Shown piece after piece: positions 1 to 64,000 of a DNA stretch of 64,000 bases. The notes under the pieces were generated by a model. That model was not told where the DNA came from, made no database searches, and was given only the letters and a program-made list of their open reading frames with translations. Origin of the DNA: Altibacter sp. HG106. Lineage in GTDB: Bacteria; Bacteroidota; Bacteroidia; Flavobacteriales; Flavobacteriaceae. Location of the stretch: the NCBI RefSeq assembly GCF_028561755.1, contig NZ_JAQQTD010000003.1, forward strand, positions 1 to 64,000, given 5' to 3'. Position 1 is the first letter of the stretch. Each line of letters begins with the position of its first letter. Position numbers and translations under genes: made by a program.

Positions 1-1
1 T

Positions 2-55
2 GTGACCATAACCACCCAAGAAGGAACAGTCACCAAACGCTTGATTAAGCGATAA
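2..55 (+). CDS. C-terminal end of a T9SS-secreted protein (partial)
   Basis: Only the last 17 codons and the TAA stop lie in the window. Read in frame from base 2 they give VTITTQEGTVTKRLIKR. This matches the end of type A C-terminal sorting domains of the type IX (Por) secretion system, which typically finish with a beta strand of the kind 'V-x-I-x-T...G-x-x-x-K-K-L-I-K'. The protein would be exported by Sec, carried through the outer membrane by T9SS and anchored or released at the cell surface. A strong intrinsic terminator follows 26 bases after the stop, as expected for a real gene end. The body of the protein and hence its function lie outside the window. Confidence 0.75.
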   Translation: MTITTQEGTVTKRLIKR

Positions 56-78
56 TGTAATTGCTGACTTTACTATTG

Positions 79-110
79 AAAAACCGCCTGATTCCTCAGG
101 CGGTTTTTTG
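79..110 (+). terminator. Intrinsic terminator after the partial T9SS gene
   Basis: A perfect 11-bp stem (81-91 with 96-106, loop TTCC) is followed by a T run to 109. It ends transcription of the leftmost gene. Confidence 0.9.
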
Positions 111-276
111 CTTTTAACGTGTCTATATATGTCAAATGTAAGTATTTACCTACCAATAACATGGGTGTTCACCCCAGATTATTAAATAGTCTGAGCAATC
201 TTATATATTGCTGTTTATCAGTTATTTAAGTTATTTTAAGGCGGCGTATATATTTTTAATAGTGCAGTTCATCGAA

Positions 277-284
277 TAAATTTG
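277..284 (+). promoter_or_regulatory. Possible -7 box for the surface protein gene
   Basis: TAAATTTG fits the Bacteroidota -7 consensus TAnnTTTG and lies about 70 bases before the start at 354. No convincing -33 TTG is seen at the usual spacing. The rest of 111-353 is AT-rich and holds nothing else I can recognise. Confidence 0.3.
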
Positions 285-353
285 CTTATTAACTGAATAA
301 ATTGTTAATATTGTCGTGTTAATAGTTTGTTAAATCTTTAACGTCCCCGAATT

Positions 354-1682
354 ATGAAAATACGACTACTTAAAAAGGGTCTAGGCATTGCCCTTATGTT
401 TTTCTCAATGCTAATTTTCAATATGGCTCATGCCCAAGTGGGTATAAACACCACCTCTCCTGCCCCGGGTTCCATGCTCGACATCGAAACAACCGATAAA
501 GGAATCGTTATTCCTAGAGTTGATATTGCCAATCTCGCTACTATTGCACCTGTTACCGGTGGCAGCACGGAAAGCTTGTTAGTGTATAATACCAACGCCA
601 GTACAGGCCCTGGATTTTTTTACTGGGATAGTACCCAGTGGGTTCCTGTAGGTACTGGTGAGTTTTGGGAATTGGACGGAAACGCAGGAACTACCCCAGG
701 AACTGGTGCGGGTCAGCATTATATCGGTACTTCAGATAATCAAGATCTCGTGATAGCCACCAATGGAACTGCTGTCGCTACCATGACCACTGGAGGTCAA
801 ATTCAATCGCAGAATGGAACAACAGGGAGTCCGGCCTATTCCTTTGCCAATGACACTAACACTGGCGTCTATCGCAGTACAGCCGACCGTATCAATATTT
901 CCGCCGGAGGGCGAGAAATGGTAGAGTTTAGAGAAGCAGGCGGAAGCTCGGTCATCTCATTTAATGATAATGGTGATGATACCGACTTCCGAATTGAAGG
1001 AGCTAACGAAGATGATATTATTTTTGTGGATGCCGGAAACGACCGCCTAGGATTCTTGGAAGATGCCCCTCAAACCGATATACACGTTGGGGGCACCACT
1101 ACCCAGATTCGTATTGATGCCTTTAACGATACTAACGACACCAATAATAACGGAGTTGACTTTTCACCACTCTATGTAGATACCAACGGGAACCTTACAT
1201 TAGAAGGGCCACTTATTCAGAATAATATGCCCGAAGATAACTTTTCTACCTTTGTTCCGTTAGCGACTAATATCGACTCTCCATTAGGAACGTTTGTAGC
1301 ACAACCGCTCTACAATTCAACCATCACTTTAACACAAGATGCCTTAGTAGAAGTAGTATATCAAATTGGCGTGAATGTTACTGATCTCGGACTTCCCATT
1401 ACCGATGGCGATCCTCGCCAATACGGAACCGCCTTGTTTATTGACACGCAATTAGTTGGATATACTTCGGAATGTTACACGAGTTCCGGAAGCGGAACCG
1501 TGACCAGTGGTACTTTCTTCCTAAACGGAAACGGATATGCGCAGTTGGCGGGTGCTGCCGCTGGAACGACTTATAACCTTCAAGTCGTTGGTTTCGTTTT
1601 CGGCGCTAATGAAGATAGCGTGCGTGGCGAATTTGGAGGAAATGTAGGTACCGATCGTTTTCAGGTAATCGTTCACCATTAA
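354..1682 (+). CDS. Secreted surface protein with N-terminal 'VGINTTSP' repeat motif
   Basis: The protein has 442 residues. Residues 1-27 form a signal peptide ending AHA-Q. The mature N-terminus starts QVGINTTSPAPGSMLDI, the motif that opens many Bacteroidota surface and tail-fibre-like proteins of unknown function. The middle is rich in Gly, Thr, Asn and Asp with beta-strand-like segments, and a 'YSFANDTNTGVYRS' stretch near residue 163 resembles phage tail-spike or collar-type repeats. The last 150 residues look like a jelly-roll-like beta domain. No T9SS tail is visible at the C-terminus. A small secreted protein follows after 10 bases and is probably co-transcribed. The exact function is unknown. 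Confidence 0.7.
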   Translation: MKIRLLKKGLGIALMFFSMLIFNMAHAQVGINTTSPAPGSMLDIETTDKGIVIPRVDIANLATIAPVTGGSTESLLVYNTNASTGPGFFYWDSTQWVPVGTGEFWELDGNAGTTPGTGAGQHYIGTSDNQDLVIATNGTAVATMTTGGQIQSQNGTTGSPAYSFANDTNTGVYRSTADRINISAGGREMVEFREAGGSSVISFNDNGDDTDFRIEGANEDDIIFVDAGNDRLGFLEDAPQTDIHVGGTTTQIRIDAFNDTNDTNNNGVDFSPLYVDTNGNLTLEGPLIQNNMPEDNFSTFVPLATNIDSPLGTFVAQPLYNSTITLTQDALVEVVYQIGVNVTDLGLPITDGDPRQYGTALFIDTQLVGYTSECYTSSGSGTVTSGTFFLNGNGYAQLAGAAAGTTYNLQVVGFVFGANEDSVRGEFGGNVGTDRFQVIVHH

Positions 1683-1692
1683 GAACATTGTT

Positions 1693-2064
1693 ATGAAGCA
1701 ATTATTTCTATTATCGTTCTTTCTTCTGATAGGTGTAACAACCGTATTCGCACAAGAAGAAACTAAGAATACGGGCATTTCGAAAGGTCTTCTTACACTG
1801 GAAAGTTTAGTGACCGCACAACATCCAGTTGGTGTCGCAAAATCAGAAGCGAATTTCCTTCCGAAGAAAAAACAACATGACCCAACGGCCCAAACGGTTA
1901 ACGGGAAGCTTCAACTATCAAATGACAAAGGTGGTAAAAATGCCTTCTTATTTGTTGTGGAAGACAGTAAGAAAAAAATGGTGCAACCCACTCCGAAGAA
2001 AACCGATACGATAAAGAACGGCCAAGTATCGGCACTAAAAGCCGCTTTAGGAATCGACAATTAA
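1693..2064 (+). CDS. Small secreted hypothetical protein
   Basis: The protein has 123 residues with a clear signal peptide (MKQLF..., cleavage after about residue 20 at VFA-Q). The mature part is Lys/Gln-rich with few hydrophobic residues, so it is likely soluble in the periplasm or outside the cell. I recognise no domain. The ATG at 1693 is preferred because it precedes the signal peptide directly. The start lies 10 bases after the upstream surface protein, suggesting one operon and perhaps a linked role. It converges with the gene ending at 2061, and the two stop codons overlap by a few bases. Confidence 0.65.
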   Translation: MKQLFLLSFFLLIGVTTVFAQEETKNTGISKGLLTLESLVTAQHPVGVAKSEANFLPKKKQHDPTAQTVNGKLQLSNDKGGKNAFLFVVEDSKKKMVQPTPKKTDTIKNGQVSALKAALGIDN

Positions 2065-2390
2065 TCGATGTATTTTAAAAACTCCCCCCAAGACCTCGAT
2101 TGTAAATAATCGGGGTCTCTTTCATGTTGGTAGGCCTCTCGTTCAAAACTGATATTTCGATAGGCCTTGTCCCAATTTCCGGAAAACATCCAGCGTATTG
2201 CAAACTCTATCAAATACCAGATATAGAAGGGAATCACCAACAACTCCAACTGTTGCCGCAGATGTATTCGTTCATGTTGCAATAAAACAGAATTTTGCAA
2301 GCATGCCTTATCGCGAACGATTACGATAGGCCATAAGGTAATGGCCCGAATGTTCTTCCGAAGAATCGCTGGCTTCACAATAATTATCAC
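2061..2390 (-). CDS. Membrane-associated HExxH protein of unknown function
   Basis: The real reading frame is about 109 residues from a GTG at 2390. The longer frame back to 2552 runs antisense through the small gene at 2424, and its N-terminus looks like non-coding shadow. Near residue 42 is HERIH, an HExxH zinc-protease-type motif, followed by a hydrophobic segment (LLVIPFYIWYLIEFAIR). Further on is 'YRNISFEREAYQHE', whose downstream Glu resembles the third ligand of gluzincin-like families. Short proteins with this layout are common in flavobacteria and are annotated as hypothetical. Another GTG at 2378 could also serve as start. It is divergent from the DUF5522-like gene, with about 33 bases between them. 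Protease activity is an inference from the motif alone. Confidence 0.6.
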   Translation of the reverse strand: MIIIVKPAILRKNIRAITLWPIVIVRDKACLQNSVLLQHERIHLRQQLELLVIPFYIWYLIEFAIRWMFSGNWDKAYRNISFEREAYQHERDPDYLQSRSWGEFLKYID

Positions 2391-2411
2391 GCCTACAAGA
2401 TAAGATTTTGG

Positions 2412-2419
2412 TATTTTTG
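2412..2419 (+). promoter_or_regulatory. -7 box directly before the DUF5522-like gene
   Basis: TATTTTTG matches TAnnTTTG and ends four bases before the ATG at 2424. If used, the transcript would be nearly leaderless. Confidence 0.35.
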
Positions 2420-2423
2420 AGGG

Positions 2424-2606
2424 ATGGGTTTTTTTAAAAAGAAAATCGAACTCGAAGACGGCGATTATTACCTCACCCCAGAGGGATATCGTTGCTTTAC
2501 CGCACAATATCATCTCAAACGAGGCTACTGCTGCGAAAGCGGTTGTCGTCATTGCCCCTACGGATACGATAAAAAAACCAACACCTCATCCTCGTCAAAA
2601 AAATAA
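2424..2606 (+). CDS. Small Cys-rich DUF5522-like protein
   Basis: The protein has 60 residues: an N-terminal basic patch (MGFFKKK), then YYLTPEGYRCFTAQYHLKRG, then YCCESGCRHCPYGY with four clustered cysteines plus one upstream. This is the layout of the DUF5522 family, short proteins that probably bind zinc or an iron-sulfur cluster. Their role is not known. The gene is 12 bases before hutU on the same strand and may share its transcript. Its position opposite the spurious 5' part of the minus-strand frame explains why that frame must start later. Confidence 0.75.
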   Translation: MGFFKKKIELEDGDYYLTPEGYRCFTAQYHLKRGYCCESGCRHCPYGYDKKTNTSSSSKK

Positions 2607-2618
2607 TACTGCGTTTCT

Positions 2619-4604
2619 ATGACTTTTGCTGAAGAAATACAACTTGGAATTCCGAAGGAACTACCCCTTCCGAAACCCTACGATACTAACATCAACCACG
2701 CTCCCAAACGTAAAAAGATTCTAACGGAAGCAGAAGAAAAGCTGGCGATGCAAAATGCGCTGCGTTATTTCGACCCAAAGCATCACCACACCTTGCTTCC
2801 TGAATTCCGTAACGAATTGCGTACCTATGGAAGAATCTATATGTATCGTTTTCGGCCAGAACATGAAATTAAAGCGCGTCCGGTGACTTCTTACCCGGGG
2901 AAAAGTCTGCAAGCAAAAAGCATTATGCTTATGATCCAGAACAATTTGGACCATGCCGTCGCGCAACATCCTCATGAGTTAATTACCTATGGCGGAAATG
3001 GCGCCGTGTTTCAAAATTGGGCGCAATACCGACTCACCATGCAATACCTCAGCGAAATGACCGATGCGCAAACGCTTGTGATGTACTCAGGGCATCCATT
3101 AGGGTTGTTTCCATCCCATAAAAATGCCCCTCGTGTGGTCGTTACCAATGGAATGATGATCCCTAACTATTCGGCTCCCGATGATTGGGAACGATTCAAT
3201 GCACTGGGTGTAACACAATACGGCCAGATGACCGCCGGAAGTTACATGTATATCGGCCCGCAAGGAATTGTTCACGGAACAACGATCACCGTGTTGAATG
3301 GTTTCCGAAAAATTAAAAAAGAACCCAAAGGCGGCCTATTTGTTACTTCGGGTCTGGGCGGAATGAGTGGCGCTCAACCCAAGGCAGGGAATATAGCAGG
3401 CTGTATTACCGTTTGCGCCGAAGTAAACCCTAAAGCCACCCACACGCGCCACAGTCAGGGATGGGTTGACGAGATTATCTCAGACTTGAATGAACTCGCC
3501 ACACGGGTTCGAAGTGCTCAAGAAAAAAGGGAAACTGTTTCGATCGCTTACCAGGGGAATATTGTGGAAGTATGGGAGCACTTTCTAAAAGAGAACATCA
3601 CTATTGATTTAGGCAGTGATCAAACGTCCTTGCATAACCCCTGGGCGGGTGGATATTATCCCGTGGGAATGAGCTACGAGACCGCGAATGAAATGATGGC
3701 GAACGATCCCGTTCAATTTAAATCGAAGGTACAGGAAAGTTTGCGTCGGCAGGCTGCTGCCATCAATGAGCACACAAAACGTGGTACGTATTTTTTTGAC
3801 TACGGAAACGCCTTTCTCTTGGAAGCCTCAAGAGCAGGGGCTGATGTAATGGCTACAGAGGATGCTTCCCCACGCGAGTTTAAATACCCAAGTTATGTAC
3901 AGGATATCATGGGGCCTATGTGTTTCGACTATGGCTTTGGTCCGTTTCGCTGGGTATGTGCCTCTGGAGATCCGGAAGATTTGAAAAAAACCGACGAAAT
4001 TGCTTCGGAAATATTACACGATCTGATGAAAGAAGCGCCTGAAGAAATTCAGCAGCAAATGAACGATAACATTCAATGGATTCAGGGAGCGCAAGAAAAT
4101 AAATTGGTGGTAGGCTCTCAAGCGCGTATTCTGTATGCCGACAGTCAAGGGCGTATTGCCATTGCCAAAGCCTTCAATAAGGCCATTTCCGAAGGTACCA
4201 TAGGTCCCGTTATCTTAGGAAGAGATCATCACGATGTTTCAGGCACCGATTCACCCTATCGAGAAACGTCTAATATTTATGACGGAAGTCGTTTTACCGC
4301 AGACATGGCCATCCATAATGTGATAGGCGATAGTTTTCGAGGGGCCACCTGGGTAAGCATTCACAATGGTGGAGGCGTAGGCTGGGGAGAAGTGATCAAC
4401 GGCGGATTCGGTATGGTTCTTGATGGTACTAAAGATGCACAACAACGACTCGAATCCATGCTCCATTGGGATGTTAATAATGGGATCGCCAGACGCAGTT
4501 GGGCAAGAAATGAAGAAGCGGTTTTCGCCATCAAAAGAGCGATGGAACAAGAACCTTCGCTTAAGGTGACGCTTCCTAATTTCGTCGACGAATCATTATT
4601 TTAA
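2619..4604 (+). CDS. hutU: Urocanate hydratase (long form)
   Basis: This enzyme (EC 4.2.1.49) converts urocanate to imidazolone propionate in histidine breakdown, using tightly bound NAD as an electrophile. The protein is 661 residues. It shows characteristic blocks such as YGGNGAVFQNWAQY (about 125-138), the NAD-binding GLGGMSGAQPKAG and, near the C-terminus, HNGGGVGWGEVINGG. Most bacterial HutU proteins are about 550 residues. This one has an N-terminal extension like the longer Bacteroidota and animal forms. No hutH, hutI or hutG is nearby, so the rest of the pathway must be elsewhere. It is followed after 12 bases by a DUF4136 lipoprotein. Confidence 0.96.
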   Translation: MTFAEEIQLGIPKELPLPKPYDTNINHAPKRKKILTEAEEKLAMQNALRYFDPKHHHTLLPEFRNELRTYGRIYMYRFRPEHEIKARPVTSYPGKSLQAKSIMLMIQNNLDHAVAQHPHELITYGGNGAVFQNWAQYRLTMQYLSEMTDAQTLVMYSGHPLGLFPSHKNAPRVVVTNGMMIPNYSAPDDWERFNALGVTQYGQMTAGSYMYIGPQGIVHGTTITVLNGFRKIKKEPKGGLFVTSGLGGMSGAQPKAGNIAGCITVCAEVNPKATHTRHSQGWVDEIISDLNELATRVRSAQEKRETVSIAYQGNIVEVWEHFLKENITIDLGSDQTSLHNPWAGGYYPVGMSYETANEMMANDPVQFKSKVQESLRRQAAAINEHTKRGTYFFDYGNAFLLEASRAGADVMATEDASPREFKYPSYVQDIMGPMCFDYGFGPFRWVCASGDPEDLKKTDEIASEILHDLMKEAPEEIQQQMNDNIQWIQGAQENKLVVGSQARILYADSQGRIAIAKAFNKAISEGTIGPVILGRDHHDVSGTDSPYRETSNIYDGSRFTADMAIHNVIGDSFRGATWVSIHNGGGVGWGEVINGGFGMVLDGTKDAQQRLESMLHWDVNNGIARRSWARNEEAVFAIKRAMEQEPSLKVTLPNFVDESLF

Positions 4605-4616
4605 AACAAAAACGCT

Positions 4617-5153
4617 ATGAAAATTATTAACGTTATTCCGCTGCTCCTCCTTACGCTGATCCTAACTTCCTGTAGTACGGTTCGGGTAGCGACTGATTAC
4701 GACCGGCAAGCTAATTTTACAGGATACGAATCTTTTGCTTTTTACAAACCGGGAATTGACAAGGCTGAAATTTCTGACCTTGACAAAAAGAGAATCCTCC
4801 GTGCTATAGACGCCGAACTTTCTGTAAAGGGCATGGTAAAATCTGAGTCTCCAGACCTGCTAGTAAGCATCTTCACCAAAGAACGAGAACGGGTAGATGT
4901 GTACAACAACAACTTCGGCTGGGGCTGGGGTTGGAATCCCTGGTGGGGTGGTGGCTTCGGAAGTACCGTCTCACGATCTACTGAAGGAAGTTTATATATT
5001 GACCTGATTGATGCCAAAACCAACGAATTGGTATGGCAAGGGGTTGGAAGTGCCAATCTGGTGACACAGAATATGGAAAAGAAAGAAGCGCGTATCCGTG
5101 AAATTGTGGCCGAAGTACTGGCGCAATACCCACCCGGAATGGCCACTAAGTAA
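4617..5153 (+). CDS. DUF4136 lipoprotein
   Basis: The protein has 178 residues. A type II signal peptide ends in a lipobox, LILTSCS, so Cys at about residue 19 would be lipidated and the protein held in the envelope. The start YDRQANFTGYESFAFY and the end 'EARIREIVAEVLAQYPP' fit the DUF4136 family, whose function is unknown. A glycine/tryptophan-rich loop (FGWGWGWNPWWGGGFG) sits in the middle, as in many members. It lies 12 bases after hutU, so it may be transcribed with it, though no functional link is apparent. Confidence 0.85.
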   Translation: MKIINVIPLLLLTLILTSCSTVRVATDYDRQANFTGYESFAFYKPGIDKAEISDLDKKRILRAIDAELSVKGMVKSESPDLLVSIFTKERERVDVYNNNFGWGWGWNPWWGGGFGSTVSRSTEGSLYIDLIDAKTNELVWQGVGSANLVTQNMEKKEARIREIVAEVLAQYPPGMATK

Positions 5154-5195
5154 GACACGCACTAACAAAACAATTTCAAAAACAACAACGCTATC

Positions 5196-5226
5196 ATCTT
5201 CTTCTCAAGACGAAGAAGATATTTTA
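5196..5226 (+). terminator. Possible weak terminator hairpin
   Basis: A perfect 9-bp stem (5196-5204 with 5212-5220, loop of 7) is followed by ATTTTAG. The U tract is short, so termination may be partial. It separates the DUF4136 gene from the barrel gene at 5250. Confidence 0.45.
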
Positions 5227-5249
5227 GTATGAATCAATAAAAAAAAGCT

Positions 5250-6365
5250 ATGAAAATTTTTAATGTATGTATGATTTTTCTTTTGTCTGGAATCACCTGG
5301 GTTTCAGCACAAGATTTTCAACGAGGTTCGATCACCAAAAGTGACGGAACCGTAGTGGAAGGACGCGTTGCGATTGATAACGATCGGCAGCAAGTAGTCC
5401 TCAAAACAGGCGGAACCACCCAAACGCTATCTGCGAATACCGTGGGTTCTGTTCAATTGGGAGAAGTCACGCTTCGCCCAATGACCTTGGATGGCACAAC
5501 GCTCTTTGCTGCGCCTTTGGTAACAGGTAAAGCGACCCTGTATCAAGTAGGTACGAATGAGTATTTTATTCAGAATGAGAATGGCACATCACAACGCATT
5601 CCACTTCAAAAGGAAGAAGAGAAAATTCCCGGATTGTTATCGGTTCTTTTTAGCGATTGTAACGCCATTCGCAGGGAGGTAACGCAGGAAGACACCTTTA
5701 GTGAATCGGATCTTATAGAATTTACCGAAAGCTATAATTCGTGTGCTTACAGCGCATACCGTCCTACCGAAATGGAAGCTGAAAAAGCAGCGCGACACAA
5801 TACCGATAAAATGCGGTGGTACTTCGGACTCGGAGCGAACTTCAATAGTGTTGCATTTTTTGACAGTGCCAATACCGAAAACCAAACAGCAGCTACCCTG
5901 CACGCCGGAGTGGCAACCACACCGTCTTTCACAGGATCGCTTCAAGGGAATTTGTATTTCTTTTTAGAAGGTTCGGCTGGTTTTTCAGAAGATAAAGACT
6001 TTTCAAATAGTCCGGAAGCGGCTAATTTTCGTGTGAATCATTTTCGTGTCATCGCGGGAACCGAATTCCATTTTAACAAAAATGGCAAATTTCAACCGTT
6101 TCTTGGTGCCGGTATAGGCGCCGCGGGTGACTATTTTAAAGGTAGCTATCAAGGATATAATTTTGAGATCAGCGGCGGAAACGTATTCTTCGCCCCAAGT
6201 GCTGGCGTCGTTTTTCCTATAGGCAACGGAAAGTCACTCGGACTCAAAGTGACGTATCTTACCGAATATGATAATGATCTTACCTTCCCTGTAGCGGCGA
6301 ATACACCGCTATTCTTAGAGGTAGACAGCCAGCATATCAATGCTTCAGTGAATTTTTACTTTTAA
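5250..6365 (+). CDS. Secreted protein with C-terminal outer-membrane barrel
   Basis: The protein has 371 residues with a signal peptide (cleavage near VSA-Q, residue 20). Residues about 25-125 form a small domain starting 'GSITKSDGTVVEGRV', typical of Bacteroidota proteins that precede an outer-membrane beta-barrel. The C-terminal 180 residues alternate polar and hydrophobic positions (WYFGLGANFNSVAF, FQPFLGAGIGAAGDYF) and end in 'HINASVNFYF', a terminal aromatic expected of an outer-membrane strand. This suggests an eight- to ten-stranded porin-like (OmpA/OMP_b-brl type) protein. Its ligand is unknown. It ends at a bidirectional terminator shared with the paa operon. Confidence 0.75.
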   Translation: MKIFNVCMIFLLSGITWVSAQDFQRGSITKSDGTVVEGRVAIDNDRQQVVLKTGGTTQTLSANTVGSVQLGEVTLRPMTLDGTTLFAAPLVTGKATLYQVGTNEYFIQNENGTSQRIPLQKEEEKIPGLLSVLFSDCNAIRREVTQEDTFSESDLIEFTESYNSCAYSAYRPTEMEAEKAARHNTDKMRWYFGLGANFNSVAFFDSANTENQTAATLHAGVATTPSFTGSLQGNLYFFLEGSAGFSEDKDFSNSPEAANFRVNHFRVIAGTEFHFNKNGKFQPFLGAGIGAAGDYFKGSYQGYNFEISGGNVFFAPSAGVVFPIGNGKSLGLKVTYLTEYDNDLTFPVAANTPLFLEVDSQHINASVNFYF

Positions 6366-6385
6366 GCCAATGAAGGAATGAAATT

Positions 6386-6414
6386 AAAAAAGCCTCCATT
6401 TTGGAGGCTTTTTT
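6386..6414. terminator. Bidirectional intrinsic terminator
   Basis: A stem of 12 bp (6386-6397 with 6403-6414, loop ATTTT) is flanked by A and T runs on both sides. It serves the barrel gene on the + strand and the end of the paa/E1 operon on the - strand. The E1 stop codon at 6413-6415 overlaps its edge. Confidence 0.9.
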
Positions 6415-8500
6415 AGTATGCTAAGAGTTCTTCAAGTTTCTTTTTCACTTTTTCTGTAGAAGGAATCATGGTTTCTTCCAGGGTAGAATTCAACGGAATA
6501 GCAGGCATATTTTCGGAACCGATCACCATCACCGGCGCGTCTAATTGCTGGAAACACTCTTCCTGAATTTTTCCAGCGAGTGCTCGGGCGAAGGTATTTT
6601 CGGAAGGTTCTTCAGTAACTACCAAGCATTTTCCACATTTTCGAACGCTTTTAAACACCGTTTCATAATCTAGCGGGTGCAGCGTTCTGAGATCCACCAC
6701 TTCTATTTGATCTTCCAATCCTAATGCTTCGGAAGCATTTAGTGCCCAATGAACACCCATTCCGTAGGTAATTACAGAAATTGTTTCTACGTCCTCCTGC
6801 TTCCAAATTTCTTGCAATACCCAGGCTTTTCCGAAGGGTAACATATAGTCCTCCGCAGGTTCTACGGAAGTGGCTCCTTTGGTTCCCGGAACTTTACTCC
6901 AATACAAGCCTTTGTGTTCAAAGATCACCACCGGGTTGGGATCATAATAAGCGGCTTTCATCAACCCTTTCAAGTCGGCCCCATTACTGGGATACGCAAT
7001 TTTGAGTCCGCGTATGTTGGTCACCACACTTTCCACAGAAGACGAGTGATAGGGCCCGCCACTTCCGTAGGCACCAATAGGCACACGCAGGATCATGGAA
7101 ACCGGCCATTTTCCATTCGACAAATAACAGCTGCGGGAAACTTCCGTAAATAATTGATTTAGTCCCGGCCAAATATAATCGGCAAATTGAACCTCAACAA
7201 TAGGTTTTAAGCCCACCGCACTCATCCCCACGGTAGATCCGATAATAAACGCTTCTTGGATGGGCGTATTGAATACCCGATTATCGCCAAACTTCTGTGC
7301 TAAGGTGGCTGCTTCCCGAAACACACCTCCCAGTCGACCGCCAACGTCCTGGCCGTACAGCAAGCATTCCTTATGCTTGGTCATCAATTCTTCGATCGCA
7401 AATAACGCGCAGTCTACCATCACCACTTTGTCGGCGCCTTGCGGACTCCGTTCTCCGGTTTCCTCGGTGATATCAGTAGGCGCAAAATCATGGGTAAACA
7501 GATCTTCCGGTGTGGGATCTTCTGCTTTGAGCGCTTCGGAAAGAGCCTCTTTTACTTCCTGGCTGCAACGATCTTCAATTTCTTGTAATGCTGCTTCAGA
7601 AAAATCATTTTCTAACAGCAATTTCTTCAACTTCGGGTAGGGGTCTCGAGCGCGAGACTCTTCCAGATCATCACGATACCATTCCATGCGAACTCCTGAA
7701 GTATGGTGATTGAGGAGTGGTACTTTGGCGTGGATAAGGAATGGGCGACGTTCCTTTCGAATGGTTGCTATTACTTTTTCTACTGTCGTATAACTTTCGT
7801 GAAAGTCAGTTCCATCGATCGAAATAGCTTCCAATCCGTGAAATCCGGCTGCGTATTCTGCCGCGTTTTGAGCGCGAGTTTCTGCTTCATTGGCAGAAAT
7901 ATCCCAACCATTATCCTGTATCAAATATAGAATGGGTAATTGTTTTAGGGCTGCCATCTGAAACGCTTCAGCAATCTCTCCTTCGGTAACTGAAGCGTCA
8001 CCGAGGGAACAAACAACCAACGGGGCCGCTTGGTCCTTCTCAGCCAGACCTTCTGCTTCCTTATACCACATTCCCATAGCGGTTCCTGTGGCGGGAATGG
8101 CCTGCATTCCGGTTGCCGAACTTTGATGCGGAATTTTAGGCTTGTCGTCATCCCGCAAACTTGGGTGGGAATAATAGGTTCTGCCTGCAGAAAAAGGATC
8201 GTCCTTCTTCGCCAGCACTTGTAACATCAATTCGTACGGTGTCATCCCAATCGCCAATAACATACTATCGTCACGATAATACGGGAACGCAAAATCCTGT
8301 GGCAGCAGCTGCATTCCTACTGCGGTTTGAATTACTTCATGACCGCGAGACGTCGCATGTACATATTTAGAAACGACTTTAAAGTTCTCTTCATACTGAA
8401 ATGTCATGGCTTTTGCCCGACACAAATTGGTATAGGCCTTTTCCAGAATTTTTCTTGGGATGGTGTTCGCCTGTTTCTCTTTTATCTCTTCCTTCATCAT
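6413..8500 (-). CDS. Fused alpha/beta E1 of a 2-oxoacid dehydrogenase complex
   Basis: The enzyme is thiamine-diphosphate-dependent and decarboxylates a 2-oxoacid, passing the acyl group to lipoyl-E2. The 695 residues join an E1-alpha part (about 1-345; ThDP motif GDASVTEGE...LIQDN) to an E1-beta part (about 358-695; 'YGQDVGGRLGGVFREA', 'FNTPIQEAFIIG'). Such fusions are usual in Bacteroidota and are often annotated as branched-chain or generic dehydrogenase/transketolase. The ATG overlaps the E2 stop (ATGA), so the two are translationally coupled. No E3 gene is nearby. Being the last gene of a phenylacetate operon suggests phenylpyruvate or a related aromatic 2-oxoacid as substrate, which would yield phenylacetyl-CoA directly. 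That is inference, and branched-chain substrates remain possible. Confidence 0.92.
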   Translation of the reverse strand: MMKEEIKEKQANTIPRKILEKAYTNLCRAKAMTFQYEENFKVVSKYVHATSRGHEVIQTAVGMQLLPQDFAFPYYRDDSMLLAIGMTPYELMLQVLAKKDDPFSAGRTYYSHPSLRDDDKPKIPHQSSATGMQAIPATGTAMGMWYKEAEGLAEKDQAAPLVVCSLGDASVTEGEIAEAFQMAALKQLPILYLIQDNGWDISANEAETRAQNAAEYAAGFHGLEAISIDGTDFHESYTTVEKVIATIRKERRPFLIHAKVPLLNHHTSGVRMEWYRDDLEESRARDPYPKLKKLLLENDFSEAALQEIEDRCSQEVKEALSEALKAEDPTPEDLFTHDFAPTDITEETGERSPQGADKVVMVDCALFAIEELMTKHKECLLYGQDVGGRLGGVFREAATLAQKFGDNRVFNTPIQEAFIIGSTVGMSAVGLKPIVEVQFADYIWPGLNQLFTEVSRSCYLSNGKWPVSMILRVPIGAYGSGGPYHSSSVESVVTNIRGLKIAYPSNGADLKGLMKAAYYDPNPVVIFEHKGLYWSKVPGTKGATSVEPAEDYMLPFGKAWVLQEIWKQEDVETISVITYGMGVHWALNASEALGLEDQIEVVDLRTLHPLDYETVFKSVRKCGKCLVVTEEPSENTFARALAGKIQEECFQQLDAPVMVIGSENMPAIPLNSTLEETMIPSTEKVKKKLEELLAY

Positions 8501-9786
8501 ATTCCTCTGTTGGTATCAAATTCTTCCATATAATCGGCTACTTTCCGAAGAAAAGAGCCTGCTAAAAATCCATCAACAATACGATGATCGAACGATAGGG
8601 ACAAATACATCATGTGACGAATTTCAATAGTATCTCCATGTTCTCGTTCCATTACCTCGGCACGTTTTTTAATCACTCCGGTCGCCAAAATAGCTGCTTC
8701 GGGCTGATTGATAATTGGGGTTCCCATCAAGCTTCCAAACGTTCCCACATTACTGATCGTAAACGTACTGCCTTTGGTATCGTCTCCTGTTAGCTCGTTG
8801 TTTCGTGCGCGAACAGCAAGATCGTTAGTCACTGCGGCAAGGGATTTTAAATTCTTTTGATTGGCGTCTTTCACTACGGGAACGATCAAGTTTCCGGAAG
8901 GTAATGCTGTAGCCATCCCAATATTTATGTTGTCTTTCACAATGATTTCGGACCCATCTAAGGAGGAATTGATCTGCGGAAATTCCTCAATTGCTTTGGC
9001 CACACATTCCACAAAAAGCGGCGTAAAGGTTAGCTTTTCTCCATATTTCTCTTGAAACGGCTTTTTGTTTTTATTTCGCCAGTTCACCATTTCGGTCAGG
9101 TCCGCTTCCACGTATGCTGTTACATGTGGCGAGGTGTGTTTACTGAATACCATATGATCTGCGATCATCTGCCGCATGCGGTCCATAGGAACCCGTTTTC
9201 CTGTTCCTTTGTCGAACGTCAGCTCGGGAACTTGAAATCCAGAGGCTTGTGGCACGGGTTGTGCGAATTGATACGGTCTTCCGTCTTCAAGATAGCCAGT
9301 AACATCACTTTTTTTGAGTCGGCCGTCCTTTCCACTTCCCGGAATCCGCGCCAGTTCTTCGTAGCTGATATGATGCTTTCTAGCCATGCTATCTACCAAC
9401 GGAGAAATAAAGACATTGTCTCTAACGTGCACTGCATTGGCAGCCTTGGGTGATTTCAAGGATTTCTTCTGAATCTTTTTGGTAGCAGCTTCAGCAGCCG
9501 GTTTTTGGGTTGCAGGAGAAGATTTCTTTTTGCCAATTGCACCGTCTTCTAATGCTAACATCGCAATGGGTTCCCCCACCGGAACCACCTCTTTCGGACC
9601 TTTCAAATGTTTGACCATCACCCCATGACCGGGCGCAGGTACTTCATTATCTACTTTATCAGTGGCCACTTCCACGAGAATATCCCCTGCTTCGAAGGAC
9701 GCACCCTCCTCCACCAACCAATTGATGATGGTTCCTTCAGTAATACTTTCGCCCATCTTGGGCATGTTAAACTCGGTTTCAGGCAT
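8497..9786 (-). CDS. Dihydrolipoamide acyltransferase (E2)
   Basis: This is the core of the 2-oxoacid dehydrogenase complex, moving the acyl group from lipoyl to CoA. The 429 residues hold one lipoyl domain (1-80; lipoylated Lys44 in 'ATDKVDNE'), an Ala/Lys/Pro-rich linker, a peripheral subunit-binding domain (about 128-168, 'SPLVDSMARKH...GRLKKSDV') and a CAT-like catalytic domain ending with 'SFDHRIVDG', whose His and Asp are catalytic. It abuts paaY with no spacer and overlaps the E1 start by four bases. The acyl specificity cannot be read from the sequence. Its place in the paa operon points to an aryl-acyl or branched substrate. Confidence 0.93.
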   Translation of the reverse strand: MPETEFNMPKMGESITEGTIINWLVEEGASFEAGDILVEVATDKVDNEVPAPGHGVMVKHLKGPKEVVPVGEPIAMLALEDGAIGKKKSSPATQKPAAEAATKKIQKKSLKSPKAANAVHVRDNVFISPLVDSMARKHHISYEELARIPGSGKDGRLKKSDVTGYLEDGRPYQFAQPVPQASGFQVPELTFDKGTGKRVPMDRMRQMIADHMVFSKHTSPHVTAYVEADLTEMVNWRNKNKKPFQEKYGEKLTFTPLFVECVAKAIEEFPQINSSLDGSEIIVKDNINIGMATALPSGNLIVPVVKDANQKNLKSLAAVTNDLAVRARNNELTGDDTKGSTFTISNVGTFGSLMGTPIINQPEAAILATGVIKKRAEVMEREHGDTIEIRHMMYLSLSFDHRIVDGFLAGSFLRKVADYMEEFDTNRGI

Positions 9787-10389
9787 CTACCCTTGTCGTT
9801 TTATTTCGTTCAATGTTTTATAAAAATCTTTTTGTCCCGGTCGCTCCTTCGGAAGTTCTCGCAGCGGCGCTACTTCGCGAAGCGATTCATGACAGTCGGT
9901 TGGCAATTGCTGGTACAGTTTCGTTCCGGCTGTTTTCCAGGCAATCATATCTTCGGAAACTTCCTTGATCGCCTTCGCCGGATTCCCTACGATTAGCTGG
10001 CGTTCAGAAAAAACCGTTTCCGCTTTAACAAACGCCATAGCACCCACGATACATTCGTCACCTATGATAACATCGTCCATAATCACGCTGTTCATTCCAA
10101 TCATGCAATTATTTCCTAACACGGCCCCATGAATAACGGCTCCGTGCCCCACATGCGCACTTTCTTTCAGAAGCACTTGTTTCCCCGGAAACATATGTAG
10201 GGTACAGTTCTCTTGCACATTAACACCATCTTCCAGAAGGATCTCTCCCCAATCGCCGCGGAGGGCTGCCCCCGGACCGATATAACAATTTTTTCCTATG
10301 ATCACATTTCCGGTCACCGCCGCAAGCGGATGCACGAAACTTGATTCATGTATGACTGGAATATGACCTTGAAAACTATAGATCGCCAT
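9787..10389 (-). CDS. paaY: PaaY hexapeptide-repeat thioesterase
   Basis: The protein has 200 residues with a left-handed beta-helix of imperfect hexapeptide repeats (VIIGKNCYIGPGAALRGDW, AHVGHGAVIHGAVLGNNC). It is of the gamma-carbonic-anhydrase type with metal-ligand histidines ('HMFPGK', 'HVGHGAVIHG'). The length and C-terminal helix ('CHESLREVAPLRE') fit PaaY rather than the shorter YrdA proteins. PaaY hydrolyses dead-end CoA thioesters that build up when the phenylacetate ring-opening steps stall. It sits in the operon one base after the S41 peptidase gene and abuts E2. Confidence 0.88.
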   Translation of the reverse strand: MAIYSFQGHIPVIHESSFVHPLAAVTGNVIIGKNCYIGPGAALRGDWGEILLEDGVNVQENCTLHMFPGKQVLLKESAHVGHGAVIHGAVLGNNCMIGMNSVIMDDVIIGDECIVGAMAFVKAETVFSERQLIVGNPAKAIKEVSEDMIAWKTAGTKLYQQLPTDCHESLREVAPLRELPKERPGQKDFYKTLNEIKRQG

Positions 10390-10390
10390 C

Positions 10391-11596
10391 TTATTCTTGA
10401 ATTACGTTTAGGAGTTGCTCAATCCAATCGGAGTCGGTAGCCAGCTCTTTATCAACCGGGATCCCAACGCTCTCGTATTCCATAAAATCTTTGTAGTCCA
10501 AATCTGTAAGAAAAAAGCTAAAGCGACCTGAAGGAAGCACCACCTTTTCCCCATAATTCAGACCGTAATTAATGATACCCATGGTGCGGTCGCCATAGAC
10601 CGTCACATTATCTGACTTTCTAAGTACCTGTGTAGTTTGCTCTGCGTTGCTTCCAGAACGACCATTGACCAGTATGTGTACCTTATTTTTCTTCGCATAT
10701 TTCTTCACAGCTTTCCTCAGCGGTTTACCTATCTGATCCGTACCTCCGCCGTTGTGTCTCAAATCTAGAATGAGGTGTGTAGCCGAAATATTCGGAAATG
10801 TCTTTTCAAAAAAGGCCAGAGCCTTATCCACATTTCCATTCTTCCAACTAAAGGTTTCAATGCGCATGTATCCGATGTCTTCGGAAAGAGCCTCATAGAA
10901 AAAAGTCTCCGTATCCTCAGGAGCATAGTAGTAGGGCGCCTCAGCATCTTTTGCGATATTCATGATAAGAAATCTGCCATTCACAACGCGTTCAGCATTC
11001 AAGGATCGGTATCCGGAGAATTCCTGAGGTATCCACGCAACTCTATACTTATCTCCCTGTGCCGGGCGTAATTCGAAGGCAACCATTCCGGGTTTCCATG
11101 ACGGCAAGGTAGTCTTGAGCACAATTCCAGTATATCCACTCCCCTCAGAAACGACCGCATAGGTCGCGTTTTCACTGTAATAGATCCCTTCCACTGCCTC
11201 AAAAGGCCTTTGCTGTAACGCTTGCTGAAGACTATCCAAATCGTAGCTAACATCGGGAAGTTGTTTATAAAACGTTGTTTGTTCGATTGGACTTTCTTCA
11301 TTCTTAGGGCCCTGGGCCATCACTCGACTATGTTCATCTCTAATCACATCTTTGAGTGTGGTGAGTTTTAGAAAACAATCCCATTGCGATTCCTGGCAGC
11401 TGATAGAGTTTTGAAGTGAATCGTAAGTTTGCGTAAATTGCTTCTCGATCTCTGAGTTTTTACTCTGTTTTTTATATGAGATGGTACGGGTGTAAGCAGT
11501 TCTAAATTCCGAAAGGTCGGTACGACAATCACAATCCTGCCCGAAGAGCGTGTTAGCAACAAAGAGGAATAATATTACGCTAAACAAACCGTTCAT
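10391..11596 (-). CDS. Secreted S41 family peptidase inside the paa operon
   Basis: The protein has 401 residues. A signal peptide (1-19, TLFG-Q) is followed by an N-terminal domain with four Cys in the first 70 residues (CDCRTD, SCQESQWDC), then a tail-specific-protease fold. The S41 signature is 'LILDLRHNGGGTDQIG', and the serine lies in 'GRSGSNAEQ', followed by 'YGDRTMG'. The usual PDZ domain is not evident. It is probably periplasmic or surface-bound and cleaves C-terminal tails or peptides. It is separated by 6 bases and 1 base from its operon neighbours, so it is expressed with phenylacetate enzymes although no role there is known. Confidence 0.85.
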   Translation of the reverse strand: MNGLFSVILFLFVANTLFGQDCDCRTDLSEFRTAYTRTISYKKQSKNSEIEKQFTQTYDSLQNSISCQESQWDCFLKLTTLKDVIRDEHSRVMAQGPKNEESPIEQTTFYKQLPDVSYDLDSLQQALQQRPFEAVEGIYYSENATYAVVSEGSGYTGIVLKTTLPSWKPGMVAFELRPAQGDKYRVAWIPQEFSGYRSLNAERVVNGRFLIMNIAKDAEAPYYYAPEDTETFFYEALSEDIGYMRIETFSWKNGNVDKALAFFEKTFPNISATHLILDLRHNGGGTDQIGKPLRKAVKKYAKKNKVHILVNGRSGSNAEQTTQVLRKSDNVTVYGDRTMGIINYGLNYGEKVVLPSGRFSFFLTDLDYKDFMEYESVGIPVDKELATDSDWIEQLLNVIQE

Positions 11597-11602
11597 CTTA
11601 CT

Positions 11603-12355
11603 TTATTTAAATCGTTTTAATGTTTCCTTGGTAAATTCGGAAAGCACCAGGCGTCCGCTTATTTCGGCGCGTTCCGGTAATAATTCATCCCAGTCTTCGG
11701 TTCCGCGCCAAAACACTTTTTTCATTTCTTTCATCGCTTCCGGATTGTAGGTACACAAATGTTCCGCAAACTGCTGAACCGCTTTGTCTAATGCTTCCGT
11801 AGATTCAAACACCGAAGCAAACAAGCCTTTTTCTTTGGCCCATTGTGGTTCGTAGAAGGTGTTGGCATCGATCGCGATTTGAGACATTCCGCTGAGTCCG
11901 AGTTTTCGCTCTACGGCCGGTCCTACAACAAAAGGGCCGATTCCTATGTTCAACTCACTAAGCTTAATAGATGCATATTTTGTCGCCATGCAATAATCCA
12001 CGGAAGAAGCAAGCCCTACTCCACCTCCTACAGTTTTACCTTGGACCCGACCAATGATGAACTTCGAACATTTCCGCATAGCGTTGATCACGTTTGCAAA
12101 GCCCATAAAGAAAGTTTTTCCGGTGGCTTCATCTTCAATATTGATCAACTCCTTAAAACTAGCACCCGCACAAAACGTACGATCGCCCCCACTTTTTAAA
12201 ATAATAACCTTCACGGCATCATTCGTTCCTGCTTCGGTAATGGTCTTAGCAAGCTTAGCTAAGACGTCGCCAGGCAAACTATTATGAGCAGGGTGAAAGA
12301 ATTCTATGGTTGAAATTCCGTTTTCTATATGTTCTTTAACGTAAGGTTGCGTCAT
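11603..12355 (-). CDS. Enoyl-CoA hydratase/isomerase family protein (PaaF-like by context)
   Basis: This is a crotonase-fold protein of 250 residues. The oxyanion-hole sequences are present ('FCAGASFKEL' at 61-70 and 'GKTVGGGVGL' at 106-115). Classic hydratases have two catalytic glutamates. Here the first position is Gly114 (GGGVGLASS) while the second, Glu134 in 'LSELNIGIG', is kept. One-Glu crotonases are often isomerases or act on unusual substrates. By context it would fill the PaaF step (2,3-dehydroadipyl-CoA hydration) because paaG is separately present. It overlaps paaZ by four bases (ATGA). The class is firm and the exact reaction is not. Confidence 0.85.
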   Translation of the reverse strand: MTQPYVKEHIENGISTIEFFHPAHNSLPGDVLAKLAKTITEAGTNDAVKVIILKSGGDRTFCAGASFKELINIEDEATGKTFFMGFANVINAMRKCSKFIIGRVQGKTVGGGVGLASSVDYCMATKYASIKLSELNIGIGPFVVGPAVERKLGLSGMSQIAIDANTFYEPQWAKEKGLFASVFESTEALDKAVQQFAEHLCTYNPEAMKEMKKVFWRGTEDWDELLPERAEISGRLVLSEFTKETLKRFK

Positions 12356-14865
12356 GATAATAAGTTGAATTGTTCAAAATGGTGATTGAGGTGCTTTCGT
12401 TCCAGGAGGTACCACTCAAATTTATTGAGGGCGCCAAATACCGGACTCAATGTGCGTGCCTCAGGGTTGTGTTTGAAATAGTTTAGATATTCCTCGCGGG
12501 CTTCCAGCATCTTTTCTTTTGCTGAATCAAGCGATTGGTGTTGTAATGGCAAGGTTTCCCCTTCCTCATACAAGGGGAAATTGTACCCGTGCGGCATTTT
12601 TTTATAGTTGTAGAGGGTCGCGTGTGTTTTTTCCAGATACTCTTCAGGAGTCGCTACCTCAAAATCTTGTATTTCTCCAGAAGCGATGCGATAACTGTGC
12701 TCCAAATGTTCTACCATGTGTTGCGGCGACATATTACCCCATTGCGGTTTAGTATCTTCGGAAAGTTTTGCGAGGGAGTCTTTGATGGAGGTTTCGGTCA
12801 TTTCCGCGAATACCGTTTGTTTCTTCTGAACCATGGTCAAAATCGTTGCAATAGCTACCAGTGGCTCCTGATCTTCGGAAGGTTCGGCATCGAACACTTC
12901 AACAAACCATTTCACGATACCGGAAGGCAACTCAGTACCTTTTTGTTCGCGATCTACTTTCTGTTTGCATGTCAATCGGACATAGATTGTGTCGTTGTGA
13001 TAGAGCGGTCGCAAAAACCGAATCTCTTCCAGTCCGTAATTCGCTGCCACGGGTCCTTTGTTCGGATACACAAAAAGTCCGGCTGCCGCTGAAATGATAA
13101 AATAGCCGTGTGCGGTTCTCTTTTCAAAAATACTTCCTTCCAAAGAAGTTATATCGGTATGCGCGTAGAAGTGATCCCAGGTAAGATTTGCAAAATTGAT
13201 GATATCAGTATCTGTCAACGTACGTTTGTGGGTTTCTAATGACATGCCCGGCTGAATGTCTTCCCAATGGTAGGCAAAGGGATGCTTCTCGGTTTCTTTA
13301 TACGCCGCATTGGCTTGATAGATTCCGGTGATCTCGGTGAGGGTCGTCGGACTCCCCTGTACGGCACAGCGCTGGAGGTAATGTTTGACGCCGCGAACAC
13401 CGCCCATTTCTTCACCTCCTCCGGCACGTCCAGGGCCTCCATGGATCAAATTAGGAAGTGGTGACCCATGACCGGTGCTTTGTTTGGCACTTTCACGGTT
13501 TAATACGAGAATCCGACCGTGGTGTGTGGCTGCGGAAACAGTGTATTCCTTGGCGATTGAATCGTCATTCGTAACTATGGAACTCACCAACGAACCTTTC
13601 CCCATTTTTGAAAGCGTAATGGCTTCTTGTAAATCTTTGTACGGCATCAAAGTGCTAACGGGTCCGAAAGCTTCAGTTATGTGTGCGGCCTCATTCTGAA
13701 GTGGATTATCTTCGCGAAGTAGGATAGGCTTTATGAATGCTCCTTTTTGTGTGTTGTCACCAAGGGCAGCTACCTCATCAAAATTTCCGTAGACCATTTC
13801 CGCGGAAGCGGTGATCTTCTGAATTTGCTCTTTCACACTTTCACGCTGCTTGTGATCTACCAGCGACCCCATTCGCACTTCTTTTAAGCGAGGATCTCCA
13901 ATGGTTACTTTGTCTAAGGCCTTCCCGAGTGCTATTTGCACGTCTTCAACTAGCTTTTCAGGAACGATAATACGGCGGATTGCTGTACATTTTTGTCCGC
14001 ATTTCACCGTCATTTCATTGCGAACCTCCTTAATAAACAAGTCGAATTCGGGAGTGCCCGGAACCGCATCTTCTCCTAGAATAGAAGCATTTAAACTATC
14101 GGCTTCCATGGTGAAAGGCACCGATTCTTCAATGAGTTGAGGATGATTTTTTAATAGTCGGCCTGTACTGGCAGAACCCGTAAACGTGACCACATCCTGA
14201 GAGGTGACCGTTTCTAACACATCTTTTCGTGTTCCGCTGATGAGTTGTAGGGCGCCTTCCGGAAGAATCCCCGAGGCAATAATTTCTTTGACAACCGCTT
14301 CGGTAAGATAAGCGGTTTGAGGCGCCGGAAGTACGACAGCCGGCATACCCGCCATCCAATTTACCGCACACTTTTCGAGCATGCCCCAAACCGGGAAATT
14401 AAAGGCATTGATATGCACTGCAACTCCTTCACGAGGCACCATGATGTGATGCGCCATAAAACGACCTCCACGCGAGAGATCAATGGGGTCACCTTCTACG
14501 TGATATGGCTGATTGGGAAATAATTTCCGCAGGGATGCATTTGAAAACAAGTTTCCGAAGCCCCCTTCAATATCGATCCAACTATCGATTTTGGTCGCTC
14601 CCGTACGATAGCTAATTTCATAAAACTGTCTTTTTTTCTTGGTGAGATAGAACGCTAATTTTTTCAGCATCAGTCCGCGTTCCTGAAAGGTCATCTTTCG
14701 CAGGGTATTTCCTTTATCTCGCCCGTATTGAAGAATTGCCGGCACGTCGAGCCCTTCCGTAGTTACGTTGGTAAAATGCTCCCCTGTCACCGAATCGAGG
14801 ATCGGAATACCGTCTCCCGTTCCGTCGGTCCAATTTCCTAAAACGTAATGTTGTGTTTTGCTCAT
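12352..14865 (-). CDS. paaZ: PaaZ: oxepin-CoA hydrolase/semialdehyde dehydrogenase with extra DinB-like domain
   Basis: This bifunctional enzyme opens the oxepin-CoA ring and oxidises the resulting aldehyde. I start it at the ATG at 14865; a GTG lies one codon upstream. The aldehyde dehydrogenase domain spans about 1-520, with Glu254 (FTMEAD) and nucleophile Cys293 (KCGQKC). The MaoC-type hydratase spans about 530-680, with Asp564 and His569 in 'WDHFYAH'. E. coli PaaZ stops near 681 residues. Here about 150 more residues follow (685-837), with 'WGNMSPQHMVEHLEHS' and 'LLERKHLNHHFEQF', the pattern of the DinB/DUF1569 superfamily with possible metal-binding histidines. It lies 3 bases after paaJ. 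Confidence 0.95.
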   Translation of the reverse strand: MSKTQHYVLGNWTDGTGDGIPILDSVTGEHFTNVTTEGLDVPAILQYGRDKGNTLRKMTFQERGLMLKKLAFYLTKKKRQFYEISYRTGATKIDSWIDIEGGFGNLFSNASLRKLFPNQPYHVEGDPIDLSRGGRFMAHHIMVPREGVAVHINAFNFPVWGMLEKCAVNWMAGMPAVVLPAPQTAYLTEAVVKEIIASGILPEGALQLISGTRKDVLETVTSQDVVTFTGSASTGRLLKNHPQLIEESVPFTMEADSLNASILGEDAVPGTPEFDLFIKEVRNEMTVKCGQKCTAIRRIIVPEKLVEDVQIALGKALDKVTIGDPRLKEVRMGSLVDHKQRESVKEQIQKITASAEMVYGNFDEVAALGDNTQKGAFIKPILLREDNPLQNEAAHITEAFGPVSTLMPYKDLQEAITLSKMGKGSLVSSIVTNDDSIAKEYTVSAATHHGRILVLNRESAKQSTGHGSPLPNLIHGGPGRAGGGEEMGGVRGVKHYLQRCAVQGSPTTLTEITGIYQANAAYKETEKHPFAYHWEDIQPGMSLETHKRTLTDTDIINFANLTWDHFYAHTDITSLEGSIFEKRTAHGYFIISAAAGLFVYPNKGPVAANYGLEEIRFLRPLYHNDTIYVRLTCKQKVDREQKGTELPSGIVKWFVEVFDAEPSEDQEPLVAIATILTMVQKKQTVFAEMTETSIKDSLAKLSEDTKPQWGNMSPQHMVEHLEHSYRIASGEIQDFEVATPEEYLEKTHATLYNYKKMPHGYNFPLYEEGETLPLQHQSLDSAKEKMLEAREEYLNYFKHNPEARTLSPVFGALNKFEWYLLERKHLNHHFEQFNLLS

Positions 14866-14868
14866 CAC

Positions 14869-16074
14869 TTATACTTTTTCAATGATCGCCGCATAGCCTT
14901 GACCTACCCCCACACACATGGTGACAAGGGCATAGCGCTTATTTTGTTCATGTAGTTCCAAGGCTGCTGAATACGCAATGCGCGTTCCGGTAACGCCCAG
15001 TGGATGTCCGATCGCGATGGAACCCCCATTAGGATTGATGCGCGGGTCGTCATCCTGCAATCCCCATTCCCGAATACAGGCTAGCGCCTGCGAGGCGAAG
15101 GCTTCATTCAGTTCTATTACGTCCATATCGGCCATGGTCAATCCGGCTTTTTCCAACGCTTTGTTGGAGGCTGCCACAGGGCCAATTCCCATAATTCGTG
15201 GTTCCACGCCTACAACAGCAGAACTCACGATGCGAGCAAGCGGTTTCAAATTATATCGTTGAACGGCAGCTTCGGAAGCAATAATGGTCGCCGCAGCACC
15301 GTCATTTAGTCCCGAAGAATTTCCGGCCGTCACGCTTCCGTCTTTTTTGAAGGCAGGTCTCAATTTAGCCAACACCTCTTTGGTGGTGTTCGGTTTTATA
15401 AATTCGTCTTGGGAAAACAAAATAGGGTCTTTTTTCCGCTGCGGAATTTCAACCGTAACAATCTCCTTTGCCAAGCGGCCGCTTTCTTGGGCTTTAGCGG
15501 CTTTCATCTGACTATGATAGGCAAACGCATCTTGATCTTCTCTTGAAATGGCATGTTTATCAACTAAATTCTCCGCGGTGTTGCCCATGCCATCCGTTCC
15601 GTACATATCGTGCATCTTCTGATTCACGAAGCGCCAGCCAAAACTACTGTCGTACATTTTCGCATCCGTTCCAAACGCGGAAGAGGGTTTTGCAATGACG
15701 TACGGGCCACGCGTCATGTTTTCTACTCCTCCCGAAAGAAACACATCACCGTCGCCCGCTTTGATCGCACGATTGGCGTGAATAATAGCTGAAAGACCGC
15801 TGCTGCACAGTCTATTGACTGTTTCACCGGGTACGGTGAATGGCAGTCCTGCCAGCAGCAGCGCCATGCGAGCCACATTTCGATTGTCTTCACCCGCTTG
15901 ATTGGCGCACCCTAAGATCACGTCATCATACGCTTCTTTTGGGATAGAAGAATTTCTTTTGACGATTTCAGCCAACACAAGTGCGGCGAGATCGTCGGTG
16001 CGAATTGTACTTAAACTTCCTTTATAATTTCCGATAGGCGTTCGCACACCATCTATGATATAGGCTTCTTTCAT
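14869..16074 (-). CDS. paaJ: 3-oxoadipyl-CoA/3-oxo-5,6-dehydrosuberyl-CoA thiolase
   Basis: This thiolase cleaves 3-oxo-5,6-dehydrosuberyl-CoA and 3-oxoadipyl-CoA, ending the pathway in acetyl-CoA and succinyl-CoA. From the ATG at 16074 it has 401 residues, starting MKEAYIIDGVRTP as thiolases do. A frame opening 12 codons upstream would overlap paaI. The nucleophilic Cys90 is in 'NRLCSSGLSA'. The C-terminal catalytic His is in 'GHPLGVTG' and the Cys in 'MCVGVGQG'. It starts one base after the paaI stop. Confidence 0.94.
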   Translation of the reverse strand: MKEAYIIDGVRTPIGNYKGSLSTIRTDDLAALVLAEIVKRNSSIPKEAYDDVILGCANQAGEDNRNVARMALLLAGLPFTVPGETVNRLCSSGLSAIIHANRAIKAGDGDVFLSGGVENMTRGPYVIAKPSSAFGTDAKMYDSSFGWRFVNQKMHDMYGTDGMGNTAENLVDKHAISREDQDAFAYHSQMKAAKAQESGRLAKEIVTVEIPQRKKDPILFSQDEFIKPNTTKEVLAKLRPAFKKDGSVTAGNSSGLNDGAAATIIASEAAVQRYNLKPLARIVSSAVVGVEPRIMGIGPVAASNKALEKAGLTMADMDVIELNEAFASQALACIREWGLQDDDPRINPNGGSIAIGHPLGVTGTRIAYSAALELHEQNKRYALVTMCVGVGQGYAAIIEKV

Positions 16075-16075
16075 A

Positions 16076-16486
16076 TTATGTTGTCCATTCTTTAGAGGTT
16101 CGGTATACAATGCCTTTGAACAAGGCCACCAGCTCTTCTCCGCGTCTTACCTCAACCACATTAAATCCTAATTTTCTATTTACTTTTTCGATCACCGATT
16201 CGGCTACGAGATAATCTCCCGCTTCCAAAGCTTCGATATGATTGATGCTCGTTTCAATAGAAACGGCATAATTTCCGTGTGTATTCGCAGCAAAACCGAA
16301 AGCCGTGTCTGCCAGTGAATAACTGATGCCACCGTGCGCTTTGTTCATGCTATTCAACATTTCAGGGCGAACGGTCATCGCCACGCGGCACCGCCCTTTT
16401 TCAACTTCAAGTATTTCAATCCCCAACCACCGACTAAAAGCGTCTTGCGCCAACATTTTGTGAGGGATGTCTGTCGCTGCGATCAT
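16076..16486 (-). CDS. paaI: PaaI hotdog thioesterase
   Basis: A 136-residue single-hotdog-fold acyl-CoA thioesterase. It carries 'MLNSMNKAHGGISYSLADTAF', in which the HGG and the Asp of LADTAF form the usual active site. It releases CoA from hydroxyphenylacetyl-CoA-type by-products, protecting the CoA pool. It overlaps paaH by four bases and is followed one base later by paaJ. With paaY it gives the operon two detoxifying thioesterases. Confidence 0.92.
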   Translation of the reverse strand: MIAATDIPHKMLAQDAFSRWLGIEILEVEKGRCRVAMTVRPEMLNSMNKAHGGISYSLADTAFGFAANTHGNYAVSIETSINHIEALEAGDYLVAESVIEKVNRKLGFNVVEVRRGEELVALFKGIVYRTSKEWTT

Positions 16487-17646
16487 GAGAAGAAGGTTTT
16501 TTGTGCTGCATTCATCTCACGGAGCAAAGGCGAACAGCGATAGCGGTCTTCCCGATAGCGCTCATAAAGCGCATCCAGTTTTGTTACACACCAATCGATT
16601 CCTTTCTCATCGGCCCAGTGTAATAGCCCTTTGGGATAGTTGACGCCTTTGGTCATGGCATTATCAATATCTTCTGCCGAGGCAACCTGCCAGAACAAGG
16701 CATCGGCGGCTTCGTTGATAAGCATCACCAACACTCTATCGAATAATTGTTGCGCCAGCGCCACGTCTTCTTTGGGCTCGGGATTCTTTGCATTCGCTCC
16801 GTACTGATAATATCCTTGTCCGCTTTTTCTTCCTAAGAAACCGGCTTCCGCCATACGTTTCTGAGTAAAGGACGGCTTGTACCTCGGGTCGTAGTAAAAC
16901 GCTTCGAAGACGGTTTCAGTAACCGTATAGTTCACATCGTTCCCAATAAAATCCATCAGTTCAAAAGGGCCCATTCGGAACCCGCCAATCGATTTCATCG
17001 CCCAATCAATGGTAGCAAAATCGGCCAATCCTTCTTCATACATCCGTAAAGCTTCCCCGTAGAAAGGGCGTGCAACGCGATTTACAATAAAACCGGGAGT
17101 GTCTTTAGCAACCGCCACCGTCTTCTTCCAGTTTTGAATGTTCATTACTACTTTCCGAAGTACTTTTTCAGAAGTTTGCACCGCAGGAATCACTTCCACT
17201 AATTTCATCAAAGGTGCTGGATTGAAGAAATGAATCCCAATACAGCGTTTCGGCTTTTTGAGGGACGCCGCAATAGAAGCAATCGAAAGCGATGACGTAT
17301 TACTTGCCAGGATGGTCTTCTTAGAAACAATAGTTTCCAGTTTTTCGAACACCGCTCTTTTGATGTTGAGGTCTTCAATAATGGCTTCGATTACGAGTTC
17401 ACTTTTTGAAAGCCCCTCCAATTCATTGGCGTAGGTTATATGTTCTTGAATACGTTGCTTTTCATCTCCATCGATTCGTCCCTTTTCAATGAGGCGTGAC
17501 AGAATTTTATCCAACGCCTTTTCAGCGTTCTGAAGGGCTTCTTCCCGCGTATCATAGAGCACCACATGACAACCCGCGGTCGCAGCCACTTGGGCGATTC
17601 CGCTTCCCATGGTTCCAGCGCCTATGATTCCAACATTTTTTATCAT
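16483..17646 (-). CDS. paaH: 3-hydroxyadipyl-CoA dehydrogenase
   Basis: This NAD-dependent enzyme oxidises 3-hydroxyadipyl-CoA to 3-oxoadipyl-CoA. The 387 residues start with the Rossmann motif 'GIIGAGTMGSGIAQVAA'. They include the HAD signature 'IGIHFFNPAPLMKLVEVI', with the catalytic His, and the NTP/'DTPGFIVNRVARPFYGEA' block. A second, C-terminal 3HCDH domain follows ('MTKGVNYPKGLLHWADEKG'). It lies three bases after paaG and overlaps paaI. Confidence 0.94.
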   Translation of the reverse strand: MIKNVGIIGAGTMGSGIAQVAATAGCHVVLYDTREEALQNAEKALDKILSRLIEKGRIDGDEKQRIQEHITYANELEGLSKSELVIEAIIEDLNIKRAVFEKLETIVSKKTILASNTSSLSIASIAASLKKPKRCIGIHFFNPAPLMKLVEVIPAVQTSEKVLRKVVMNIQNWKKTVAVAKDTPGFIVNRVARPFYGEALRMYEEGLADFATIDWAMKSIGGFRMGPFELMDFIGNDVNYTVTETVFEAFYYDPRYKPSFTQKRMAEAGFLGRKSGQGYYQYGANAKNPEPKEDVALAQQLFDRVLVMLINEAADALFWQVASAEDIDNAMTKGVNYPKGLLHWADEKGIDWCVTKLDALYERYREDRYRCSPLLREMNAAQKTFFS

Positions 17647-17649
17647 TAC

Positions 17650-18432
17650 TTACTTCCCTTTAAAGTTCGGTTTTCGTTTGTTCACAAAAGCATCTACTCC
17701 TTCGGCATAATCATCCGACTGCGCAGCTTCTATTTGAAGTTTTCCTTCGAGTTCTAATTGCGCTGTCATATCATTGGTCATGGATTCATTCAGCAATCGT
17801 TTTGTCATCCCTAATGCTTTGGTGGGCATTTGCGCTAGTTGTGCTGCTGTGTTTTGAATAACTTCGGAAAAATCTTCCGCAGCCACCACCTTATAGATCA
17901 TTCCTAACTTCTCTGCTTCTGAAGCCGACACTTTATCGCCAAGCATCATCAAGGCCGAAGCTTTCTGAAACCCGATCAATCGCGGAAGAAAAAATGTTCC
18001 CCCACTGTCGGGTATGAGTCCGATTTTACTAAACGCCTGAATAAAACTTGCCTGTTCGGTAGCGATGACCACATCACAGGCCAAGGCGATATTCGCACCC
18101 GCTCCGGCCGCCACGCCGTTCACCGCTGCAATAATGGGTTTTTCAATGGCTCTAAGTCTCTGAATGATGGGGTTGTAGTGTTCTTCCAATATCTTTTTGA
18201 AGCCGGGGTTTTGCTCCGCACTTGTTACTTCCTTCAGGTCTTGACCCGCACAAAAAGCCTTGCCATTTCCAGTCAAGACGATGGCGCGTACGGCATCGTT
18301 CTTCTCCATATCGTCTAAAATAGTTTGAAGTGCCAACGCCATCTCACGATTAAAGCTATTAAACACTTCAGGGCGATTTAGCCGAATCGTGGCCACATGA
18401 TTTGAAATTTCTGTCTGTAGGGTTGTGCTCAT
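17650..18432 (-). CDS. paaG: 1,2-epoxyphenylacetyl-CoA isomerase
   Basis: A crotonase-family protein of 260 residues that rearranges ring-1,2-epoxyphenylacetyl-CoA to oxepin-CoA. It shows 'FCAGQDLKE' and 'FSKIGLIPDSGGTFFLPRLIG', whose Asp is the catalytic acid of PaaG-type isomerases. It fits PaaG better than the second crotonase at 11603, which lacks this Asp. It is 13 bases downstream of paaD and three bases upstream of paaH. Confidence 0.93.
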   Translation of the reverse strand: MSTTLQTEISNHVATIRLNRPEVFNSFNREMALALQTILDDMEKNDAVRAIVLTGNGKAFCAGQDLKEVTSAEQNPGFKKILEEHYNPIIQRLRAIEKPIIAAVNGVAAGAGANIALACDVVIATEQASFIQAFSKIGLIPDSGGTFFLPRLIGFQKASALMMLGDKVSASEAEKLGMIYKVVAAEDFSEVIQNTAAQLAQMPTKALGMTKRLLNESMTNDMTAQLELEGKLQIEAAQSDDYAEGVDAFVNKRKPNFKGK

Positions 18433-18445
18433 TGTTATTGCTGAA

Positions 18446-18946
18446 TTAGGTTAGGCATTTGAAATAATCAAACGGTTCTTGACAATCGTTACATTGAAAA
18501 AGCGCCTTGCAGGCCGTAGATCCAAACTGACTCACCAATCGGGTATTCTTACTACCACAGTTGGTACAGGCTACCACTTTCGCTTCCCCCAATAAGGCTT
18601 CTTTATCGGCTGTGGCATCTAGGGGGGCGGCAATGCCATAGGCTTCCATTTTCTTTTTACCCGCTTCTGAAATCCAATCGGAGCTCCATGCCGGTGCTAA
18701 TACCAATTTCACGATTGCCTTTTTTCCTGCTTTCTCAAAGGCCGTTTTAAGGTCGTCTGACATCACATCCATGGCCGGACAACCCGAATAGGTGGGTGTT
18801 AATTTTATGCGCACCACGCCGTCAACTTCCACCGCTTCTCGAATCACTCCCAGATCCAAAACTGTCAATACCGGTATCTCCGGATCGGAAACTGTTTCCA
18901 GAATGTCGAGTAAGTGAGGTTCTATATGCGGTGCGACTTCAGTCAA
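18446..18946 (-). CDS. paaD: PaaD, epoxidase maturation protein
   Basis: The protein has 166 residues. The N-terminal MIP18/DUF59 domain has 'SDPEIPVLTVLDLGVIR' and 'PTYSGCPAMDVM'. The C-terminal zinc-ribbon-like part carries two CxxC pairs ('CTNCGSKNT' and 'CNDC') and ends 'FDYFKC'. PaaD is thought to help build the metal centre of the PaaABCE epoxidase. It sits between paaC (15 bases upstream) and paaG. Confidence 0.94.
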   Translation of the reverse strand: MTEVAPHIEPHLLDILETVSDPEIPVLTVLDLGVIREAVEVDGVVRIKLTPTYSGCPAMDVMSDDLKTAFEKAGKKAIVKLVLAPAWSSDWISEAGKKKMEAYGIAAPLDATADKEALLGEAKVVACTNCGSKNTRLVSQFGSTACKALFQCNDCQEPFDYFKCLT

Positions 18947-18961
18947 TAAACTATTTTTTGA

Positions 18962-19717
18962 TTACCAATTCATGTTTGGATAGGTGCGCTGCATATACTG
19001 CAGATCAGATAACAAATATCCCATATGCTCTGTGTGAATCCCGTCTTTCCCGCCTTTCTGAAAGTAGGTATTATCGGGAACCGCTAGCGTTGCATCAGAA
19101 AGCACCGTTGTGATCGTTTCGTAATAGGTATCCTTCAAATGGGACAAATCGACTCCTATGTCATTATTAAACATCGCTTTATCGGCTTCCGTCATGTAAA
19201 AAAGCTCGTCTGTGTAGCGCCAAAGATCATTTACGGCCTCCTGTACTTTTTGATGACTTTCTTCGGTGCCATCGCCTAGGCGTTTGATCCAATCGGATGA
19301 AAACCGCTGGTGATAACCAACCTCCTTCACCGCCTTGTTAGCAATGGCCACTAAGGTCTCATCGGCGGACTGCTGTAGTTCTTTCAGAAATAACAAATGA
19401 AAAACATCAAAGAAAAACTGTCGCACCATCACGTACCCAAAGTGCGTATTGGGCTGTTCTACTAACAACACATTACGATACTCTCGCTCCTTCCGAAGAA
19501 AGGCAATGTCATCTTCCGTAATACCCTCATCACTAAGCCCCGCTGCGTATTGATAATAACTACGGGTTTGGCCAATGAGGTCTAAGGAAATATTGGTTAT
19601 GGCGATATCTGTTTCGAGGGTAGGACCGTGCCCACAAAGTTCGCCCAGACGTTGTCCTAAGATGAGTGAATTATCGGCGATTCCTAGAATATATTGGTAT
19701 AATGTATCTTGCTTCAT
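18962..19717 (-). CDS. paaC: Phenylacetyl-CoA epoxidase structural subunit PaaC
   Basis: A 251-residue ferritin-like partner of PaaA in the epoxidase core. It shows the family sequences 'LGIADNSLILGQRLGELCGHGP' (split across about residues 11-32) and 'KEVGYHQRFSSDWIKRLGDGTEESH'. Its di-iron site is degenerate as in other PaaC proteins, so it stabilises PaaA rather than doing the chemistry. It is 12 bases after paaB. Confidence 0.94.
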   Translation of the reverse strand: MKQDTLYQYILGIADNSLILGQRLGELCGHGPTLETDIAITNISLDLIGQTRSYYQYAAGLSDEGITEDDIAFLRKEREYRNVLLVEQPNTHFGYVMVRQFFFDVFHLLFLKELQQSADETLVAIANKAVKEVGYHQRFSSDWIKRLGDGTEESHQKVQEAVNDLWRYTDELFYMTEADKAMFNNDIGVDLSHLKDTYYETITTVLSDATLAVPDNTYFQKGGKDGIHTEHMGYLLSDLQYMQRTYPNMNW

Positions 19718-19729
19718 AAAAGGTCTTTC

Positions 19730-20014
19730 TTACATATGTTTTACCTCATCAGGCAAATTGTAAAACGTGGGGTGACGGTACACCTTATCCTGAGCCGGTT
19801 CGAACATCTCTCCATTTTCAGAAGGGTTCGACGCCGTAATATGTTTACTCTCTACCACCCAAATGCTCACGCCTTCGCTTCTACGCGTGTAGACATCTCT
19901 AGCATTTTCTAACGCCATTTCGGCATCGGCAGCATGTAAGCTTCCGAAGTGACGATGTTCCAAACCATTTTTACTTCGAACGAAGACTTCCCATAAAGGC
20001 CAGTTGTTTTTCAT
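19730..20014 (-). CDS. paaB: Phenylacetyl-CoA epoxidase subunit PaaB
   Basis: A small 94-residue subunit with 'WEVFVRSKNGLEHRHFGSLHA' near the N-terminus and 'YTRRSEGVSIWVV', both typical of PaaB. It bridges PaaAC heterodimers in the epoxidase complex. The gap to paaA (20015-20082) is 68 bases, the longest inside the operon. Confidence 0.94.
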   Translation of the reverse strand: MKNNWPLWEVFVRSKNGLEHRHFGSLHAADAEMALENARDVYTRRSEGVSIWVVESKHITASNPSENGEMFEPAQDKVYRHPTFYNLPDEVKHM

Positions 20015-20082
20015 TGTATATGATTTTAGTATTGAGTAGCGAGAAATGACAGCATCTAAGATCTAAATTCTCATATCTCCAT

Positions 20083-21039
20083 TCAGCTTGCTTTCGCCAC
20101 CTTCTTATGTTCTTGTTTTTCGGCGTATGCCATCGCAGCATCACGCACCCAGGCACCGCCTTCCCATGCATTCACACGCGCTTCCAGGCGTTCCTTATTA
20201 CAAGGACCGTGTCCTTTCACCACTTGCCAAAATTCATCCCAGTCTATCGGACCAAAATCGTAGTGACCGGTGTCTTCATTAAATTTCAACTCCGGATCTG
20301 GAATGGTAATTCCTAAAATATCTGCCTGAGGGGCTGTCTGGTCAACAAATTGTTGACGAAGTTCATCATTTGTCTTGCGTTTTAGCTTCCATTTCATCGA
20401 CTGCTCGGTGTGGGTCGATTCTGCATCGGTAGGACCAAACATCATCAAACTCGGCCACCACCAACGATTTAAGGCATCCTGTGCCATTGCTTTTTGCTCT
20501 TCCGTACCATTGCAAAGGGTGAGCATGATCTCATATCCCTGGCGTTGGTGGAAACTTTCCTCTTTACACACACGTACCATCGCACGTGCATACGGCCCAA
20601 AGGAGGTATTACACAGCGGTACCTGATTGATAATCGCCGCTCCATCTACGAGCCAGCCAATGGCTCCCATATCGGCCCAAGTAAGGGTGGGATAATTAAA
20701 AATGGAGGAATACTTCGCTTTCCCGCTGTGTAGTTGTTCGTACAATTCTTCTCTTGAAATACCTAAGGTCTCGCAAGCAGCATACAGATACAATCCGTGT
20801 CCTGCCTCATCTTGTACTTTCGCAAGGAGCGCTGCTTTCCGCCGTAGAGAAGGCGCCCGGGTGATCCAGTTACCTTCGGGAAGCATTCCCACAATTTCAG
20901 AATGGGCATGCTGACTGATTTGTCGGATATGCGTTTTGCGATATTTCTCCGGCATCCAGTCTTTGGGTTCAATTTTTTCGTCACGGGCAATCCGTGCTTC
21001 AAAAAGGGCTTCTAAATTCTTTACTTCTGCATCGCTCAT
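20083..21039 (-). CDS. paaA: Phenylacetyl-CoA epoxidase catalytic subunit PaaA
   Basis: A 318-residue di-iron oxygenase that inserts one oxygen atom into the ring of phenylacetyl-CoA. Both iron-binding ExxH motifs are present: '[12 protein letters not shown]' and '[13 protein letters not shown]'. The earlier ligand Glu is in '[14 protein letters not shown]'. The C-terminus has the family sequence '[19 protein letters not shown]'. It follows paaE after 18 bases. The complex needs electrons from PaaE. Confidence 0.96.
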
Positions 21040-21057
21040 AACAATTGTTTTTTCAAA

Positions 21058-22128
21058 TTATACGTCAAAATCAACTTTTACCGAATCGGAGGTCGGTACG
21101 GCCTGGCAACTCAGCACAAAATCCTGAGCTACTTCATGTTCTTCCAGGGCGTAGTTTACTTTCATCTCTACCGAGCCCTCTAAAAGCTTACACTTACAGG
21201 TACTGCAAACGCCCCCTTTACAAGCAAAAGGAAGGTCGGCTCCCGAAGCCAACGCGGCGTCTAAGATATTATCGAAATCTTTGGTCATGGTGAAGTGGAA
21301 TTCTTTTCCCCCATCGAGCAAAGTGATCTCTACGCCTTCAACATTTTGCTGTGCTAAGCGCTCGGCCCGTTTTTTATCTTCTTCGGAAAGACCCGTCACG
21401 AATAATTCGTAATGGATATGGTCTTTGGACATTCCTGCCGCCACCAGTTCGTCACGTATGAGGAAGATCATGGCTTCCGGTCCGCAAAGAAAGACCTCAT
21501 CGATTTCAGAAACAGTTACAAGTTTTTTAAAAATCTCTTGTAATTTTTCCGAAGTAAACCGTCCATTCAGCAATTCAATATCGCGCTGTTCGCGTGTGAG
21601 CAAATAATAGATCTCAAAGCGTCCAAAATATTGATTTCTAAGCTGTTCAAGTTGTTCTTTAAAGATAATGGATTTCACCGTCCTGTTCAAGTAAAATAAC
21701 TTGAATTTAGCATTCGGTTCTTGCGATAAATGGGTCTTTATCATCGATATTACCGGAGTAATACCACTTCCCGCCGCAAAGGCCATGTAGGTCTTAGGTG
21801 TTTCCGAAATGTCCACCCCAAACATACCACTGGGCTCCATGATCTCTAGGGTATCGCCGGCTGAAAGCTCTTCGTTCACGAAGGTGGAAAATGCACCCCC
21901 GGGGATTTGCTTGACCGCCACTTGCCAGAGTCCTTCGGTCGGACTGCTACACAGACTGTATGAACGCCTGGTATCCTCTCCATTAATCATGGCGCGAAGC
22001 GTAAGATGCTGTCCTTGGCGAAAGGTAAACGTATCTCTTAATTCCTCTGGAATCGAAAATGACACCACTGTGCAGTCGGTTGTCTCCTTATACACTTCTT
22101 GAATCGGAATGGAATAAAATTGCGCCAC
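21058..22128 (-). CDS. paaE: Phenylacetyl-CoA epoxidase reductase PaaE
   Basis: A 356-residue reductase passing electrons from NADPH through FAD and a 2Fe-2S centre to PaaA. The order is a flavin domain ('RRSYSLCSSPTEG'), an NAD(P) domain ('AAGSGITPVISMIKTHL') and a C-terminal plant-type ferredoxin domain ('CKGGVCSTCKCK' plus a distal 'LSCQAVP', giving the four cysteine ligands). It is the first structural gene of the operon, 17 bases after a good -7 box. Confidence 0.95.
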   Translation of the reverse strand: MAQFYSIPIQEVYKETTDCTVVSFSIPEELRDTFTFRQGQHLTLRAMINGEDTRRSYSLCSSPTEGLWQVAVKQIPGGAFSTFVNEELSAGDTLEIMEPSGMFGVDISETPKTYMAFAAGSGITPVISMIKTHLSQEPNAKFKLFYLNRTVKSIIFKEQLEQLRNQYFGRFEIYYLLTREQRDIELLNGRFTSEKLQEIFKKLVTVSEIDEVFLCGPEAMIFLIRDELVAAGMSKDHIHYELFVTGLSEEDKKRAERLAQQNVEGVEITLLDGGKEFHFTMTKDFDNILDAALASGADLPFACKGGVCSTCKCKLLEGSVEMKVNYALEEHEVAQDFVLSCQAVPTSDSVKVDFDV

Positions 22129-22145
22129 GTGTTTCTTTCTTACTA

Positions 22146-22177
22146 CAAAACTAACGTTTGTTAGTTAGAATCACAAA
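22146..22177 (-). promoter_or_regulatory. Promoter of the paa operon
   Basis: On the minus strand TTTG (22177-22174), a 20-base spacer and TAGTTTTG (22153-22146) match the Bacteroidota consensus TTTG-N(17-23)-TAnnTTTG. The expected start of transcription is near 22139-22141, about 10 bases before the paaE ATG. Confidence 0.75.
22149..22166. promoter_or_regulatory. Palindromic operator overlapping the paa -7 box (candidate PaaR site)
   Basis: AACTAAC-GTTT-GTTAGTT has perfect 7-base arms. The core CTAACGTTTGTTAG differs at one fixed position from CNAACGNNCGTTNG, the PaaR consensus I recall from Thermus. It covers part of the -7 box, so binding would block transcription. Confidence 0.7.
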
Positions 22178-22191
22178 TGCAATGCCAAAGC

Positions 22192-22761
22192 TTATACAAT
22201 GCCCCGTAAAAGGACTGAAACCATGTCTTTTTTTAAGACGTTCACATCCAGTTTTCCTCGTTTCTGATACCATATATAAAGGGTGCGAAGGGTCGATAAG
22301 ATGGAAAATAAAATTACTTCGGGATGATGCGGTTGTAATTCGCCGTTTTCAATGCCTTTTTTGATAATACTTCGGAAATTCTCTTCGTAGGCTTCCCGCA
22401 TGTGCACAAAGCGCTTCAGATCTTCACCTTCCAAGTGCATCCAATCGTTGTTTAGCGCCGCCAACGCTTCCGAAGCATTGACGGTAATATCAATATGAAG
22501 TTCTATAATACGCTTAATCTTTGAAACCTCAGAACCCGGTTGCTCCTGAACCGCTTCCATACCTTTGGTAAATTCTTCCGCCAGACGCAACACTAAACGA
22601 GACAACAATTCTTGCTTACCCGAAATGTGATTGTACAAACTGGCCGCTTTGATGCCCATTGTTTGGGCGATGTCGCGCATGGTCACAGCAGTATAGCCTT
22701 TTTCTTTGAACAACCTACTGGCCACCATAATGATTTCTTCCTTTCGAGTATTTCCGCTCAT
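22192..22761 (-). CDS. paaR: TetR family regulator, probable repressor of the paa operon
   Basis: From the ATG at 22761 it has 189 residues (MSGNTRKEE...). The N-terminal helix-turn-helix is 'AVTMRDIAQTMGIKAASLYNHISGKQELL', and the C-terminal half is a ligand-binding helical bundle. The ATG at 22788 lies upstream of a TATCTTGC -7-like box (22776-22769), so I prefer the inner start. The gene sits just before paaE with an operator-like palindrome between. TetR repressors of paa genes sense phenylacetyl-CoA. The symbol rests on this context and is tentative. Confidence 0.8.
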   Translation of the reverse strand: MSGNTRKEEIIMVASRLFKEKGYTAVTMRDIAQTMGIKAASLYNHISGKQELLSRLVLRLAEEFTKGMEAVQEQPGSEVSKIKRIIELHIDITVNASEALAALNNDWMHLEGEDLKRFVHMREAYEENFRSIIKKGIENGELQPHHPEVILFSILSTLRTLYIWYQKRGKLDVNVLKKDMVSVLLRGIV

Positions 22762-22804
22762 AGACGCTGCAAGATACGTAAATAGCATAAATGACTTATG
22801 GCTC

Positions 22805-22835
22805 TTGGAAAGCTGTACCGACTATAGTACATTTG
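22805..22835 (+). promoter_or_regulatory. Promoter of the phenylalanine hydroxylase gene
   Basis: TTG (22805-22807), a 20-base spacer and TACATTTG (22828-22835) fit the Bacteroidota consensus. The box ends only seven bases before the ATG at 22843, so the mRNA should be leaderless or nearly so. Confidence 0.7.
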
Positions 22836-22842
22836 ATAGCCT

Positions 22843-24618
22843 ATGGAAACTTCCTATACCTCAAACGCGTTGATAGATCGGTTGCCGCCTCATTTGAAGC
22901 AATTTATCAAGCCGCAGAATTACGACCAGTACACACCGGTAAATCAGGCGGTGTGGCGTTATGTGATGCGCAAAAACGTAGATTATTTGAGTCAGGTGGC
23001 CCATGAAAGCTATGTAGAAGGGCTTCGGAAGACAGGAATTTCTATCGAAGAGATACCGTCGATGTACGGAATGAATAGAATTCTAAAGGAAATTGGCTGG
23101 GCTGCGGTCGCCGTGGACGGTTTTATCCCTCCCAACGCTTTTATGGAATTTCAAGCCTATAAAGTATTGGTGATCGCCAGTGATATCCGACAGCTAGAAA
23201 ATATTCAATACACACCTGCCCCCGATATTATTCACGAAGGCGCCGGGCACGCCCCCATTATTGCCAGTCCCGATTATGCCGAATATCTGCGTCGCTTCGG
23301 AGAGATCGGTGCAAAGGCCATTAGCAGCGCGCATGACATGGAATTGTATGAAGCGGTTCGGGAATTATCTATTTTGAAAGAAGCCGAAGGTATTTCAGAC
23401 ACCATGATCAACGAGGCCGAAAAACGCGTACACCAACTGCAGCAAAAAGAAGTGACCCCTTCTGAAATCGCGCTCATCCGAAACCTGCATTGGTGGACCG
23501 TAGAATACGGCTTGGTGGGAACGCCCGAACAACCAAAAATTTACGGCGCCGGCTTGTTATCTTCTATCGGCGAGAGTACGTGGTGCATGAAGCCTGAAGT
23601 AAAAAAAATACCGTATTCCATAGAGGCGGCCTATCAAGAATTTGATATTACCAAACCTCAACCGCAGCTCTATGTTACGCCCGACTTCGCCTATTTGCAA
23701 GAAGTATTGGAAGAATTTGCAAATACCATGGCAGTGCGAAAAGGCGGGTGGCGTGGTCTCAACAAACTCATTGAATCCAAACAACTTGGGACTATTGAAT
23801 TGAGTACCGGGTTGCAGGTAAGTGGCGTGTTTTCCCGAATGATCCAAAACGAAGACAATGAGGTGGTTTATTTTGAAACGGAAGGTCCAACAGCCCTGGC
23901 CTACCGCGAAAAGGAGGTGATCGGTCATGGAATCGATCGCCATCAGAACGGCTTTCGGTCTCCCCTCGGAAAATTAAAAGGAATCAATCTCGCCATTGAA
24001 AATATGGGTCCGCGTGACTTACAAGCCTATAATTTTTATGACGGAAAGGCCATCGAATTTGAGTTTGAAAGCGGCATCACCGTGAGCGGAATGAACGTCA
24101 CCGGAATTCGAAACCTCAACGGAGAACTGATGTTAATTCAATTTACCGATTGCACCGTCGCCTATCAGGACGAGATTCTCTTTGCGCCTGAAGACGGCGA
24201 TTTTGATATGGCGGTGGGGAAAGAAATTGTTTCGGCCTTTGCCGGGGCAGCCGACTATCATTCGTTTGACGTGAACACCCATATGGTAAGCGACACCAAG
24301 ACGGTTCGTGTACACTATTCCGAAGAAGACCAGAAACGCTTTGCCCTGTATCAAGAAATACGCGAGATGCGGACACAAGATTCCGTTTCCGAAGCGCGCC
24401 TGGCGGAAATATTTTCAGAAATAACGCAGCTAGAAAAAAACACCTGGTTGCTGCCGCTCGAAATTTTTGAATTGATTGCCGGTACCGATAGTTCGCTAAG
24501 TAATACCATACTTGATTACTTGCTTACACTGAAAAAAAACAAACCGGCCGTTGCCCATTTGATAGACGATGGCCTATTGCTAATTGAAAAACAAGCACAC
24601 AACTTACAAACCAACTAA
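22843..24618 (+). CDS. phhA: Phenylalanine 4-monooxygenase-type aromatic amino acid hydroxylase
   Basis: This pterin- and iron-dependent enzyme turns phenylalanine into tyrosine. The iron ligands are His131 and His136 in 'IIHEGAGHAP' and Glu221 in 'WWTVEYGL'. At 591 residues it is about twice the usual bacterial length. The spacer between the two ligand motifs is about 85 residues, and some 280 residues follow the catalytic core (about 310-591) with beta-rich and helical parts I cannot assign. Long forms like this occur in Bacteroidota. It is divergent from the PaaR-like gene, which ties phenylalanine use to phenylacetate breakdown. The rhodanese gene follows after two bases. Confidence 0.9.
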   Translation: METSYTSNALIDRLPPHLKQFIKPQNYDQYTPVNQAVWRYVMRKNVDYLSQVAHESYVEGLRKTGISIEEIPSMYGMNRILKEIGWAAVAVDGFIPPNAFMEFQAYKVLVIASDIRQLENIQYTPAPDIIHEGAGHAPIIASPDYAEYLRRFGEIGAKAISSAHDMELYEAVRELSILKEAEGISDTMINEAEKRVHQLQQKEVTPSEIALIRNLHWWTVEYGLVGTPEQPKIYGAGLLSSIGESTWCMKPEVKKIPYSIEAAYQEFDITKPQPQLYVTPDFAYLQEVLEEFANTMAVRKGGWRGLNKLIESKQLGTIELSTGLQVSGVFSRMIQNEDNEVVYFETEGPTALAYREKEVIGHGIDRHQNGFRSPLGKLKGINLAIENMGPRDLQAYNFYDGKAIEFEFESGITVSGMNVTGIRNLNGELMLIQFTDCTVAYQDEILFAPEDGDFDMAVGKEIVSAFAGAADYHSFDVNTHMVSDTKTVRVHYSEEDQKRFALYQEIREMRTQDSVSEARLAEIFSEITQLEKNTWLLPLEIFELIAGTDSSLSNTILDYLLTLKKNKPAVAHLIDDGLLLIEKQAHNLQTN

Positions 24619-24620
24619 CC

Positions 24621-24932
24621 ATGGGTATATTAGATTTTCTCTTCGGAAATAAAAGTGAAAAAATTCAAGACTTTAAGGAGCGCGGAGCGGTTATCTTAGA
24701 CGTTCGCACCAAAAACGAATATGAGCAAGGCGCCATTCCTAGATCCAAGCATATTCCATTGCAGCAATTGCAGTCGCACCTCAACAAAGTAAAAGGCTGG
24801 AACAAGCCGGTCGTCACCTGCTGTGCCAGTGGGGTTCGAAGCGGAAGTGCCGCAGCGCTTCTTCGAAACAATGGGGTGGAGGCCATGAACGGTGGCGGCT
24901 GGATGAGCCTTCATAAAAAATGGGAAGCGTGA
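24621..24932 (+). CDS. Single-domain rhodanese
   Basis: A 103-residue protein with the rhodanese blocks 'AVILDVRTKNEYEQGAI' and the active-site loop 'CCASGVRSGSA', with the catalytic Cys at about 76. It has no signal peptide, so it is a cytoplasmic sulfur transferase. It starts two bases after phhA and overlaps the next gene by 13 bases, so the three form an operon. Its link to phenylalanine hydroxylation is unclear. Confidence 0.9.
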   Translation: MGILDFLFGNKSEKIQDFKERGAVILDVRTKNEYEQGAIPRSKHIPLQQLQSHLNKVKGWNKPVVTCCASGVRSGSAAALLRNNGVEAMNGGGWMSLHKKWEA

Positions 24933-25384
24933 AAGCCTACCTCGCTCAATACGAACACGTACTTTCCAGTAGGGATGCCTTATTCGCCTATTGCGATACC
25001 TTGCCTGAGGCGGCACTCTATGAAATACCCCAACCGTTTACTGCTTCCATATCGCAGCTTCTGGGGCACACGATCAATTGCTATTATTTTTGGATGGGAG
25101 AGACTGTTTTAGACAAGACTCCTGAGTTTATCGAAAAAGACGCTCAGCTTTCCCTTTCTGAACTTTCAGCGCATTATGAGAAGGTCAATGGATTTATGAA
25201 CGAGCTTTGGGAATTTCCCGCAACACGAGCTATTTCCTTTCAACTACGCGATCAAAAAGGCGCTGCTTCTTTGTTAAAACTGTTTACCCATGTGATAACG
25301 CATGAGTATCATCACAAAGGACAAATTGTGATGCTCAGCAGAATGCTAGGTCATACTCCAAAAGACACCGACATTATGCGCTAA
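24920..25384 (+). CDS. DinB family protein
   Basis: A 154-residue four-helix-bundle DinB/YfiT-type protein. The likely metal ligands are His in 'LLGHTINCYYFW' and the pair in 'FTHVITHEYHHKGQI'. Members include thiol-dependent transferases. The substrate is unknown. The ATG lies 13 bases before the rhodanese stop, in another frame. The gene's end overlaps the stop codon of the convergent DUF4230 gene by four bases. Confidence 0.88.
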   Translation: MGSVKAYLAQYEHVLSSRDALFAYCDTLPEAALYEIPQPFTASISQLLGHTINCYYFWMGETVLDKTPEFIEKDAQLSLSELSAHYEKVNGFMNELWEFPATRAISFQLRDQKGAASLLKLFTHVITHEYHHKGQIVMLSRMLGHTPKDTDIMR

Positions 25385-25995
25385 GGTTGCAGTGGTTGCC
25401 AGGCAGCTTCAGAATCGATGATTTGCTGATTGTATTGTAAGGTCCACCCCATAGACGCGGTTAGAATATACAACTTCTGAAGCTCAGAAATAAGTCGGTT
25501 TTCTGCATTCCCCATCAAATCGGAAGCACGGATCTTGGCTTCCAGTTCTTTGGAAACCCGGTTTTTGATCGTATTGTAATCGGCTGCTTCAAACTGGTTG
25601 AGATAGTCTTGCTGTACATCGTAATATTCAAAATCGGGATTGATTGTCAGCTCGGGCTCAGGTATTGCCGTGATGGTAACGGTTTTCGTTTCCGCATTCA
25701 CTTCGGTTTCCACCTTTCGCAGGTCATACGCCACGGTGGCTTTGGCATTCACCACCACCAAGGCTTTCTTTCGAGCCGAGAAGATATCGACGTAGAATTT
25801 TTTCCAATCTTCATAAGTGTACACCTGCGCGTAGTTGCCTTCGGTGACGATCAACTTCCCTACATTCTTAATTTCTTTCTCCAATAATGCAGATTGTGCT
25901 TCCAACTGTTCGCGTTCCTCCTTTTGGTGTTCACAATAACGAAGCCCGAATATAATTATGAAGGTTAACACCGCCCCTAGCAGGATGTTTCTCAT
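25381..25995 (-). CDS. DUF4230 membrane-anchored protein
   Basis: A 204-residue protein with an N-terminal transmembrane anchor (about 3-21, ILLGAVLTFIIIFGLRY), a short coiled-coil-like stretch, then a domain with 'LVVVNAKATVAYDLRKVE' and 'ITAIPEPELTINPDFEYYDVQQ' as in DUF4230. The bulk lies outside the inner membrane. The function is unknown. A TATCTTTC -7-like box (26019-26012) sits right after the caspase terminator, so it may have its own promoter. Confidence 0.85.
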   Translation of the reverse strand: MRNILLGAVLTFIIIFGLRYCEHQKEEREQLEAQSALLEKEIKNVGKLIVTEGNYAQVYTYEDWKKFYVDIFSARKKALVVVNAKATVAYDLRKVETEVNAETKTVTITAIPEPELTINPDFEYYDVQQDYLNQFEAADYNTIKNRVSKELEAKIRASDLMGNAENRLISELQKLYILTASMGWTLQYNQQIIDSEAAWQPLQP

Positions 25996-26020
25996 GGCTT
26001 GATTCTTTTCTGAAAGATAC

Positions 26021-26051
26021 GAAAAAGCGTCACTCCTTACGAAGTGACGCT
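26021..26051 (-). terminator. Intrinsic terminator after the caspase gene
   Basis: A perfect 9-bp stem (26043-26051 with 26026-26034, loop of 8) is followed on the minus strand by a run of five T. It ends the protease operon. Confidence 0.85.
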
Positions 26052-26075
26052 GACAAAAAACCCATTCCCATGGTA

Positions 26076-29000
26076 CTAATTCTTGGATATGGAAACCGGA
26101 AAATCTTGACCAAATCCGAAACTTGACGGGTACTGCGGACTTCCCTTATACTGCTCTGAAATTTCGGGAACACGACTCTCAATATATGCCTTCAATTCGT
26201 TTACCGTAATACGCTTATCGCCGCTATCGGCCTTCCCTGATAAGGCTTCCAACAACACATAGGTAAAGACGCCATGTCCTAGTTCATCAAATTCGGTGGC
26301 GAATTGCTGACTCCCGGAAGCGGTAAGCCAATGGGTCCCCGTGCTGCGCGCTAACTGCGCAATCGCTTTCTCTTCGGCAGCCCCACGAGCGGTAAGACTG
26401 GTAAGCGCTCCTGCACTTTGGCAGGCATCGAGTATGTACAATTGCTTTTGCGCCGGGATGCCCGAAGCGATCAAGGTAAGTTCTTCCGCGGAAATCCCTT
26501 TTTGTGCCAAGGCTCCGTCATTCCCATACAATTGCGTCACATCGCTAGGCACCAAATAGAATTGTTGATCCCCTTCCGAAGCAATCACGCCGTGTCCCGC
26601 ATAATAGAAGACGAAGATATCTTGCGGATTGGCTGCGGAAGCAATCTCGGTAAGCTGATCGAGTATCGTACCGCGAACGGCATCGGTGTTTTTGATGAAA
26701 TAAAGATGTGTCTTGGTGGTGATGTCCTTCAATCCGCGCGACACGGTTTCCTGAAAACTGGAAGCATCCGCTACAGCGTAGTTCAGGTTGTATTTCGGGT
26801 TTTGGTATTCGTCAATTCCCACTACCATAATATGCGCTTGAATTCCCTGAGGCTGCAAGATTTGTTGATTAGCAGGAGTATATTGCACCAGAAGCTTTTC
26901 GGGGGCGCTTTCGGTTCCTTGCGCATTGATCGCAATAGCCGAAAATTCATTAGCTCCTTCCACCAACTTGATCGCAAACTCTCTTTTTCCGGGATCTGAA
27001 GGCACATCATCTTCTACCACTAAATTTCGGGCGCCACTCCCCACACGTTTTCCATTGTGATACAACCGCAATTCTTTTATGGCGTTACCCTTCGCGACTC
27101 CCGACAGCAGCAACGTTCCGGTACCATTCTCAGTATTGATTTCTGTAGGAGACGTATCGTCGTCCGTTACATACAGGTTGCGACTACCTTCTTTGTAGGT
27201 AAGCGAAACCACCGGAGGGGACGCTAATTTATTGATATTGGCATTCGATTTAAAACTGGATTGTGCCAGTACTTGATGGACCAGCCGCGGGGTATAGAAT
27301 TGGTCAAAAACGCTTTCGAGCGGTATCAACTCCTTTTGCTTCAGAAACGCTACTTTCTCCCATCCTTTTTGAGAACCGTCAAACTGTCCTGATGGGGTAT
27401 ACGCAATCCAGCTGTCGTCTTCAAAGACGTACATCCGCAACACCTCCTCCTGGGTGGTAACATCCATAAACTTCAATGCGCCTGACTCGGCATAGGCCAG
27501 GATATTATCGGTGATAAAATCTCCAAAGAGTTTACTGAAGTTTCCCAGATTAAATACCTGTAATTGTTTTCCGCTAGGGATGTGAAACACACTTTCGCCG
27601 GTGGTATATCCTGAGTACAATAATAATTCTTCGTTGGGAGACATAAAGCTGTCCATCAAGGTACCGTCGAAGGAGGTAGGAATACTCCGAAGCAAGGCCC
27701 CTGTTTGCGTGTCTAGTATTTCAATTTGATTGGACGTCGCATTAGAAACCAAAAGTTCCTTCCCGTTCTTCAAATGGAAAATCCCGAAATACCTGCCCTC
27801 TTTGCTCCATTTTTCGGTGTTCGAACCAAAATCGAAGTAATGTAATTTGTCGTACATGGGTTGATCTCCCTGAATTTCCCTGCTGGTGTAGGCTACGGAA
27901 TTGTTTACCGGAGACAGACTCATTCCCTTCCGAAAGGCACCAATATCCAAATCAAGGGGTTTGTAAAATACCTCCGCCTTGGTTTCGGTGTTCACTACAC
28001 GCAAGCCCGAAGTATACAAAAGGGCGAGCAATTTGGTTGTCGGACTAAAATCTGCGTACTGGGCATTGCGATAATTATCGATCAAATCGTTAAAACTTTC
28101 CGGTTTTCCACGATGAAATACTTTGATGGGATCTGCCGTGGTGGTGATACCAAACACCTTATCGGAGGTAGGGTCTGCGATCATTTCTCCATAGCCATAT
28201 TCATCGCGATAGGTGGGTTGGTATTTTGTAAACTGCGTCACTCGGGGATGTGCCATGAGTGAAAAAGTCTGACTCCCGTACTGTGCTGAAAACACGAGCT
28301 CGATGGCTTCCCCGTTCTGAAAACCGATAATATCCCGTGGCTCAATCACTTTATTACCGTATTGTAGTATAGGGTTGGCTTCAAACAATCGGTGTTTGGT
28401 TAGCGGCGCTTCGTAGCCCATTTGTCCATAAATATACTGGCCCGCGTCTATAAGTCCGTAGGTTTCTTCCAGTTCCGAAAAACTTCCCTTCACCGCTCCT
28501 GTTTCTGCATCGATCAAGGTTAGCGGTAGTACATAATTCTGAAGCCACACTCCCTTGCGATCTTTAGAATACATGGCATCGAAACGGGTGGGCGCAATAA
28601 TGCCCTCAACCTCTTTTTCATACGTAAATGTTTGATTCCAAAGAATGCTTCTCGTCGTGGGATTCATACGCATATAGACAAGCCTCTTGTCTTCCTGACG
28701 ATATACAGCACGCAGTACATCCCCATTATCAAACATCATAATATAGTCACCCTCTAGGGCGGTGTATTCTTGAGTAGCGAAAGAATACACATAGTACCTT
28801 CCATAATCGGGTGCCAAATACAGGTAGTTGCCATCGGCGCTATATTCAAAGAACAGTTGTTGCGCTTCAAAAGGAAGCGGTTGCATGTTGGCCGGAAGAA
28901 AGGTGCCGGTGATTTCATCCAGCGCGTATAAAGCGATCATATAGTTCTGATCTTGCGCCAGCAGTGTAAGCTGGCCTTTCCCCGCCTGTTCGAAATACGC

Positions 29001-29348
29001 AATGCTATAAATGCGCCCTAGCGGATATTCCTTCAACTTTTGAAAGGTCTCGGTACTATAGGTGGTAATCACATTATTTCCTAAGGTGTATACTATCCCT
29101 GACTTCTCGTTAATTTCTAGTTCGGTGATGTTGTCGGACAGGTCGATGGTTTTATACAACAAACCATTTTTCTCATTCCAGAATTTCAGGGTTTTGTCCA
29201 TGCTCCCATGGGTTACCAAAACGTTTCGTTTAGCGTCTAAGACGGTGGCGGTAATTTGCTGTGAATGATTGCTTTGAACCACGAATTGTTGCTGCGCTTT
29301 CGCGGAAATCCCAAACAGTACACACCAAAGAATGAATACGGCTCTCAT
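26076..29348 (-). CDS. Secreted WD40-like propeller with C-terminal caspase (C14) domain
   Basis: The protein has 1090 residues. A signal peptide (1-18, AKA-Q) sends it out of the cytoplasm. Residues about 20-700 are WD40-like propeller repeats ('LDAKRNVLVTHGSMDKTLKFWN'). A beta-sandwich segment spans about 720-830. The caspase fold begins near 838, with catalytic His919 in 'YYAGHG' and Cys976 in 'ILDACQSAG', so the dyad is intact. At 774-783 it carries RNLVVEDDVP, identical to residues 358-367 of the papain-like protease encoded just upstream, one base away. Caspase-like bacterial enzymes commonly cut after Arg/Lys or Asp. The propeller may bind partners or substrates. Its biological role is unknown. 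Confidence 0.9.
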   Translation of the reverse strand: MRAVFILWCVLFGISAKAQQQFVVQSNHSQQITATVLDAKRNVLVTHGSMDKTLKFWNEKNGLLYKTIDLSDNITELEINEKSGIVYTLGNNVITTYSTETFQKLKEYPLGRIYSIAYFEQAGKGQLTLLAQDQNYMIALYALDEITGTFLPANMQPLPFEAQQLFFEYSADGNYLYLAPDYGRYYVYSFATQEYTALEGDYIMMFDNGDVLRAVYRQEDKRLVYMRMNPTTRSILWNQTFTYEKEVEGIIAPTRFDAMYSKDRKGVWLQNYVLPLTLIDAETGAVKGSFSELEETYGLIDAGQYIYGQMGYEAPLTKHRLFEANPILQYGNKVIEPRDIIGFQNGEAIELVFSAQYGSQTFSLMAHPRVTQFTKYQPTYRDEYGYGEMIADPTSDKVFGITTTADPIKVFHRGKPESFNDLIDNYRNAQYADFSPTTKLLALLYTSGLRVVNTETKAEVFYKPLDLDIGAFRKGMSLSPVNNSVAYTSREIQGDQPMYDKLHYFDFGSNTEKWSKEGRYFGIFHLKNGKELLVSNATSNQIEILDTQTGALLRSIPTSFDGTLMDSFMSPNEELLLYSGYTTGESVFHIPSGKQLQVFNLGNFSKLFGDFITDNILAYAESGALKFMDVTTQEEVLRMYVFEDDSWIAYTPSGQFDGSQKGWEKVAFLKQKELIPLESVFDQFYTPRLVHQVLAQSSFKSNANINKLASPPVVSLTYKEGSRNLYVTDDDTSPTEINTENGTGTLLLSGVAKGNAIKELRLYHNGKRVGSGARNLVVEDDVPSDPGKREFAIKLVEGANEFSAIAINAQGTESAPEKLLVQYTPANQQILQPQGIQAHIMVVGIDEYQNPKYNLNYAVADASSFQETVSRGLKDITTKTHLYFIKNTDAVRGTILDQLTEIASAANPQDIFVFYYAGHGVIASEGDQQFYLVPSDVTQLYGNDGALAQKGISAEELTLIASGIPAQKQLYILDACQSAGALTSLTARGAAEEKAIAQLARSTGTHWLTASGSQQFATEFDELGHGVFTYVLLEALSGKADSGDKRITVNELKAYIESRVPEISEQYKGSPQYPSSFGFGQDFPVSISKN

Positions 29349-29349
29349 C

Positions 29350-30915
29350 TTATTGGTGTGTTATTTCTACCATCAACGGAACCACATAGCCTTCGGCTCC
29401 TTCTTTTACGCTAAATCCGGGTGTAGCCGATTCGTAGCTTACCATTTTTTTGTCGATGAGTTTATCGCCCAAGGCCGCCTTGATCTTGGTAGTTAATCCG
29501 CCTTCTGTCGCCTCCATTTTAGCCAGTAGATCGGCCTCGTCTAATTGTTGTTGACTGAACAAGATCAGTAGGTAGTCGGTTCCGGGGTTATCGTCCATCC
29601 GAATCACCTTCTTTTCGCTAGGGAAGGCCAACTCGGCATTGGCAGAAATCAAGGGCGACATTCCGTCTTCAAACGGAAGAATCTTGTTGATTTTTTGGGT
29701 GAGGTCGGTAGCGAAGGCATAGATATACCCTTCATTTTCGTTTTCTAAATAAAATCGGAAACGCGTCCCGCTTGGATAGGCCTTGTCCATTTTGTAGGCA
29801 ACCAGCTCCTCTCCCGGAACATCATCTTCCACCACGAGATTTCGAGTAGACGTGCGCTGGGTTGGCATGTCCATTCCTGTATTAGTTACGAATCGCAAGC
29901 TTCCTTTTGGGAATTTTTGAGCAATAGGCGATTGATCCAAGGCTTCCGGTAAACTCGGTTGCCCCGGGCGCCCGGGCTTGCTAGGTGACCCTTTGGGTTG
30001 GTTGGGCACTACCTTTGGTGCACCAGGCGGACGCGGCACTACCTTCGGCTTCCCAATATCTTCTTTCTTCGTGTAATAACTGTACGCCTGTAAGGCTCCC
30101 ATGGCCCACTCTTCGTATTCGGTATAGGGTACCCATATAAAGCCACCATCACCCCATTGGGTTCCCCAGCTATTCAAAAGACGAAAAGCGCCCCCTTCGT
30201 AATTGTCGTCATAGCCAACCACTACCATGGCGTGATACCCGTGTTGCTTGGCTGTAGTTCCTTTTTCTTCCGGAGAAGAACGCCAAACTCGCTGTGCTTT
30301 GAAAAAGCTCTGCGGAAGTTTCATTCCCAACAACACCGGGTAGCCTTCTGCCAATGCTTTTTTCGTAGCATTGGTTTTTACACCATAGTCGGTTGTATTA
30401 AAAAAGAATAAGGTTTGATAGTCCCGGATACGATAATCGATAGCCTCCATTTGTACCGTCGTGGAAATTTGCGGATTACAGACATACGGCAGCGTACTTA
30501 ATCGCGGAGCCCCATATACTTTCAGCGCCTCTAAGCCCAACTTCGGATTGGCACCTTTATCACAATTGAGGTCGTCTTCTTTTTTGATCAAGGAATAGAC
30601 AAAGGAAGGCGATAAGGCATTGGCCGTTATGGTTTGTTTGTTGGTGAGTCCGTTGTCCTTCGCTAGCATAATTGTGCGTAAGCCGTAGGCCGAAGCGTAG
30701 GCCACACAGGTTCCGTATTGTCCCTGGTTTCCGGGAATGGGAGCGTATTGCTCTAGCGAATAAGAGGAAGGTAAGGTTTCATAAGTCGAAGCGGTGAACT
30801 GCGCCTTATATGGAATGCTTCGATAGGATTCTTCATCCCAAACCATTCCGGTGGGATACTGTTGCGCAAAAGAAATACTAACGAATAATAAGAGTAGTAA
30901 TGATAAGTGTTTCAT
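29350..30915 (-). CDS. Secreted papain-like (C1) cysteine protease with DUF4384-like domain
   Basis: The protein has 521 residues. A signal peptide (1-17) precedes a C1A catalytic domain (about 50-280) with Cys70 in 'GQYGTCVAYAS', His228 in 'GYHAMVVVGYDD' and Asn248 in 'LLNSWGTQWGDGG', so the triad is intact. There is no obvious inhibitory propeptide. A Pro/Lys-rich linker (289-324) follows, then RNLVVEDDVP at 358-367, then a domain like DUF4384 (about 370-480, 'FRFYLENENEGYIYAFATD'). It is the first gene of a two-gene unit with the caspase, which starts one base after this stop codon. It is probably periplasmic or on the surface. Confidence 0.9.
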   Translation of the reverse strand: MKHLSLLLLLFVSISFAQQYPTGMVWDEESYRSIPYKAQFTASTYETLPSSYSLEQYAPIPGNQGQYGTCVAYASAYGLRTIMLAKDNGLTNKQTITANALSPSFVYSLIKKEDDLNCDKGANPKLGLEALKVYGAPRLSTLPYVCNPQISTTVQMEAIDYRIRDYQTLFFFNTTDYGVKTNATKKALAEGYPVLLGMKLPQSFFKAQRVWRSSPEEKGTTAKQHGYHAMVVVGYDDNYEGGAFRLLNSWGTQWGDGGFIWVPYTEYEEWAMGALQAYSYYTKKEDIGKPKVVPRPPGAPKVVPNQPKGSPSKPGRPGQPSLPEALDQSPIAQKFPKGSLRFVTNTGMDMPTQRTSTRNLVVEDDVPGEELVAYKMDKAYPSGTRFRFYLENENEGYIYAFATDLTQKINKILPFEDGMSPLISANAELAFPSEKKVIRMDDNPGTDYLLILFSQQQLDEADLLAKMEATEGGLTTKIKAALGDKLIDKKMVSYESATPGFSVKEGAEGYVVPLMVEITHQ

Positions 30916-30965
30916 AACGTAGGGTTTTTACGCTATAAAAGTCTATCAATTCAGAAAAAATTGAA

Positions 30966-30983
30966 ATACGGCAATTGTCGTAT
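30966..30983. repeat. 18-bp inverted repeat upstream of the protease pair
   Basis: ATACGGCAATTGTCGTAT is palindromic except for one G/T pair. It lies between the end of the barrel gene (31000) and the protease start (30915). It may be an operator for the proteases. Alternatively, since a T-rich stretch follows on the minus strand, it may be a weak terminator of the barrel gene. Confidence 0.4.
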
Positions 30984-30999
30984 ATCTGAAAGAGACGTC

Positions 31000-33765
31000 T
31001 TACAAATTGTAGCGAACTACCAACATCATGATGCGTGGTAGGACGAAATACTGACTCGTTGTATTGAACTGATCGTTAAAACTGTCGTTATTCAAGAATT
31101 CCGTATTGAGCAAGTTGGTACCTCGAATGGAAAATTCCCACGGACTATCGCCTTTTTGGTAATACAGGTTGGCATTGACGAACGAATAACTATTATCTAC
31201 CGTATTGTCTTTGTTGGTGTAATTGTAGTAGTTCCATTCGGCGTCAAAGGTGAAATCCTGCAGAAAACGAATATCTACATTCGCGAAGGGCTGGTGGGTA
31301 TAGAACGTTTGTTCGAGTCCGCCATTGTCATAGTCATTTAAAATCAATCCGTACCCAAGCTCGAAATTCGGCCACTCTTTAAAATTACTGCGAATACTTC
31401 CGCGGTAATTCTGTGTAAAGCTCTCGCTGGTTCTTATGTTTTGGGTATCATCATTGGCATCACCTCCGCCCCCCGGAAGCGACTGAATGATATTGTTCGA
31501 TTTTAAATACGCGACGTTGGCGTTGGCAATAAATTCGACCTTCTTGACTCGCTTGCTAAACCTTCCGAAGGCAGAAAGGGTTTCATCGGGAAAGTTGCTG
31601 TTTAGGTTCACAGGACTGCTTACCTGGTTGATGGCGATAATATTGGTATTGTTTTTAATCCCTTCCACACGACGGGTATAGCTAAGGTTTCCACTGATGT
31701 TGGTATAGCTGAAGAGGTTGAAATTGAAATAGGTTAGATTATACGTATGTGAAATGGCGTTTTCTAAGAATCGATTCCCACGAAAGAGTCGGTTGTAATT
31801 ATTGAACACAAACGCTTCCGCATAATTGATCACGTCGGTATATTCAGCTGCCAGCGCATAATTAAAGCGCAACGATTCACTTTTCTTGATCTGCCAGATG
31901 GCATTCACATCCGGTAGCAGCATCCAATTGTTTTGTCGGTTTTCAAACCCCAATTGCTCGTTTACCAGCGTATAGTTGTGTAAGGTCACTCCGGGCGTAA
32001 AAATGAACTGTCCGGTCTTTACTTTGTAATGTAAGCCCAAAAAGATATCAGAGAATCCGTAGGCCACATCATTTTGAAGGGGTTGTGCGTTTCCGTCGAT
32101 GGGAGGTGTTTCGGTAAGATCGCTTTGTGAGCCGTTGTCGAGCAACTGGAAAATGTTCGAGTCAAATTCTTGATCGCTAATTGTGGCTCCTGCTGTCACG
32201 TTTAGGTTGCTCGTATTATTCAATACATAAAACCAATCGACCTTCGCATCCAGCTTATGGGTTTTCACATTTTTTTGCTGATTCACATTAAAACGAGTTT
32301 GCGTGGTATCTACGGGAAGGATGCCGGGGAAAGGTTGCAGGTCGGTAATGGCATTGTAAAACGGATCTTCCTCCTGCCACAAATGTTGTACTTGGCCGGC
32401 GAAGATGTTCTTTTCATTTAAGGTATAATAGGCATTGATATTTTGATTGATGCTGAAGGGGTCGTTCTCTTTGGCTTCGGAAATATTGTTAGTCGCCGTT
32501 TCAAACTGCGAAACCGTCATGGCATCTTCGGTTTGCTGAGATCCTTTCACCAAGACATCGTAATCTAACTGAAAATCTACGTTCGGCTTGTACACCGCAC
32601 TTCCTTTGAACATCCCCAGTTGCGTTTGTTGGTCGTTGGTAGAAGTGGTCGTTTCGGTCGTTCCGGTAGCGATATATCTTCGGATGGAATTCTGAACAAT
32701 ATTCGTTCGGTTATCTGAAAGGATTGTAAAGCCGCTAAGATCTAAGCTTTCCGAGGTATTCCAACTAAAATTACCGGCCACGAATTTAGCTTCAATCGCA
32801 TTAGCGCGATTGTTCTGTGCCACAGCGAAACCCAGATCTCCTTCCGAAATATTAAAACGCGTTCCGCCGCCGCGATTGAAATTTCGGAAGCCTCCGGTAA
32901 AGTTGAAATAATCGCGCCAGGTAAACGGTACTTCGCCAATATCGTTGAAGTCGGTGATCAGGTTAATGCTGTATTTCGGACTGTAATAAAACAATTTGGG
33001 ATGCACCAAATAGCGCGCATCGTCATCGCCATCAATACCTGCTCCGGCTGTTAGCTCCCCGAACCAGAAATTCTTTTTTCCTTCTTTCAGTTTGATATTA
33101 ATAGCCACATTGTCCTGATCGTTCCCCAAACCGCGCATCTGGTCGACCTCATTGTAATTCCGAAGCACCTGTACCTTATCGACGGCATCGGCCGGAATAT
33201 TCTTGGTAGCGAGCTTTGAATCGCCATCAAAGAAATCTTTTCCTTCCACCATCACCTTGGTTACCGGCTTTCCTTCTACTTGTATCTCACCATCGTCGTT
33301 CACCTCGATTCCCGGTAGGTTTTTCATAACATCGCCTAGTTTCCGCTCGTCGCCTCGATTAAAAGAATCGGCATTGTAGACAATGGTATCTCCTTTTACC
33401 GTCACAGGCATTTCGTACACAATTTCCACCCCGTCTAATTGGTCGGCCTTCGATTGTAGCACAAAATCTTGTGTCATATTCGCAGCCCCTTCTGGCACTT
33501 CTAAGATGAGCTCTGTCGTTTCATAGCCTAAAAAGCTCGCCTTTAACAAATAAGTATTTCCCACGGGCAAATCGACTTGATAACGACCTTCGTAGTTGGT
33601 AATAGCATACGATTCGATAGCCCCGGTTTCCTGCACGGAAGCGATCACATTCGCCAATTCTAACGGGTCTCCAATACTGTCTTTAATGGTTCCGCGTACT
33701 TGAATACTTTGCGCGGTTGCGCTGAGGCAAAAGAAGAGGCCAAGGGCCCACAAATAATGATTCAT
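31000..33765 (-). CDS. TonB-dependent-receptor-like outer-membrane barrel
   Basis: The protein has 921 residues. Signal peptide 1-18, a carboxypeptidase-regulatory-like domain (about 22-108, 'VRGTIKDSIGDPLELANVI'), a plug-like part ('YNADSFNRGDERKLGDVMKNLPGIEV', about 130-156) and a long C-terminal OMP_b-brl_3-type barrel ending in 'MMLVVRYNL'. This is the SusC-like/TonB-associated class used for import or export across the outer membrane. It is the third gene after two GLPGLI genes, 24 bases downstream of the second, a pairing seen repeatedly in flavobacteria. The substrate is unknown. Confidence 0.88.
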   Translation of the reverse strand: MNHYLWALGLFFCLSATAQSIQVRGTIKDSIGDPLELANVIASVQETGAIESYAITNYEGRYQVDLPVGNTYLLKASFLGYETTELILEVPEGAANMTQDFVLQSKADQLDGVEIVYEMPVTVKGDTIVYNADSFNRGDERKLGDVMKNLPGIEVNDDGEIQVEGKPVTKVMVEGKDFFDGDSKLATKNIPADAVDKVQVLRNYNEVDQMRGLGNDQDNVAINIKLKEGKKNFWFGELTAGAGIDGDDDARYLVHPKLFYYSPKYSINLITDFNDIGEVPFTWRDYFNFTGGFRNFNRGGGTRFNISEGDLGFAVAQNNRANAIEAKFVAGNFSWNTSESLDLSGFTILSDNRTNIVQNSIRRYIATGTTETTTSTNDQQTQLGMFKGSAVYKPNVDFQLDYDVLVKGSQQTEDAMTVSQFETATNNISEAKENDPFSINQNINAYYTLNEKNIFAGQVQHLWQEEDPFYNAITDLQPFPGILPVDTTQTRFNVNQQKNVKTHKLDAKVDWFYVLNNTSNLNVTAGATISDQEFDSNIFQLLDNGSQSDLTETPPIDGNAQPLQNDVAYGFSDIFLGLHYKVKTGQFIFTPGVTLHNYTLVNEQLGFENRQNNWMLLPDVNAIWQIKKSESLRFNYALAAEYTDVINYAEAFVFNNYNRLFRGNRFLENAISHTYNLTYFNFNLFSYTNISGNLSYTRRVEGIKNNTNIIAINQVSSPVNLNSNFPDETLSAFGRFSKRVKKVEFIANANVAYLKSNNIIQSLPGGGGDANDDTQNIRTSESFTQNYRGSIRSNFKEWPNFELGYGLILNDYDNGGLEQTFYTHQPFANVDIRFLQDFTFDAEWNYYNYTNKDNTVDNSYSFVNANLYYQKGDSPWEFSIRGTNLLNTEFLNNDSFNDQFNTTSQYFVLPRIMMLVVRYNL

Positions 33766-33789
33766 GAAGCTAGTTCAAAGTAAGGAAAA

Positions 33790-34668
33790 TTATCCGCCAA
33801 AGCGTCGGTTTCCACGACCGCCGCGTCCTCTAAAGTTCTCTCGCATTTCCTGCATTTTCTCGGCTACAATTTCGTTGTATTCAGAACGAGAGACCTCTTT
33901 TCCTTTAGTTGGTTTTTCGATTTCTATAGTTTCTTTTGGGTTCAAAACGATCTTTGAACATAAAATGGTAGTTCGGTAGGCATTCAATTCGAGGATTAAA
34001 CCCGGCAAACCGGCGTATTCTCCGGGACCGTTTCCTACCGGGATCTGAGGCGTAAACCACGCTGTTACGATGATCTCCTTCGGAATTTCAATCTGCTCAA
34101 AAGGGTCTTCCACTTCGGTTTCGGTTTGAGTAGAATCAGTTTCCTTTTCTGCACCTTCGTCACGATCTCTTCGACGCGCCATGCTAAAGTCGTTTTCGTC
34201 AATAGGTTTAACAGCCGTTGCCTTGATGGCTAAGTATTGGCCGATTTGTTTCGACTCTTTTCCGACTTCCCATTTTAGGTTCGCCAAGGTATCATTAATC
34301 AGAAATTCTTTTCCGAAGAACTCTCGCTCTTCCAAGATCTGATTGTCCTTCAAATTTTTATACTGTGCTCCGGGGGCGAAGCTTCCCATCATCATCCCGA
34401 AGCCGCCACCGGCTCCCGCTTCCAGCTTTTCCTCTTCTTCATATACCGATTCGTTCCCGTTGAAGGTTAGAATATAGGTTTTTTCTAAAAAGCTCTTCAT
34501 TCGCTGCGCGATCATCTGTTTCATCTGTTCGCTCATTTCCCGATTTCCAAAATTATCCATATCAATGGTCGTTTTGGATTCGTAATAGGCTTTTCCGCTA
34601 ATGCTTTGAGCCTGAACCGACAGCGTGAGGAATAGGACTCCTAAAAAAGTAAAGAATTTCATTTTCAT
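33790..34668 (-). CDS. GLPGLI family secreted protein (second copy)
   Basis: From the ATG at 34668 it has 292 residues with signal peptide MKMKFFTFLGVLFLTLSVQA. The defining string GLPGLILELN sits about two thirds in, preceded by 'WFTPQIPVGNGPGEY'. It ends in a Arg/Gly-rich tail (RENFRGRGGRGNRRFGG). The family is restricted to Bacteroidota and its function is unknown. It is a paralogue of the gene just upstream, sharing the same layout, 'ILCSKIVLNP' and the basic tail. The frame back to 34695 adds residues that precede the signal peptide and is less likely. Confidence 0.88.
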   Translation of the reverse strand: MKMKFFTFLGVLFLTLSVQAQSISGKAYYESKTTIDMDNFGNREMSEQMKQMIAQRMKSFLEKTYILTFNGNESVYEEEEKLEAGAGGGFGMMMGSFAPGAQYKNLKDNQILEEREFFGKEFLINDTLANLKWEVGKESKQIGQYLAIKATAVKPIDENDFSMARRRDRDEGAEKETDSTQTETEVEDPFEQIEIPKEIIVTAWFTPQIPVGNGPGEYAGLPGLILELNAYRTTILCSKIVLNPKETIEIEKPTKGKEVSRSEYNEIVAEKMQEMRENFRGRGGRGNRRFGG

Positions 34669-34687
34669 AGAATTATAACGTCTTATA

Positions 34688-34701
34688 AGTACCAAGGTAC
34701 T
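34688..34701. repeat. Short palindrome between the two GLPGLI genes
   Basis: AGTACC-AA-GGTACT has perfect 6-base arms, 20 bases upstream of the second GLPGLI start. It could be an operator or a small hairpin. The evidence is weak. Confidence 0.25.
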
Positions 34702-34743
34702 CTTTTTGTTACAAAATCTTAGACGCTTTTTACAGGAAATGGT

Positions 34744-35589
34744 TTAGCCACCTATTTTGATCTCGAAGTTGTTTCCATGCTTTCCACCTCTACCTTGTTG
34801 TTGCTCATGAATCTCTTCCATTTTCTTGTCGACGATCTCTTGGTATTCGGCATCGGTCACTTTCTTCCCTTTTCTCGGTTCTTTAATAGCAACTCCGTCT
34901 TCGGGATTCAACACGATCTTAGAACACAAGATGGTTTGAGAGCCATCGTTGACCTCCAGGATAAGCCCCGGCAAGCCTTGATAGTTCGCCGGACCGTGAC
35001 CTATGGGAACTTGGGGTGTGTACCAGGCGGTTACCAAGACCTCTTCTTCATCCTTCTGATTCGTAGAATCACTTCCCTTTTCGTCGGTGGATGAACTTAC
35101 CGAACGAATCGTGCGCGTGGTTCGATAGGTAGCTTTAAAGCAGGTGTATGCTCCAATATTCTTAGTTTCCTTATGCAACTCCCAGTTAGCTTGTTCCAGA
35201 CTGTCCTGAATTAAAAATTGCTTTCCGAAGAGCTCTACTTGGTTCGCAAATCGTTGTTCTCTTAAGTTTTTATACAGTTCATCATTTCCTCCCGCCCCGG
35301 CTACAATTACCTGAACACCGCCAGAGGATGCCATGGGATTCGGACTATCGAGGCTTTGGTTTTCCTTGTAGCTCGATTCTGTTTCCGTGAACGTGAGACT
35401 GTACTCTTTCTCAAACTGTTTTCGCATCATGGCCAGCATTTGTTGTCGCATGTCATCCGAAAATTGAGTACTGTCTAGCTGAATGTCTAATTTACGTTGT
35501 GATTTGTACGTGGCAATTCCCGTAATGCTCTGCGCTGTAAGCGGTAGCGCGAAAATTGAAAACGCCAATAAAGGTAATAGTTGTTTCAT
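34744..35589 (-). CDS. GLPGLI family secreted protein (first copy)
   Basis: A 281-residue protein with a signal peptide (MKQLLPLLAFSIFALPLTA-Q), 'ITGIATYKSQRKLDIQLDSTQ' near the start and GLPGLILEVN in the second half, preceded by 'WYTPQVPIGHGPANY'. It ends with a basic Gly-rich tail. A TAACTTTA -7-like box (35602-35595) lies six bases before the ATG and would start the transcript running through the second GLPGLI gene into the barrel gene. The function is unknown. It could be an accessory to the barrel. Confidence 0.88.
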   Translation of the reverse strand: MKQLLPLLAFSIFALPLTAQSITGIATYKSQRKLDIQLDSTQFSDDMRQQMLAMMRKQFEKEYSLTFTETESSYKENQSLDSPNPMASSGGVQVIVAGAGGNDELYKNLREQRFANQVELFGKQFLIQDSLEQANWELHKETKNIGAYTCFKATYRTTRTIRSVSSSTDEKGSDSTNQKDEEEVLVTAWYTPQVPIGHGPANYQGLPGLILEVNDGSQTILCSKIVLNPEDGVAIKEPRKGKKVTDAEYQEIVDKKMEEIHEQQQGRGGKHGNNFEIKIGG

Positions 35590-35682
35590 ATTAGTAAAGT
35601 TACACCATCTTTGCTAAAGACGACATCATCTTGTCTCTGTTACACCTGCCATCATTGGCCCGCATTTTGTATCTTGCCTGGC

Positions 35683-36459
35683 ATGAAATGGCTTTTTACC
35701 ATCTTACTGTTGAGTTCGATGCTCACCCATTCGCAGGAACTCAAATTAGTGGCCTCTGTGCCATTGGTCGCCGATCAATTTATTGGAATTGACGCGTACG
35801 ACAATACCTATTTTGTGCAGGATATGGCGCTTCGGAAAGAAGGTCCTTTAGGTTCCTTTGTTTTTCAGGATTTTCAATTGGGGCCCTTGGCTTCTGTAGA
35901 CATCATTAATCCACTGAATGTCGTCTTGTTTTTTGAGGAAGCCAATACGGTGGTTTTTTTAGACAATCGATTAAATGAAATAGAGCGACTTAACTTCAAT
36001 ACGCTCACCGAATTCACCAATGTTGGGAAGGTAACCAATGCGGGGAATAATCGGTTGTGGCTTTTCAATATTGACACCCAACAATTAGAACTGTATAATT
36101 ACCGCAGCGGAAGAAAAACCGTGGTATCGCAGCCTTTTCGAGGTTCCGTCTTAGAACAGGCAAGTGATTTTAATTATTGTTATGTGCTTACCGACACTTC
36201 CTTATACGCTTTCAATATCTACGGAAGTATTCTTTGGAAACGTCCTATGGAGGTTGCAACCCATGTCTTGCAGCAAGACGAAAACCTGTTGTTGGTATCT
36301 AACGGAAGCTTACAGTGGTATCCGGAAGGCAGCAGCGAACCACAGGCCGTATATACCCCGGAAATAAACATAAAAGACTTGCAGCTTACCGTGGATTTCC
36401 TGTATATTTATGACGGTAAAAAACTGCACAGCTTTACCCTAACCCAACCAAAGAAATAA
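35683..36459 (+). CDS. Secreted propeller-like protein
   Basis: From the ATG at 35683 it has 258 residues. Signal peptide MKWLFTILLLSSMLTHS, then repeated strands such as 'DVINPLNVVLFFEEANTVVFLDNRLNEIERL' (split about 60-90), 'NRLWLFNIDTQQLELYNY' and 'FLYIYDGKKLHSF', suggesting a beta-propeller of the NHL/PQQ kind. The longer open frame from 35581 adds non-signal residues through the promoter region and is rejected. The gene ends six bases before the kinase gene. Flavobacteria often have this pair in order. The role is unknown. Confidence 0.75.
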   Translation: MKWLFTILLLSSMLTHSQELKLVASVPLVADQFIGIDAYDNTYFVQDMALRKEGPLGSFVFQDFQLGPLASVDIINPLNVVLFFEEANTVVFLDNRLNEIERLNFNTLTEFTNVGKVTNAGNNRLWLFNIDTQQLELYNYRSGRKTVVSQPFRGSVLEQASDFNYCYVLTDTSLYAFNIYGSILWKRPMEVATHVLQQDENLLLVSNGSLQWYPEGSSEPQAVYTPEINIKDLQLTVDFLYIYDGKKLHSFTLTQPKK

Positions 36460-36464
36460 TACGT

Positions 36465-37079
36465 ATGCACGTTGCGATTGCAGGAAACATAGGCTCCGGA
36501 AAAACTACGCTTACGCGCCTTTTAGCAAAACATTACAAGTGGAAACCTCAATTTGAAGACGTAGAAGACAACCCGTATTTGGATGACTTCTACAACAAAA
36601 TGGAACGCTGGTCTTTTAACCTACAGATCTATTTTCTAAACAGTCGGTTTCGTCAAATTTTGGAAATACGGGAGAAAGGTAAAGATGTCATTCAAGACCG
36701 CACCATTTATGAAGACGCCTACATCTTTGCGCCTAACCTTCATGCCATGGGGCTGATGACCAATCGTGATTTTGAAAATTACCGTTCGCTTTTCGACCTC
36801 ATGGAAAGCGTCACCGAGGGTCCGGATCTACTTATCTATTTACGCAGTTCAATTCCCAATTTGGTAAACCAAATCCACAAGCGCGGACGCGAGTACGAGA
36901 ACAGCATAAGCATCGATTACTTGAGCCGCCTCAACGAACGCTACGAAGCCTGGATTCATGACTACAACAAAGGAAAATTGATCATTCTCGACGTCGATAA
37001 TCTCAACTTTGTAGACAAGCCCGAACATTTGGGAGAAGTGATCAATAAGATCGATGCCGAGTTACACGGGCTCTTTTAA
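36465..37079 (+). CDS. Deoxynucleoside kinase
   Basis: A 204-residue deoxyadenosine/deoxyguanosine/deoxycytidine kinase-type enzyme of nucleoside salvage. It has a P-loop 'GNIGSGKTTL' (7-16), the catalytic Glu in 'FEDVEDNPYL', the 'DRTIYEDA' block matching the family DRS/ERS motif, and an Arg-rich lid 'HKRGREYE'. Which base it prefers cannot be told here. Confidence 0.9.
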   Translation: MHVAIAGNIGSGKTTLTRLLAKHYKWKPQFEDVEDNPYLDDFYNKMERWSFNLQIYFLNSRFRQILEIREKGKDVIQDRTIYEDAYIFAPNLHAMGLMTNRDFENYRSLFDLMESVTEGPDLLIYLRSSIPNLVNQIHKRGREYENSISIDYLSRLNERYEAWIHDYNKGKLIILDVDNLNFVDKPEHLGEVINKIDAELHGLF

Positions 37080-37138
37080 AACTTAACATTTCGCTGACAT
37101 AGATTCGAGGTGAATATATGTACTTTGCCGGCAGATTT

Positions 37139-39175
37139 ATGGCGAAATTGTACAATACAAAATACTATCATCGCGACCTGTCCTGGTTGCGATTTAATCA
37201 CCGCGTGCTGCAAGAAGCGGCCGATACGCGCAATCCGTTGTACGAACGCATTAAGTTCTTGGCCATTTTTTCATCGAACCTCGACGAGTTTTACCGCGTA
37301 CGGGTTTCAGACATTCGGCAGATCAAACACGTTGAAAAACCGCTTCGGAAGAAGTTGATCACCAAACCCAATAAAGTGCTGAAAGAGATCAGCAAACAGG
37401 TGGCCATTCAACAAGAAGCCTTCGGAAAAATCTTTCAGGAGACTATCATCCCCGATCTGAAACGTGAGGGCATTCATCTCCTTCGGTTCGAAAATTTCTC
37501 AGCCACCCAAAAAGAAGTAGCAAAAACTTACTACGAGGACATACTTCGGGAGAAAATCACCATCGAACGTTTTTCCAATTCCACCAAAGAGCCCGTTTTT
37601 ATTGAGAATGAAGAGCTGTATCTCGCCGCCCAAATTTCCGAAGACAACTTCGTACTGGTAAAAATTCCGGAAGACGAACCTAGATTCTTCGTATTTCCGA
37701 AGCAGAATGGAAATTACTACATCACGTTCATTGATGACATCCTGCAATTCAACCTGAAGCAGAGTCCGAAGAAAGAATACGCCATTCAGTTCTATGCCAT
37801 CAAGAAATCTCGAGATGCCGAACTCTATATTGAAGATGAGTTCTCGGGAAATCTCAAAGAAAAGATCAAGAATTCACTTTCCAAACGAGAAACCGGACAA
37901 GCTACACGACTGCTGATCGATGAACGCATGCCCAAAGCTTTGCGGGAAATTTTAAAGAATGCTTTGGATGTTTACAATGCCGACCTTATAGAAGGGGGGC
38001 GTTATCATAATTTCAAGGACTTTTTTAGTTTTCCGAATCCAACTACCAAAAAATTATCACAAGAAGAATGGACTCCGCTAGCGCACCCCATACTTGATGC
38101 TTCCCAGTCTTTGTTGGAATTAATCGAAGCAAAAGATCGCCTGGTTCATTTCCCATATCAGTCGTTTGAGCCGGTGATCCGATTGATTGAAGAAGCCGCT
38201 AATGATCCAAAGGTAACCACCTTAAAGATCACCATTTACAGGGCTGCCAATGAATCGCGTTTAAATGATGCCATCGCACTGGCCGCCAAAAAAGGTAAAA
38301 AAGTGGTAGTTTTTATTGAAGTAAAGGCGCGCTTTGACGAACAGAATAACTTAAAGTGGGGAAAGATCTTCGAGGAAAATGGAGCCCGGGTGATCTACAG
38401 TTTCCCAGCCATTAAAATTCATTCAAAGATCCTCTACATAGAGCGAGAAGAAGAAGGAACTATCACACGCTATGCCTACATCGCTACCGGAAACTTCAAT
38501 GAAAAGACCGCTACTCTCTACACCGATTACGGACTTCTAACGGCCCATGAAGAAATAACAGAAGACATTAATAAAGTATTTCTGGTGCTTGAAGGTAAAA
38601 TGATCATCCCCAAGCCCGAACAACTGCTGGTGGCGCCATTCACCGCGCGAGAAACCTTCGAGAAATTAATTGAAAGTGAAATTGAAGCTGCTAACGCAGG
38701 AAAGGAGGCGTATATTTTAGCGAAGATGAATAGCTTGCAGGATAAGAAAATGATTAAACTGCTGTACAAAGCGAGTAATGCCGGGGTTAACATTCGCATG
38801 GTAGTACGTGGCATTTGTTCGCTCGTACCCGGGATCAAAGGGCAAAGTGAAAATATATACATTACCAGCATCTTAGATCGCTTTTTAGAGCATGGGCGCA
38901 TGTACGTTTTTGGAAACGAAGGTGAGGAAAAAGTGTTTATTGGTTCCGCCGATTGGATGAAGCGAAATCTTAGTCACCGTATTGAAGTGGTGACCCCGGT
39001 TCTTGATCCGGATATTCGAAAAACGCTTCGTAAACTCCTCGACATACAACTCAGTGATACTGCTAAAGCCAGAATACTCGATAAAGACCAAAAAAACGAG
39101 TATGTTTCCGAAGAGAAGGAGGGAAATCGCGCACAATTGGACACCTACCAATATTTCGAGGAAGCTATTGAATAA
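37139..39175 (+). CDS. ppk1: Polyphosphate kinase 1
   Basis: This enzyme makes polyphosphate from ATP by autophosphorylation on His. From the ATG at 37139 the protein has 678 residues, starting MAKLYNTKYYHRDLSWLRFN as Ppk1 does. An upstream ATG (37118) precedes a TACTTTGC -7-like box (37121-37128) and is unlikely. The catalytic His is in 'KIHSKILYIER' and the second in 'FLEHGRMYVFG'. Other blocks include 'FSSNLDEFYRVR' and 'ATGNFNEKTATLYTDYG'. The 3' end overlaps the convergent App1-type gene by 11 bases. Confidence 0.94.
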   Translation: MAKLYNTKYYHRDLSWLRFNHRVLQEAADTRNPLYERIKFLAIFSSNLDEFYRVRVSDIRQIKHVEKPLRKKLITKPNKVLKEISKQVAIQQEAFGKIFQETIIPDLKREGIHLLRFENFSATQKEVAKTYYEDILREKITIERFSNSTKEPVFIENEELYLAAQISEDNFVLVKIPEDEPRFFVFPKQNGNYYITFIDDILQFNLKQSPKKEYAIQFYAIKKSRDAELYIEDEFSGNLKEKIKNSLSKRETGQATRLLIDERMPKALREILKNALDVYNADLIEGGRYHNFKDFFSFPNPTTKKLSQEEWTPLAHPILDASQSLLELIEAKDRLVHFPYQSFEPVIRLIEEAANDPKVTTLKITIYRAANESRLNDAIALAAKKGKKVVVFIEVKARFDEQNNLKWGKIFEENGARVIYSFPAIKIHSKILYIEREEEGTITRYAYIATGNFNEKTATLYTDYGLLTAHEEITEDINKVFLVLEGKMIIPKPEQLLVAPFTARETFEKLIESEIEAANAGKEAYILAKMNSLQDKKMIKLLYKASNAGVNIRMVVRGICSLVPGIKGQSENIYITSILDRFLEHGRMYVFGNEGEEKVFIGSADWMKRNLSHRIEVVTPVLDPDIRKTLRKLLDIQLSDTAKARILDKDQKNEYVSEEKEGNRAQLDTYQYFEEAIE

Positions 39176-40166
39176 GTCCGTTTTCACGGGCGTGTTGAAG
39201 CGCCGCTTCGCTGTCTTCTACCAGCAGTGTTGGCGTTGTGGTATAGGTTGCCAGCAACCCTTGTACCCGCAAGACCTTTTTCTTGTGTTTAACGCTTCGT
39301 AAGTAGATGGCCTTTATCCTGCCGGGAAATTTTTCAGCTATTTCAATGTAGATATCCGCGTCATGTTCTCCACTATCGCCAATCAAAACAAACTTCATTT
39401 CTGGATACATGTTCAGGATATCGATAATTTCTCGTTGCTTTTGCGGTTTCTCCTCCTCTTTTCTGCGTTTGAAGAGACTCAAAGATCGGAGCAAAATGGG
39501 GCCTTTGGGAAACGAGTTCTTCCGAAGAAATAATGCCAAGTACCGATATAAGTTCCACGGACTATGACTTACGTAAAACAAAGGGTTGGCACCATCACCC
39601 TGAGGCCCGCGATGCAACTCGTGATAGAATTCGGCTGCGCCTTCCAGCGGACTCCTACTTTCGGCGTTTCTAAAGAACGTATTGAAGATCAACTTCATTT
39701 TTAAAAAGGAGGTCACGCCCGTTTTTAGTATCGTGTCATCGATGTCGCTAATGACTCCAAAATCTACTGTTGGTGATGGAATCAAGACATCACCATGGAA
39801 TCGGTTGTCATTTATAATCACGCGGTTGGGGTGCGGGTCATCGAAGGAAAGTTCGTAGGACAGCCAGCCTTCTTCGTTCGTTAGGTTTGCAAGGTCGGAA
39901 AGCTTCTCTTTAAATTTAAAATAGCCTTTCTGATCGGTGGTAGTGTAATAAAAAGATTGATCAGGCAGTTTTATTTTGATGGAAGTATGTGCAACCTCAT
40001 CGGTTTCAAAGCGTTTCCAAGAATTTTTCAGCAATCCAAAGAGACCTTTTCGCGAAAGATCGATGCTTTCGTCTTCTAAGGCTCTGCCGCGGATATAGAG
40101 CGTGTTATCGGTTCCGTAGCTTGCAAATGCAATAATCTGCAGTGGATCTTTTTTGAATAACCCCAT
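39165..40166 (-). CDS. App1-like (DUF2183) phosphatase
   Basis: A 333-residue protein. The N-terminal part (about 1-130) is a beta-rich domain. The C-terminal domain has the HAD-like catalytic motif 'GVISDIDDTILKTG' (about 137-150) and 'YVSHSPWNLY', then 'FVLIGDSGEHDADIY', as in yeast App1 and bacterial DUF2183 proteins, which dephosphorylate phosphatidate or related lipids. It starts one base after the end of the MgtC/DUF4010 gene, so the two are co-transcribed. Confidence 0.88.
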   Translation of the reverse strand: MGLFKKDPLQIIAFASYGTDNTLYIRGRALEDESIDLSRKGLFGLLKNSWKRFETDEVAHTSIKIKLPDQSFYYTTTDQKGYFKFKEKLSDLANLTNEEGWLSYELSFDDPHPNRVIINDNRFHGDVLIPSPTVDFGVISDIDDTILKTGVTSFLKMKLIFNTFFRNAESRSPLEGAAEFYHELHRGPQGDGANPLFYVSHSPWNLYRYLALFLRKNSFPKGPILLRSLSLFKRRKEEEKPQKQREIIDILNMYPEMKFVLIGDSGEHDADIYIEIAEKFPGRIKAIYLRSVKHKKKVLRVQGLLATYTTTPTLLVEDSEAALQHARENGLIQ

Positions 40167-40167
40167 G

Positions 40168-41436
40168 CTATAGCAATCCGCTTTGTGGCCATAGCCATAT
40201 TAGTAAAAGGCCGAGTACAATAACAATTCCGAAAGTTGCGCCCACCCATTTCGCCAGGGTGCGAGTACCCAGTAAGGCTGCCATGACCCCTTTGAAAGCA
40301 AGGTTCGACAAGGATGCCAGCAGAATGAGCCTCCACCCCACCGAAGTTTGTAGTCCGCCTCCTTTCATCAGGTTTGAAAGCGATAAGGTAATGGCATCCA
40401 CATCGGTGAGTCCGCTTATAATGGCCACGGCGTACAAGGCTTCATTCCCGAACTCCTCTTTTGTAAATGCTACCGCAAGTAAAATCAAACCGTATAATAG
40501 TCCGAATACAAGCGCGCTTTTAAATTGCGCCGGATTCTTCGGTTCCGGCATGGTGTCGTCTTCTTTCGAGTCTTTATTTATTCGGTAAAACAACCCGACA
40601 CACAGCAAGGCCATAAAAACGAATTCTACTACCAATGGAGGTAATAAAGCCCCCATTTTCTGCGGAACCACCACGCCAATTTCAACCATAACCCGAACAA
40701 GGGCAATGGCAGAAGCGGTCATTATCACAAAGGCGGCAATTTTATTGATGTTTTTAGCCTGCGCCGTTTTTCGAGCGTAGCTTACTGTCGTTGCTGTACT
40801 GCTAATCAAACCTCCCAAAACACCATTGGAGATGATGCCAACTTTCTTTCCAACAAATTTATAGATGAAGTATCCTATCACACTAATACCCACAATCAAG
40901 GTAACCATCAACCAGATATTTCTTGGGTTGAGCACATCTAAAGGGCCATAGGTTTGATCGGGAAGAATAGGAAGAATGACCAATGAAATTCCGGCGAAGG
41001 TCATTATAGCTGCGATATCTTTATCTTTCAGTCGTTCAATAAATTTGTGCAGATGCTCTTTTACGTAGAGCAATACCGCTAAAGCTCCCCCCACCACGAC
41101 ACCCACAATTTGACTTCCCAAGACCAAATAGGCCCCAATGGCAAACATTAATAGTGCCGCGACCTCGGTAGTTTGACCAATATCACTTTCCTCCTGTTTT
41201 CGTAATTTGATAACATTGGCCACCACCAAGAGCGCCGTAAGGGCAAGTCCGAATACCGGAAGGATGAACGGATTGTCATAGCTTTCTGTTAGAAAACCTG
41301 CGACCACCCCCAGTACCGATATCAGGGTAAACGTACGAACGCCTGCCATTTCATGATCGGAGCGTTGTCGCTGCACTCCTACCAACATGCCAAGGCCAAA
41401 AGCAATTCCTAATGTGATTAGGTCGTTATAGTCCAT
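40168..41436 (-). CDS. MgtC/SapB-DUF4010 membrane protein
   Basis: A 422-residue integral inner-membrane protein with about 11-13 hydrophobic segments. The N-terminus 'LGIAFGLGMLVGVQRQRSDHEMAGVRTFTLI' (split about 7-40) is the MgtC/SapB signature with its conserved Arg-rich loop. The C-terminal half ('GLTDVDAITLSLSNLM') fits DUF4010. The function is unknown, with an ion-related role suspected from the family. It forms a unit with the App1-type phosphatase. Confidence 0.88.
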   Translation of the reverse strand: MDYNDLITLGIAFGLGMLVGVQRQRSDHEMAGVRTFTLISVLGVVAGFLTESYDNPFILPVFGLALTALLVVANVIKLRKQEESDIGQTTEVAALLMFAIGAYLVLGSQIVGVVVGGALAVLLYVKEHLHKFIERLKDKDIAAIMTFAGISLVILPILPDQTYGPLDVLNPRNIWLMVTLIVGISVIGYFIYKFVGKKVGIISNGVLGGLISSTATTVSYARKTAQAKNINKIAAFVIMTASAIALVRVMVEIGVVVPQKMGALLPPLVVEFVFMALLCVGLFYRINKDSKEDDTMPEPKNPAQFKSALVFGLLYGLILLAVAFTKEEFGNEALYAVAIISGLTDVDAITLSLSNLMKGGGLQTSVGWRLILLASLSNLAFKGVMAALLGTRTLAKWVGATFGIVIVLGLLLIWLWPQSGLL

Positions 41437-41461
41437 TGGATAAAAGATACGGTAATTCCAT

Positions 41462-41490
41462 AAAAAAACCCTGCCGTAGCGGCAGGGTTT
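41462..41490 (-). terminator. Intrinsic terminator after the pyrophosphatase gene
   Basis: A perfect 11-bp stem (41466-41476 with 41480-41490, loop of 3) is followed on the minus strand by a T run (41468-41462). It ends the hppA transcript and lies just before the MgtC/DUF4010 gene. Confidence 0.9.
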
Positions 41491-41517
41491 ATCAGTATTT
41501 TAACGAAGTTTCGTCGC

Positions 41518-44010
41518 TTATTGTTGCTCTTCAATTACTTCTACTTCTTTCACAACAGCACCGCCTTCTACCTTGATATTAGCTTCTTTTAAGGCTTCTA
41601 CTTGCGCTTTTACCTCTTCCATGGTTCCAGTGAAGGTTTTTGTTTCGGAGGTAGTTTTTCCGTCTTTCGTGGTCTTGATGGTCACGTTGGCCGTGGTCAA
41701 ACTATCACTCGAAGACATTTCCACCATCACATCACGCGAAACTTCCGTCTTATTCGCTTTTTTGATCTGATCGGCTTGCGCTCCCGTAAGCACGGTACGG
41801 TTTCCGTCTTCATCAATAAACACCATTTCTTCAGTATCGCTCATGGCAGTTACATCACCGTGATGCCCTCCTAAAATCGGAGCAATTACCAATCCAACCA
41901 AGCAGGTTAACTTAATAAGAATGTTCATAGAAGGTCCTGAAGTATCCTTGAAAGGATCCCCTACGGTATCTCCGGTTACAGCAGCTTTGTGTGCTTCACT
42001 TCCTTTGTAGGTCATTTCACCATTAATCATTACTCCGGCTTCAAATGACTTCTTAGCGTTATCCCAAGCGCCTCCGGCGTTGTTTTGGAAGATCGCCCAC
42101 ATTACACCGCTCACACATACACCGGCCATATAACCTCCTAAGGGTTCAGCACCAAAGATCAATCCGATAAGAATTGGGGTGATGATCGTGATCAATCCCG
42201 GCATCAACATTTCCTGAAGGGCCGCTTTGGTTGAGATATCTACACACTTACCGTATTCTGGCGTCCCCGTTCCTTCCATAATTCCAGGAATTTCTTTGAA
42301 CTGACGACGTACTTCCTGTACCATTTTCATGGCTGCTTTTCCTACCGATTTCATCGCTAAAGCGGAAAAAACAACCGGGATCATTCCACCCACAAATAAC
42401 ATCGCTAGTACATCGGCACGGAAGATATTAATTCCGTCAATACCAGTGAAAGTTACGTAAGCAGCAAACAAGGCCAAGGCTGTCAACGCAGCCGAAGCAA
42501 TGGCAAATCCTTTTCCAACGGCAGCCGTTGTGTTTCCAACTGAGTCTAAAATATCGGTACGCTCACGTACATGATCTTCCAATTCGCTCATTTCAGCCAC
42601 ACCACCTGCGTTATCGGCAATCGGTCCAAAGGCATCAATCGCCAACTGCATTGCGGTGGTAGCCATCATGGCAGAAGCCGCCAAGGCCACTCCGTAGAAT
42701 CCAGCAAGTTCATAAGAACCGTAGATCGCTGCCGCGAACAATAAAACACTCCAAAGAGTTGATTTCATTCCAACGGCAAGACCTGCAATAATGTTGGTCG
42801 CCGCTCCGGTAGAAGAGTTTTGTACGATATCCAGTACCGGCTTTTTACCAAGACTGGTGTAGTAGGCCGTTACAAAAGAGATCAACGCACCTACGGCAAG
42901 ACCGATGCACGCTGACCAGAACACATTAATTGATGGAACTTCGATGGCCCCTTCACCGAAAAAGTTCATGGTCATGGTTTCAGGCAACATCCAATCAATT
43001 AAGAAATAACTTGCCGCTAGCGTAATAATGATCGCTGTCCAGTTCCCCATATCCAGTGCTTTTTGCACTTGAGGTTCTTTCGCATCGTTATTTTTAATAC
43101 TCACCAGGAAGGTTCCGATAATGGAGGCTAGTACTCCTACTCCGGCAATTACCAGCGGAAGCAAGATAGGTCCCATATTATTGAAGGCATCTGTAAAGGG
43201 AGCGGTTGCGCTCATATCACGGATCACGTAGTTTCCTAATACCATTGCCGCCAAAACCGTAGCAACATAACTTCCGAAGAGGTCAGCACCCATTCCGGCC
43301 ACATCACCAACATTATCTCCTACGTTATCAGCAATCGTAGCTGGGTTTCGCGGATCGTCTTCTGGAATACCCGCTTCTACTTTTCCCACTAAATCGGCGC
43401 CAACATCGGCCGCTTTGGTATAAATACCACCACCAACACGAGCGAAGAGTGCAATACTTTCAGCCCCTAAAGAGAATCCGGCTAAAGCTTCCAATACAAT
43501 GGTCATATCGGTATAAAAATCGCCGCCTTCTACGAGAAACTGACTTAAAAAGAATAAAAAGAACAAGCTAAGTCCCAATACCGCCAGACCCGCAACACCA
43601 AGTCCCATTACGGTACCTCCACCAAAGGAAACTTTCAAGGCTTGTGGTAAGCTCGTTTTAGCCGCTTCTGCCGTACGCGCATTCGCTTCGGTAGCAACAC
43701 GCATTCCGATGTTTCCTGCCAAAGCAGAGAAAATTGCCCCGAAAATAAAGGCAGGTACAATCATCCAACTGGTGGTTTCAACCATCGTTGAAATGAAGAA
43801 AAGCAGTCCCGCAGCAATTACCGCGAAAATAACGAGCAACCGGTATTCTGCATTTAAAAATGCCAAAGCACCTTCTTTAATGCTCTTTGAAATAGATTGC
43901 ATCCGTTCGCTTCCCGCCGCTTGTTTCTTTACCCAGCTCATTTTCACAAGCATAAATAAAAGCCCCAAAACAGCGAGGGCAATAGGTACATAGATAATGT
44001 TCTGTTCCAT
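41518..44010 (-). CDS. hppA: Membrane ion-pumping pyrophosphatase
   Basis: This multi-pass inner-membrane enzyme couples pyrophosphate hydrolysis to pumping of H+ or Na+. The 830 residues show the active-site blocks '[22 protein letters not shown]', split around '[24 protein letters not shown]', and 'GPIADNAGG', plus '[15 protein letters not shown]'. The Ala in '[12 protein letters not shown]' marks the K+-dependent class, where K+-independent enzymes have Lys. About 110 C-terminal residues after the last membrane helix ('[21 protein letters not shown]') are extra compared with the usual length near 700, hydrophilic and of unknown use. Na+ versus H+ is not decided here. Confidence 0.95.
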
Positions 44011-44048
44011 GTTATATTATTTAGTTGACATTAACATTTTTGCGGTGG

Positions 44049-44056
44049 CAAAAGTA
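44049..44056 (-). promoter_or_regulatory. -7 box of the pyrophosphatase gene
   Basis: TACTTTTG on the minus strand fits TAnnTTTG and lies 38 bases before the ATG at 44010. No clear -33 element is seen. Confidence 0.45.
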
Positions 44057-44190
44057 GTAAATTTTTGCGGCGTGGTTACTATTAAATCGGATAGAAATAC
44101 AATCGATAGGAACGGGGTGTAGCGCAATTGATACTGAAGTACTTGACAACTCTTTGTTATCGCCACACTACATACGCTCTTAAAATCGCT

Positions 44191-44219
44191 TTTGAATCCT
44201 CTTATTTTGGCTACATTTG
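44191..44219 (+). promoter_or_regulatory. Promoter of the small membrane protein gene
   Basis: TTTG (44191-44194), a 17-base spacer and TACATTTG (44212-44219) match the Bacteroidota consensus. The box ends ten bases before the ATG at 44230, so the leader is very short. Confidence 0.6.
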
Positions 44220-44229
44220 TCCAAACGCC

Positions 44230-44766
44230 ATGAAGCACTATATCGCTGTTTTTTTAGTTGCCTGCCTGATCCTTCCGGTATCGGGAACATTTCTTTGGCT
44301 CACCTTTCAACAAAAGCAAGTGCGGAAAGAAGTAAAACGTGAACTGATGGCGAACGCTCACGAAGCCGACTTAAAGCTGCTTATTTTCAGCAAAGAAGAC
44401 AGTGAACGCCTGGACTGGAAACATGAGAAAGAATTCGAGTATCAAGGCAGCATGTACGATATCGTTTCGACAGCGATAAAAAATGACAGTCTTTATTATC
44501 GCGTGTTCCCCGATAAAAAAGAAACGAAGTTAAATCGGCAATTAGAAAAACTGGCAATCGATGCGTTCGGAAAAGATCCGCTGCAAAAGGACAAGCAGCG
44601 CCAACTTCGGCATTTTCTTTCGATTCTGTTTTTCTCAACACCAGATGAATGGCATCCATGGAGCCCGAACAGCTTCTTAACAACAATAGACACCTACGCC
44701 AATACTTTTCATTCGATAGTACTGTTATTGGACGACCCACCCCCACAGTATTCTCTTCATACGTAA
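44230..44766 (+). CDS. Small single-pass membrane protein, unknown function
   Basis: From the ATG at 44230 it has 178 residues, starting MKHYIAVFLVACLILPVSGTFLWL, a membrane anchor with no clear cleavage site. The rest is charged and partly helical (KQVRKEVKRELMANA) and ends in a Pro-rich tail. It resembles nothing I recognise. The longer frame from 44128 runs through the promoter and is rejected. A terminator-like hairpin follows. Confidence 0.6.
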   Translation: MKHYIAVFLVACLILPVSGTFLWLTFQQKQVRKEVKRELMANAHEADLKLLIFSKEDSERLDWKHEKEFEYQGSMYDIVSTAIKNDSLYYRVFPDKKETKLNRQLEKLAIDAFGKDPLQKDKQRQLRHFLSILFFSTPDEWHPWSPNSFLTTIDTYANTFHSIVLLLDDPPPQYSLHT

Positions 44767-44790
44767 GCTTATTTACTATTTCTAATCATT

Positions 44791-44835
44791 TCGGGAACGG
44801 TTCTTGTGGCCGTATTCCCGAGCCTATTTTTTTTT
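44791..44835 (+). terminator. Terminator-like hairpin directly before the TonB receptor start
   Basis: Arm 44791-44800 pairs with 44810-44821 (two-base bulge), followed by GCCTA and a run of ten T. It ends only nine bases before the ATG at 44845, so it could end the upstream gene or act as an attenuator of the receptor gene. Confidence 0.6.
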
Positions 44836-44844
44836 ACAACTACT

Positions 44845-47250
44845 ATGAAGAAACTATTACTGGGTCTTGTGATATGCCTACTGGCGAGTCCGGTGCTATC
44901 ACAAACCATTACTATTACTGATGCCGAAACAGGAGAACCGTTAGAACTGGTTACCTTATACAGTGCGGCTCCACGGGCATCAGCAACTACAAATTATGAA
45001 GGACAAGCCAATATAGCCGCTTTTGAAGATGCCGAGGCAATTGAAATTCGATCGCTTGGATATGCACAACAAACAAAGAGCTATTCGGAGCTTTCCAACC
45101 AAAATTTCGAATTGGCCTTGACACCGCAAAATTTTACCATGGATGAAATCGTGATCTCCGCGACCCGTTGGAATCAATCTTCGAAAGATATTCCTTCCAA
45201 GATCACCACCATTAGTCCGCAGGAAATTGCGCTTCAGAATCCTCAAACAGCAGCAGATCTGCTCGCGCTCTCAGGCGGTGTTTTCATACAGAAAAGTCAG
45301 CAAGGCGGGGGAAGTCCGCTCATCCGCGGGTTTGCCACCAATCGGCTATTGTATACCGTAGATGGGGTTCGCATGAACACCGCCATTTTTAGAGGCGGAA
45401 ACATTCAGAACGTGATTTCCTTAGATCCCTTTACCATTGAAAATGCTGAAGTATTATTTGGTCCTGATGCTGTTATCTACGGAAGTGACGCAATTGGAGG
45501 CGTGATGAGCTTTCGCACTTTAACACCACAATTTTCAACGGAAGACAAGCCTCTGGTATCCGGAAAGGCCGTCGCTCGATTTGCCTCTGCTAATAACGAG
45601 AAAACCGGCCATTTTGATGTGAACGTAGGCTGGAAAAAATGGGCGTTCCTTTCCAGTATTAGCTATACCGATTTTGATGATCTGAAACAGGGCAGTGAAG
45701 GACCTAACGAGTTCTTGCGCCCCTTCTATGTGGAGCGTCGCGACAGTATGGATGTGGTGGTGACCAATGAAGATCCAAGAGTACAAGTTCCTTCGGGATA
45801 CTCACAGATCAATATGATGCAAAAAGTGCGCTATCAACCTAATGAGAACTGGGATTTTCAATACGGATTTCACTACTCGGAAACCTCCGATTACGGTCGC
45901 TACGATCGTCATCTTCGAATGCGCAACGGAGCACCACGCTATGGAGAATGGAGCTACGGGCCTCAAAAGTGGATGATGAACAACCTCAACGCTACGCATT
46001 ATAGCAATACGACACTCTTTGATGAAATGGCTATTCGATTGGCCATTCAGAATTTTGAAGAAAGTAGGATCAGTCGCAATTTTAATGATGAGACGCGTGA
46101 AACGAGAGTCGAAAAAGTGGATGCCTATTCGGCCAATTTGGATTTTACAAAATTGATCGGTGAGCGCCATTCGTTATTCTACGGACTGGAAGTGGTTTAC
46201 GATGACGTGAATTCAACCGGAACCGACACCAACATCCTTTCCGGCGAAAGTCGGCCCGGACCGAGTAGGTATCCACAGGCCACCTGGGCTTCTTATGCCG
46301 CGTATGTTTCAGACCAATTTAAAGTAAGCGAACAGGTGCTACTTCAAGGAGGTTTGCGATATAATTATTTTACGCTCGACGCCGAATTCGATACTCGGTT
46401 TTACCCCTTTCCTTTTGAAGAGGCTAATTTGAACAATGGTTCCTTAACCGGGAATCTCGGCGTGGTGTATCGACCAGCAGACGACTGGGTGTTGAGCGCC
46501 AACGCTGCCACCGCCTTCCGGGCTCCCAATGTAGATGATGTTGGGAAAGTATTTGACAGCGAACCGGGAGCAGTGGTGGTTCCGAATCCTGATCTTAAGG
46601 CAGAATATGCCTACAATGCTGATGTAGGTATTGCGAAAATCTTCAATGATAAGGTAAAAGTAGATGTAAGCGCCTACTACACCCGTTTAAAAAATGCCTT
46701 AGTGCGGCGCGATTTCCAATTGAACGGACAAGACAGTATCGTGTATGATGGTGAATTGAGTAAGGTACAAGCCATTCAGAATGCCGCAGTGGCTCGTGTC
46801 TTTGGAATACAAGCAGGTGTCGAAGTAAAATTACCGGCCGGCTTTGGGTTCTCGTCTCAATTTAATCTACAAGATGGAGAAGAAGAGTTGGACGATGGCA
46901 CTACGAGCACATCCCGACACGCAGCCCCTTGGTTTGGCGTGTCGCGCTTGACCTTCAAAACGCGGAAATTAAATCTTCAGATGTATATTGACTATAGCGG
47001 TGAACGCGCCTTTGAAGATTTGCCCATAAGCGAACAGAGCAAAACCGAGATCTATGCGATTGACGACAATGGCAATCCATATGCACCCGGGTGGTATACG
47101 CTCAATTTTAAAGCGAATTATCGCCTTACGGAATTACTGTCCGTCAATGCAGGGCTAGAGAATATTACCGATCGAAGATATCGACCCTACAGTTCGGGAA
47201 TTTCTGGGCCGGGTAGAAACTTTATTTTGGCGCTACGCGCACAATTATGA
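44845..47250 (+). CDS. TonB-dependent receptor, heme/hemoglobin-type
   Basis: From the ATG at 44845 it has 801 residues: signal peptide (MKKLLLGLVICLLASPVLS-Q), an N-terminal carboxypeptidase-regulatory-like domain (about 20-95, 'TITDAETGEPLELVTLYS'), then a plug with 'ISATRWNQSSKDIPSKI' and 'GGGSPLIRGFATNRLLYTVDGVRMN' (split), and a 22-stranded-type barrel ending 'RNFILALRAQL'. The plug pattern is that of heme/hemoglobin or iron-chelate receptors. No HmuY or TonB-box partner is adjacent. A frame from 44806 crosses the hairpin and is not used. Confidence 0.9.
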   Translation: MKKLLLGLVICLLASPVLSQTITITDAETGEPLELVTLYSAAPRASATTNYEGQANIAAFEDAEAIEIRSLGYAQQTKSYSELSNQNFELALTPQNFTMDEIVISATRWNQSSKDIPSKITTISPQEIALQNPQTAADLLALSGGVFIQKSQQGGGSPLIRGFATNRLLYTVDGVRMNTAIFRGGNIQNVISLDPFTIENAEVLFGPDAVIYGSDAIGGVMSFRTLTPQFSTEDKPLVSGKAVARFASANNEKTGHFDVNVGWKKWAFLSSISYTDFDDLKQGSEGPNEFLRPFYVERRDSMDVVVTNEDPRVQVPSGYSQINMMQKVRYQPNENWDFQYGFHYSETSDYGRYDRHLRMRNGAPRYGEWSYGPQKWMMNNLNATHYSNTTLFDEMAIRLAIQNFEESRISRNFNDETRETRVEKVDAYSANLDFTKLIGERHSLFYGLEVVYDDVNSTGTDTNILSGESRPGPSRYPQATWASYAAYVSDQFKVSEQVLLQGGLRYNYFTLDAEFDTRFYPFPFEEANLNNGSLTGNLGVVYRPADDWVLSANAATAFRAPNVDDVGKVFDSEPGAVVVPNPDLKAEYAYNADVGIAKIFNDKVKVDVSAYYTRLKNALVRRDFQLNGQDSIVYDGELSKVQAIQNAAVARVFGIQAGVEVKLPAGFGFSSQFNLQDGEEELDDGTTSTSRHAAPWFGVSRLTFKTRKLNLQMYIDYSGERAFEDLPISEQSKTEIYAIDDNGNPYAPGWYTLNFKANYRLTELLSVNAGLENITDRRYRPYSSGISGPGRNFILALRAQL

Positions 47251-47268
47251 CAAAAAAACCTTCAGAAT

Positions 47269-47490
47269 TTATAGCGCTGCCTTCCTGGACGGGGAGGCAG
47301 TTTGTTTTTGTAGAATGCAGAGGGCACATGGCTTCACTACATCAAAGTAGTTTTGCGCTTCCACCAACGCTTGTTCTATTTTGGTAGCCTCTAGAGTAAT
47401 CCTCGCGTGGATATCAGGAAGAATTTCACATTGAGAGCGATGCAAATAGTGTGTGTTTTGAAGACGTGCTTTTTTTCCGACGAAAAACAT
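47269..47490 (-). CDS. Small protein with CxxC, unknown function
   Basis: A 73-residue frame starting MFFVGKKARLQNTHYLHR, with one early Cys and a 'KPCALCIL' CxxC pair near residue 57. Composition is sensible for a real protein (an amphipathic helix 'EATKIEQALVEAQNYF'). A TAACTTTG -7 box (47517-47510) sits 19 bases before the ATG, which supports expression. It lies between two convergently placed gene ends. The last codons overlap the terminator of the TonB receptor gene. I do not recognise the family. Confidence 0.5.
   Translation of the reverse strand: MFFVGKKARLQNTHYLHRSQCEILPDIHARITLEATKIEQALVEAQNYFDVVKPCALCILQKQTASPSRKAAL
47277..47309 (+). terminator. Terminator after the TonB receptor gene
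   Basis: Arms 47277-47285 and 47292-47300 pair with one G-T wobble, followed by TTTGTTTTT. It lies 26 bases after the stop codon. Confidence 0.6.
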
Positions 47491-47509
47491 GGGGAACGAT
47501 CTTTAGCAA

Positions 47510-47517
47510 CAAAGTTA
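47510..47517 (-). promoter_or_regulatory. -7 box of the small CxxC protein gene
   Basis: TAACTTTG on the minus strand exactly matches TAnnTTTG, 19 bases upstream of the ATG at 47490. No -33 TTG is clear. Confidence 0.45.
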
Positions 47518-47577
47518 CATTAAATTAACACTGCCTTAACATTTCAGTGAAAACTTAACATTGACCCGGTAAGTGGC

Positions 47578-50058
47578 TTAAAATGAGAAGCCAAAGATTC
47601 CTGTGACGCCAAATTCACGCGCTCCTGGATTGTCGAGGTAATTACCACGGAAGTTGAAGTCTAAGCGAAATATTCTGAAAATGTTGCCAATTCCAACACT
47701 GTATTCCCAATAGATGTCTTCGGGTGCCTGAAGCAGCAAACCGTTAGGCGCATTAAGCGCGATATTCTCATCTGAAATTTGCCCATAAACCGCCCTAAAG
47801 CCAATGACTTCTCGTAGGTCAAGATCGCGAAGACCGGGAATCCTGGAGAAAATACGCCCTCCAAAGTTGTGCTGAAGGTGCAAACTCACATAGGTATCGC
47901 TTACAAATTCGTAGAAATCTAAATTCGCAAACGTGTTATAAAGACTGAAGTAGGTTTGGTTTCCGGGAATCGGACTCAACAGCCCTAATGGAACGGGATC
48001 TAAGATAGTACCTGCTTCGACCGTAGATAACAGTCTTCCAAAACCACCCAGATTCCAAGGTTGCGTGTATAGCCCTTGTATTTTTGAATACTCGAAATCT
48101 CCTCCCAAAATATCTTGCATTCCGTAGGTATACCCTGCATAAAAACTGGGATAGTCACCGTCGTTGATGATGGTTCTTTCCACTCCGTATCCAGACGTTT
48201 TTCGTTGCGGGGTGTAAAAAAGTCCTACCTCGATCTCGGGTTGCTGAATTTCACTTTGAACCACACCATTTTCATCAAAATAATCCAGACTAAACGTTTC
48301 CGTGGCCGACCTTAAGGTTCGGTAGGATCCGGTCACCCGCACATTGAAGTTCTTAGCTGGTTCTAAAGAAAATCCAGCCGTGGTGAGGTTGATCCGCGTG
48401 AGGCGATCGTTCGCCCCTACGGAAATTAACGAGGAAGATGCCAGGCTTCTCCCCAACACGTCATTGCTATTGGTAAGGCTAGCTCCCGTTTGCTCTACAT
48501 CCTTTCGATTTCCTGCGAAAACGGTGAGTCGCGATTTCCGATCCAGCAACCATTTTGCCGAAATCCCGTACTTAAAACGATCGTCGCGAAAACCATATGC
48601 ACCGAACACTTCCACCCGCCAGGGATCATTCTGACTGAAGTAGGTGCGCCCTCCAACGCGCACCCGGAATCCTTCCGCTTCATTAAATCCGAAAATTGAG
48701 AACACAGGTCCCACATCTACATTGCCTACTTGATAATAGCCCGTAGCAAGGGTCGCTCCAATATTGTATAATGTTTGAAATCTTGGAATGGTCTTCAGCG
48801 TATCCAGCATTTGATATACGCCTTTTTCATCTTTACTGAGCTGTTCCATTCGCTTCTCATCCCAGTAAGAGTCGGGGCGATTATAGATAGCCTCACTGTA
48901 CGGATCTACTTGCTCTCCGTAGAAACTTTTGTCCTTCGGAATATCGAAGGCGTAATTGTCGTATAAAGTGGTTCGTTTTCCGTAGACTCCCTGCGCTTCT
49001 TCCTTCTTTCGGAAACTAAAATCACTTAAAAAATAATCACGGGTAATAAGGAAAATTGAATCGTTTAACACGTCGAATTCCTGCTCAATATAGACCTCAC
49101 GAACCCAGTTCAAATTGGCGCTTTTACTGGCCTGAAGGTTAATTTCTTTGATCGCCCAGGTGGTATCATTCACCCAGAAGTCGCCTTTAAAGGTAAGTTC
49201 GTTCTTACGTCGTGGGTAATAGACAATGTTATAGCACCACTTGTTGTCTCGATAGGCACTATCTAAGAGCACGTAGTTGTACACGTCGATTCCGGTGCGG
49301 GACAACGGACTCGTAAACGCCTTGTCAAAAAACTTCAGGTAATTATCGTAGACGTTGTATTCTTTGTACAGATCCTTTACAAAGGCGATCAAGGTTTGGT
49401 TATTGCTAAAACCACTGTTCTTATTTCCTTCCAGGATCTCTTTTTCTTCCTTCAGCACATTGTCTCCGTATACCTGACTGTACGCCTCGTTCACGAAGAT
49501 GGGTAAATAACTGTTTCCAGTGACAGCAGAAGTATCAATTTGATCCCAAATGAATTCCATTCCTTTGAAAACATTGCTATTGATGAGCGTAGAATCAATG
49601 GTGTTTAAATCGAATTCCAATTTCTCGTACTTGTCGTAACTGTACTGCTTGAATTTTTTCACGCCATTCTCACGCCGATTTTCCCATATCTTACGAAGAA
49701 TGACCAGTGCCGGATTATCTTTTTTAGAGGTTTTTCCACTGAAGATAACAACCTCATCAAGGGCTGCCGCCTCTTCTTCAAGAGTAACCTCCATTCCATA
49801 GGTGGCACGGGTTTCCAAAGCGACCTCTTTGGAGGTAAACCCGATAAACGAAAAAACAACTATCTCCTGCGTAGTATCGCTCTCTAAGTAAAACCTACCG
49901 TCTTCATTGGTAATTGTTCCCTCGTTGGTGTCTTTAAAGATGACGTTTACAAAAGGAAGGCTCTCACCGTTAACATCGGTTACCACCCCACTTACTTTCG
50001 ATTGTGAAAAAAGCACAGAAGTAAGCAACAAAAAGATAAGGGGTAACAGTATTCTCAT
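47578..50058 (-). CDS. DUF5686/carboxypeptidase-regulatory-like outer-membrane protein
   Basis: An 826-residue protein: signal peptide (1-19), carboxypeptidase D regulatory-like domain (about 22-105, 'KVSGVVTDVNGESLPFVNVIF'), then the DUF5686 region with 'KDNPALVILRKIWENRRENG' and a long beta-barrel-like C-terminal half ending in 'EFGVTGIFGFSF', with a terminal Phe as in outer-membrane proteins. The function is unknown. It follows the pdhB gene on the same strand after 60 bases. Confidence 0.9.
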   Translation of the reverse strand: MRILLPLIFLLLTSVLFSQSKVSGVVTDVNGESLPFVNVIFKDTNEGTITNEDGRFYLESDTTQEIVVFSFIGFTSKEVALETRATYGMEVTLEEEAAALDEVVIFSGKTSKKDNPALVILRKIWENRRENGVKKFKQYSYDKYEKLEFDLNTIDSTLINSNVFKGMEFIWDQIDTSAVTGNSYLPIFVNEAYSQVYGDNVLKEEKEILEGNKNSGFSNNQTLIAFVKDLYKEYNVYDNYLKFFDKAFTSPLSRTGIDVYNYVLLDSAYRDNKWCYNIVYYPRRKNELTFKGDFWVNDTTWAIKEINLQASKSANLNWVREVYIEQEFDVLNDSIFLITRDYFLSDFSFRKKEEAQGVYGKRTTLYDNYAFDIPKDKSFYGEQVDPYSEAIYNRPDSYWDEKRMEQLSKDEKGVYQMLDTLKTIPRFQTLYNIGATLATGYYQVGNVDVGPVFSIFGFNEAEGFRVRVGGRTYFSQNDPWRVEVFGAYGFRDDRFKYGISAKWLLDRKSRLTVFAGNRKDVEQTGASLTNSNDVLGRSLASSSLISVGANDRLTRINLTTAGFSLEPAKNFNVRVTGSYRTLRSATETFSLDYFDENGVVQSEIQQPEIEVGLFYTPQRKTSGYGVERTIINDGDYPSFYAGYTYGMQDILGGDFEYSKIQGLYTQPWNLGGFGRLLSTVEAGTILDPVPLGLLSPIPGNQTYFSLYNTFANLDFYEFVSDTYVSLHLQHNFGGRIFSRIPGLRDLDLREVIGFRAVYGQISDENIALNAPNGLLLQAPEDIYWEYSVGIGNIFRIFRLDFNFRGNYLDNPGAREFGVTGIFGFSF

Positions 50059-50118
50059 AGCAAGATTTGGACCTTTTGAAAAGGAAAACGGTAAGTTGCA
50101 AAAAATAGTGCGGTTCGC

Positions 50119-51096
50119 TTAGCGATATAACACTTTTTTAACGGCTTTCACCACATCCTCGCTGTTCGGCAACCATTCTTTTAACAAGGCTGGAGAATAC
50201 GGTGCCGGAGTATCGGCCGTATTTATTTTTTCGATGGGAGCATCCAGATAATCAAACGCTTTACTTTGCACCTGATAAATGATTTCTGTTGCGACATTTC
50301 CGAAAGGCCAAGCTTCTTCCAAAATGACAAGACGATTGGTTTTCTTTACCGATTCCAGGATGGCATCGTGATCCATGGGGCGCACCGTGCGCAGGTCGAT
50401 GATCTCACATTCAATACCGTCTTCTGCAAGGGTTTCTGCAGCTTTGTAAGCCTCTTTGATAATCTTTCCGAAAGAAACAATGGTCACATCAGAACCTTTT
50501 CTTTTGATATCGGCCACACCAAGAGGAATCAAATATTCGCCTTCAGGCACCTCCCCTTTATCCCCGTACATCTGCTCGCTCTCCATAAAGATCACAGGGT
50601 CGTCATCGCGAATAGCGCTTTTCAGCAAGCCTTTGGCATCAGCCGGATTACTGGGCACTACCACTTTGAGTCCGGGACAGTTCGCAAACCAGCTTTCAAA
50701 CGCTTGCGAGTGTGTGGCGGCGAGTTGTCCTGCGGAAGCGGTTGGCCCACGGAAGACAATTGGACACGGAAACTGACCCCCGCTCATTTGACGTATCTTC
50801 GCGGCGTTGTTGATGATTTGATCGATCCCCACCAAGGAAAAGTTGAAGGTCATAAATTCAATGATCGGTCGGTTGCCTGTCATCGTGCTACCCACACCAA
50901 CACCGGCAAAGCCCAATTCGGAAATAGGAGTGTCGATCACACGTTTGGGACCAAATTCATCCAACATTCCTTTACTGGCTTTATAGGCTCCGTTGTATTC
51001 GGCTACTTCCTCTCCCATCAAATAAATGGATTCGTCGCGACGCATTTCTTCGCTCATCGCTTCGCAAACCGCTTCCCGAAATTGAATTGTCTTCAT
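50119..51096 (-). CDS. pdhB: Pyruvate dehydrogenase E1 component, beta subunit
   Basis: A 325-residue E1-beta with 'MGEEVAEYNGAYKASKGMLDEFGPKRV' (split about 27-53), 'DTPISELGFAGVGVG' and the C-terminal transketolase domain ('IECEIIDLRTVRPMDHDAI'). It pairs with an E1-alpha to decarboxylate pyruvate. No alpha, E2 or E3 gene is beside it, so those map elsewhere. The promoter region contains a LacI-type palindrome. The beta half of the paa-operon E1 is a different, fused enzyme. Confidence 0.93.
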   Translation of the reverse strand: MKTIQFREAVCEAMSEEMRRDESIYLMGEEVAEYNGAYKASKGMLDEFGPKRVIDTPISELGFAGVGVGSTMTGNRPIIEFMTFNFSLVGIDQIINNAAKIRQMSGGQFPCPIVFRGPTASAGQLAATHSQAFESWFANCPGLKVVVPSNPADAKGLLKSAIRDDDPVIFMESEQMYGDKGEVPEGEYLIPLGVADIKRKGSDVTIVSFGKIIKEAYKAAETLAEDGIECEIIDLRTVRPMDHDAILESVKKTNRLVILEEAWPFGNVATEIIYQVQSKAFDYLDAPIEKINTADTPAPYSPALLKEWLPNSEDVVKAVKKVLYR

Positions 51097-51118
51097 AAAA
51101 TGTTTTGAATAATTGCTG

Positions 51119-51132
51119 CTGAAACGTTTCAG
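51119..51132. promoter_or_regulatory. Perfect palindrome, LacI-type operator candidate for pdhB
   Basis: CTGAAACGTTTCAG is a perfect 14-bp palindrome with central ACGT, the form of LacI/GalR-family operators. It lies between the pdhB -7 box and its ATG, about where transcription should start. Confidence 0.55.
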
Positions 51133-51137
51133 ACGGA

Positions 51138-51145
51138 CAAAAATA
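51138..51145 (-). promoter_or_regulatory. -7 box of pdhB
   Basis: TATTTTTG on the minus strand fits TAnnTTTG, 41 bases before the ATG at 51096. Confidence 0.5.
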
Positions 51146-51230
51146 ATGGGAAAATGGCAAGCATGGAAACTTTTGCTCCATTTTTAGCGCGATTTATTAT
51201 GCATGCATAGGAAAATTCCAATTATAATTG

Positions 51231-51238
51231 TATCTTCG
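51231..51238 (+). promoter_or_regulatory. Possible -7 box of etfB
   Basis: TATCTTCG differs from TAnnTTTG at one base and lies 74 bases before the etfB ATG. The rest of the 216-base divergent region shows no further signal beyond the pdhB elements. Confidence 0.3.
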
Positions 51239-51312
51239 TAGCCGCGAAAACAAACGGTCGATAACGTTTTTGTTTAGAACCGGATACTAACGATAAAAAA
51301 TCTTCAAATTTT

Positions 51313-52053
51313 ATGAAAATATTAGTGTGTATTAGCCACGTGCCGGATACAACGTCCAAGATCAACTTTACCGATGGAGACACTAAGTTTGATACCAACG
51401 GAGTTCAATTTGTGATCAATCCTAATGACGAATTTGGTCTTACGCGAGCTATGTGGTTCAAAGAGAAGCAAGGTGCTACCGTACACGTCGTAAATGTAGG
51501 GGGACCGGAAACCGAACCCACGCTTAGAAAGGCCTTAGCTATTGGGGCCGATGAAGCCATTCGAATTAATATGGCCCCTACCGATGGATACTCTGTCGCC
51601 AAACAATTGGCACAGGTGGTGAAGGAGGGTGATTATAATCTCATTATTGGCGGTCGTGAATCCATTGATTACAACGGAGGGATGGTGCCTGGAATGATTG
51701 CGCATCTTACTGGGGCAAGTTTCGTGAATAACTGCATCAGTCTCGAAATTGAGAACGATACAGCTACTGCCATTCGGGAAATCGACGGTGGAAAGGAGAC
51801 CCTAAAAACAAGCCTACCGTTGGTGATTGGAGGACAAAAAGGGTTGGTAGAAGAAAGTGATCTTCGCATTCCGAACATGCGCGGTATCATGCAAGCGCGT
51901 TCAAAACCACTTCAAACAAAAGAAGCGGTGGATGCTGCTGCGGAAACACAAGCCGTCCAATTTGAAAAGCCAGCGCCTAAAGGAGCTGTGAAACTAGTAG
52001 ACAGCGTGGACGCATTGGTGGATCTTTTACACAATGAAGCCAAAGTGATATAA
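51313..52053 (+). CDS. etfB: Electron transfer flavoprotein beta subunit
   Basis: A 246-residue protein starting 'MKILVCISHVPDTTSKINF', with the AMP-binding region 'IGADEAIRINM' and 'GGRESIDYNGGMVPGMIAHL' and the recognition loop 'RIPNMRGIMQARSKPL'. With EtfA it carries electrons from acyl-CoA dehydrogenases to the quinone pool. etfA follows after 40 bases. Confidence 0.96.
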   Translation: MKILVCISHVPDTTSKINFTDGDTKFDTNGVQFVINPNDEFGLTRAMWFKEKQGATVHVVNVGGPETEPTLRKALAIGADEAIRINMAPTDGYSVAKQLAQVVKEGDYNLIIGGRESIDYNGGMVPGMIAHLTGASFVNNCISLEIENDTATAIREIDGGKETLKTSLPLVIGGQKGLVEESDLRIPNMRGIMQARSKPLQTKEAVDAAAETQAVQFEKPAPKGAVKLVDSVDALVDLLHNEAKVI

Positions 52054-52093
52054 CGGATTTTTCCGAAGTCAGTTAACAATAAAAAAGAAGTAC

Positions 52094-53056
52094 ATGTCAG
52101 TTTTAGTATATACAGAATCAGAACAAGGAACTTTTAAGAAAGCGGCACAGGAAGTGGTGAGCTACGCCAAAGGGATAGCAGATGCTATGGGGACTACCGT
52201 TACGGCTGTCGCCGTGAATGGAGACAGTCCCGAATCGCTAGGGCAATTTGGCGCATCGAAGGTGTTGTCGGTACAAAATGATGCCTTAAAAGCCTTTAAC
52301 GCGGAAGCCTACTCGGATGTCATTGCCGCCGCTGCACGAGAAGAAGACGCTAAGGTCGTCGTAATTTCCTCTACGGCGAATGGAAAATTTGTGGCGCCCA
52401 TCGTAGCTGCCAAACTAGATGCAGGATACGTTCCTAACGTCACCGGGCTACCCGAAAACACCGAGCCATTTCAAGTAAAACACAGTGTTTTTACCAACAA
52501 GGCCTTTGCAACTACCGAGATCAAAACAGAAGTGAAAGTTGTAGGCTTGGCGAAAAACGCCTATGGCGTTCACGAAAACGCAACAGATGCAAGCACCGTT
52601 GATTTTAGTCCGGAAACCAACAATGGAAATGTAGAAACCGTTTCAGTGGATAAAGCGACCGACAAAGTGACCATCGCCGACGCGGAGATCGTGGTTTCTG
52701 GAGGACGCGGATTAAAAGGTCCTGAAAATTGGGGAATGGTGGAAGAACTTGCGGAAACCTTAGGTGCGGCTACGGCTTGCTCTAAACCGGTTAGTGATAT
52801 GGGGTGGCGCCCGCATAGCGAACACGTTGGGCAAACAGGAAAACCCGTTGCATCTAATTTGTATATCGCCATTGGAATTTCCGGAGCGATTCAGCACTTA
52901 GCCGGAATCAATGCTTCCAAAACGAAGGTGGTCATCAATAACGACCCAGAAGCGCCTTTCTTTAAGGCAGCCGACTACGGAATTGTAGGCGATGCCTTTG
53001 AAGTGGTTCCCCAACTCACGGAAAAATTAAAAGAATTCAAGGCACAGAACGGCTAA
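52094..53056 (+). CDS. etfA: Electron transfer flavoprotein alpha subunit
   Basis: A 320-residue protein. The C-terminal FAD domain has 'SGGRGLKGPENWGMVEELA', 'GWRPHSEHVGQTGKPV' and 'YIAIGISGAIQHLAGI', as in all EtfA. It forms the heterodimer with EtfB. A long hairpin terminator follows. Confidence 0.96.
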   Translation: MSVLVYTESEQGTFKKAAQEVVSYAKGIADAMGTTVTAVAVNGDSPESLGQFGASKVLSVQNDALKAFNAEAYSDVIAAAAREEDAKVVVISSTANGKFVAPIVAAKLDAGYVPNVTGLPENTEPFQVKHSVFTNKAFATTEIKTEVKVVGLAKNAYGVHENATDASTVDFSPETNNGNVETVSVDKATDKVTIADAEIVVSGGRGLKGPENWGMVEELAETLGAATACSKPVSDMGWRPHSEHVGQTGKPVASNLYIAIGISGAIQHLAGINASKTKVVINNDPEAPFFKAADYGIVGDAFEVVPQLTEKLKEFKAQNG

Positions 53057-53078
53057 AATTTTAGTAATTTGCGCCACG

Positions 53079-53135
53079 AAAAAGGGGCTGTTTAATAAGG
53101 TTTATCCCTTGTTAACCTGCCCTTTTTATTTTAAT
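53079..53135 (+). terminator. Long hairpin terminator after etfA
   Basis: The outer stem 53079-53086 pairs with 53120-53127, and an inner stem (53090-53100 with 53107-53116, one bulged T) extends it. T-rich sequence follows. Confidence 0.75.
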
Positions 53136-53217
53136 TTTAGTTCGCAAGCGAGGACAACGCCTAGTGGAATCGGGCGATACCCTAACGACGGGGACTCCTC
53201 TACGTATATCGCAATCT

Positions 53218-53845
53218 ATGAGTTTGGTACGCCTCAACATAAAAGGAATTTCTTACAGTCAGACCCAAAATGGCGCCTATGCCTTGATTTTAAGCGAAAA
53301 TGATGGCAATCGAAAATTACCCATTGTAAATTGGAGCCTTTGAAGCCCAATCAATTGCCATCGCCCTTGAAAAAGAAATCAAACCACCGCGTCCTCTCAC
53401 TCACGATCTCTTTAAGAATTTTGCCGATCGCTACGAAATCGTCGTAAAACAGGTCATTATTCATAAACTTGTAGACGGAGTCTTTTATTCGAGCATCATT
53501 TGCGAACGCGACGCGTTGGAAGAAATTATCGATGCACGCACTAGCGACGCCATCGCTCTGGCACTCCGATTTCAAGCGCCTATTTTTACCTACAAGAATA
53601 TTTTAGACAAAGCGGGAATTTATCTAAAAACCTCCGCTAAGAAAAAGGACGAAAAGGCTTCCGAAGAAAAAATTATCGAAGAACTCATTGCGGGCGAAGA
53701 CAAAGAATCGGTATCGAAAGCGAAGAAAGACTACACCAAGTTCACGAAAAAGGAACTCAATAAAATGCTGGATGAGGCCGTTGCAAACGAAGACTACGAA
53801 ACAGCGGCACAATTGCGCGATGAACTTTCTAAACGAGGAGAATAA
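53218..53845 (+). pseudogene. Bifunctional nuclease (DUF151) with UVR motif, frameshifted
   Basis: The ATG at 53218 begins MSLVRLNIKGISYSQTQNG and runs 41 codons to a TGA at 53341. In the next frame from about 53330 the same family continues without break (IGAFEAQSIAIALEKE, 'ICERDALEEIIDARTSDAIALAL') to 53845. Removing one A from the AAA at 53328-53330 restores 'LPIVIGAFEAQ' and gives 208 residues, the normal length. The N-terminal part is the DUF151 nuclease domain. The C-terminal part has a UVR motif ('LDEAVANEDYETAAQLRDEL'). Either the gene is recently broken or the extra A is a sequencing error. An ORF from 53516 alone would lack most of the nuclease domain. Confidence 0.88.
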
Positions 53846-55575
53846 TGAAGCGTAACTACCTTCTCATCCTATTGGGATGTTTGTTTGCTTGCACCGGAAT
53901 TTCACAAAATATAGAACGTGACTGGACGTTTTCATCCATCACAGATACCACTGGAGAAACCATTACTGCGGTCGATGACACTAAGGATTACTTCCGACTG
54001 GACAGTGGCCGTTTTGAGTATGCTCTTGAAGCAAAAGCATTGGAAGCATCAGGAGATTATATGTTTCAGAACAACCTACTCGTTTTCTTCTACGAACAAC
54101 CTTCCGACACCCTTCGCAGATATCGAGTTTCCCAACTTACGGACAGTACGCTTGTGCTCACGGAAAATGACATAAAGTACGCCTTTACGTCGCCCACAGC
54201 GGTAGAAGTAAGTACGGTCACTCCAACAGAAAACGACAAAAGCAATTTGGCCTTAGACAATTCTCAAGGATTGGGGGTCAACACGCAAAGCATCTTCCGC
54301 GGCGTCTTGGGAATGGTATTTTTATTAGCGGTGTGTTTTGCACTTAGCAGTAATCGACGTCGCATTAATTGGCGATTGGTTGGGACAGGGCTCGCCCTGC
54401 AACTGCTCTTCGCAATTTTAGTACTGAAAGTTCCTGTGGTTGCACAAGTCTTTGATTGGGTTTCAGACAAGGTGGTTACCTTCCTGAATTTTTCGGAAAA
54501 AGGAGCAGAATTCTTATTTGGCGGACTCGTTACCGACATGGACACCTTTGGCTATATTTTCGCATTTAAAGTGCTCCCCACCATTGTATTTTTCTCGGCT
54601 TTTACGTCCTTGCTGTATTACCTCGGAATCCTTCAATGGATCGTTAAAGGTTTCGCATGGGTAATGAGCAAAACCATGCAACTTTCGGGCGCCGAAAGTC
54701 TTGCCGCAGCAGCCAATATTTTTATCGGGCAAACGGAAGCACCGCTCGTGGTAAAACCGTATCTGGATCGCATGACAAAGTCGGAGATCCTGTGCCTAAT
54801 GGTTGGAGGGATGGCGACCATTGCGGGAGGAGTACTCGCCGCCTTTATCGCGTTTTTGGGTGGGGATAGCGATGTTGAAAAAATCATTTTTACAAAACAC
54901 TTGCTTACCGCATCTATCATGTCGGCTCCGGCGGCCATCATTATCGCTAAAATGCTGTATCCGGAAACCGAAACCGTAGACCGCACCTTAGACATCAGTA
55001 AAGACAAGATAGGTAGCAACATCTTGGACGCGGTATCCAGAGGAACCACAGAAGGACTCAAATTGGCAGTGAATGTGGGTGCCATGCTCTTAGTGTTTAC
55101 CGCCATCATTGCCGTTTTCAACTGGGTTACTGTTGATTGGATAGGGGCTCCGTTAGGATTAAATGAAAAGATCGCTTCGGCCACCGAAGGACGCTATTCA
55201 GGATTTTCGATGCAGTATATCTTAGGAAATATATTTGCACCCGTCGCCTGGATTATAGGGGTTCCTTCCGAAGACATTACTGTAGTAGGACAGCTGCTCG
55301 GGGAGAAAACTATACTAAATGAATTTTACGCCTACGCTACACTGAGCGAATTAAAAGAAGCTGGTACTATCATTAACTATCGTTCGATTGTGATTGCCAC
55401 CTATGCGTTGTGTGGCTTCGCTAACTTTGCGTCTATCGGAATTCAAATTGGAGGCATCGGAGTGTTAGCCCCCAGCAAGCGAGTGACCCTGGCAAAATTT
55501 GGCATAAAGGCATTAATTGGAGGTACTGTAGCCGCACTACTTACGGCGACCATCGCAGGGATGCTTATCGGGTAG
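53845..55575 (+). CDS. CNT nucleoside transporter with N-terminal extracytoplasmic domain
   Basis: A 576-residue protein. Residues 1-21 are a signal-like segment with Cys12 and Cys16, followed by a lipocalin-like beta domain (about 22-130, 'WTFSSITDTTGETITAVDD'). The concentrative nucleoside transporter follows from about 148 ('FRGVLGMVFLLAVCFALSSNRRRINW'), with the core motifs 'GQTEAPLVVKPYL' and 'GGMATIAGGVLAAFIAF' and 'ATYALCGFANFASIGIQIGG'. It imports nucleosides with a cation. The ATG overlaps the last base of the nuclease stop codon. Classic NupC lacks the extra domain. Confidence 0.92.
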   Translation: MKRNYLLILLGCLFACTGISQNIERDWTFSSITDTTGETITAVDDTKDYFRLDSGRFEYALEAKALEASGDYMFQNNLLVFFYEQPSDTLRRYRVSQLTDSTLVLTENDIKYAFTSPTAVEVSTVTPTENDKSNLALDNSQGLGVNTQSIFRGVLGMVFLLAVCFALSSNRRRINWRLVGTGLALQLLFAILVLKVPVVAQVFDWVSDKVVTFLNFSEKGAEFLFGGLVTDMDTFGYIFAFKVLPTIVFFSAFTSLLYYLGILQWIVKGFAWVMSKTMQLSGAESLAAAANIFIGQTEAPLVVKPYLDRMTKSEILCLMVGGMATIAGGVLAAFIAFLGGDSDVEKIIFTKHLLTASIMSAPAAIIIAKMLYPETETVDRTLDISKDKIGSNILDAVSRGTTEGLKLAVNVGAMLLVFTAIIAVFNWVTVDWIGAPLGLNEKIASATEGRYSGFSMQYILGNIFAPVAWIIGVPSEDITVVGQLLGEKTILNEFYAYATLSELKEAGTIINYRSIVIATYALCGFANFASIGIQIGGIGVLAPSKRVTLAKFGIKALIGGTVAALLTATIAGMLIG

Positions 55576-55938
55576 TTAACTTTGTTTTACTACGGTATTG
55601 GCCCAATCAACGGCTTCTTCCACCGTGGCGAAATAACTAAAAGAACCATCAAACCAGGATTGTTCGGTCATAGCACTGGTTCGGGTATTTTCATTTTTTG
55701 AAACAATAGCTATCCCAACCATGTATTTCAGGTTTATTTCTTTGTATGCTTCTTCGGAAATGACGGAAGGCAATGTTCTATTGGAAATAAAAACAAATTT
55801 TCTCTTTTGAAAATGTCCTTCTGCTATCGACACTATTTCTTTTGCCTCATTACGACTAATATTCTCAGCCTCAAGATGAAACACCAAATAGTTTTCGAAA
55901 CATTGCATCGTGCCAAATGGAGTCGTATACGTTTTCAC
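55576..55938 (-). CDS. STAS/SpoIIAA-like hypothetical protein
   Basis: A 120-residue soluble protein without signal peptide. The alternating strand-helix pattern ('YLVFHLEAENISRNEAKEIV', 'FVFISNRTLPSVISEEAYKEI', 'VEEAVDWANTVV') resembles small SpoIIAA-like/STAS proteins of Bacteroidota. The assignment is by pattern only. It abuts the CNT gene end to end, convergently. Confidence 0.6.
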   Translation of the reverse strand: MKTYTTPFGTMQCFENYLVFHLEAENISRNEAKEIVSIAEGHFQKRKFVFISNRTLPSVISEEAYKEINLKYMVGIAIVSKNENTRTSAMTEQSWFDGSFSYFATVEEAVDWANTVVKQS

Positions 55939-56071
55939 AGGGTATGCATTTCTACACCTAAATTAACAAAATATTTGAAAAATGAAACCGTTAATAACTT
56001 ATAATAAAACCCGCTAGTAACGGTTTACATTATAGGATGGCTTTGTTACTTTTATCTCCTAATTTTTTCTC

Positions 56072-56896
56072 ATGAAACAGTACCACGACCTCATTAAACA
56101 CGTGCTAGAACATGGCCACGAGAAAGGAGACAGAACCGGGACAGGAACGATAAGTGTCTTTGGGTATCAAATGCGATTTGATCTAAGCGAAGGATTTCCT
56201 ATGGTTACCACCAAAAAATTGCACTTAAAGTCCATTGTCCATGAATTGCTTTGGTTCCTGAAAGGGGACACCAATATTGAATACCTTCAAGAGAATGGAG
56301 TGCGTATTTGGAACGAATGGGCGGATGAGGCAGGAAATTTAGGTCCGGTTTACGGACATCAATGGCGCAATTGGAACAATGAAGAGATCGATCAGATCAA
56401 AGACATCATCACCACCCTCAAAAACAACCCCGATAGCAGACGCATGCTGGTAAGCGCCTGGAACCCCAGTGTGATGCCTGACACCTCCCAATCTTTTGCC
56501 GATAATGTGGCGCAAGGAAAAGCCGCTCTGCCGCCCTGCCACGCCTTTTTTCAATTTTATGTCGCCAACGGAAAATTATCCTGTCAGTTGTACCAACGAA
56601 GCGCTGATATTTTCTTGGGGGTTCCTTTCAACATTGCCTCCTATGCGCTACTCACCATGATGGTTGCACAGGTTTGCGGATACGAAGCGGGAGACTTCAT
56701 CCACACCTTTGGTGATGCTCATATTTATAGCAATCATAGAGCACAAATCGATTTGCAATTATCGCGTGATCCGCGTCCGCTGCCTAAAATGTTGATAAAT
56801 CCAGATGTAACCGATATATTTGGCTTCAAATTTGATGACTTTACCCTAAAAGACTACAATCCGCATCCTCATATCAAGGGAGCGGTTGCCGTTTAG
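56072..56896 (+). CDS. thyA: Thymidylate synthase
   Basis: A 274-residue enzyme methylating dUMP to dTMP with methylene-tetrahydrofolate. It shows '[20 protein letters not shown]', the nucleophile in '[12 protein letters not shown]' and '[20 protein letters not shown]'. The C-terminal end is 'HIKGAVAV'. folA lies 4.8 kb downstream on the same strand. Upstream (55939-56071) is AT-rich with no exact promoter match. Confidence 0.97.
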
Positions 56897-56911
56897 TTGA
56901 AACCCTACTTT

Positions 56912-57346
56912 ATGAAAAACCTTATTATTGCCCTTTTGCTAGTTAGTACTACTTCCTTATTCGCGCAGCGTGAGTGGGGAAATCTTGAAAAAAATGAATT
57001 GACCATGCGTGAACTAGCCCCCATCTGGCCGGGCTGTGAAGACGGAAATGCCTCTCAAAGAGATGCCTGCTTTAAAAAGAAGTTAGCCACGCATATCGCA
57101 AAGAATTTTAAATATCCTTCCGAAGAATACAAGAATAATATTCAAGGCCGTGTGGTAATAACATTTTTTATTACGGAAGCCGGATTAGTGGAAATCAAAA
57201 GTGTAAGTGGCGGTAATGAAAACTTACAAGCGGAAGCCAAACGCAATATCTCTTCAATTCCGAAAATGTCGAAACCAGGCATGATGGGAGGAAAACCTCG
57301 CGCCATTAAATACACGGTTCCGATTACCTTCAGCACGGGAAAATAG
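56912..57346 (+). CDS. Secreted TonB C-terminal-domain-like protein
   Basis: From the ATG at 56912 it has 144 residues with a signal peptide (MKNLIIALLLVSTTSLFA-Q). The rest is a TonB_C-type fold: 'FKYPSEEYKNNIQGRVVITFFITEAGLVEIKSVSGG' (split) and 'KYTVPITFSTG'. It lacks the transmembrane anchor and proline spacer of energy-transducing TonB, so it is a periplasmic relative of unknown use. It starts 15 bases after thyA. Confidence 0.8.
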   Translation: MKNLIIALLLVSTTSLFAQREWGNLEKNELTMRELAPIWPGCEDGNASQRDACFKKKLATHIAKNFKYPSEEYKNNIQGRVVITFFITEAGLVEIKSVSGGNENLQAEAKRNISSIPKMSKPGMMGGKPRAIKYTVPITFSTGK

Positions 57347-57394
57347 CATTTAACAATCCTTAAACAAAGAGGCTACCCTTATTTCGTATCTTTA

Positions 57395-57424
57395 AAGTGT
57401 TGCCATAAACGGCAGCACTTTTTT
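57395..57424 (+). terminator. Intrinsic terminator ending two bases before egtB
   Basis: Arms 57395-57404 and 57411-57420 pair with one G-T, loop ATAAAC, then six T. It ends transcription from thyA. A TATCTTTA box (57387-57394) overlaps its left side, so egtB mRNA starting near 57401 would escape the hairpin. Confidence 0.75.
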
Positions 57425-57426
57425 GT

Positions 57427-58587
57427 ATGATCACAACCAACAAGCTGGTTTCCTTCTTTCTGGAAACGCGTGCCTATACCGAAACCCTTTGCAAACCGTT
57501 AGAAATTGAAGACTATGTGGTGCAACCCATCGTAGATGTTTCTCCTCCCAAATGGCATCTAGGGCATACTACCTGGTTTTTTGAAGAATTTATTCTGAAA
57601 CCTCACCATCCGACATACGAGGTATTTCATGAGGATTTCTCTTACGTTTTCAACAGTTACTATGAAACCGTAGGGAAGCGTGTGATGCGTTCCGATCGCG
57701 GCAACCTATCCAGGCCCGGTGTAGCAAAGGTGTATGATTACCGACATTATGTGACGGAAGCACTTGAAACACTTCTATCAGGACCGGTGACAGAGGAAGT
57801 GGAAGCCCTCCTGGAAATAGGAATACATCACGAAAAGCAGCATCAGGAACTATTGATCACAGATATTAAGTATATTCTGGGTCACAATCCCCTGTTACCT
57901 AAATATGCCGATGATGTTTCAGAGCATCTTCCCGAACCCAATAAAAGCACTTGGATTTCCATTCCCGGAGGCATCTACGCCATTGGTCACGACGGAACCG
58001 GTTTTCATTACGATAATGAAATGGGTAGACACGAAGTATTACTGGAGCCTTTTGAAATAGCTTCCAACCTCGTTACCAACAGAGACTTTCTAGCATTTAG
58101 GAACGACGGAGGCTATCAAGATCACAATCTCTGGCATGCAGAGGCATGGGATTGGGTACAACAGCAGCAGATCAATCGCCCCATGTATTGGCATCAAGTG
58201 GATGGAAAATGGCACTATTATACGCTCAACGGTCTTCAACCCATTGACCCCGAAGCTCCTCTTTGTCACATATCGTATTTTGAAGCCTTTGCGTACGCCC
58301 AATGGAAGGGGTGCCGTATTCCCACTGAGTTTGAATGGGAAGCGGCTCAAGACGAATTTAATTGGGGTCGGCGCTGGGAATGGACCGAGAGCGCATACCT
58401 GCCTTATCCCCGCTATAAGAAAGCACCAGGCGCTATTGGCGAGTACAATGGCAAATTTATGGTAAATCAAAAAGTATTGCGCGGAGGGTCGGTGGCCACT
58501 TCTCCAAAACATACAAGAGCCACCTATCGAAATTTTTTTCAACCCAATTTGCGGTGGCAATTTACCGGCCTTCGCCTCGCTAAATAA
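57427..58587 (+). CDS. egtB: EgtB-type sulfoxide synthase (ergothioneine biosynthesis)
   Basis: A 386-residue non-heme iron enzyme joining hercynine to a thiol with O2. The N-terminal DinB-like domain holds the three-His iron site (His47 in 'WHLGHTTW', His135 and His139 in 'HEKQH'). The C-terminal formylglycine-generating-enzyme-like domain follows from about 175 ('ISIPGGIYAIGHD', 'EFEWEAAQ', 'LRGGSVATSP'). No egtA or egtC is nearby, so it probably uses cysteine directly rather than gamma-glutamylcysteine. egtD follows after 10 bases. Confidence 0.93.
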   Translation: MITTNKLVSFFLETRAYTETLCKPLEIEDYVVQPIVDVSPPKWHLGHTTWFFEEFILKPHHPTYEVFHEDFSYVFNSYYETVGKRVMRSDRGNLSRPGVAKVYDYRHYVTEALETLLSGPVTEEVEALLEIGIHHEKQHQELLITDIKYILGHNPLLPKYADDVSEHLPEPNKSTWISIPGGIYAIGHDGTGFHYDNEMGRHEVLLEPFEIASNLVTNRDFLAFRNDGGYQDHNLWHAEAWDWVQQQQINRPMYWHQVDGKWHYYTLNGLQPIDPEAPLCHISYFEAFAYAQWKGCRIPTEFEWEAAQDEFNWGRRWEWTESAYLPYPRYKKAPGAIGEYNGKFMVNQKVLRGGSVATSPKHTRATYRNFFQPNLRWQFTGLRLAK

Positions 58588-58597
58588 TAGTCCTTTT

Positions 58598-59575
58598 ATG
58601 CCAACTCAAGTAGCCAACTCCTTCGACACCATGTTTCAGCAAGACGTGTACGACGGACTCACATCTCACCCGAAATACCTATACTCCAAATATATCTATG
58701 ATCAGAAAGGCGATGCCCTATTTCAAGACATCATGGCGATGCCCGAATATTATCTTACCGGGTGCGAGTATGAGATCATTGATACCCATTCTGAAGAAAT
58801 AGCTTCCCTTTTTGAAGATAAAGAGACCGGATTTGACTTGATTGAATTGGGGGCAGGCGACGGAAAAAAAACCAAAGTACTGCTGAGGGAGTTAGTGGCA
58901 CAGCAGATCGATGTTACCTATAAACCCATTGATATTAGCCAGAATGCCATCGATTCTCTGGCGGCTTCCTTAACCACCGAATTTCCGCACTTAGAGGTAG
59001 CCCCAGAACGCGGGGAATATTTTAAAGTGCTCAATCGATTGAAAAGTTTTACCGACCGTAAAAAGGTCATAATGGTATTGGGCTCAAATATTGGCAATTT
59101 GCTGCATCCTAAAGCCATTAACTTTTTAACGCAATTGCAGCAAAGTCTTGCGGAAGGAGATCTATTGTTCATGGGATTCGACCAAAAGAAGCACCCACAA
59201 ACCATTCTAGACGCCTATAATGATCCCGCCGGTATTACCGAAGCCTTTAATAAAAACATACTGCATCGTATTAATGCAGAACTCGGCGGTGACTTTGAAG
59301 TCGATAAGTTTACCCATTGGGAAGTCTACGATCCCGAAACAGGAACAGCCAAGAGCTTTCTGGTGGCAACCGAGGCGATGAAGGTGTGTATAGATGCCCT
59401 TGACCTTACTATTACCTTCGATCCATGGGAAACGATTCACACAGAAATATCGCAGAAATATAACGATAAGATCGTATCTTGGTTGGCCGAAGAATCTGGG
59501 TTACGCATCCGAACTTCTTATTCGGACCAAAAAATGTATTACAAGAATTACGTATTTGAAAAAGGGAACGGTTAA
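58598..59575 (+). CDS. egtD: EgtD histidine methyltransferase
   Basis: A 325-residue SAM-dependent enzyme that trimethylates histidine to hercynine. It shows 'FQDIMAMPEYYLTGCEYEII' near the start, the SAM motif 'DLIELGAGDGKKTKVLL' and 'MVLGSNIGNLLHP'. It supplies the substrate of EgtB. The DUF3124 lipoprotein gene starts at the base after the stop codon. Confidence 0.95.
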   Translation: MPTQVANSFDTMFQQDVYDGLTSHPKYLYSKYIYDQKGDALFQDIMAMPEYYLTGCEYEIIDTHSEEIASLFEDKETGFDLIELGAGDGKKTKVLLRELVAQQIDVTYKPIDISQNAIDSLAASLTTEFPHLEVAPERGEYFKVLNRLKSFTDRKKVIMVLGSNIGNLLHPKAINFLTQLQQSLAEGDLLFMGFDQKKHPQTILDAYNDPAGITEAFNKNILHRINAELGGDFEVDKFTHWEVYDPETGTAKSFLVATEAMKVCIDALDLTITFDPWETIHTEISQKYNDKIVSWLAEESGLRIRTSYSDQKMYYKNYVFEKGNG

Positions 59576-60100
59576 ATGAAACATCGTACGATAGCGTTGA
59601 TATTAGGTTTGTTGATTGTGGGCTTCGGAAGCTGTGAAAGTCCGGTGAAACAACATAATGAATTGCTATTGCCAAAAGTAGATTGGTCGGCTCACGAATG
59701 GAAAGGAGAGCACACAGACAGCTTGGAAAGCGGAAGCACCTATCTTCCGGTCTATTCTGAAATTTACCAACGTACCGATGCATACACCTACCCGCTTACC
59801 ATCACGGTGAGTATTCGCAACATGAGTAAAAGTGACACTATTTTTCTTCAAAATGCTGAATACTTCAACACCCATGGTGATCTTATCAGAGACTACGTAA
59901 AGAGCAAAGTGTTCGTAAAACCCATGGAAACCATAGAGATCGTGGTTCGTGAAGATGATCTTCATGGCGGTACTGGGGCCAATTTTATGTTTGACTGGGA
60001 AAAAAACCCGGGCACCGTAGACCCGCTCTTCGAGGCAGTAATGATTTCAACTACGGGACAGCAAGGTCTTTCCTTTACCACTCGTGGCGTTCGTAAGTAA
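59576..60100 (+). CDS. DUF3124 lipoprotein
   Basis: A 174-residue protein with a lipobox (VGFGSCES, Cys at about 20). The rest is the beta-rich DUF3124 domain: 'GSTYLPVYSEIYQRTDAYTYPLTITVSIRN' (split) and 'GGTGANFMFDWEKN', ending 'QQGLSFTTRGVRK'. The function is unknown. It directly follows egtD and is probably in the same transcript. Confidence 0.87.
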   Translation: MKHRTIALILGLLIVGFGSCESPVKQHNELLLPKVDWSAHEWKGEHTDSLESGSTYLPVYSEIYQRTDAYTYPLTITVSIRNMSKSDTIFLQNAEYFNTHGDLIRDYVKSKVFVKPMETIEIVVREDDLHGGTGANFMFDWEKNPGTVDPLFEAVMISTTGQQGLSFTTRGVRK

Positions 60101-60110
60101 CGTCTGGCGC

Positions 60111-61181
60111 TTACAGAAAGTCGAGCAATTGTTGCAAATCGTCTTCCGTATTGTAAAAATGAAACCCCACACGAATTCCTCCTCCCCGTTGCGAAACCAC
60201 TATTCCTGCTGATTTCAAGCGATTGAACAACGCTTGATCTCCCTTTAGATTGAAGAATGGAGCATGTTGTTTTCGATCTGCAAACGCTTCCGCTAAGCGA
60301 CCCTTTTCAATAAAAGCGAGCAAGGCCTTGTGCGCGAGTTTTTTACTAGCTGAATATAATTCGGCTTTTCCCCATTGTTCGATAAGCTTTAGAGATTGGC
60401 CCATACTTCCGAAGGGTATCGGTGCTAAATGTCCGGGTTCCCAATGCTTCATAAAGCGGCTCGCTCCCGGCGGACTTCCAAACCCTTCTGAAGAATTGAA
60501 CCCCACTGTTTTCGGAAAAATATGCTTCTGCGCTGCTTCCTTGATCATAAAGAAACCATTTCCGTAGCCACTCAACAACCACTTGTAAGCACTACCTCCC
60601 ATGACGTCGACAGCGCTGTTTTGAAAGGAGAAAGTAGCTGTGCCCAGATATTGAGTGCCATCTGCGATTAATAACATTTGAGGGTGGTATGCCTTTACCT
60701 GGTGCAAAAAATCCTCCGAGATTTGAAGTCCGTTGAGCCATTGTGTCTGACTAAAAATAAAGATATCCGGACGGTGTTCGGCAATAGCGGTTTCAATATT
60801 TTTTTCCAGATTGGTATCTACCTTCGCATAGCAAACATCAAAATCGCGATGTTCTACCGGCCAGTTTACGGATGGGTAATCATTCTCCAGTAGCAGGATT
60901 TCTTGCCCCTGGGGTAGGCTATCCAGTAGCATATTAAACCCCAATGAGAAATTTGGAACCAGGGCAACCGTATCGCTAGGAGTATTGAAAAATCCGGCAA
61001 TCCGATCACGTACGCTTTCGATGAGCTTAATAGCTTGTCCATAATCGCTTCCATGGGCAAGAAATGCTTCCTCTTGCTCACTGCGCCAGGTCGCGAGAGA
61101 GGTAGATAACAATCCTGAAGCAGGCGTGTTTAAATAGGTTTTTTCGGCAAGCGCGGGAAACTCATTTCTGATGGCATTCAT
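60111..61181 (-). CDS. Class V PLP-dependent enzyme (NifS-like fold)
   Basis: A 356-residue fold-type-I protein. It has 'YLNTPASGLLSTSLATW' near the start, 'LIADGTQYLGT' for the PLP-binding Asp/Gln and the Schiff-base Lys in 'GGSAYKWLLSGYGNGFF'. It has no Cys-containing active-site loop of cysteine desulfurases. The EgtE lyase, which cleaves hercynylcysteine sulfoxide, belongs to the same superfamily, and this gene lies 0.5 kb from egtBD on the other strand. That makes it a candidate EgtE, but the assignment is by context. Confidence 0.85.
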   Translation of the reverse strand: MNAIRNEFPALAEKTYLNTPASGLLSTSLATWRSEQEEAFLAHGSDYGQAIKLIESVRDRIAGFFNTPSDTVALVPNFSLGFNMLLDSLPQGQEILLLENDYPSVNWPVEHRDFDVCYAKVDTNLEKNIETAIAEHRPDIFIFSQTQWLNGLQISEDFLHQVKAYHPQMLLIADGTQYLGTATFSFQNSAVDVMGGSAYKWLLSGYGNGFFMIKEAAQKHIFPKTVGFNSSEGFGSPPGASRFMKHWEPGHLAPIPFGSMGQSLKLIEQWGKAELYSASKKLAHKALLAFIEKGRLAEAFADRKQHAPFFNLKGDQALFNRLKSAGIVVSQRGGGIRVGFHFYNTEDDLQQLLDFL

Positions 61182-61235
61182 AGGATTAACGATTGAAAAA
61201 CGGTATTTTTACGATACGCTTAAAAGTAACCAACT

Positions 61236-61679
61236 ATGGCTTCAAAAACCAACAAATCGGCAAGAATCGACGCCGAACAACGCGAACAATACGAATATGC
61301 CCGCAGACGCATCAAGCAAAAGAAGCGTTTGATGCAGCATTTCATTATCTTCTTAGCGGGCGCTGTGCTATTTATCATTCTCAATCCCGTATTGGGCGTA
61401 GGGGAAGATTTTCTCATCGCCGACTGGTATATATGGGCGATCCTTATCTGGGCTTTTATTTTGATCATTCATGTGTTCAATGTGTTTTTGATGAACAAGT
61501 TTATGGACAAAGAATGGGAGAACAGACAATTGGAAAAGCTAAAAGCCAAGCAGGAACAACGCATCGCTGAACTTGAAGCAGAGGTACAGAAAGATCAGGC
61601 ACCAGACGTGCAACTTCCGACGGAAGAAGAAGTAAAAAAAAAGGAACATCCCAATCTCCTACCCCCCGACGTAGAATGA
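61236..61679 (+). CDS. 2TM domain protein
   Basis: A 147-residue protein with a basic N-terminus and two transmembrane helices (about 35-53 and 66-90, 'HFIIFLAGAVLFIILNPVLG', 'WAILIWAFILIIHVFNVF'), typical of the 2TM family. A charged coiled-coil tail follows ('KLKAKQEQRIAELEAEVQ'). The function is unknown. Its stop overlaps the folA start by four bases. Confidence 0.88.
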   Translation: MASKTNKSARIDAEQREQYEYARRRIKQKKRLMQHFIIFLAGAVLFIILNPVLGVGEDFLIADWYIWAILIWAFILIIHVFNVFLMNKFMDKEWENRQLEKLKAKQEQRIAELEAEVQKDQAPDVQLPTEEEVKKKEHPNLLPPDVE

Positions 61680-62158
61680 TTACCCTTATTGCGGCAGCCG
61701 GCGAAAATAACGAATTGGGAAAGGATAATGACCTTGTATGGCACCTTCCGGATGACTTCAAACGCTTTAAACGGCTCACCACCGGCCATCATATCATTAT
61801 GGGGCGAAAGACTTTTGAATCCTTTCCGAAGCCGTTACCCAACCGCACTCATATTGTCATCACCCGGAATAGGGACTACCATAGAAATGGTATTATTATA
61901 GTTCATACGCTTTCCGAAGCCATAGAAAAAGTTACTGAAGACGATCAACCGTTCATCATTGGAGGCGGTGAAATCTATCGTCAAAGCATGGAGATCGCAC
62001 GAAAAATAGAACTTACCAGAGTGCATGGTACCTTTGCAGCCGATACCTATTTTCCCGAGATTCCGAAGAAACAATGGAAGTTGATCGAAACAAAATCGCA
62101 TGAAAAAGATGACAAACACGCTTACCGATTCACCTACGAAACCTGGGTGAGAAAGTAA
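61676..62158 (+). CDS. folA: Dihydrofolate reductase
   Basis: A 160-residue enzyme reducing dihydrofolate with NADPH, needed to recycle folate after thymidylate synthesis. It shows 'LIAAAGENNELGKDNDLVWHLPDDFKRF' (split about 4-31), 'IIMGRKTFESF' and 'FIIGGGEIYRQ'. It overlaps the 2TM gene (ATGA) and is translationally coupled to it. Confidence 0.96.
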   Translation: MITLIAAAGENNELGKDNDLVWHLPDDFKRFKRLTTGHHIIMGRKTFESFPKPLPNRTHIVITRNRDYHRNGIIIVHTLSEAIEKVTEDDQPFIIGGGEIYRQSMEIARKIELTRVHGTFAADTYFPEIPKKQWKLIETKSHEKDDKHAYRFTYETWVRK

Positions 62159-62164
62159 TTCAGT

Positions 62165-63010
62165 TTGAAGCATATTCTTTCCGAAATAGCGAAACAACAC
62201 CAGTGGCACATTATTAAAGCGAAACCCCTGTCGGGAGGCGATATCAATGCCGTCTATCTCTTGGAATGTTCTGAAATTTTTGTGGTGGTTAAACTGAATC
62301 AAAGCAATGCCTTTCCCGGCATGTTTTTCGCTGAAGCCAAAGGACTTTCGTTGTTGGCCTCTTCCAATAGTTTCCGCATTCCGGAAGTTTTGGCTACAGG
62401 ACAATGTGATGAATACGACTATTTGTGTTTAGAATACATCCCCAATCGCGCTCCAAAGGCTGCCTTCTGGAAACAATTTGCTTCAAAACTCGCAAGCCTG
62501 CACTCGGTTACCTCCCCACAGTTCGGATTAGATCACGATAATTATATTGGTAGTTTGCCCCAGCAGAATGCAACCCAGCCCGATGCTGCTTCTTTTTACC
62601 TGGAGGAACGATTACAGCCGCAACTGGCGCAATCTGGGGTGTTGGGTTTTACCTTTCCGAAGGCAGCCTCAGCCTTTAAAAACATCGCTAAAGAAATTCC
62701 TCAAGAGCCTGCTAGTTTGATCCATGGCGATCTGTGGAGCGGTAATTTTTTAGCTTCGGAAACTGGCGAACCGGTTTTGATCGATCCCGCCGTAGGGTAT
62801 GCTCCACGAGAAATGGATTTGGCCATGATGGCGTTATTCGGTGGCTTTCCTGCGGAAGTATTCGACCACTATACGGAACAGTTTCCCTTGGAGTCTGGAT
62901 GGAAAGATCGGCAAGAATTGTGGCAGTTATACTACTTGTGGGTACATCTTAACATCTTCGGAAGAAGTTACTACGGCCGAGTTGCCGATATTCTGAAGCG
63001 CTATTCTTAA
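62165..63010 (+). CDS. Fructosamine kinase family protein
   Basis: A 281-residue kinase of the fructosamine-3-kinase fold, which deglycates proteins or acts on small amines. The catalytic loop is 'LIHGDLWSGNFL' (about 189-200) and the DFG-like metal site is 'VLIDPAVGYAPREMDLAMM'. Translation starts at a TTG at 62165, six bases after folA. I see no better ATG. Confidence 0.85.
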   Translation: MKHILSEIAKQHQWHIIKAKPLSGGDINAVYLLECSEIFVVVKLNQSNAFPGMFFAEAKGLSLLASSNSFRIPEVLATGQCDEYDYLCLEYIPNRAPKAAFWKQFASKLASLHSVTSPQFGLDHDNYIGSLPQQNATQPDAASFYLEERLQPQLAQSGVLGFTFPKAASAFKNIAKEIPQEPASLIHGDLWSGNFLASETGEPVLIDPAVGYAPREMDLAMMALFGGFPAEVFDHYTEQFPLESGWKDRQELWQLYYLWVHLNIFGRSYYGRVADILKRYS

Positions 63011-63019
63011 TAGAATGGT

Positions 63020-63027
63020 TATTTTTG
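63020..63027 (+). promoter_or_regulatory. -7 box of fabD
   Basis: TATTTTTG fits TAnnTTTG, 34 bases before the ATG at 63062. A -33 element is not clear. Confidence 0.45.
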
Positions 63028-63061
63028 CTGCTACTAAAAGTTATGTAAACGCAATAAATCT

Positions 63062-63943
63062 ATGAAAGCATATATATTTCCTGGCCAAGGCGCTCAATTT
63101 TCAGGAATGGGGCAAGACCTCTATGAAGCTTCTCCCATGGCAAAAGACTTGTTTCAAGAAGCTAATGAGGTACTGGGGTTTGACATCACCAAAATCATGT
63201 TTGAAGGTGCTGCCGAAGAACTGAAAGAAACAAAAGTAACCCAACCGGCCATATTTCTACATTCCACCATCCTTGCCAAGGTGTTAGGCGATTCCTTTCA
63301 ACCCGATATGGTTGCCGGACATTCCCTAGGAGAACTCTCTGCATTAGTGGCCAATAGAACATTGGCATTTGGAGACGGACTCCAACTGGTCTCAAAGCGT
63401 GCACAAGCCATGCAGAAAGCTTGTGAACTGGAGCCTTCTACCATGGCAGCGGTATTAGGACTTGAAGATAGCACCGTGGAAGCCATCTGCGCGGATGTCG
63501 CCGGAACAGTAGTAGCCGCAAATTATAATTGCCCAGGGCAGTTGGTGATAAGTGGTGATGTGGCAGCCGTGGGAAAAGCGTGTGAGGCGATGTCGGAAGC
63601 CGGAGCCAGAAGAGCTTTAGTATTGCCAGTAGGAGGCGCATTTCACAGTCCGTTGATGGAACCGGCACGAGAGGAACTGGCCGCAGCCATCGAGGCGGTT
63701 CGCTTTACAGCACCAGCATGTCCTATATATCAGAATGTAAGTACCTTCGCGGTGACGGATCCTGCCGAGATCAAAAAGAACCTTATTTTTCAACTCACCG
63801 CACCGGTAAAGTGGACGCAGAGCATTCAGAATATGATACAAGACGGAGCAACACAATTTATAGAAGTAGGCCCCGGAAATGTATTACAAGGACTGGTACG
63901 AAAGATTGATCGTAGCGTTCAGACAGAAAAAGCGACGCTATAG
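63062..63943 (+). CDS. fabD: Malonyl-CoA:ACP transacylase
   Basis: A 293-residue enzyme loading malonate onto acyl carrier protein for fatty-acid synthesis. It has 'FPGQGAQFSGMGQDL', the serine in 'GHSLGELSALV' and the His in 'GGAFHSPLM'. A very strong terminator follows. Confidence 0.96.
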   Translation: MKAYIFPGQGAQFSGMGQDLYEASPMAKDLFQEANEVLGFDITKIMFEGAAEELKETKVTQPAIFLHSTILAKVLGDSFQPDMVAGHSLGELSALVANRTLAFGDGLQLVSKRAQAMQKACELEPSTMAAVLGLEDSTVEAICADVAGTVVAANYNCPGQLVISGDVAAVGKACEAMSEAGARRALVLPVGGAFHSPLMEPAREELAAAIEAVRFTAPACPIYQNVSTFAVTDPAEIKKNLIFQLTAPVKWTQSIQNMIQDGATQFIEVGPGNVLQGLVRKIDRSVQTEKATL

Positions 63944-63962
63944 CGAAAATCACCCCCAAACT

Positions 63963-63992
63963 AAAAAAGCCCTCAATTTGAGGGCTTTTTTA
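63963..63992 (+). terminator. Intrinsic terminator after fabD
   Basis: An A-rich GCCCTCAA arm (63963-63976) and TTGAGGGC plus T run (63978-63991) are perfectly complementary. The flanking A and T tracts would let it act in both directions. Confidence 0.9.
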
Positions 63993-64000
63993 ATACATTA

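Follow-up and report, generated by a model that had tools for sequence, protein, structure and literature searches.

RNLxVxDD, a conserved motif shared by an adjacent caspase-like and papain-like protease, as a possible docking motif

Introduction

Two adjacent genes in a 64,000-nucleotide stretch of Altibacter sp. HG106 DNA (contig NZ_JAQQTD010000003.1, positions 1 to 64,000; hereafter the window) encode a caspase-like and a papain-like protein that share the string RNLVVEDDVP, and the locus raises the question of what this common peptide does. A reading made from the sequence alone had left two options, a cleavage site for the caspase or a docking motif. Little is known of what exported bacterial caspases do, and a peptide of this kind offers a direct, mutable handle on the meeting of a caspase with its partner.

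Results

Gene pair and catalytic domains

The caspase gene lies one base downstream of the papain gene on the same strand, and both proteins open with an apparent signal peptide, as judged by eye (Table 1). The window caspase scores 51 bits against Peptidase C14 (PF00656; Pfam cut-off 21.4), and the window papain scores 37.2 bits against Peptidase C1 (PF00112; cut-off 20.7) and, in its C-terminal part, 34.8 bits against DUF4384 (PF14326; cut-off 27). With respect to a WD40 propeller, the five WD40-type matches in the window caspase all stay below the Pfam curated cut-offs; the PF00400 cut-off is passed by some caspases of the G418 and Paraflavitalea (L006) loci. The score against the EACC1-associated caspase model (NCBIfam NF047832) is 85.1 bits, below the cut-off of 140 bits. 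When the anti-phage defence models of PADLOC were compared with the two window proteins, the generic caspase model alone matched the caspase and none matched the papain protein. A PDB sequence search at E 0.01 gave no match, whether the query was the caspase domain by itself or profile A1.

The active sites had been described as intact, and the alignments bear this out. The His-Cys dyad of the caspase (H919 and C976) is kept in 27/27 aligned caspases, and on the papain side Q64 and C70 are kept in all 23 rows with sequence there and H228 and N248 in 24/24. D861 and D974 of the caspase are likewise present in 27/27 aligned caspases, and we take them to be equivalent to the acidic pocket positions of Arg/Lys-specific relatives.

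Table 1 Features of the protease pair, with positions in the window
Feature	Position	Strand	Residues and remarks
Caspase-like gene	26076..29348	-	1090 aa; weak WD40-type matches in the N-terminal half, then an Ig-like domain and the C14 caspase domain
N-terminal half of caspase, fast-evolving	27429..29291	-	aa 20-640; apparently exchanged between genera
Ig-like (Fn3-like) region of caspase	26871..27203	-	about aa 716-826; contains motif copies 1 and 2
Motif copy 1, RNLYVTDD	27159..27182	-	caspase aa 723-730; 51 residues before copy 2
Motif copy 2, RNLVVEDDVP	27000..27029	-	caspase aa 774-783
C14 domain of caspase	26124..26828	-	aa 841-1075; H919, C976 catalytic; D861, D974 likely pocket residues
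Papain-like gene	29350..30915	-	521 aa; C1 peptidase domain and C-terminal DUF4384
C1 peptidase domain of papain protein	30121..30729	-	aa 63-265
C-terminal modelled region of papain protein	29353..29916	-	aa 334-521; includes DUF4384 (Pfam aa 380-456)
Motif copy 3, RNLVVEDDVP	29815..29844	-	papain aa 358-367

Three copies of one motif

RNLVVEDDVP stands in both proteins at the residues first reported, and the Pfam C14 domain begins 57 residues past the caspase copy, in agreement with an initial estimate of about 55. The decapeptide is real, but a third copy, RNLYVTDD, had been missed in the caspase. The core kept across copies is RNLxVxDD (caspase aa 723-730 and 774-781, papain aa 358-365), of which the decapeptide is the longest case; its terminal VP is not conserved. 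A shared 7-mer arose in just 0.25% of 2000 residue shuffles of the two proteins, so the shared 10-mer is not a product of chance, and apart from it the longest word common to caspase and papain has at most four residues.

Positions 1, 3 and 5 of the motif (R, L and V) are fixed and position 4 is free, as would fit an extended strand that is recognised from one side. The Arg is kept in 38/38 listed copies; N, L, V and D after it are fixed, and the residues before it vary. No single Asp is kept across all copies: in caspase copy 2, position 8 can be D, E, N or A, and E can stand at position 7 of copy 1 and of the G418 papain copy.

A degenerate DNA pattern for RNLxVxDD, broad enough to admit also Ser for Arg and Phe for Leu, matches the 3.18-Mb genome three times, at exactly the three copies of the pair (the backward pattern matches twice). 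Across 17 genomes, matches inside the pair number three each in G000, G001, G233, G114, G105, G283 and G206, six in G418 and two in G583 (Paraflavitalea). G233, G206 and G583 each have a further match, with Phe or Ser at a key place; the eight other genomes, which bear a papain and are without this pair, have six matches, none of them at the papain locus. In the class as a whole, 55 of 385 genomes have a match, and clustered matches occur in G000 (three) and G418 (six) only, both of which have the pair; the other 53 have a single match, or two matches that are on separate contigs or separated by 98 kb or more. The backward control pattern also matched many of the 385 genomes.

Association of the motif with the gene pair

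Both genes occur together at ten loci: the window, G001, G233, G114, G105, G283, G206, HKST-UBA79 (L005), Paraflavitalea (L006) and G418. The G001 papain is split over two contigs, and the G418 cluster, about 34 kb in length, holds one papain and five caspases. RNLxV is found at both Ig sites of all 14 paired caspases (28/28 sites) and in 9/10 paired papains, the exception being the papain of Paraflavitalea, which is without the motif though its caspase has both copies. An extra RNLxV copy is present in the G418 papain, in a C-terminal loop where other papains have no such stretch. Among related caspases of the WD40-Ig type that have no C1 match within 15-19 kb around each (L157-L169), 13/13 are without RNLxV at either site; one of them, L160, reads TRGFKI at site 2. 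The motif is thus conserved and tied to the gene pair, and the co-variation in homologous pairs on which the sequence-only reading had staked its proposal largely holds. Among 299 genomes of the family, the same seven contain close relatives of the caspase (>500 bits; the next scores 70) and of the papain (>750 bits; the next scores 181).

Eight of the ten loci (the window, G001, G233, G114, G105, G283, G206 and L005) share caspase-side neighbours and are therefore largely one inherited block. Papain-side neighbours are common to G114, G105 and G283 but not to G206, and are unreadable in G001, G233 and L005, where a contig end is near. L006 and G418 sit in other genomic surroundings, and one of these two papains is without the motif. 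Since most of the loci represent one block, the co-variation in part reflects shared ancestry, and the independent evidence is thin. A like change in both proteins is seen only in L005 (FVDDD), position 4 varying otherwise, and for this reason no residue-by-residue co-evolution of the copies is claimed.

A fast-changing N-terminal half

The motif has been kept across genera while most of the N-terminal half of the caspase has diverged. Over aa 20-640, compared in three blocks, the window caspase shares 68-71% identity with that of G114, which belongs to another genus, and 48-56% with that of the congener G001. The corresponding values for the C14 domain are 82% (G114) and 98% (G001), and for papain aa 180-521 they are 76% and 94%. 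Between the window and G001, dN calculated in 60-codon windows is 0.24-0.67 over aa 1-660 and <0.03 over aa 841-1080, dS being near saturation in this comparison. The N-terminal data (7-row tree, G206 left out) reject a grouping of the window with G001 at p-AU 0.00027, and the C14 data (8-row tree) reject a grouping of the window with G114 at p-AU 4.7e-6, values that are optimistic because the tested clades were named after the identity table had been seen. The trees lend support to an apparent exchange of the N-terminal part between genera, and this half looks like an exchangeable, fast-changing recognition part mounted on a conserved effector.

In the G206, L006 and G418 caspases only the later part aligns with the window caspase in BLAST, and the motif is unchanged in these loci. 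Across the 14 caspases the invariant columns number 1/621 in aa 20-640, 25/111 in the Ig-like region and 87/242 in C14, and the motif copies supply 10 of the 25 invariant Ig columns. The N-terminal half was also considered as the receptor of the motif; this is unlikely, since it has a single invariant column and is barely recognisable in caspases where the motif is unchanged.

Structural context of the copies

A comparison of the Ig-like and DUF4384 profiles aligns 11 columns, which are the motif (probability 14%, P 0.0019), so that the likeness between the two regions is the motif and nothing more. Common ancestry of the regions was rejected on this ground and because the fold searches differ: the Ig part of the caspase model resembles Fn3-like modules (3pe9), and the search with the papain model gave nothing better than E 0.008.

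The AlphaFold models were built on alignments of six sequences and are weak, with mean pLDDT values of 50.6 and 48.8, and the C14 part of the caspase model is itself poor. Within the otherwise confident C-terminal region of the papain protein (aa 334-521), pLDDT falls below 50 only at residues 357-368, which are the motif, and at 415-418. In the Ig part of the caspase model it does so at model residues 132-144 (aa 771-783, copy 2) and 88-93 (aa 727-732, the end of copy 1). In most homologues that lack the motif, the loops at the motif places are shorter. These weak models suggest that the copies are situated in loops of low confidence, and a burial in a confident core, which would have spoken against the original proposal, is not what they depict. 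The papain copy had been placed between linker and C-terminal domain; it would lie instead in a loop close to where the C-terminal region with DUF4384 starts, rather than in plain linker.

DUF4384 and caspases

Over part of its range DUF4384 is caspase-linked, being encoded next to a caspase or fused to one. A C14 gene lies on the same strand in the fetched stretch at 7 of 12 papain loci where BLAST detected a DUF4384 part and the strict motif is absent, and the figure for papain loci without the DUF4384 part is 0/10. When the DUF4384 part served as query, 30 further loci came to light, of which 2 have a C14 gene; many of the papains at these 30 loci look like another branch. A separate DUF4384 gene without a C1 match adjoins the caspase in 8/28 caspase loci (flanks of about 1.5 kb; the Pfam check covered three of the eight), and G361 has a C14-DUF4384 fusion. 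In cyanobacteria, 23/473 orthocaspases carry DUF4384 according to passages of PMC8283722. The occurrence as neighbour, fusion and papain fusion suggests a possible caspase-partner domain, and hence a testable role for this domain of unknown function.

A looser pattern, RG[LFI]x[VI], is found at or near the place of copy 1 in seven caspases of other architecture that belong to loci with DUF4384 papains, and the papains of these RG-type loci read STRGLTVV in G414 and SRNFNVV in G131. The pattern is not specific, occurring also before the C14 domain in 4/52 other caspases, none of which has a papain in its locus.

Discussion

Docking as the favoured reading

Of the two options first offered, docking fits the data better; cleavage after Asp is disfavoured, and cleavage after Arg is possible. 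We assign a probability of about one half to RNLxVxDD being a displayed short linear docking motif that joins both proteases, a reading favoured by the pattern of fixed and free residues, the position in loops of the weak models and the use at four different places. The two genes would encode an exported two-protease unit in which the motif is displayed on loops, twice on the Ig-like domain before C14 and once on the DUF4384-bearing papain region, and one putative receptor site would bind the motif of both proteins. Such a site would more likely reside on a conserved part (C14, C1 or DUF4384), the hypervariable N-terminal half being a less probable place; because the caspase keeps both copies where the papain has none (L006), the receptor is probably caspase-side or a third protein. 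Through its own two copies the caspase would be held or assembled, in cis or between copies, and through the papain copy the second protease would join the same complex, with the propeller-like N-terminal half as the putative sensor; binding, receptor, sensing and activation are the steps that we infer. Counting against docking are the Paraflavitalea papain without the motif, the inherited block, the low share of C14 genes in the 30 further DUF4384 loci, the RG-type pattern in caspases without a papain, and the weakness of the models.

A wider proposal, which we put forward tentatively and consider unlikely, is an exported caspase cascade in which the exchangeable propeller-like half would sense a target and the strand-like docking repeats would assemble caspases and recruit the papain-type protease. 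Such a cascade would be the bacterial counterpart of caspase activation platforms, constructed from two protease clans.

Alternative explanations

A processing site is a possible, though doubtful, alternative to docking: the caspase would cut after the invariant Arg, between R and NL, in itself and in the papain protein, activating one or both. The complete retention of this Arg and the placement of the copies in loops of the weak models agree with such a site, and so do D861 and D974, if they form the Arg/Lys pocket that we take them to form. The non-metazoan C14 enzymes characterised so far cut after Arg or Lys, as stated in passages of PMC5756287, and a metacaspase pocket is described in passages of PMC13304501. 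However, cleavage at this position leaves unexplained why the fixed N, L, V and D come after the Arg and the preceding residues vary, two of the three cuts would fall inside one Ig-like domain, and the Paraflavitalea papain is without the site.

It is rather improbable that the motif is a structural or ion-binding loop that stabilises its own beta-domain (in the manner, for example, of calcium-binding acidic loops) and that it arose or persisted in the two proteins independently. The acidic end of the motif is compatible with this role, and the RG-type counterparts of copy 1 in seven caspases of other architecture, together with TRGFKI at the copy 2 place of L160, indicate that the motif may in part be an ancient feature of the domain. 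The same eight-residue pattern is nevertheless found in two domains without other similarity and is linked to the gene pair, and calcium does not require Arg-Asn-Leu.

The acidic stretch within the motif recalls Asp-directed self-cleavage as in animal caspases (after VEDD), yet position 8 of caspase copy 2 varies, position 7 is E in some other copies, and the presumed pocket residues of the caspase are acidic, which makes this mechanism very improbable. Copying of the peptide by gene conversion or a mobile coding element is equally remote, given that the 25/30 bases equal between the two RNLVVEDDVP copies compare with an average of 23.2/30 for independent coding (at least 25 in 21% of draws), so that synonymous differences are no fewer than independent coding yields, that the unrelated flanks match at just 13 and 15 of 60 bases, and that the genome has no further copies. 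Short peptides can recur, but a chance match is refuted by the shuffles and by the conservation in ten loci, and its probability is negligible.

Comparison with known systems

In the literature search no description of this gene pair or of the motif was recognised, and the string RNLVVEDD was not found, while the term DUF4384 turned up in five papers; a survey from 2012 counts proteolysis domains in 23 metacaspase operons and does not name this pair in its operon section (PMC3501461). Prokaryotic orthocaspases and metacaspases (PF00656), including WD40-bearing forms, likewise have a C14 domain with a His-Cys dyad (passages of PMC3501461), and accessory WD40-type and Ig-like domains are known in this family (passages of PMC3501461 and PMC6426788). 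The window caspase differs by its pairing with a C1-DUF4384 gene and by the shared, repeated RNLxVxDD, which those passages do not describe. The EACC1-associated caspase (NF047832) has a related caspase domain, but the window caspase falls below the cut-off of that model. The window papain has the conserved Gln, Cys, His and Asn of the papain family (PF00112) and, unlike that family, a DUF4384 C-terminal part and the motif. The releasing peptidases of polymorphic toxins, as presented in passages of PMC3482391, also comprise caspase-like and papain-like folds alongside variable domains; in the two window proteins, however, no toxin domain was recognised, and the variable half is N-terminal. Finally, the cyanobacterial orthocaspases with DUF4384 (passages of PMC8283722) likewise couple C14 with DUF4384, but there the two domains are combined in one protein, whereas here DUF4384 is fused to a papain-like protease encoded beside the caspase.

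Variation and gene neighbourhood of the caspase-papain loci

Over its N-terminal half the window caspase is 68-71% identical to its counterpart in G114, a genome of another genus, and only 48-56% identical to that of the congener G001, whereas its C14 domain shares 98% identity with G001; this fast-evolving part is apparently an exchanged piece. Residue 979 is Ala in all 14 caspases bearing the RNLxV motif, and the corresponding position is Gly in 11 of the 13 other caspases compared. The cluster in genome G418 comprises five caspases, each with the motif, and a single papain-like protein bearing two copies.

Genes for Porph_ging proteins and a carboxypeptidase-regulatory-like protein adjoin the pair, an arrangement conserved in G114, G105 and G283. 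DUF4384 proteins that lack a protease domain, and look as if exported, directly adjoin WD40-Ig type caspases in stretches L137-L140, L142, L143, L146 and L148.

Coordinates of the features discussed
Feature	Position	Remark
Caspase N-terminal half (aa 20-640)	window 27429-29291	
Caspase aa 979	window 26412-26414	three residues past catalytic Cys
Carboxypeptidase-regulatory-like protein	window 31000-33765	outer-membrane type
Two adjacent Porph_ging family genes	window 33790-35589	PF09697
G418 caspase-papain cluster	G418 C1, about 208-242 kb	stretches L154-L156
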